From the IMG/VR virus record IMGVR_UViG_3300021961_000605, positions 1 to 24,592 of that record: DNA of 24,592 bases; one strand, written 5' to 3'. The position numbers and the translations under genes were made by a program. The stretch's first letter is position 1. Every line of letters begins with the position of its first letter. The notes beneath the pieces are model-generated. The model had not been told where the DNA came from, searched no databases, and worked only from the letters and a program-made list of their open reading frames with translations. Below, piece by piece: positions 1-24,592 of the stretch. Source of the stretch: a virus.

Positions 1-633
1 GAAGGACTTGATGCTGAACAATCTAAATATGTTTTAAACATGGTTATCTCAGCTATCAATTTGGATATTCTTACAGACGAAGACAAAGAAGAAATCACTT
101 CAAAGTTTGAACCTGAAGAAGAGGGTATGGAATCAGAAGTATCTTTAGATATGGAACCTGAAGTTGGTGGTGAAGAAGAAATTTCAATCGGTGATGAAAT
201 TGAAGGACCACTTGGATTTGGTGACATGGAAATGGAAGAAAAGTATCACAAGATTTCTAAACTTTCAAAAGCAAAAGATGCTGTTAGTAGTTTAGGTGAA
301 TTCTTCGAAGATGAGACAAATGCTCATGTAAAAGATATTGTTGATAGTATTTTCTCCGAGTCTAAAGTTGAACGAGTACTTTCAAAATACTTTGAAGTTT
401 CTGCAACTGAAAAAAGATTGAATGAAGAAAAGAGTATTCAAAAGAAAGTAACTTCTAAGAGAATGGAAAATATTAAGTCTATGTGTGAGACTTACGAACA
501 AGAACTTGCATCTGAAAAGTATATTTCAGAAAATGCATCAACAAAATTTTTGGGTAAGACAAACAAAAATAACTTAGTATTTGAATCAAACAATAAACAG
601 GTAAAAATTTCACCTGAAGGTTTGGTACTATGA
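1..633 (+). CDS. Partial acidic protein of unknown function, 5' end outside window
   Basis: The reading frame is open from base 1, where codons for EGLDAEQSKY precede the first ATG at position 40. The window therefore probably cuts the gene, and the ATG at 40 is internal. The visible 210 residues start with a helical stretch, then an acidic Glu/Met/Gly-rich segment (about residues 36-80, counted from base 1), then a Lys/Glu-rich helical part with coiled-coil character (KRLNEEKSIQKKV). I recognise no catalytic motif. The stop overlaps the next gene by 4 nt (ATGA), which suggests translational coupling. Its position directly upstream of the head genes suggests a virion or assembly role, but that is inference only. 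The mix of acidic and helical segments resembles the scaffold protein at 9550 in composition, not in recognisable homology. Confidence 0.75.
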   Translation, partial: EGLDAEQSKYVLNMVISAINLDILTDEDKEEITSKFEPEEEGMESEVSLDMEPEVGGEEEISIGDEIEGPLGFGDMEMEEKYHKISKLSKAKDAVSSLGEFFEDETNAHVKDIVDSIFSESKVERVLSKYFEVSATEKRLNEEKSIQKKVTSKRMENIKSMCETYEQELASEKYISENASTKFLGKTNKNNLVFESNNKQVKISPEGLVL

Positions 634-1040
634 GTCGTTTAGTTTATGTAAACGGATTAGGTCCCAATTACAAGGGAGATAATATCTATGAGTTTATATT
701 TTCTGACGATAATTTGAAAGATGTGTGGGGTGAGAATTGGGAATCAAAACCGGCTCACGGTAAACCATTACCACCCGACTTAGAACATATAGCGAAAGTT
801 GGAGTTTTGAAAAATACTAAAGTCGAATTCGAATTAGTACAAAACTCCGACTTTTTTTCAGTTTTAGACGCTACCGATGATATCATAGCGTTAGCCTGGG
901 AAATTGATGAATACAACGAAAAAGAAAGTAGAGTTGTGTTTAGATTTGGGGATGATGAAAAAGTTGTAAAAGAAAAATTGTACGAAAGAGACCTAATACT
1001 CGAGTTTGAAAAAGAAAAAAAGGTGGTTTATGAAAATTAA
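630..1040 (+). CDS. Hypothetical protein, 136 aa
   Basis: I do not recognise this family. The protein is acidic and probably mixed alpha/beta. The N terminus MSRLVYVNGLGPNYKG is followed by aromatic-rich strands (YEFIFSD, DVWGENW), a Pro-rich turn (GKPLPPDL), and a charged C-terminal helix (LILEFEKEKKVVYEN). There is no signal peptide, membrane segment or Cys cluster. The start is fixed by the ATGA overlap with the upstream gene, and the end overlaps the next gene by 11 nt, so it sits in a tightly packed operon with both neighbours. Compact size and location next to the head module fit a small virion or neck component, but nothing in the sequence proves that. Confidence 0.75.
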   Translation: MSRLVYVNGLGPNYKGDNIYEFIFSDDNLKDVWGENWESKPAHGKPLPPDLEHIAKVGVLKNTKVEFELVQNSDFFSVLDATDDIIALAWEIDEYNEKESRVVFRFGDDEKVVKEKLYERDLILEFEKEKKVVYEN

Positions 1041-1920
1041 TACAAAAGCGTTGGCATTGATTGAGTTTGGTCTAAAATCCAAGACGGTTTCCAATTTGTC
1101 TGAGAGTGAAATAAATACTCTCTACAAAAAACTAATTGTGTTGGAACAAACTAAAATAGGTGATTCTTTAGAGACAATAAACACTCAAATAAATCAAACA
1201 ACTGGTGCAATTCAAGACTTAAAAGGTGAACTTGAAAATTTGTCAAAAGAAATGAGCGAAGACGATGTCGCGGCCGACATTGATTTTGACTTGACAGGTA
1301 TTTCGCAAGATAAACACCAATCAATGGGTGATGACGGTATGGATGATGATTCTAACCCTAAAAGTACGGCTCATAGTGAAGAAGGTCAGACTGAAAGTGA
1401 AATAAAAGAAAAATTTGCATCTAAAGCTCAAGCAAGATATTTTTACGCAATGGCTGACAAACCTGGTAAGAAAGGTGAGAAGTTCAAAAAATACGCCAAA
1501 GAATTTACCAAAGATACTGAAAAGAAAGGAGGTTTTAAGAAACTACCTGAGAAAGTTAATGAAGAAAGTATTAGGTTTATCCAAGAAAATATACTATCTT
1601 TGTTGGACAAACACCTACCAAAGAAGATGAGTAAGAAAGATATTTTGGAAAACGACACCAAAACAGCTCCTGATAGAACTAAGACAAAGCCTACCACAAA
1701 GCCAGGTAAGTCTAATCCCTTCAAACCACAACCAGGTCAACAACCTAAACCAAAGGCGGGTGATACTAAAACTGCACCCGATAGAACTAAGACAAAACCT
1801 ACTACAAAGCCTGGTAAGTCTAATCCCTTCAAACCACAACCAGGTCAACAACCTAAGCCAAAGGCAAAACTACCTGAATTCCTTAAGTTTAAAAATATTT
1901 TCAAAAATGGAGAGAAATAA
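1030..1920 (+). CDS. Hypothetical protein with KAQ motif and tandem Pro/Lys-rich repeats
   Basis: I prefer the ATG at 1030 to the in-frame ATG at 1006. It gives an 11-nt overlap with the previous gene and has AGGTGG just upstream. The 296-residue product has four parts. The N-terminal helix contains LSESEINTLYKKL. Next comes a coiled-coil/acidic segment (residues 30-120) with many Asp/Gly. A basic block around residues 127-160 carries SKAQARYFYAMADKPGKK, a type of Lys/Ala/Gln motif found in small phage proteins. The C-terminal tail holds two copies of a 36-residue Pro/Lys/Thr repeat. No enzyme motif is visible. The Pro-rich tail looks disordered and could be a linker or an interaction arm on a virion protein. 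The N-terminal LSESE motif resembles LTESE at the N terminus of the protein at 14256-14726. Function is unknown. Confidence 0.7.
   Translation: MKINTKALALIEFGLKSKTVSNLSESEINTLYKKLIVLEQTKIGDSLETINTQINQTTGAIQDLKGELENLSKEMSEDDVAADIDFDLTGISQDKHQSMGDDGMDDDSNPKSTAHSEEGQTESEIKEKFASKAQARYFYAMADKPGKKGEKFKKYAKEFTKDTEKKGGFKKLPEKVNEESIRFIQENILSLLDKHLPKKMSKKDILENDTKTAPDRTKTKPTTKPGKSNPFKPQPGQQPKPKAGDTKTAPDRTKTKPTTKPGKSNPFKPQPGQQPKPKAKLPEFLKFKNIFKNGEK
1654..1869 (+). repeat. Two tandem 108-bp in-frame repeats
   Basis: Copy 1 (1654-1761) and copy 2 (1762-1869) are directly adjacent and nearly identical at DNA level. They differ mainly at third codon positions, apart from the final codon. Each encodes 36 residues beginning DTKTAPDRTK and ending PGQQPKPKA. 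The in-frame period and the synonymous pattern show a duplication that has been kept as protein. Confidence 0.92.
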
Positions 1921-3229
1921 AAAAATAGAAAAAATTATGTCAACCATGTTAGTTGAGGCGTTGAAAGAGAAAAAAAAGAATCTTTCCGAACAGTCAGGTG
2001 ATGATGGTAGCGAAATGGACCCATCTTTGAGAGCCAAAATTGAACGTGGTGATACACCATATAAAGAAAACCCTGCTCTACCTGATAGAGATAGAGATGG
2101 ATTACCTGACAGATTTGAAAAAATTGTTGCGACAAAAAGATTTAATGACGTAGTTAGAAAAGTTAATCGTTATACAGGTGCTTCAAATATTAGACCTATG
2201 TCTAATCAATTACAGATGTTGACGATGTCTATGATGAGTGCTTATCAACAAGTTGTGTCTATTGAAAGAAATAATAAAGAATATTTGGAGAATTTAGCCA
2301 TTGATTTGGTAATGAAAGAATTTGGTATTACACCAGATATGGTTCAGTTTGATGCCAAATTAGTGTCACCAGGTTCTATAGATACATCTAAGATGAGTCT
2401 GAATCCTGAGAAATACGATGAGGAGGAGATTGAAAAAACATTTTCAAATGTAAGTCCTGAAGAAGCTGAAAATGATTTAGAACAATTCGTTGATGTATTT
2501 GAAAAGTTCAATGATGAAGTTGCTAAAAGACGTGTAATAAATGCGTTGATTCAAGGCTCGTCTAAAAAAGGACACTACATGTTTGAGTTACTTCCTGACG
2601 AGTTGGAAGCTATCAACCCTAACTTAATGAATTTGTATGGTGTTATGATGTCAGTAAACGACTTGTTATATTGGATGTTTCCTGACGAGCAAATGTTGTC
2701 ACAAATGTCGGCAACAGGATTGGCAGGTTCTGAAGAAATTAATATTGAGACTGACCCACCAACAGTTATTGCAAGAGCGGCGTTCTTTCCTGCATTAGTA
2801 CACGAATTAATCAAAGGTGTTATGGAGTTGTTGGGTGCCAGCGGACTTCCAACTGACCCTGAAAAAACCAAATTGGTTGTTGGTCAAGCCGACACATTGA
2901 AAGCAGAGATATGGGATTTGAGATTTGGACCTGTATTTTGGGAGAAGTTCATTGAAGCATATCCTGATGAGTTATTTGAGGATGATATGAAACTAATTCA
3001 ATCGTACCTATTCACAAAATTCTCAAGACTTTCAATGGAAGAGTTCAAAACTCTAACAAGAGCAATTTTATCTGGTAACCCAAAAGGAAAACAAATTCTA
3101 CAAAGAATGGTCGATGAGATTGTAAAACAATTACAAGAAGAGGAATACGAACAAAAAATGTATAAAGATGATGATGAGGACGACGGTCCGGATTTATCAT
3201 TCTTGAGTGATTTAGGTATCGATATCTAA
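1907..3229 (+). CDS. Hypothetical 440-aa protein with DxDxDG calcium-type motif
   Basis: The frame is open back to 1760, but starting there would overlap the upstream gene by 160 nt, so I place the start at ATG 1907 (MERNKKIEKI), with ATG 1937 as an alternative. Around residues 45-65 the protein has PDRDRDGLPDRFE, a thrombospondin type 3-like Asp-rich loop that often binds calcium. The rest is mainly helical and rich in Met/Leu/Glu, with a hydrophobic stretch (PTVIARAAFFPALVHELIKGVMELLGASGLP, positions about 2758-2850) and an acidic tail (DDDEDDGPDL). A strong terminator follows directly. It is the last gene of the first operon, just before the terminase. A head-completion, neck or internal virion role is possible, but I recognise no family. 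Confidence 0.8.
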   Translation: MERNKKIEKIMSTMLVEALKEKKKNLSEQSGDDGSEMDPSLRAKIERGDTPYKENPALPDRDRDGLPDRFEKIVATKRFNDVVRKVNRYTGASNIRPMSNQLQMLTMSMMSAYQQVVSIERNNKEYLENLAIDLVMKEFGITPDMVQFDAKLVSPGSIDTSKMSLNPEKYDEEEIEKTFSNVSPEEAENDLEQFVDVFEKFNDEVAKRRVINALIQGSSKKGHYMFELLPDELEAINPNLMNLYGVMMSVNDLLYWMFPDEQMLSQMSATGLAGSEEINIETDPPTVIARAAFFPALVHELIKGVMELLGASGLPTDPEKTKLVVGQADTLKAEIWDLRFGPVFWEKFIEAYPDELFEDDMKLIQSYLFTKFSRLSMEEFKTLTRAILSGNPKGKQILQRMVDEIVKQLQEEEYEQKMYKDDDEDDGPDLSFLSDLGIDI

Positions 3230-3238
3230 TAAACAACT

Positions 3239-3270
3239 AACCCTATACTTATTGTTATAGGGTTTTTTTT
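3239..3270 (+). terminator. Intrinsic terminator upstream of the terminase gene
   Basis: A perfect 9-bp stem (AACCCTATA at 3239-3247 with TATAGGGTT at 3256-3264) encloses an 8-nt loop. The stem runs into an uninterrupted T tract (3263-3270). The ATG of the terminase gene begins at the very next base, 3271. Confidence 0.92.
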
Positions 3271-5031
3271 ATGTCAATTACAAAAGAACAAGTACTGTTA
3301 GAATATGCGAAGTGTATGAAAAACACTCCGTACGCAATGCGTTCGTATTTGCAAACGTACGACAATACACAATCCAAATATGTTCCATTAGACTTATTTG
3401 AAGACCAAAATACCTTGGTGATGGATTATGATACTTACAATGAAAATATTGCATTGAAGTATCGTCAGGCGGGTGTATCAACTGTAACCGCAGCATGGGC
3501 GTCAAAAAAGATTGCATTTGCCAATAAGAATAAACCTGAGAAGGTTCTTATCATTGCAAACAAATTAGATACCGCAGTTGAATTTGCAAATAAAATCCGT
3601 GGGTTTTTAGGTCAATGGCCATCATGGGTTGGTATCGACTTTACACCTGAAAAAAACGCAGCAAGACACTTCAAAATGAGTAATGGGTGTGAGGTAAAAG
3701 CGGTTGCAACATCAAAAGATGCACTTCGTGGTTATACCCCAACCACACTTATATTTGACGAGGCTGCTTATATTGATGCCGATGAAGATTTCTGGGCTGC
3801 CTGTATGGCGTCACTATCTACTGGTGGTAAAGTTATAGTTATCTCAACACCAAACGGTTACGATAGAATTTATTACGAAATCTACGACCAAGCTCTAAGA
3901 GGTATGAACACTTTCAAGGTGACCGAGATGTATTGGTACAGAGACCCCCGTTATACTAAAGATTTATTTTTGATAAAAACGGATGATATGATTCACTATC
4001 TATTGAACAAAGAGGAATATACTGAGGACGATATTATTGACCTATCAGATAAGAGTCCAAGAGATAGAGATTTCAAACTAATTAGGAAACTCATGGATGG
4101 GGGATACAAACCGTGTTCTTCATGGTTTGAGGCGATGGTAAAAAAGTTGAAGTACGACAAACGAAAAGTTTCTCAGGAATTGGAGTGTAATTTCTTGGGT
4201 TCGGGTGATAACGTATTTGACTCAAACCTACTTCACTCTATCAAAGAGAATATGTTGTGTGAACCACAAGCCAAGATGATTGGAAACTCTTTATGGATTT
4301 GGAAAGAGCCTGAAATTGGTCACAAATACATTATGGGTGTAGACGTTTCTCGTGGTGACTCTGAAGACTTTTCATCATTTGAAATTGTTGACTTTGATAC
4401 AAGAGAACAAGTTGCCGAGTATGTTGGAAAAATACCACCAGATACTTTGGCTGAAATTGCATATAAATGGGCGAATATGTATTCGTGTTTTGTTGTTATT
4501 GATATCACGGGTGGAATGGGTGTGAATACCTCAAGAAAGATGCAAGAACTTGGATATAAAAATTTATATATAGATGGGGTGGACCACGGTAATATGTGGA
4601 AGTATGACCCTAAAGCTCAAGACAAAATTCCCGGATTGAACTTTAATAATAAACGAGTTCAAATTATTGCCGAATTAGAAGAACAACTAAGACACGGATT
4701 CAAGATTTATAGTAACCGTTTAATGAACGAAATGAATACGTTCATTTATTTGAATGGAAGACCTGACCACCAAAAAGGACATCACGACGATTTGATTATG
4801 TCTTTAGCAATGGCAATATATGTTGGTCAGAATTCATTCTCTAAGTTAGAGAGGGTAACTGAACAAACAAAAGTATTGTTGGACTCTTGGCAAGTGAATA
4901 CAAACAATACTAATAAATCTATCTCACAATACCTAAATCCAGTACTTCCGTTGAATCCTGCGGATTCTATGAGACAAAATCAAATATCAAAGGAAGAATA
5001 TATGAAACATTCATGGTTATTTGGAAAATGA
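3271..5031 (+). CDS. Terminase large subunit (T4 gp17-like)
   Basis: ATP-driven DNA packaging motor and headful nuclease. In the ATPase domain, KYRQAGVST (residues 63-71) is a deviant Walker A in which the Lys stands at the start and the GKT lysine is Val. LIFDE (160-164) is Walker B with the catalytic Glu, and ISTPNG (191-196) is the coupling motif. In the RNase H-like nuclease domain, GVDVSRGDSED gives Asp358, VVIDITGGMG gives Asp411, and GHHDDLIMSLAMA gives Asp506/507, the three expected acidic positions. The length of 586 aa is close to T4 gp17 (610 aa). The start follows immediately after a terminator T tract, with no Shine-Dalgarno sequence. The next start, Met16, would remove a plausible N-terminal helix, so I keep 3271. 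The portal gene lies 38 nt downstream, as expected for a packaging pair. Confidence 0.96.
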   Translation: MSITKEQVLLEYAKCMKNTPYAMRSYLQTYDNTQSKYVPLDLFEDQNTLVMDYDTYNENIALKYRQAGVSTVTAAWASKKIAFANKNKPEKVLIIANKLDTAVEFANKIRGFLGQWPSWVGIDFTPEKNAARHFKMSNGCEVKAVATSKDALRGYTPTTLIFDEAAYIDADEDFWAACMASLSTGGKVIVISTPNGYDRIYYEIYDQALRGMNTFKVTEMYWYRDPRYTKDLFLIKTDDMIHYLLNKEEYTEDDIIDLSDKSPRDRDFKLIRKLMDGGYKPCSSWFEAMVKKLKYDKRKVSQELECNFLGSGDNVFDSNLLHSIKENMLCEPQAKMIGNSLWIWKEPEIGHKYIMGVDVSRGDSEDFSSFEIVDFDTREQVAEYVGKIPPDTLAEIAYKWANMYSCFVVIDITGGMGVNTSRKMQELGYKNLYIDGVDHGNMWKYDPKAQDKIPGLNFNNKRVQIIAELEEQLRHGFKIYSNRLMNEMNTFIYLNGRPDHQKGHHDDLIMSLAMAIYVGQNSFSKLERVTEQTKVLLDSWQVNTNNTNKSISQYLNPVLPLNPADSMRQNQISKEEYMKHSWLFGK

Positions 5032-5033
5032 GG

Positions 5034-5041
5034 TATTTATA
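5034..5041 (+). promoter_or_regulatory. Putative late promoter element TATTTATA before portal gene
   Basis: TATTTATA lies in the 38-nt gap between the terminase stop and the portal start, 28 nt before the ATG. The same octamer or TATTTATT recurs before other genes in this window with the same orientation relative to the gene. Assignment to the phage sigma factor is inference. Confidence 0.4.
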
Positions 5042-5069
5042 TAATTGAATACTTGATTAGAATTACGTT

Positions 5070-6929
5070 ATGTCGGAAAAACAAACAGTTTGGCAACGAT
5101 TATCACAAACCTTTGGTCCTAATTCATTATTAGGACAGGATTATCCTACGTATAAGTTTGATAAGCAAGAACTACTACGCACACAGGATAAAGCTGCCTA
5201 CGAAAAAGAAAAATTACAAGCACAACAGACGTATTATTTGGCGTCTAATTGGGCTAAAATTGAAAACAACTTATATACCCAAGCTGTTTATTATGAACCA
5301 ACAAGACTTGCTAGTTTCTATGATTATGAATCAATGGAGTATACTCCTGAGATATCTGCAGCGTTGGACATATATGCCGAAGAATCTACAACACCAGACC
5401 AAAATGGTTTCATGTTACAGATTTATTCTGAATCAAAAAGAATAAAAAGTATTTTAGCGGACTTATTCAACAATAAGTTGGATGTAAATACTAATTTACC
5501 GATGTGGACACGTAACACGTGTAAATTTGGTGATAACTTTGTTTATTTGAAGTTGGACCCTGAGAAGGGTGTTGTTGGTTGTTTCCAATTACCAAACATT
5601 TCAATTGAACGTGTTGAAGGTGGTATGTTGGGTGACAGACAACTCAACGCCACAACGTCAGATATTACCGAATCTAAACCAATGAAATTTAAGTGGAAAG
5701 ATAAAAACATGGAGTTTAATTCATGGGAAATAGCTCACTTTAGATTATTGGGTGATGATAGAAAGTTACCATACGGTACTTCTATGTTAGAAAAAGCCAG
5801 ACGTATTTGGAAACAATTATTATTATCAGAAGACGCGATGTTGATTTATCGTACATCGCGTGCACCTGAAAGAAGAGTATTCAAAGTCTTTGTTGGTAAC
5901 ATGGACGACCAAGATGTTGAACCATATGTACAAAGAGTTGCCAATAAGTTCAAAAGAGACCAAGTTGTTGATAACGCAACAGGAAACGTAGATTTGAGAT
6001 TCAACCAAATGGCTGTTGACCAAGATTATTTTATTCCTGTTCGTGACCCAGCAGCACCAAGTCCAATTGAAACATTACCAGGTGCAACAAACTTATCTGA
6101 GATTGCCGATATTGAGTATATTCAAAAGAAGTTATTGACTGCACTTAGAGTACCAAAAACTTTCTTAGGTTTTGAAGAAGTTGTTGGTGATGGTAAAAAT
6201 CTTTCATTACAGGATATAAGATTTGCAAGAACTATCAACAGAATTCAAAAGTCGATGATTCAAGAACTTAACAAAATTGCTATAATACATTTGTTTTTGT
6301 TAGGTTTTGAAGATGAGTTATCAAACTTTACTTTAGGTCTTTCAAACCCATCAACGCAGGCCGACTTGTTAAAAATTGACATTTGGAAAGAAAAAATCCA
6401 ATTGTATAGAGATGCAGTTTCTGACCCTGGTAACGGAATTCAACCTGTATCATCTACATGGGCTAAGAAACATATTCTTGGTTTCTCTGATGAAGAAATT
6501 AGATTGGATTTACAACAACAAAGGATTGAAAAGGCAGTTTCAGCTGAATTACAAACAACAGCTGAGGTTATTAGAAAAACAGGTGTGTTTGACAATATTG
6601 ACAAATTATATGGTGGTGGAGCATCAGGTACGACAACTCCTGATTCATCAACAATGGATGTTGGTGGTGACTTTGGTGGTGGTGGATTACCTGAACCATC
6701 AATAGAACCTGAAGCACCGTTGGGTGGTGAAGAAGCACCGCCAGCACCTGAAATAGGTGGTGCTCCTGAAATACCCGCACCTGAGGTACAACCTGAATCT
6801 CAAAAACTTGACTTGAATATATTAATTGAGAATGATTTAATCAAAGGTAAAAATTATTTAGATTTATCAAAAGGAAGTCAATCTTTGGGTGATATGGAAA
6901 AAGAATTGAGAAATATACTAAGGTCATAA
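5070..6929 (+). CDS. Portal vertex protein (T4 gp20-like)
   Basis: Forms the dodecameric ring at the head vertex through which DNA enters and leaves, and docks terminase and neck. The family is recognised from the central and C-terminal core: PEISAALDIYAEEST (about residues 93-107), a wing/stem region with APERRVFKVFVGNMD, and KTFLGFEEVVGDGKNLSLQDIRFARTI around residues 365-392, which is typical of T4-like portals. At 619 aa it exceeds T4 gp20 (524 aa). The extra length is mostly a Gly/Pro/Glu-rich, probably disordered segment (about residues 515-578), followed by a short conserved-looking helix ending GDMEKELRNILRS. The gene lies 38 nt after the terminase and just before a helical protein and the protease, as in T4. 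No Shine-Dalgarno sequence precedes the ATG. Confidence 0.95.
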   Translation: MSEKQTVWQRLSQTFGPNSLLGQDYPTYKFDKQELLRTQDKAAYEKEKLQAQQTYYLASNWAKIENNLYTQAVYYEPTRLASFYDYESMEYTPEISAALDIYAEESTTPDQNGFMLQIYSESKRIKSILADLFNNKLDVNTNLPMWTRNTCKFGDNFVYLKLDPEKGVVGCFQLPNISIERVEGGMLGDRQLNATTSDITESKPMKFKWKDKNMEFNSWEIAHFRLLGDDRKLPYGTSMLEKARRIWKQLLLSEDAMLIYRTSRAPERRVFKVFVGNMDDQDVEPYVQRVANKFKRDQVVDNATGNVDLRFNQMAVDQDYFIPVRDPAAPSPIETLPGATNLSEIADIEYIQKKLLTALRVPKTFLGFEEVVGDGKNLSLQDIRFARTINRIQKSMIQELNKIAIIHLFLLGFEDELSNFTLGLSNPSTQADLLKIDIWKEKIQLYRDAVSDPGNGIQPVSSTWAKKHILGFSDEEIRLDLQQQRIEKAVSAELQTTAEVIRKTGVFDNIDKLYGGGASGTTTPDSSTMDVGGDFGGGGLPEPSIEPEAPLGGEEAPPAPEIGGAPEIPAPEVQPESQKLDLNILIENDLIKGKNYLDLSKGSQSLGDMEKELRNILRS

Positions 6930-6937
6930 TATTTATA
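6930..6937 (+). promoter_or_regulatory. Putative late promoter element TATTTATA
   Basis: TATTTATA starts directly after the portal stop codon and 12 nt before the next ATG at 6950. It is one of several copies in intergenic gaps. Use as a promoter is inferred from position and repetition only. Confidence 0.4.
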
Positions 6938-6949
6938 AAATAAAATACT

Positions 6950-7645
6950 ATGACTTTAGGTAACATTATATCAAGAATCAATAAGAAATTAGTTGAGTCG
7001 TACACACAAGATTCAATTAAAAAAGAAATAAAAACATTCTCTAAATTAGTGTTGGAGAATAAAAGTTTTTCTAAAATTTATTCAATTTATTCTGATTTAT
7101 CTCAAAATTTGGGATTATCTAAAGAAGACTCTATTGAGTATGTCAATGAAGGTGTAAGGATTATTAATTCACATAAAAATAACAATTTTACTGAAATTGA
7201 TAAGTGGATTAAAAATGTTGTTTGTGAGAATGATTATTCTGATATTGATAACTTAGTATACAGTGCCGACTTAAAAAAAGTGGTTGATTCTAAAAAGAAA
7301 TTATCTGAATCACTTCAAAAACAGAAAACAATTTTTGAAGGTGTTAGATTACCATTATCTACAATGGTACAGGTTGCAAACAAACAAATTGAATCATTCG
7401 TTGAAACTTTATCTGAAAGTGAAAGAAAAGAATTCGTTGAATTATTGTCTAAGGATGAAACAAGTTTGAATGAGGATTTCAATGGTCTTAAAGAAAAAAC
7501 TATCGAGAAACTACAAGAGATGAAAAACACTGTTGAGGATTCTGAAGTTAAAAACAAAATTCAAGAAACTATCAATAAAGTAGAAAAAGAGGTTAGTGGT
7601 AGAATTGAGTTTGTAAAAATGAAACAATTATTGGAATCTTTATAA
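6950..7645 (+). CDS. Helical protein between portal and protease, possible prohead core component
   Basis: I find no family motif. The 231-residue protein is almost wholly helical and Lys/Glu/Ser-rich. An N-terminal helix (MTLGNIISRINKKLVES) is followed by further amphipathic helices and a long C-terminal coiled-coil-like segment (about residues 160-231). In T4 the slot between genes 20 and 21 is held by small prohead core proteins (67 and 68), so a core role is a reasonable positional guess. No membrane segment or Cys cluster is present. The stop lies in the palindrome TTATAA, which also supplies the stop of the convergent bS21 gene, giving a 6-nt tail-to-tail overlap. A TATTTATA element lies 12 nt before the start. 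Confidence 0.8.
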   Translation: MTLGNIISRINKKLVESYTQDSIKKEIKTFSKLVLENKSFSKIYSIYSDLSQNLGLSKEDSIEYVNEGVRIINSHKNNNFTEIDKWIKNVVCENDYSDIDNLVYSADLKKVVDSKKKLSESLQKQKTIFEGVRLPLSTMVQVANKQIESFVETLSESERKEFVELLSKDETSLNEDFNGLKEKTIEKLQEMKNTVEDSEVKNKIQETINKVEKEVSGRIEFVKMKQLLESL

Positions 7646-7834
7646 TTGTTCCTTATCTTTTACTGATTGAATATATTGAGCTTTCTTTATTTGCTCACGT
7701 CTTGTAACAGACTTCTTTTTGAATTCTTTACGTTCGATTAAAATGTTGTTCTGTTTGGTCTTTATAACTTTACCCTTTAATTCTTTTAGGGCTCTTTCAA
7801 TTCCTTGAGGACCATGAACTTTTACTATCAACAT
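7640..7834 (-). CDS. rpsU: Phage-encoded ribosomal protein bS21
   Basis: Small-subunit ribosomal protein located near the mRNA exit side and the 3' end of 16S rRNA. The 64-residue sequence matches the family along its length: MLIVKVHGPQGIERALKELK, then a basic middle, then the C-terminal RREQIKKAQYIQ, which closely resembles the RAEIQKAQYIQ type of Bacteroidota bS21. I start at ATG 7834. An upstream in-frame TTG at 7843 would add three residues that fit the family worse. No Shine-Dalgarno sequence precedes the start. It is the only minus-strand gene in the head module, transcribed towards the 6950 gene and divergent from the gene at 7966. Viral bS21 genes are known in other phages and may replace host bS21 on ribosomes to favour phage mRNAs; that role is inference here. 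Confidence 0.9.
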   Translation of the reverse strand: MLIVKVHGPQGIERALKELKGKVIKTKQNNILIERKEFKKKSVTRREQIKKAQYIQSVKDKEQL

Positions 7835-7849
7835 ATAATACAAATATCT

Positions 7850-7857
7850 AATAAATA
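7850..7857 (-). promoter_or_regulatory. Putative late promoter element TATTTATT before rpsU
   Basis: On the minus strand TATTTATT lies 15 nt before the bS21 ATG. It matches the motif seen before several structural genes, with one change in the last base. Confidence 0.3.
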
Positions 7858-7897
7858 TAAAAAATATCTATACATTATATCAATATTCATATTTTTT

Positions 7898-7928
7898 TTG
7901 ACAAAAGTAATTTTATTTAGTATATTTT
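7898..7928 (+). promoter_or_regulatory. Host-type (Bacteroidota) promoter candidate
   Basis: TTG at 7898-7900 (in TTTTTTTTGAC), a 20-nt spacer, and TATATTTT at 7921-7928 match the Bacteroidota primary sigma consensus TTG-N17-23-TAnnTTTG except for the last base. It lies 37 nt before the start codon at 7966, which is a suitable distance for a short leader. Confidence 0.5.
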
Positions 7929-7965
7929 CATTATAAAAAATAAACTTTCGGTGATAAAATGAATA

Positions 7966-8415
7966 ATGAAGAAAGGTAAAACTACCAAATTAAATCTATA
8001 TAAAGAAATAAAAACAAATTTTGGTACTGTAGATTCTAAAAACTTAAAATCAATTTTTATAAACATTCAGTCATGGGCTGAACCAACAGACGAATTTGAT
8101 AATTGGAATCGAATCGTAAATAATCTAAGTAGAAAAGTAAAACATTCGGTACATAATAGAGCAAACAGAAATGTCTTTGACGACAAATTTATTGTGGATT
8201 TAGACCTCAGAACAAGTGGTATTATGTATGGAAAAAAATCATTTATGAATTTAGAAGTTAATTTATATCTAAAAAAAGAATTAGATTTCAAATCAACCAC
8301 TCTAAAAAACGAAGTAAAAAATATTATCAGTTCAATTTATAAAGATTCTTTTTTAAACAACGAATATTTTAATTTCACCGCTTCTAAAAAAGATTCTGTA
8401 TCAATATCGGTGTAA
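7966..8415 (+). CDS. Hypothetical protein, 149 aa
   Basis: I do not recognise the family. The protein is basic (many Lys) and looks alpha/beta: a helical N-terminal half (LKSIFINIQSW, NRIVNNLSRKVKHSVHNRANR) is followed by strands (FIVDLDLRTSGIMYG, FMNLEVNLYLKKEL), a Lys-rich helix and a Ser-rich C terminus (KKDSVSISV). There are no Cys residues and no membrane segment. It has its own upstream region with a host-type promoter candidate and sits divergent from bS21, so it may be expressed at a different time from the surrounding head genes. The two TATTTATT elements after its stop belong to the next gene. In position it may correspond to a small core protein, but separate expression argues against a simple structural role. 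Confidence 0.75.
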   Translation: MKKGKTTKLNLYKEIKTNFGTVDSKNLKSIFINIQSWAEPTDEFDNWNRIVNNLSRKVKHSVHNRANRNVFDDKFIVDLDLRTSGIMYGKKSFMNLEVNLYLKKELDFKSTTLKNEVKNIISSIYKDSFLNNEYFNFTASKKDSVSISV

Positions 8416-8417
8416 AG

Positions 8418-8438
8418 TATTTATTCATAATATTTATT
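8418..8438 (+). promoter_or_regulatory. Two putative late promoter elements TATTTATT before protease gene
   Basis: Two copies of TATTTATT (8418-8425 and 8431-8438) occupy the 37-nt gap before the protease start; the second lies 14 nt from the ATG. Such a double copy in so short a gap is unlikely to be incidental, although the gap is very AT-rich. Confidence 0.4.
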
Positions 8439-8452
8439 TTTTAAAAGATATT

Positions 8453-9169
8453 ATGAAAGATTTACGCATATTGAATCCATCAGAGGTTGGTAAGGGCATT
8501 TTGATTGAAATGGATGCGGGGTTTGTATCTCCACAACATGAGCTCAATCAGAAGATGCTCCAAGAACAAAAAACTCAATTGGACCACTCAAAGCCATTTG
8601 TGTTCTATGCTGTATTACAAAAACATGGTGTACCAAATAGAAATGGTAGAGTGTATCCTGAAAGGATTCTAAAGAGAGAAGCCGAAAAATACAAACAAAT
8701 TATTAATAAAGGTTTATCAACTTCGGAACTTAATCACCCTGAATCATCATTGATTGATTTGGATAGAGTATCTCACATCATTGATGATGTATGGTGGGAT
8801 AACAATATCCTTATGGGTAAACTAAGATTACTAACCTCACCAGGTTTTCATGAAAGAGGTATTGTTTCAACAAAAGGTGACATTGCAGCTAACCTAATGA
8901 GACAAGGTGTAACTATGGGTGTATCTTCACGTGGTGTAGGTTCTTTGAAAAAAGTTGGTGAACAAAACGAAGTACAAGATGATTTTGAATTAATTTGTTT
9001 TGATTTAGTGTCTTCACCATCAACACCAGGTGCATACCTTTTCTCAAATGTTGATGACCGTTCTAATTATGAAGAGAACTTAGATGAAGAAAAAATGATG
9101 AAAAATCAGGGAACAATTGACAAGTCTATTGACTTGATGAAAAAATTAACTGATTATTTAGGACACTAA
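8453..9169 (+). CDS. Prohead core protease (T4 gp21-like)
   Basis: Serine protease that cleaves capsid and core proteins during prohead maturation and then digests itself. The family is recognised by three blocks: GVPNRNGRVYPERIL (residues 59-73), SELNHPESS with the probable catalytic His95, and MGVSSRGVGS with the probable nucleophile Ser158 or Ser159. These are followed by LICFDLVSSPSTPGAYLF with Asp184. The length of 238 aa is near that of T4 gp21 (212 aa). The tail after the core (LDEEKMMKNQGTIDKSIDLMKKLTD) is charged and helical, as expected for a self-cleaved extension. It stands between the portal region and scaffold/major capsid genes, the T4 order. A likely substrate site is visible in the major capsid protein (INE followed by A at residue 60). 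Confidence 0.93.
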   Translation: MKDLRILNPSEVGKGILIEMDAGFVSPQHELNQKMLQEQKTQLDHSKPFVFYAVLQKHGVPNRNGRVYPERILKREAEKYKQIINKGLSTSELNHPESSLIDLDRVSHIIDDVWWDNNILMGKLRLLTSPGFHERGIVSTKGDIAANLMRQGVTMGVSSRGVGSLKKVGEQNEVQDDFELICFDLVSSPSTPGAYLFSNVDDRSNYEENLDEEKMMKNQGTIDKSIDLMKKLTDYLGH

Positions 9170-9182
9170 AAAATTATTAATT

Positions 9183-9392
9183 ATGGATGAAAAGTATTTT
9201 GTTGCAAAGGTAACTTATGATTTACCGGATGAGAACACAGGAAAGATTAAAAAAATCAGAGAAGAGAAACTTGTTATGGGTTACAACGTTACAGATGTTG
9301 AGGCCAAGGTAACTAAAAAATACCAAGGATTTCCACACGATTGGAGGATTACCGCTTGTGTTGAAAGTAAAATCGATGAAGTAATTGATTAA
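9183..9392 (+). CDS. Small protein resembling DUF4494
   Basis: A 69-residue protein beginning MDEKYFVAKVTYDLPD, then a Lys-rich turn (GKIKKIREEKLVMGYNVTDVEAKV) and strands to the end. The pattern of an aromatic-x-hydrophobic-Lys-Val-x-Tyr strand, a basic turn, a Val-Asp/Asn-type strand and a following T-(D/E)-x-E-A helix resembles the DUF4494 proteins of Bacteroidota and their phages. I judge this from memory of the pattern, so it is tentative. Function is unknown in that family as well. It follows the protease by 13 nt and precedes a strong terminator, so it probably shares the protease transcript. Confidence 0.7.
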   Translation: MDEKYFVAKVTYDLPDENTGKIKKIREEKLVMGYNVTDVEAKVTKKYQGFPHDWRITACVESKIDEVID

Positions 9393-9416
9393 TATTTGAA
9401 CTACCATTTATAAAAG

Positions 9417-9442
9417 AATCTTGGGACACCCCAAGATTTTTT
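9417..9442 (+). terminator. Intrinsic terminator between protease and scaffold transcripts
   Basis: A perfect 9-bp stem (AATCTTGGG at 9417-9425 with CCCAAGATT at 9430-9438) has a 4-nt loop ACAC and a T tract to 9442. It ends the protease unit 25 nt after the stop at 9392 and isolates the scaffold gene, which has its own promoter candidates. Confidence 0.92.
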
Positions 9443-9517
9443 GTTTTAAAAACTATTTATAAATGAACTTTTTTTATCCGAGCACCATAAAATCAAATAT
9501 TTTTTGGTGTTTGGATA

Positions 9518-9539
9518 TATTTATAGGGTAATATAAATA
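9518..9539 (+). promoter_or_regulatory. Putative late promoter region of the scaffold and capsid genes
   Basis: TATTTATA (9518-9525) and TATAAATA (9532-9539, the exact T4 late -10 consensus) follow one another within 22 nt, ending 10 nt before the scaffold ATG at 9550. Another TATTTATA lies at 9454-9461, just after the terminator. As the terminator blocks upstream transcripts, a promoter is expected in this 157-nt gap. Which copy is used cannot be told from sequence. Confidence 0.5.
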
Positions 9540-9549
9540 ACGCAAAATA

Positions 9550-11046
9550 ATGTCTGAAAAGAAAAACATTGTTGAAGAAGCTTTAATCCAAATGAAAAAT
9601 TTGGAATCTGTAGTTTCTGAAAATGCAAAAGGAATACTTGCTTCGACCATGAAGGAAGAAATCTCTCAGTTGGTAAAAGAATCTCTGTCTGAACAAGAAG
9701 ATGAGGTTGAAACAGACGTTGATATGGAAATGGACTTGGAACCTGCGGGTGACGAAGAAATGGACATGGATACTGATAATGAGGATGAAATTGAAATGGA
9801 CATGGATATGGACATGGATATAGATTCTGAAGAACCCATCGACTTGACAGGTGCGTCAGACGAGGAAATCTTAAAAATCTTTAAAAAGATGAGCGATGAA
9901 GACGGGGTAATTGTTACACAGGATGATGAAGAAGTTCATATTACTGATAACGATGAAGACGTTGAGTATATTGTTCAACTTGGTGAGGCTGAAGAAGAAA
10001 TGGAGATGGAAATGGACGAAGATGCTGATTTAGATGCTATCATGGATGAATTATTCGCTGATGGTGGTGTTGAATCAGATGAAGTTGAAGACGTTGAAAT
10101 GGATTTTGAAGATGAAGACATGGAAGATTCTGAGGAAGACGAAGAGCTTGTTTTCGAAATTGAGTTTGATGAAGAGGACATGGACGAAGAATGGTCTGAA
10201 GGTTCAGACATGGTCTATGAACTTGAAATGGACGAAGAGGACGAAATGGAAGAAGGTGATGAATCATATTCACCTGAAAAAGTTGAAGAGGGAAAAATGA
10301 CTATCAAACCAAAGGGTATGACAGGAAAAGGACCTAAGTTTTCATATAAAAAAGAAGTTAAGGAAACTTTACCACCAGGTGCTGGTGAAAAATTTGACAA
10401 TGATGAGCTTGAAGAAGGTGAAGAAATGATGGAACGTGGAGGTAAGAAAGGTGACATCAAAGGAACACTTAAAAAAGACGGTCATCATGGTAAAGGACCT
10501 AAGAGACGTGAAACGGCTAAAGAAGAAGGTGATATCGATTACACAGAAACTAAAGAAGCTGCACGTACTTATGGTTTTGGTTCTAAAAAAGGTCGTGGTC
10601 ACAGAAAAGCGGTAACTCCAAATAGAAATCATGTGTATGAAAACACTAAATTGAAAGAGGAGATTTCCAAATTAAGTGAGAAAAATGAAGAATACCGTAA
10701 AGCACTAAACATCTTCAGAGAAAAACTACAAGAAGTTGCGGTTTTCAATTCTAACTTGGCGTATGCTACTAGATTATTCACAGAGCATTCTACAACTAAG
10801 AAAGAGAAAATCAACATCTTGAGAAGATTTGATGATGCTGAGTCAATGAAAGAGTCAAAAAACCTCTACAAACAAATTAAAGAAGAGTTGTCAGGAACAA
10901 CTGATGTTGTAACAGAATCTGTTGAAAAGATTGTGGATAAAGCACCAGTCTCTGGTTCAGCTCAAAGTTTGATTGAATCAAAAACTTATGAGAATCCTCA
11001 GTTCTTAAGAATGAAGGACCTCATGAACAAAATAACAATAAAATAA
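9550..11046 (+). CDS. Prohead core scaffold protein (T4 gp22-like)
   Basis: Forms the core around which the prohead shell assembles, then is degraded by the protease. It is identified mainly by position between protease and major capsid genes and by architecture. The N-terminal helix (residues 1-50) is followed by an extremely acidic Asp/Glu/Met-rich region (about 50-250) with runs such as MDMDMDMDID. Next is a basic Gly/Lys-rich stretch (about 255-360, GGKKGDIKGTLKKDG). The C-terminal coiled-coil part (about 363-498, with LKEEISKLSEKNEEYRKAL and AVFNSNLAYATRLF) resembles gp22-type scaffolds. At 498 aa it is far longer than T4 gp22 (269 aa), the excess being the low-complexity acidic and basic parts. 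The ATG has no Shine-Dalgarno sequence. The major capsid gene follows 25 nt later. Confidence 0.85.
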   Translation: MSEKKNIVEEALIQMKNLESVVSENAKGILASTMKEEISQLVKESLSEQEDEVETDVDMEMDLEPAGDEEMDMDTDNEDEIEMDMDMDMDIDSEEPIDLTGASDEEILKIFKKMSDEDGVIVTQDDEEVHITDNDEDVEYIVQLGEAEEEMEMEMDEDADLDAIMDELFADGGVESDEVEDVEMDFEDEDMEDSEEDEELVFEIEFDEEDMDEEWSEGSDMVYELEMDEEDEMEEGDESYSPEKVEEGKMTIKPKGMTGKGPKFSYKKEVKETLPPGAGEKFDNDELEEGEEMMERGGKKGDIKGTLKKDGHHGKGPKRRETAKEEGDIDYTETKEAARTYGFGSKKGRGHRKAVTPNRNHVYENTKLKEEISKLSEKNEEYRKALNIFREKLQEVAVFNSNLAYATRLFTEHSTTKKEKINILRRFDDAESMKESKNLYKQIKEELSGTTDVVTESVEKIVDKAPVSGSAQSLIESKTYENPQFLRMKDLMNKITIK

Positions 11047-11071
11047 AAATTAAAAACAAAACTATACTAAA

Positions 11072-12886
11072 ATGGGAGCATTATTAGAAAGCGGTCTTGT
11101 TGGTAACATCGGTCTTAAGCACTTGAAAGTTATTAAAGAAGACACAATCAACAAATGGGATAAATTAGGTTTCTTAGAGGGACTTAGAGGTCACATGAAA
11201 GAGAACGTTGCACAGTTGTATGAAAACCAAGCATCGCACCTCATCAACGAAGCGTCAGCTTCAAATGACTCTGGTTCTTTCGAAACAGTTGTATTCCCAA
11301 TCGTGAGAAGAGTATTCTCTAAATTATTGGCAAACGATATCGTTTCTGTACAAGCTATGAACTTACCAATCGGTAAATTGTTCTACTTTGTACCTCAAAT
11401 TCAAGGTTATTCAGGTGGAACTGCAACTTATTCAGGTGTACACTATGCACCAGTAGGTTCTCCTGGTAACTACCCTGGTTCACCAAACGCAGGTTACACT
11501 TCAGGTACACCATTCAACAAGAACTTGTATGACTTGTTCTATGAAGGTTCAACTCCTGATTTGGAACCAGCAGGTTTGTTCGACTATTCAAAAGGTCAGT
11601 GGACAGCTGTAACTGTTGCGGCAACTTCAGTGGCTTGGGATAATGGTAACTTAGTTGCTTCAGCATACACTTCAGATACATACAGAAAAGTATTGATTGC
11701 TATCTCTGGTTTCTCAAGTGCAGGTCAAGGTAAATTGATTGGTCCTGATGGAAACATTCAAGATACAGAATCATTCTTGGCTGGTTTGAAAATTGTTGGT
11801 AACGCACAAAACAACACTACTTCAGGTAACACAGCTAACCCTTATTTATACAGAGTTGTAACTCAGAAATATGGTAAGGGTATCGTTCAATACGGTTCAC
11901 AAGCATCTTACACTCCATTCGCAGGTGCAAATACAAACTACTATGATGATATTTGTACTGCTGATGGTGTAATGTACTTGGAAGTTGATTTACAAGTTCC
12001 ATGTGCTGTTGGAGCGGATTCACTTGATGGTTATTCAGGTAGCACATTCGCATCAACTGCTGGCGACAGTGCATCAGCTAACGCTGAAGTAACATTCAAC
12101 GTATTGTATAGAATTTACGATACATTAGAATTTGAAGACCAAATTGGTGAAGTTTCTTTCGACCTTCAGTCAGTAACTGTATCTGTTACAGAAAGAAAAC
12201 TTAGAGCACAATGGTCTCCTGAGTTAGCTCAAGACGTTGCAGCGTTCCATAACATTGACGCTGAAGCTGAATTGACAGCATTGTTGTCAGAGCAAATCGC
12301 AGCGGAGATTGACCGTGAAATCCTAAGAGACTTGAGACAAGGCGCAGCTTGGTCTTTGAGATGGGATTACAACGGATGGAAGAGATTAGGTTCAAATGCA
12401 GTACCTTACACACAAAAGGACTGGAACCAAACTCTTATCACTGCAATCAACCAAATTTCAGCACAAATCCACAAATCAACATTGAGAGGTGGAGCTAACT
12501 GGATTGTTGTATCTTCTGAAATCAGTGCAATTTTTGACGACTTGGAGTACTTCCACGTTTCAAACGCAGCACCAGACCAAGACCAATACAACATGGGTAT
12601 TGAAAGAGTTGGTACTTTGAGCGGTAGATATCAAGTGTATAGAGACCCTTACTTCCCACCAAACACTGTATTGATGGGTCACAAAGGTACGTCTTTACTT
12701 GACACTGGTTACATTTACGCACCATATGTACCTCTTCAGTTGACTCCAACTATGTATAACCCATTCAACTTCACCCCAATCAAGGGTATCATGACAAGAT
12801 ACGCTAAGAAGATGGTGAACAACCGTTTCTACGGTAAAATCACAGTTGATGGTGTTAGAACATTCGACTTGAACGAGTTGAGATAA
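11072..12886 (+). CDS. Major capsid protein (T4 gp23-like)
   Basis: Shell-forming HK97-fold protein. The family is recognised by the N-terminal propeptide, by TVVFPIVRRVFSKLLANDIVSVQAMN (residues about 71-96) with the following P-x-G-K-L-FYF segment, and by the C-terminal PFNFTPIKGIMTRYAKKMVNNRFYGKI block typical of gp23. A probable protease site LINE followed by ASAS falls after Glu60, close to the Glu65 site of T4 gp23. The length of 604 aa exceeds T4 gp23 (521 aa), with Gly/Ser/Tyr-rich extra sequence around residues 110-330, probably surface insertions. The codons look well chosen and more GC-rich than the neighbours, as in highly expressed genes. A strong terminator follows. There is no Shine-Dalgarno sequence; the ATG is preceded by A-rich sequence. 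Confidence 0.96.
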   Translation: MGALLESGLVGNIGLKHLKVIKEDTINKWDKLGFLEGLRGHMKENVAQLYENQASHLINEASASNDSGSFETVVFPIVRRVFSKLLANDIVSVQAMNLPIGKLFYFVPQIQGYSGGTATYSGVHYAPVGSPGNYPGSPNAGYTSGTPFNKNLYDLFYEGSTPDLEPAGLFDYSKGQWTAVTVAATSVAWDNGNLVASAYTSDTYRKVLIAISGFSSAGQGKLIGPDGNIQDTESFLAGLKIVGNAQNNTTSGNTANPYLYRVVTQKYGKGIVQYGSQASYTPFAGANTNYYDDICTADGVMYLEVDLQVPCAVGADSLDGYSGSTFASTAGDSASANAEVTFNVLYRIYDTLEFEDQIGEVSFDLQSVTVSVTERKLRAQWSPELAQDVAAFHNIDAEAELTALLSEQIAAEIDREILRDLRQGAAWSLRWDYNGWKRLGSNAVPYTQKDWNQTLITAINQISAQIHKSTLRGGANWIVVSSEISAIFDDLEYFHVSNAAPDQDQYNMGIERVGTLSGRYQVYRDPYFPPNTVLMGHKGTSLLDTGYIYAPYVPLQLTPTMYNPFNFTPIKGIMTRYAKKMVNNRFYGKITVDGVRTFDLNELR

Positions 12887-12908
12887 TCTTCACTTACGTG
12901 ATAACCAT

Positions 12909-12935
12909 AAGGGGACCATTTGGTCCCCTTTTTTT
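12909..12935 (+). terminator. Intrinsic terminator after major capsid gene
   Basis: The stem AAGGGGACC (12909-12917) pairs with GGTCCCCTT (12922-12930) around the loop ATTT and runs into a T tract to 12935. On the minus strand the hairpin is followed by TTATGG, so it is a good terminator only for the plus strand. The T tract overlaps the stop codon of the convergent gene at 12934. Confidence 0.92.
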
Positions 12936-13146
12936 ATTTCCTAATGACACGTAATGACTTAGACAGTACTTCGTTCTCTTCTAACGTAAAAAGTCCGTAA
13001 GAAATGGATTTTTGAATTGCCAACTGTAAAACATAATTTGCTTGGTTCTTATCCATACCATCAATGAATGACTCTAAATCATCTTCTGTCTTGTAATTGA
13101 TGGTATCAAATAATGTCCCTAAATAGATTTCATTTTCATCTTCCAT
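12934..13146 (-). CDS. Hypothetical small acidic protein, 70 aa
   Basis: I choose ATG 13146 (MEDENEIYLGTLF). The longer frame from 13185 would run into the divergent gene at 13169 and add a hydrophobic stretch encoded by the AT-rich spacer. The product is acidic at the N terminus and helical, with KNQANYVLQLAIQKSISYGLFTLEENEVLSKSLRVIRK at the end (positions about 12937-13050), which looks like a small helical fold. I do not recognise a family. It converges on the major capsid gene and its stop lies in the T tract of that gene's terminator. Only 22 bp separate its start from the divergent start at 13169. That spacer reads TATAAATA on this strand. Confidence 0.65.
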   Translation of the reverse strand: MEDENEIYLGTLFDTINYKTEDDLESFIDGMDKNQANYVLQLAIQKSISYGLFTLEENEVLSKSLRVIRK

Positions 13147-13148
13147 AG

Positions 13149-13156
13149 TATTTATA
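13149..13156 (+). promoter_or_regulatory. Putative late promoter element in a 22-bp divergent spacer
   Basis: TATTTATA lies 12 nt before the plus-strand ATG at 13169 and only 2 nt before the minus-strand ATG at 13146. Spacing therefore favours use for the plus-strand gene. Read on the minus strand it is TATAAATA, the T4 late consensus, but a transcript for the minus gene would then have to be nearly leaderless. Confidence 0.4.
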
Positions 13157-13168
13157 ATAATAAGAAAA

Positions 13169-13546
13169 ATGGACAATAGACTCAAGAATATAATTGCCGA
13201 AGATTTGGCTGTTTGGTTTGGTAAAAAGAAAAAACCAAAAGGTAGTAAACAACCTAAAGGTCCTTGGGTAAATATTTGTCGTAAGGTTGATGGGAAACAC
13301 CCACCATGTGGTAGAAAATCCGCTGAAGATGGTGCGTACCCAAAATGTAGAGCCGCGGGTGTTGCAGGTAAAATGTCAGATTCTCAAAAGAAAGCTGCGT
13401 GTAGACAAAAAAGAGCTGCCGAGAAAAAAGACACTCAAACAGGTAAGGGTCAAAAACCTGTTATGACATCTTATAAAACAAAGAAAGAGTCTATCAGAGA
13501 TATTATTCAAAAAGTAATTAGGGAGTCGATTCAGAAGAATCACTAA
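13169..13546 (+). CDS. Small basic Cys-containing protein, candidate internal head protein
   Basis: The 125-residue, strongly basic protein starts MDNRLKNIIAE, followed by DLAVWFGKKKKPKGSKQPKG. The centre has four Cys (ICRK, PPCGRK, YPKCRAAG, AACRQKRA) that could bind a metal ion. The AYPKCRAAGVAG-KMSDSQKKAACRQKRAAE block recalls small conserved proteins of marine T4-like phages, from memory only. The N terminus resembles the capsid-targeting sequence of T4 internal proteins (ending in IAE before the prohead protease cut), so a DNA-associated protein packaged in the head is plausible. Position next to the major capsid gene fits. Its 3' end overlaps the convergent membrane-protein gene by 29 nt. 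A DNA-binding role is inferred from charge alone. Confidence 0.75.
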   Translation: MDNRLKNIIAEDLAVWFGKKKKPKGSKQPKGPWVNICRKVDGKHPPCGRKSAEDGAYPKCRAAGVAGKMSDSQKKAACRQKRAAEKKDTQTGKGQKPVMTSYKTKKESIRDIIQKVIRESIQKNH

Positions 13547-13799
13547 CTGTTACGTGATGTGATATTTCATCACAGTGTGTTTTTGTACAAGTAACTTGTT
13601 TTGTAACATATAAGGTATCCCTTACAATCTTTTCTTTATATACAATCTTCTCAACAGTATCCGATTTACCAATAACATCTTTCTCATTTGATATGGTTGG
13701 AGTGTAGGTAGTATAACCAATAAAGATTGATATACATAACAACGGTATTCCTATGAACAAAACTGAACCTGTCCAAAATATAGATTTAAACTTATTCAT
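13518..13799 (-). CDS. Small membrane protein, unknown function
   Basis: The 93-residue protein has one clear N-terminal membrane segment (about residues 8-29, FWTGSVLFIGIPLLCISIFI) preceded by a basic MNKFKS. This predicts an N-in single-pass protein with about 60 residues outside the inner membrane. The outer part is charged, Thr/Val-rich, with two Cys (VTCTKTHCDE) that could form a disulfide, and a His/Ser-rich end. No lipobox is seen. It overlaps the upstream gene by 8 nt and so is coupled to it, downstream of a host-type promoter. Candidate roles for a small phage membrane protein expressed this way are superinfection exclusion or lysis control; the sequence alone does not decide. Its 3' end overlaps the convergent gene by 29 nt. 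Confidence 0.7.
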   Translation of the reverse strand: MNKFKSIFWTGSVLFIGIPLLCISIFIGYTTYTPTISNEKDVIGKSDTVEKIVYKEKIVRDTLYVTKQVTCTKTHCDEISHHVTVSDSSESTP

Positions 13800-14202
13800 G
13801 GATATTCTTAATTATTGATTGTAGTGAATGTTTGACATTTGAAATCATTTCGTTTTCAAATATATCTCTTCGTTTCTCAACCTCTTCATTGAATAAATCA
13901 ACTAATTTGGTGTTAGCCTTTTCATCCAAAAAAATAGTGTAAGAGTATGTATGGTTGATAATATTTACAGACCTACCTTGAATAATAACGTAAATTTGTT
14001 TTTCATCATTCCGAATGTAACGCTTGTTTGAGATAGGACTTAAAAGTAAAATAGAACTTTGGGATTCCAAAAGTTTTTTACAAATTCTCATACAATCATT
14101 CTCATATTGAGACTTTTCTTCAGTAATGGATAATTTCCTGTGAAGACGAATGTACGTTTTTTGAATCAAACGTTTGAACTGATGTAATGTATTGTTTGAC
14201 AT
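13792..14202 (-). CDS. Hypothetical protein, 136 aa, first gene of a host-promoter cassette
   Basis: I do not recognise a family. The N-terminal third is basic and helical (NNTLHQFKRLIQKTYIRLHRKL). The middle contains beta-type segments (SILLLSPISNKRY, QIYVIIQGRSVNIIN, YSYTIFLDE). The C terminus is a charged helix (LVDLFNEEVEKRRDIFENEM). There is no signal peptide or membrane segment. It begins 22 nt downstream of a near-perfect Bacteroidota promoter and overlaps the small membrane-protein gene by 8 nt, so the two form a transcription unit able to act without the phage late sigma factor. That layout is what one expects of a moron or early accessory cassette set between late genes. Function is unknown. 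Confidence 0.7.
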   Translation of the reverse strand: MSNNTLHQFKRLIQKTYIRLHRKLSITEEKSQYENDCMRICKKLLESQSSILLLSPISNKRYIRNDEKQIYVIIQGRSVNIINHTYSYTIFLDEKANTKLVDLFNEEVEKRRDIFENEMISNVKHSLQSIIKNIHE

Positions 14203-14224
14203 ATTTGTCCGTGTTATTAGGATA

Positions 14225-14254
14225 CAAATATACGACTTCTATTCAATAAAACAA
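14225..14254 (-). promoter_or_regulatory. Host-type (Bacteroidota) promoter
   Basis: On the minus strand TTG (14254-14252), a 19-nt spacer and TATATTTG (14232-14225) match the Bacteroidota primary sigma consensus TTG-N19-TAnnTTTG at every defined base. It sits in the 53-nt gap between two minus-strand genes, 22 nt before the ATG at 14202. Confidence 0.72.
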
Positions 14255-14255
14255 A

Positions 14256-14726
14256 TTAACAATACGGTGCTGAACATCTTTTTTTACCGTCCAAACCGGG
14301 TTGTTCACCTTTGCAGACCTGGACAGCATAACCGTTAGCGTAAGCTGAAGGATAAACATCATACTTAGCTTTTGCCGCGGATTTACCTCTCGCACAAAGC
14401 TTTGTACCTGTTTTCTTTTTACCTTCTTCGACCATATCAATATTCATTGATAAATCTTCATTACCTCTTTTTGTTTCATTCATCATGAAATCAAAAACTT
14501 GGTCTAAATTGTTTTTGGCTTCTGCAATATGGTCTTGTGCCCAATCGTGACCATTGTCTAAAATACCGTCAACCATCTCAGGGTCTAATTCTAATAATAA
14601 GTCACATTGTCTTCTCATTTGCTCTAAATTAGAAAAGAACATATATCTATCAGTTTTTTGTTCTGATAAAACTTTATTTATAAGTTTAGTTAACTCAGAT
14701 TCTGTAAGTTTGATTACCTTTTTCAT
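14256..14726 (-). CDS. Small Cys/Lys-rich protein with YPSAYANGYA motif
   Basis: The 156-residue protein has three parts. The N-terminal amphipathic helix is MKKVIKLTESELTKLINKV, with LSE at residues 20-22. The middle is acidic and helical (about 30-110). The basic C-terminal module (about 112-156) has KLCARGKSAAKAKYDVYPSAYANGYAVQVCKG and a CSAPYC end, which makes four Cys, possibly a metal site. The KxKYxVYPSAYAN pattern is shared by many small proteins of large marine phages and algal viruses, as I recall; their function is unknown. The N terminus could be a capsid-targeting peptide cut after LSE. The start overlaps the upstream gene's stop (ATGA). It is the last gene of the long minus-strand operon before the host-type promoter. 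Confidence 0.75.
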   Translation of the reverse strand: MKKVIKLTESELTKLINKVLSEQKTDRYMFFSNLEQMRRQCDLLLELDPEMVDGILDNGHDWAQDHIAEAKNNLDQVFDFMMNETKRGNEDLSMNIDMVEEGKKKTGTKLCARGKSAAKAKYDVYPSAYANGYAVQVCKGEQPGLDGKKRCSAPYC

Positions 14727-16228
14727 TTCTTATTTACGATTTCAAATTGTATTTGTCTCTTATAAGTATCTTTCTGTCCACTAGTTGACACACGAATGTC
14801 AATAAAATATTCATTAGGTATTTTGTCTCTTGTGTCGAAGATAAAATAATACTCATTAGGAGTCCTGTTTAATTCTGTCCAATCTTGTACTTGAACCTCA
14901 GTTGTTCCTTCTTTTACATAGACTCTATAATCAGCTTGTATTCTATATAATGGTTGACGACTAGTATACGCCTTTTTGATATTTACTGAAACCTTTCTAA
15001 TGTCAGTGTTCAAAATTTTCTCATTCTGATTGATACCTGAAGCATCGAAACCGTATAAAGCTGGTTCCTTAGATTGAGTTCCAATTATATACAAATTAGT
15101 GTATGGTTGTAAAATAACTTCATTTGTTATGTTGGCTAATGTAACCCCATTCAAAACAATACTTGACCATATATCATAGAACATACATGGTGTTGTGTAT
15201 CCATTGATTGGCGGTACTGAAACTTCATAGACACCCTTTGCTCTACGACAACTAGATAAGTTAGAGAATACTGTTGTTCCGTTATTATCTTGTATGTTTA
15301 CAACAGGGTTTGAATCTAAGTTTACAAAATCACCATTCTCGTAAACATATAGGTATAATTTGTTTGTTCTGTTTTCGACAAAAAGGTTTCTATCATCATC
15401 AATCAAATCATCATAGGTTGTCTCTAAGTAAGGTTCATAGAACGTTTGTGTGTGACGGGTAAAGAAACCAACAGAGTAGTTCTCTGTGAGTCCTGTGATG
15501 TTCTCCAATTGGGGTAGATATGCAATTCCCCATCCTACGTTACCACTTGTTGCTCCTGTGAGGATATCGTTGATTTCATTGGTCATATCAAATTCGATGT
15601 TTTCATCACCGAATTCGAAATGTTGTGTATCAACAATGGTAAGACCTGTGTAGTTTAGTCCTGAGATGGCGTTTGAGTTTGTATTATCATATATTCCGTT
15701 TTGTGACCATCCACTAAGTGTGGTTGCCTGATAATAGTTTGAAGGTCTTGTTGAGAATGCTTTATCATTGAAAGGACTCGTTGGTGAACTCTGACCGAAT
15801 GATGAGTTCTGTGTGGTTTGGAAATCGTAGAAATCATAACCAACACCTTCGTCCCAACTTTGAGCGTTTCCTGTTGTACCTGAAACTTTTGGTATTCTAA
15901 ATAATACCAAATCAAAACTTGTCGCTCTTCTTCTACCGTCTGAGGTAAATGTATTTAGAAGTTCTGTTTCAGCAAACGCTGAAGTGTTCGTCATATTCAA
16001 CACGTGTGTCATTGATGGTGTACAACCTGTTGAAATTTCACCTGTGGCTAATTGAGTTTGTAATTGTGTGAGGTCGATATCAAAGATGAATCTTGAAAAA
16101 CCACTTGATGCTAATGTATCTTGTGCACTTCCGAAATATAACTCAGTCACAGGGTTTCTACCTGTGTTTGTGTATGAGTTATAAATGATAGTATTGTTCC
16201 TACTAAAATATGACTTATGAACTGACAT
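14723..16228 (-). CDS. Virion-type protein next to baseplate hub gene, unknown function
   Basis: The 501-residue protein is rich in Thr, Ser, Asn, Tyr and aromatic residues with few Lys clusters, a composition typical of beta-rich phage tail or fibre-related proteins. The N-terminal half contains TELYFGSAQDTLASSGFSRF-type sequence, an FIFDIDL strand and later FYEPYLETTYDD. This recalls the DNRLRE/CBM96-like jelly-roll pattern in which repeated strands share such motifs, but the match is weak. The C-terminal half looks like an immunoglobulin-like or beta-sandwich domain (KGVYEVSVPPI, EYFIDIRVSTSG). It has its own putative late promoter element in a 21-nt gap after the gp5-like gene. A baseplate, adaptor or fibre-attachment protein is likely. 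Confidence 0.75.
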   Translation of the reverse strand: MSVHKSYFSRNNTIIYNSYTNTGRNPVTELYFGSAQDTLASSGFSRFIFDIDLTQLQTQLATGEISTGCTPSMTHVLNMTNTSAFAETELLNTFTSDGRRRATSFDLVLFRIPKVSGTTGNAQSWDEGVGYDFYDFQTTQNSSFGQSSPTSPFNDKAFSTRPSNYYQATTLSGWSQNGIYDNTNSNAISGLNYTGLTIVDTQHFEFGDENIEFDMTNEINDILTGATSGNVGWGIAYLPQLENITGLTENYSVGFFTRHTQTFYEPYLETTYDDLIDDDRNLFVENRTNKLYLYVYENGDFVNLDSNPVVNIQDNNGTTVFSNLSSCRRAKGVYEVSVPPINGYTTPCMFYDIWSSIVLNGVTLANITNEVILQPYTNLYIIGTQSKEPALYGFDASGINQNEKILNTDIRKVSVNIKKAYTSRQPLYRIQADYRVYVKEGTTEVQVQDWTELNRTPNEYYFIFDTRDKIPNEYFIDIRVSTSGQKDTYKRQIQFEIVNKK

Positions 16229-16241
16229 TTACCTTTTTTTA

Positions 16242-16249
16242 TATAAATA
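16242..16249 (-). promoter_or_regulatory. Putative late promoter element TATTTATA on the minus strand
   Basis: The 21-nt gap between the gp5-like stop and the next minus-strand ATG (16228) contains TATTTATA in the direction of transcription, 13 nt before the ATG. Most other joins in this operon have no gap, so the spacer itself suggests a function. Confidence 0.45.
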
Positions 16250-17842
16250 TCAATTCAAACGAATATTTTTGTTTAATATGGATTGATATGCTTGGGCGAA
16301 CACAGCATCGATGTCTTCTTTGGATGGAGCACTACCAAAACACTTAGGATTTGGGGATTCATTATGGTAATCGTGACTGTGTGAAAACAGGTATTGAATC
16401 ATCAAATTCAATAACTGTAACAACTCTTCACCCCTTACCATAGAAGAAGTATTTGGTTCAATTAGAGATTCAATCATATCTTGAGAAATACCATAGATAG
16501 AATTATCTAAGATAATCTCTTGTTTACCAGGTATCTTACTGTCGTGAGACAATAAATAAATTTTATCCGCACCCTCTAAAATAACACTTTGTTTTTGACC
16601 AATAACCTGCAAGTTTTGTTTTTCTTGAACAATGACTGTTTTCTCAAGACCAACTCTTCCTGGTGATGACATCAAGAAATTACCATATTGTTTTTGTCCT
16701 TGACTAAACTTTACTGCTTTGTTGAAACGAGATAAATTCCTTCTTGCTGTAGGAATAGTAAGTAAGTCAATGTTTAGACTTAGAGTTGATGAGTTTGATG
16801 TCAACACCATAACTTTATAGTTGTTTGATGTTGGTCTGACATACAATGGGAAATATTCATTCTCCCACCCACCTTTTGTTGCCAAATCAGGTCCGTTAGG
16901 TATTTTACCGGCATTTACCCCTTTGATAAATTCATTGATAAAATTAATGGCGTTGTCCATAGACAAATCATTGAAGTTACTTTCGTACTCCCTAATCTTG
17001 TTGGGGTATGGGTCATTTGGTAAACCAAAAGAATTTGTTAGAATTCTATCATTAGGTAATAATGTATATAACACAACATTACCACTAAAAACATTTTCGT
17101 TATTTTCGGGGTTATAAATTTGCCACTCGATTAGTTTTTTTACAAGTCTAACATCTGTTTTTGTGGTTATAATATCTGTTGGTGTTGCAGGAACAATTCT
17201 CTGTTTGAATTGTGATACCTGAACAAAGGCTCTTTTTGGATATTGGATAGGTAGAGAATTTCTCTCAAGTCTCTCTGTTTTACCAGCTCTAACTAATACC
17301 GTATCCTCCCCTTTTTCTTTATCTGTTTTGATAATAACATCGGCAGTTCCTCTACCTAATAATGCATTATCCCCTGGTTCGGGAAATATACCTTTAGTTT
17401 CAGCGGGTATAGTTCCATTGATATTTCTAATAGGTAGGGATTGTTTTATTCTTGGACCTAAACCTGTAAGTGCTTTGGCGGGTTCTATTTGTTCGAATGG
17501 TGTCTGTACGGGACTTGAGAACGTTCCCTGTATGTAATATATGTCCTGATATTGATTGTTATCATTAGCATACATTATCTGTACTAATTCACCAACTTTA
17601 GGTACTTGATATAAAAAGTATGGTAATAATGGATAGACAACGAAGGGGTCATTTTCAGACCATTTTTTCACATTATCACCTGATTTTTTTACAGTAGTAT
17701 TTGGTACAGATAATTCGATATCCTGTTGGTTTTTGATAATGATTTCGGCACGAATTCTACCGAGCATCAAAGGGTCAAGGTTATCTATAACCTTACCATA
17801 ATAGAGATTTCTCCTAGATGCGTCTTGTAAACCTTTAGCCAT
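16250..17842 (-). CDS. Baseplate central hub/spike protein (T4 gp5-like, OB-fold)
   Basis: Part of the central spike of the contractile tail. The N-terminal OB-fold domain is recognised from YYGKVIDNLDPLMLGRIRAE (residues 14-33), FLYQVPKVGELVQIMYAN and DIYYIQGTF, equivalent to the start of T4 gp5. The middle (about 120-400) has no recognisable T4 lysozyme domain with its Glu-Asp-Thr signature. Towards the end, LLQLLNLMIQYLFSHSHDYH (about 467-486) is a segment common in gp5-like hub proteins, and residues shortly before it (IYLLSHDSKIPGKQEIILD) may be a short beta-helix. The length of 530 aa is similar to T4 gp5 (575 aa) but differently built. The ATG shares a base with the upstream stop (TAATG), so the two are translationally coupled. 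Confidence 0.85.
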   Translation of the reverse strand: MAKGLQDASRRNLYYGKVIDNLDPLMLGRIRAEIIIKNQQDIELSVPNTTVKKSGDNVKKWSENDPFVVYPLLPYFLYQVPKVGELVQIMYANDNNQYQDIYYIQGTFSSPVQTPFEQIEPAKALTGLGPRIKQSLPIRNINGTIPAETKGIFPEPGDNALLGRGTADVIIKTDKEKGEDTVLVRAGKTERLERNSLPIQYPKRAFVQVSQFKQRIVPATPTDIITTKTDVRLVKKLIEWQIYNPENNENVFSGNVVLYTLLPNDRILTNSFGLPNDPYPNKIREYESNFNDLSMDNAINFINEFIKGVNAGKIPNGPDLATKGGWENEYFPLYVRPTSNNYKVMVLTSNSSTLSLNIDLLTIPTARRNLSRFNKAVKFSQGQKQYGNFLMSSPGRVGLEKTVIVQEKQNLQVIGQKQSVILEGADKIYLLSHDSKIPGKQEIILDNSIYGISQDMIESLIEPNTSSMVRGEELLQLLNLMIQYLFSHSHDYHNESPNPKCFGSAPSKEDIDAVFAQAYQSILNKNIRLN

Positions 17843-18051
17843 TAGTCTTTATGTCTTTTATCGTATTCTTTTAGAATTGTGTTGTAATATTTTTCAACCA
17901 AATCAATATTATGGGTCATCTTTATGATAAGGTCTTTTAGTATTTCAAATTCTTTTGAAAGAACATCCATATTTTCAACCAATTCTTTATTTGATGCATC
18001 GGGTAAACTCTGTAGTAAATTCTCAATCGTATCTAATTCTTCTTTTGTCAT
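17842..18051 (-). CDS. Small coiled-coil protein, 69 aa
   Basis: The whole protein is predicted helical with heptad-like spacing (MTKEELDTIENLLQSL, then KEFEILKDLIIKMTHNIDLV). It is acidic at the start and Lys-rich at the end. There are no Cys, membrane segments or motifs. It lies between the 640-aa protein (2-nt gap) and the gp5-like hub (1-nt overlap), so it is certainly co-translated with tail genes. A small assembly chaperone or baseplate coiled coil is a fair guess. The tight packing supports it as a real gene despite its size. Confidence 0.75.
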   Translation of the reverse strand: MTKEELDTIENLLQSLPDASNKELVENMDVLSKEFEILKDLIIKMTHNIDLVEKYYNTILKEYDKRHKD

Positions 18052-18053
18052 GT

Positions 18054-19976
18054 TTACATCTTTTTTCCTACGAGTTTTATTGGTGGTAATGTCATTGCCG
18101 GTGTAATTGGTGTTGGTGGTAATGCAAATTCCACTTTACCATTTTCATCTTCTTCTTTTTGGAAACCAGTTATTCTTTGTATTTCGGCTAAAACACCTTT
18201 GTTTACTGTACCGTCAGGGTTTGGTCCTGTATTTATACCAGCCTTTTGTAATTCCTGAATTACATTTATAGATGCTCTTGTTGTTGAGAATCCTGGTAAT
18301 GTTGGTGCTAATAATAGTGCTGGATATGGTAATTGTTTTTTACCTGCAGCAACATTTTGAGTTGCAGCAAAAACAAGTAATATATTATCAATTACATTTT
18401 TACATTTTCTATAATCATCAATCAATAACCCAACTTGTTGTGCTAAAACTAATAATCGGTATATCATTGAATATCGTGCCTTTTTAGATTCATTTACAAT
18501 ATCAAGGATAATACTACTTACTAAATTCAACAAGTCTTTTTTGATAATATTAAAAAGAGTTTCAATAAAAAGTGCGGCAATCCTTGATGTTATATTGATA
18601 ATCATTTTTTTATAATGTCTCATAAAATCATTTAGGTCATTGATATCATCAATTGCATTTTTTTGTAATGATTTACCCATTACTAATAATGGTAATAATA
18701 ATTTAGGACCTAAAATTGAGATTGTAATTGCTAATGGATAATTTTTTAAAAAATCTTTGGTTATGTTGTGTCTTAACTCTAATGTTGGATATTCTATTTC
18801 CCATTGAGATACAATTGAGTCTACGACGCCATCCATTACATCTTCTTCATAACTATTAATATTTCCATCAGGGAGTACATCAAGTAAATAAAGTTGATTG
18901 AAAACATTTTGAGTATCTAAAGGTAACTTAACATTTCCACAATCTTCAAATTCAACAACACCAAGTTTTACGTTTGATATAAAATTATCTATTTCACGTA
19001 AATCTTGGTCAGTCATTTCAAAAAAAGTATCATCAATACCGTCAAGTTCTGATACTTTAGAAGTTCCAGCGACATCAATTTCGGCTCTATTATCAAAACA
19101 CAAACCAAGTATTCTGGTTAGAATTTGGAAAAATTTACCATTTACTGCAAGTTGGTCTGTACCAATAACCAATTCAATATCTAACAATCCCGTTAATATA
19201 TTTGCTAATTGAGCTGCAAAATTTCTTAAATCTAAAAGATTTATTGTTTTATAATAGTCAGTTAAAAATTCTGTAACTAAATTTTCACCATTTTGTCTGT
19301 CTCTAACACTCACTTTATAAAATTCACCAGTGTTACCAAAATTATCTACAGTCACATAGGTAATATCAAAAAGAGGTTGACCTGATTTACCTAAATAATC
19401 CGAATTATATGATTGTGAAAATGGTACATTTAAGTTTTGTAATCTATTGTACAGTTGTCTATTCATTGAATATGGTGTAGTACCAACAGAAGTGTCTTGA
19501 CTCTCATAAAGACCAATTGAACCTTGTTCACTCGGTGATGTTTTTAGTCTTTTAGCAGGGTCAACAGCGGATACTTTAATATAAATGTCACCAGAATTGT
19601 ATTTTTGTTCTTGACTACATCCTAACGCACTAATAACCTCTTTCTCAACCAAATTTTTTAATTTTGGTTGTATTTCTAATAAAGTTTGATTGAATTTTCT
19701 CTTAAGATAGTTTGTATTATCATTTCCTGAACCTGAACTAATAAATTGTAACTCTAAAAGTTCTTCAAGTTGATTCTTTACCTCTCTTTGATACCTTTTC
19801 TTTTTTTGAACTAAACTTTCTTCTGTTGTAGATGTTTTAGACCTTGATTGTTCTAAACTATCACCTGCACGACGTTTTCTTTCCTTGATTTCATCAGAAA
19901 CTTCTTTGTAAGTTTTGGTTGCTTGGATTTTCTCCTTCGCTTCCTGATAGGAAAATTTTAAGTCGTCCTGTGGCAT
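18054..19976 (-). CDS. Large baseplate/tail-region structural protein, 640 aa
   Basis: I do not recognise the family with certainty. The N-terminal 100 residues are highly charged and helical (EAKEKIQATKTYKEVSDEIKE). A mixed middle (about 110-400) contains strands (FDITYVTVDNFGNTGEFYKVSVRD) and acidic segments. The C-terminal half has several hydrophobic helices (PLAITISILGPKLLLPLLVMG, MYRLLVLAQQVGLLIDDY-like) that could insert in a membrane or pack in a hub. The end is Pro-rich (ALPPTPITPAMTLPPIKLVG). Its place just upstream of the small coiled coil and the gp5-like hub, in one operon, points to a hub or tail-tube initiator component. In T4 the hub contains large proteins such as gp27 and gp29, but I cannot match it to either. 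Confidence 0.75.
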   Translation of the reverse strand: MPQDDLKFSYQEAKEKIQATKTYKEVSDEIKERKRRAGDSLEQSRSKTSTTEESLVQKKKRYQREVKNQLEELLELQFISSGSGNDNTNYLKRKFNQTLLEIQPKLKNLVEKEVISALGCSQEQKYNSGDIYIKVSAVDPAKRLKTSPSEQGSIGLYESQDTSVGTTPYSMNRQLYNRLQNLNVPFSQSYNSDYLGKSGQPLFDITYVTVDNFGNTGEFYKVSVRDRQNGENLVTEFLTDYYKTINLLDLRNFAAQLANILTGLLDIELVIGTDQLAVNGKFFQILTRILGLCFDNRAEIDVAGTSKVSELDGIDDTFFEMTDQDLREIDNFISNVKLGVVEFEDCGNVKLPLDTQNVFNQLYLLDVLPDGNINSYEEDVMDGVVDSIVSQWEIEYPTLELRHNITKDFLKNYPLAITISILGPKLLLPLLVMGKSLQKNAIDDINDLNDFMRHYKKMIINITSRIAALFIETLFNIIKKDLLNLVSSIILDIVNESKKARYSMIYRLLVLAQQVGLLIDDYRKCKNVIDNILLVFAATQNVAAGKKQLPYPALLLAPTLPGFSTTRASINVIQELQKAGINTGPNPDGTVNKGVLAEIQRITGFQKEEDENGKVEFALPPTPITPAMTLPPIKLVGKKM

Positions 19977-19978
19977 AG

Positions 19979-20341
19979 TTATTTCGTAGTATAGATATCA
20001 TCGTCAGAAATATCTTTTTCCATCAAGCTCTGTATCATATCGGTATCTAAATCCGATATAGTAAAACTCTCAGTTTGATTTGCTGATTTTTCCCAAATAC
20101 TGGCTTGTAGTTTAGATAAAGAAAGTTTCTTTTCAACAACATCGTTTATTATCTTTTGTTGTTTTTCAATAACAGGTCCAATTACTGTCATATCTTCAGG
20201 GTCTTTCATCATAGTCAACATTTTGTTTTGAATACGTATTGCAGTATTTCTTTGTTCAACTAATTCGTTATAAATTTCCTGCATCAATGACAACATTGAT
20301 TCTTTTGTGAGGTTAATCTGTTTTTTTTGAGGTCTTGGCAT
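19979..20341 (-). CDS. Coiled-coil protein, 120 aa, upstream of tail genes
   Basis: The start is basic (MPRPQKKQINLTKESMLSLM). A long helix runs over about residues 12-85 with heptad character (NELVEQRNTAIRIQNKML, KQQKIINDVVEKKLSLSKL), and the end is acidic (ISDLDTDMIQSLMEKDISDDDIYTTK). No known motif is present. It is followed 2 nt later by the 640-aa protein and preceded by a 25-nt gap holding a TATTTATT element, so it may start a late sub-operon of baseplate genes. A chaperone or tail assembly role is inferred from position only. Confidence 0.75.
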   Translation of the reverse strand: MPRPQKKQINLTKESMLSLMQEIYNELVEQRNTAIRIQNKMLTMMKDPEDMTVIGPVIEKQQKIINDVVEKKLSLSKLQASIWEKSANQTESFTISDLDTDMIQSLMEKDISDDDIYTTK

Positions 20342-20344
20342 ACC

Positions 20345-20352
20345 AATAAATA
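20345..20352 (-). promoter_or_regulatory. Putative late promoter element TATTTATT
   Basis: TATTTATT on the minus strand lies in the 25-nt gap after the sigma factor gene, but only 3 nt before the ATG at 20341. As a promoter it would give a leaderless or internally started transcript, so this copy is weaker evidence than the others. Confidence 0.25.
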
Positions 20353-20366
20353 GTTGTTATTGTTTT

Positions 20367-21104
20367 TTACTCTTTGAAACCTTCTTGGATGATAAAATAC
20401 AATTTTTTATATCTTCTCATACTAGTTCTAATTTCTTTTGTACTTAGGTTAGTCATCTCCCTCAATGTTAGGAGAACTATGTTTTTATTAAACTTATTAT
20501 TATCCGCACCAATGAATACCTTATTATAATTTTCAAATAAATCTATTAATGCATATCCTAATTTAGTTTCATTATCATTCATATTCTCAGTATCTAAGAA
20601 CAACTTTAATTCATCAAGGTATTTCCGTATCACCAATTCACTATCAAATTTTTCTTCATCAATAAAATAAATCATATCAGGTCTTTCTTCTAAGCTAGTT
20701 GAAATATCTTCATATGATATTTTACGATTGATATCTTTTTGGTCCTTAATGATTTGACCCATCAAATAGTTTTTACATATTGTACCAAAATATGAATAAG
20801 CTTTCTTATTTTTATCAGGCCTAAACTTATCTATTTTAGTCATTAAGAAAGAATGTGTATCAGTATGAATTTCAAAAAAATCCATATCTTTTCTATACAA
20901 CTTATACCTACGTATGATAGACGAAATCATCTTATCAAGTGGATGACGTAGGTATTCGTTATATATTTTATTCTTTTCTTCAAATGTGTCCGCAACTAAG
21001 TAACGTCTAACCGCAGCTTCTTCCCTTTCAGCGAAATAATTTTCGTTGACGGTTTTCCTACCTCGTTTACGTTCAACAGTTGAACCTGACACTTCCAAGG
21101 ACAT
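20367..21104 (-). CDS. RNA polymerase sigma factor (T4 gp55-like late sigma)
   Basis: Directs the host RNA polymerase to phage promoters. Region 2 is recognised at about residues 45-128: LDKMISSIIRRYKLYRKDMD, then IDKFRPDKNKKAYSYFGTICKNYLMGQII, which matches the core-binding and -10-melting pattern (FxP-K-x-AYxYF) of gp55-like factors. The C-terminal part (about 208-245, VLLTLREMTNLSTKEIRTSM) looks like a short helix-turn-helix resembling region 4. I start at ATG 21104. The TTG at 21107 would add one residue, and the ATG shares a base with the upstream stop (TGATG). The basic N terminus (VERKRGRK) may aid DNA contact. The length of 245 aa exceeds T4 gp55 (185 aa). It lies in the operon between glycosyltransferase and baseplate genes. 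Confidence 0.85.
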   Translation of the reverse strand: MSLEVSGSTVERKRGRKTVNENYFAEREEAAVRRYLVADTFEEKNKIYNEYLRHPLDKMISSIIRRYKLYRKDMDFFEIHTDTHSFLMTKIDKFRPDKNKKAYSYFGTICKNYLMGQIIKDQKDINRKISYEDISTSLEERPDMIYFIDEEKFDSELVIRKYLDELKLFLDTENMNDNETKLGYALIDLFENYNKVFIGADNNKFNKNIVLLTLREMTNLSTKEIRTSMRRYKKLYFIIQEGFKE

Positions 21105-21913
21105 CAAATCTCATTTTCTTGGAAGTTTATGTTTCTTTGTTCAGTGAAGAAGTATTCTTTTTTTGCGGACTCAACCCAAAACTTTACTTCATTTTCAGAT
21201 AAAATTGAGTCACCAAATTTATGATTCCAGAAAATAGAACCTTCCCTCATATTCAAGTGTTTATAACCAATTTTAGGTATTGTCATTATTTGAACTGAGT
21301 TATAAGTCATTCTTAATAAGAATTCATAAACAAATGTTAATTTGAAATTACTCTTAAACATTCCAAAATCAGTGAATGACTCTTTTAGCATAACCATACC
21401 TGAAGTTTGGAAGTTTTGATAATCGTGTAGTGTTTCATTGGTTAGGAATCCCATTTCTTGACTAAAGTTAGCTGCGAAAGTGGCTTCATTAGTAAATCCT
21501 GCAAAAGTATTTTTATCATCAACATCAACAACGATTGGTAAAAACGCCTGAATTTCAGGATATGCATCCATATAGATTTTCACATTTTTGAACCAAATTG
21601 AAGCGTATTCGTCATCAATTTCATAAAAAGAAACCCATTTACCTGAAGAGCTTTCAACACCTAAATTAATTTGTGATGAATAATTTGGTTCACCTTCAAA
21701 TAACACCAATTTAGTATTTATTGAACCAAAATCATAGTTATTTAGTATTGAGATTAAGTTTTCTTCTTTTGTGTGAACAATAACCAATTCTTTTGGTAAA
21801 ATAGATTGGTTATTAAGTGCTTTGATACATTTATCAAAATATTCTGTAAAATCTTTTACCGTAGAGTTTTTGATTGGTAAAATTACTGATAAGTCTAAAA
21901 ATTCTTGTGTCAT
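21104..21913 (-). CDS. Family 2-type glycosyltransferase (GT-A fold)
   Basis: Transfers a sugar from a nucleotide sugar. The GT-A start LSVILPIKN (residues 8-16) is followed by KELVIVHTKEE (41-51), SQINLGVESSSGKWVSFYEIDDEY (80-103) and the catalytic-loop acidic trio Asp100-Asp101-Glu102, in the place of the DxD metal site. Further on, FQTSGMVMLKESF and HLNMREGS fit the acceptor-side half. The length of 269 aa is normal for phage GT2 proteins. It is followed by the sigma factor gene with a 1-nt overlap and preceded by another glycosyltransferase after a 2-nt gap, so the pair probably acts on one target. The target (capsid, tail fibre, phage DNA or host surface) is not visible from the sequence. 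Confidence 0.85.
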   Translation of the reverse strand: MTQEFLDLSVILPIKNSTVKDFTEYFDKCIKALNNQSILPKELVIVHTKEENLISILNNYDFGSINTKLVLFEGEPNYSSQINLGVESSSGKWVSFYEIDDEYASIWFKNVKIYMDAYPEIQAFLPIVVDVDDKNTFAGFTNEATFAANFSQEMGFLTNETLHDYQNFQTSGMVMLKESFTDFGMFKSNFKLTFVYEFLLRMTYNSVQIMTIPKIGYKHLNMREGSIFWNHKFGDSILSENEVKFWVESAKKEYFFTEQRNINFQENEI

Positions 21914-21915
21914 AA

Positions 21916-22971
21916 TTATAGTGTGTCAATTGATTCTAATTGTTGTTTAAGGTGAGAAACTCTCGAACCGATAATATTTGTAAATGTTGATGTAACCATA
22001 AACTCAAACTTACTTTTGTCTTGATATTTGGTTGTTGTCGCCATGTTACTATATAATTCATCTGAAATGTTATCCTCTAACCAATTTTGTAAAAATTCTG
22101 CAATCAAATCAACGATTACATTCTTATTGTGTACCCAAATACCATTTTCTTCATTCAACCAAACTGGTTTTAGGTTTGGTGTCATACCCAGTACTGGTAC
22201 TCCTGTTATCATAGATTCTAATGGGAACGTACCAAAACTTGAATGTTCGTCAACCCAAACAGAGGCACAACATTCTTTGAGCGCATTTGCAAATTGTAGT
22301 TCACTTAGACCTCTCATATCTCTAAATGTTACCCATCTAAATTGAGGGTATTTTAGATAAAACTTTTTGATAATATTAACAGTATCTCTCTGTTCTCTAC
22401 TATGGACGGCAATTACTGGTTTTGGTGGTTTTTCTGCCTTTGAAAAACAATCAGATATAATTGGTTCAATTACATCCCAAGTTTGATTTTTCATTATAGA
22501 TGAAATCTCATTTTTAGATTCTTCTGATGTTGTGATTGCTCTAATAAAACCTAATGAATTCCATGATTGACCTGCTTGTAAGGTATCAACAATTTGGTCA
22601 TAAGCTTGTGCAATAACAATTTTACCACATGGTAGGTTTTTTATTTGTTCCATAATAAAACCGTAAATTTCAGGGATTAAAATAAAATCTTCAGGAGAAA
22701 TCTCTAAGTTTCTATTTTCAATACTCTGATGTGGTATCTCAGACATATATTCGGGACCTAACCATTCAGAAACTCCTGTGTAATCATTCTTTTCTGTTAG
22801 CATTATTGAATTAAATCCGTTTCTTTTTAATGTCAAAGCCATTTGATAAATGTATCTGACAGATGCCTTAGCATTACCTTTAGTATCTTGAACTAAAAAA
22901 TATAACCTTGAGTTTTTATTTTCTAAATTCTCAATACTTGTTTTTATTTTTGAAAGTTGTTCTTGTTCCAT
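21916..22971 (-). CDS. Glycosyltransferase, GT-B fold, group 1-like
   Basis: In the C-terminal half, WVDEHSSFGTFPLESMITGVPVLGM (about residues 240-264) is the nucleotide-sugar-binding motif of GT4-type enzymes: Ser-Phe-Gly then Pro-Leu-Glu-(x)-Met with a final Gly-x-Pro-Val-Leu. The preceding KPPKPVIAVHSREQRDTVNI (about 183-202) is the linker strand that opens the second Rossmann domain. The N-terminal domain begins with a charged helix and RLYFLVQDTKGNAKASVRYIYQMALTLKR, resembling acceptor-binding domains. The length of 351 aa is complete for the family. The GT2-type gene follows 2 nt later. The two belong together, but the sugar acceptor is unknown. Confidence 0.85.
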   Translation of the reverse strand: MEQEQLSKIKTSIENLENKNSRLYFLVQDTKGNAKASVRYIYQMALTLKRNGFNSIMLTEKNDYTGVSEWLGPEYMSEIPHQSIENRNLEISPEDFILIPEIYGFIMEQIKNLPCGKIVIAQAYDQIVDTLQAGQSWNSLGFIRAITTSEESKNEISSIMKNQTWDVIEPIISDCFSKAEKPPKPVIAVHSREQRDTVNIIKKFYLKYPQFRWVTFRDMRGLSELQFANALKECCASVWVDEHSSFGTFPLESMITGVPVLGMTPNLKPVWLNEENGIWVHNKNVIVDLIAEFLQNWLEDNISDELYSNMATTTKYQDKSKFEFMVTSTFTNIIGSRVSHLKQQLESIDTL

Positions 22972-22972
22972 A

Positions 22973-23251
22973 TTATAATTTCTTGATTATTTTTTTATGT
23001 AATAGTGTGTTAAATGCCAATTTAAATGGGAGTGTCGTTTGATTATGTTTACCTATCATTTCATCCATTTCTTCTCTCTCAGACATAACGACTTCAAGTA
23101 ACATTTTTACTATTTCCCATTTCATTACATTAATTTGTATTGAATCATCAGATTCTTTTTCATCCACTTCACTTTTAGTGTTAGGTATATTACACGCAGA
23201 ATCTACTTCGTCTAAATCAATATAATAAAATTCTCCTAAAATATTTAACAT
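22973..23251 (-). CDS. Hypothetical protein, 92 aa
   Basis: I recognise no family. The N terminus (MLNILGEFYYIDLDEVDSAC) is followed by an acidic Ser/Glu/Asp-rich linker (about 25-40) and two helices (MKWEIVKMLLEVVMSEREEMDEMI and LPFKLAFNTLLHKKIIKKL). One Cys is present. It overlaps the upstream HAD-like gene by 7 nt and ends 1 nt before the glycosyltransferase, so translation is coupled. Its packing inside the operon supports it as a real gene. The FYYIDLDEVD start could be a small strand-helix unit binding another operon protein, but there is no firm hint of function. Confidence 0.7.
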   Translation of the reverse strand: MLNILGEFYYIDLDEVDSACNIPNTKSEVDEKESDDSIQINVMKWEIVKMLLEVVMSEREEMDEMIGKHNQTTLPFKLAFNTLLHKKIIKKL

Positions 23252-23835
23252 AATTTTTCTATAATTTCGTTTAGTTCTTTTATTTCCTTTATTGAGATTT
23301 TACTATCAATTTCAGTGTTATAGGGTGTCTCAAATTTTATCTTTTCTAATTTGGTGTCTTCTAATAATAGGGTTGGGTTTGCAGTAAGTAAAATGTCTAA
23401 TTCAGATAAAACCTGATTTTTTGTTGATATGTTATAAAACATAATCTTCTCAATTAGACAACCAAACTTAGACAAGAAGAATAATGTAGCTGGTTTTGAT
23501 TTACCAATTTCATCTGAAATTAGTATGATTTCGTGTTTTTCTCTATTATTAACATAGAAATCATTTAAGTCGTTGAATGTAAACGTTTCAGTGGAACCTG
23601 CGTGTCCAAAAATTTGCATAGCAAACTCAACGTACAAAAAGTTATAAATCTCATCATCGTCTTTAAATTTGAAATGTTTGGTTAGTTCTAAACTATCAAT
23701 AGGTTCAACAACACTTCTTTCAAAGTCATCATTTTCATCTTTTAGAATATCGTCTATTAAAAATTTCCTATAGGTCTGTTCAATTTTACCCATAGTATCT
23801 CTAAGAACACCATTTATTTCAATACCGATTTTCAT
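23245..23835 (-). CDS. HAD-superfamily-like protein with degenerate catalytic motifs
   Basis: The fold is suggested by motif order. MKIGIEINGVLRDT (residues 1-14) stands where HAD phosphatases have hhhDxDGVLxDT. ILISDEIGKSKPATLFFLSKFG (104-125) resembles the motif II Ser/Thr region and the motif III Lys. NISTKNQVLSELDILLTANPTLL (135-157) resembles the motif IV (D)ILIDDNPxxL. The nucleophile Asp is Glu6, the acid/base Asp is Asn8, and the motif IV Asp-Asp pair is Thr-Ala. If the assignment holds, it is probably catalytically inactive or altered, perhaps a regulatory or structural derivative of a deoxyribonucleotidase-like enzyme. It overlaps phoH-like upstream by 4 nt (ATGA) and the next gene by 7 nt. 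The weak similarity means another alpha/beta fold is possible. Confidence 0.75.
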   Translation of the reverse strand: MKIGIEINGVLRDTMGKIEQTYRKFLIDDILKDENDDFERSVVEPIDSLELTKHFKFKDDDEIYNFLYVEFAMQIFGHAGSTETFTFNDLNDFYVNNREKHEIILISDEIGKSKPATLFFLSKFGCLIEKIMFYNISTKNQVLSELDILLTANPTLLLEDTKLEKIKFETPYNTEIDSKISIKEIKELNEIIEKLC

Positions 23836-24560
23836 TCTTCGTATCTCTTTAATATTTTACTAATAATTGGGTTTCTAACAATATCACCATCTTCAAACTC
23901 AAAAACACCAATATCTTCTATATCTCTAAACTTTTCCATAGCATCCCATAAACCACTATGTGTTTTATCTTTGTATCTGTCAGTCTGCTCTAAATCTCCT
24001 GATATGAAGAATTTACTATTGAATCCAATTCTTGTCATAAGAAGTTTCATTTGTTTTGGAGTACAATTCTGAGCCTCTTCAAAAATTAGAATTGAGTTGT
24101 CAATGTTCATACCTCTCATATATGCAAGTGCAAACACTTCGACAATTTCTAATTCTTTTAATTTTTCACGAGATTCTTTTCCAATAATTTTGTTTAGTAG
24201 ATAGTACGATGGAAAAATATATGGGTCCAATTTCTCTTCAACATTACCTGGTAATGCTCCTAATTTTTCCTCAGCTTCAACTGCTGGTCGTACAATAATT
24301 AATTTTTCATATTGATTGTTTGGGTCGGCTAATAAGTCAACCGCACATTTCATTGCAATATAACTTTTACCAACACCTGCAGGACCTGAACAAATTGTTA
24401 TTTGACTACTTTCTAATGTCCTGTAATATTTTTCTTGGTTTTTTGATAAGAATTTTTCTTTTGTTTTTCTTTTTATAACTTGTGAGATAAGTTCTTTTTT
24501 TGTCCTAGGTTGTAAAACTTCACCAATAGTTGGTGTCGGATTAGGTTTTCTTCTACTCAT
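23832..24560 (-). CDS. PhoH-like P-loop ATPase
   Basis: A PhoH-family protein, common in phages, whose role in infection is still not settled. The motifs are clear: Walker A GPAGVGKS (residues 59-66), the family signature RPAVEAEEKLGALPG (91-105), Walker B ILIFEEAQN (157-165) and ISGDLEQTD (186-194). Walker B carries Glu-Glu where many PhoH proteins have Asp-Glu. The length of 242 aa is usual for phage PhoH, which lacks the N-terminal extension of the E. coli protein. The N-terminal 20 residues are basic and Pro-rich (MSRRKPNPTP). It is the first gene of the minus-strand operon within the window, and ATGA couples it to the HAD-like gene. Upstream is only 32 nt to the window edge, so its promoter cannot be judged. 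Confidence 0.93.
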   Translation of the reverse strand: MSRRKPNPTPTIGEVLQPRTKKELISQVIKRKTKEKFLSKNQEKYYRTLESSQITICSGPAGVGKSYIAMKCAVDLLADPNNQYEKLIIVRPAVEAEEKLGALPGNVEEKLDPYIFPSYYLLNKIIGKESREKLKELEIVEVFALAYMRGMNIDNSILIFEEAQNCTPKQMKLLMTRIGFNSKFFISGDLEQTDRYKDKTHSGLWDAMEKFRDIEDIGVFEFEDGDIVRNPIISKILKRYEE

Positions 24561-24592
24561 TTATTGAATGATTATTTTTAGTTATTATAGGT

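Follow-up and report, generated by a model that had tools for sequence, protein, structure and literature searches.

A phage bS21 gene of Bacteroidia type that lacks the feedback signal of host rpsU

A 24,592-base IMG/VR virus record, referred to here as the window, comes from a large virus of Bacteroidota and encodes a genuine ribosomal protein bS21 of the Bacteroidia type. Its gene, rpsU, lacks the Shine-Dalgarno (SD) feedback signal carried by most of the host rpsU genes we compared, a lack that it shares with nearly all phage genes. The idea that a phage bS21 might take over ribosomes is not new, as Chen et al. 2022 had already put it forward (PMC9723584). What we add is the missing feedback signal, a promoter-like box abutting the ATG, a clade of relatives without bS21 that is nested among phages with it, and a neighbouring gene that persists when bS21 is absent.

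A bS21 gene among T4-like head genes

Ribosomal_S21 (PF01165) is the sole Pfam match (E 3.7e-5) of the 64-residue translation, MLIVKVHGPQGIERALKELKGKVIKTKQNNILIERKEFKKKSVTRREQIKKAQYIQSVKDKEQL, which at 23.8 bits lies slightly below the curated cut-off of 27; PHROG and NCBIfam gave no match. In a phmmer search the best PDB match is bS21 of the Flavobacterium johnsoniae 70S ribosome (7jil_z, E 2.6e-8, residues 1-61), which is 44% identical, has the same length and likewise carries Tyr54, but differs by a phage-specific block at positions 19-28. The initial annotation had called the protein a bS21 of Bacteroidota type, and both parts of that call hold up: the only Pfam family it falls into is the expected one, and the nearest PDB structure comes from F. 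johnsoniae.

Relatives of the protein are encoded on at least 583 IMG/VR stretches, as counted in one scan. When host and viral bS21 are aligned and placed in a tree, as the annotation had proposed, 61 distinct phage proteins lie on one side of a branch that separates them from the hosts, with a support of 87 from 64 columns only. L19, V23, I24, K27 and Q28 are present in all 61, and position 21 is S, G or A, whereas host bS21 mostly has Y19, R21 and F23. Position 54 is Tyr in 50 of the phage proteins, the window's among them, and His in the other 11. Comparison of window rpsU with that of a related locus (L002) gives a pN of 0.052 against a pS of 0.84 (saturated), which points to maintenance under purifying selection; viral ribosomal protein genes are described as being under such selection by Mizuno et al. 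2019 (PMC6375957). We consider that bS21 was probably acquired once, by the ancestor of these T4-like Bacteroidota phages. A donor genus could not be named: although the phage proteins group together (support 87), the alignment has only 64 columns and the branches are long.

Within the window, rpsU lies on the strand opposite to the surrounding T4-like head genes, and the 149-aa gene next to it is divergent (Table 1). A 231-aa family flanks bS21 on one side at all 71 loci with a usable call, and the 149-aa family lies on the other side at all 66 loci where an opposite-strand neighbour was called. Note that these counts draw on the window and 80 retained loci, leaving out eight at which a simple ORF caller made no bS21 call.

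Table 1. Features of the window discussed in the text.
Feature	Position	Strand	Basis
Terminase large subunit	3271..5031	+	profile matches
Portal protein, T4 gp20-like	5070..6929	+	profile matches
231-aa gene, convergent to rpsU, 6-bp overlap	6950..7645	+	ORF list; +1 neighbour in 71/71
bS21 (rpsU) gene, 64 aa, Tyr54 kept	7640..7834	-	translation, Pfam, PDB match
GATATTTG box, candidate rpsU promoter element, ~6 nt before ATG	7841..7848	-	conserved position; predicted
TATTTAT at -23, alternative candidate element, leader ~10 nt	7851..7857	-	window sequence; motif class
Promoter-like TTGACA-17-TATATT of the 149-aa gene, divergent from rpsU	7898..7926	+	sequence; same arrangement in bS21-less relatives
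149-aa gene, place of Chen et al.'s bS21_CN	7966..8415	+	-1 neighbour in 66/66 named
Prohead protease, Peptidase_S77	8453..9169	+	profile matches
Major capsid protein, Gp23	11072..12886	+	profile matches
245-aa protein, possibly a divergent phage sigma factor	20367..21104	-	fold matches, Sigma70_r2 in relatives

This organization resembles, by description, that of the myophages of Chen et al. In their paper (PMC9723584), lake phages with Bacteroidetes hosts carry a reverse-strand bS21 in this same cluster of terminase, portal, protease and capsid genes, placed between portal and prohead protease and beside an opposite-strand hypothetical gene. Their bS21 is of Bacteroidetes type, keeps Tyr54, diverges at N-terminal positions and is transcribed late. 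Pelagibacter phage HTVC008M also carries a bS21, and its protein enters E. coli ribosomes (PMC6375957); it differs, however, in being found with an E. coli bS21 query rather than with the window protein, and in having other gene neighbours. Elsewhere in the window, two glycosyltransferase-like genes at 21104-22971 (-) adjoin the tail gene region (Glycos_transf_2 at E 5.5e-8, Glycos_transf_1 under its cut-off), and an ORF at 1030-1920 (+) contains a long tandemly repeated stretch, DTKTAPDRTKTKPTTKPGKSNPFKPQPGQQPKPKA.

The start region of rpsU

In F. johnsoniae, rpsU carries an extended SD that serves as its autoregulation signal, and the gene is translated better by ribosomes that lack bS21 or the Tyr54 contact (PMC9976891). 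Window rpsU lacks the extended SD that many Flavobacteriales carry. Its upstream region pairs with the 16S tail at a duplex energy of only -0.4, and 28 of the 29 genes called in the window are above -8, so that the annotation was right to see no SD before this ATG or before phage genes generally. Among 80 host rpsU loci, 86% are at -8 or below (these loci, mostly Flavobacteriales, were retrieved with bS21 of both phages and hosts as seeds, so that the value does not stand for the phylum), and 82% of 61 distinct host upstreams share at least six letters with the full SD, versus none of 56 distinct phage rpsU upstreams at -8 or below and 0.8% of other phage genes. Escape from host control of rpsU, which the annotation had raised, fits this comparative evidence.

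Phage rpsU elsewhere can carry an SD, as seen in pelagiphage Mosig (L188), where an extended SD lies upstream (-17.6), and in a 735-kb phage (-12.1). SD-less rpsU also occurs among the host loci (L083, L087-L091, L094 and L102; copies L178 and L179): Psychroflexus and Mesohalobacter genomes have one SD-less copy each, of a distinct type, and two Mesonia genomes have one copy with an SD and one SD-less copy of the distinct type.

Phage rpsU does have a promoter-like box close to the start codon. Of 57 distinct upstreams of phage rpsU, 52 carry ATATTT at -12 to -15, compared with 7.9% in shuffles, although the count comes from related sequences and their independence is therefore overstated. We read this box as a variant of TATTTAT, a candidate late promoter that occurs upstream of 92 of 218 other phage genes where about 9 would be expected (window plus loci L002-L081), its start nearly always 19-37 nt ahead of the ATG. 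In F. johnsoniae, 4-5 nt separate the -7 element from the transcript start (PMC6847099). Applying this spacing to the position of the box, we predict a leader of 0-3 nt in 53 of 57 phage rpsU genes, where the median for hosts is 32 nt, and hence a near-leaderless rpsU transcript. The rpsU of F. johnsoniae combines an extended SD with a predicted leader of ~32 nt, and phage rpsU has neither. At -3 and -6, U replaces the favourable A more often in phage rpsU than in other phage genes, as if the promoter rather than the leader constrained these bases. At two loci, L009 and L050, the box is missing near the ATG and the motif lies at about -24; window rpsU has TATTTAT at -23 besides its abutting box.

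That rpsU has a promoter of its own, as the annotation supposed, is backed as far as sequence goes by the divergent upstream neighbour and the conserved box abutting the ATG. Two other candidate motifs were rejected. TGTCAAA, which precedes many phage rpsU genes and was considered as their -35 element, turned out to be the TTGACA promoter of the neighbouring gene read on the other strand, and is kept in bS21-less relatives; GATATTT, considered as a window-wide motif, is not enriched, the phage-wide motif being TATTTAT. The passages of Chen et al. 2022 drawn on here do not discuss the start region of rpsU.

A candidate for a divergent phage sigma factor is the 245-aa protein. Its top fold matches are mostly to sigma factors (none at E <0.001, with a model pLDDT of 66.7), Sigma70_r2 is weakly matched in 5 of 18 relatives, and the protein is ~69-76% identical in relatives.

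Relatives without bS21

A search with the 149-aa family returned 80 loci, of which 52 have an adjacent bS21, 24 do not, and four are too short to tell. At the bS21-less loci gene order is otherwise unchanged and the head cluster intact; the gap measures ~66 or 132-136 nt, the longer version includes an inverted repeat with T after it. Two records, of 309,177 and 261,052 bases and perhaps incomplete, gave no bS21 match in a search that did match six bS21 records.

In a tree built from the 149-aa and protease sequences, the bS21-less rows require two state changes, and holding them together, as a group named before the tree was built, is rejected (p-AU 0.0015). One bS21-less group sits among bS21 phages with a branch support of 97/89, which we read as a loss of bS21; for the other, either gain or loss would fit. 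Since one bS21-less clade is nested within bS21 phages, bS21 appears to be dispensable. The same loci argue against the 149-aa gene as an obligate partner of bS21, an idea we rejected because 24 loci have the gene without bS21. Chen et al. report the neighbour gene as absent from their two bS21-less outgroups, whereas here it stays. The 149-aa protein is highly conserved; its model has no fold match with E <0.001, and it has no convincing PHROG.

What the phage bS21 may do

Why should a phage keep such a gene? The explanation we favour, and to which we give an even chance, is a feedback-free bS21 supply, by which ribosomes would stay bS21-replete late in infection and able to initiate on SD-less mRNA. 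Imagine that rpsU is transcribed from its own promoter near the start codon, and late, by analogy with the relatives described by Chen et al. (PMC9723584). Its mRNA, without an SD and probably with a very short leader, would escape the host feedback in which bS21-lacking ribosomes translate rpsU well. Phage bS21 would then enter host 30S subunits and keep the 16S tail sequestered through its Tyr54, and bS21-replete ribosomes would initiate well on messages without an SD, the kind that phage genes produce. We infer the transcript start, the incorporation into ribosomes and the benefit of phage bS21. The swap into ribosomes, already suggested by the annotation, is plausible by analogy, because the bS21 of another phage, a pelagiphage, enters E. 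coli ribosomes, where in vitro activity is strongly reduced (Mizuno et al. 2019; PMC6375957).

We favour supply because Tyr54 is retained, phage messages are SD-less, and in vitro SD-less mRNA enters initiation complexes better with wild-type F. johnsoniae ribosomes than with ribosomes that carry Y54A or a C-terminal deletion of bS21 (PMC9976891). Several observations argue against it. SD-lessness is the default of phage genes, so that a missing SD need not be feedback escape; the residues fixed in phages at positions 19-28 are not explained by simple supply; and there are relatives that appear to live without a bS21 gene. The near-leaderless version in particular would have to accommodate L009, L050 and the second motif of the window. 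We hold only tentatively the more specific proposal that a near-leaderless, feedback-free rpsU evolved, is read by a divergent phage sigma factor, bypasses host autoregulation and holds ribosomes SD-blind late.

The block at positions 19-28 keeps alive a different reading, in which phage bS21 takes the place of its host counterpart and, by way of a surface specific to phages, biases ribosomes towards phage mRNA, much as Chen et al. hypothesise (PMC9723584). What speaks for it are the five residues fixed in all 61 phage proteins, together with the usual host residues at positions 19, 21 and 23 being different. If initiation were shifted toward phage mRNAs, ribosomes would need something by which to recognise them, and we found no mRNA feature that tells phage from host messages. 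Most Bacteroidota messages are SD-less, as are those of the phage, and the Tyr54 that stacks on the 16S tail (A1534) is kept, both of which argue against retuning based on the SD. We therefore regard this reading as unlikely, and the annotation's shift in initiation as unsupported. Alternatively, the phage copy could be a resistant replacement that counters a host defence or the loss of host bS21, which a protease of phage or host origin might, for instance, degrade. The same fixed differences from the host protein speak for this, and a protease aimed at host bS21 figures in the speculation of McNutt et al. We judge this reading improbable. Most improbable is a structural role, with bS21 packed or active in head assembly. 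Its strictly conserved place among head genes would suit such a role, and Chen et al. mention packaging as a possibility (PMC9723584), yet rpsU lies on the opposite strand, the ribosomal residues including Tyr54 are kept, and relatives without bS21 retain an intact head cluster.

Feedback-free supply, our preferred explanation, sets an SD-controlled host rpsU against an SD-free phage rpsU, a difference that is directly testable in F. johnsoniae, for which mutants and reporters of rpsU are available. Relatives lacking bS21 provide a natural control, and bS21_CN is removed as an obligate partner of bS21. Of the ribosomal proteins that phages encode, bS21 has been described as the most common.
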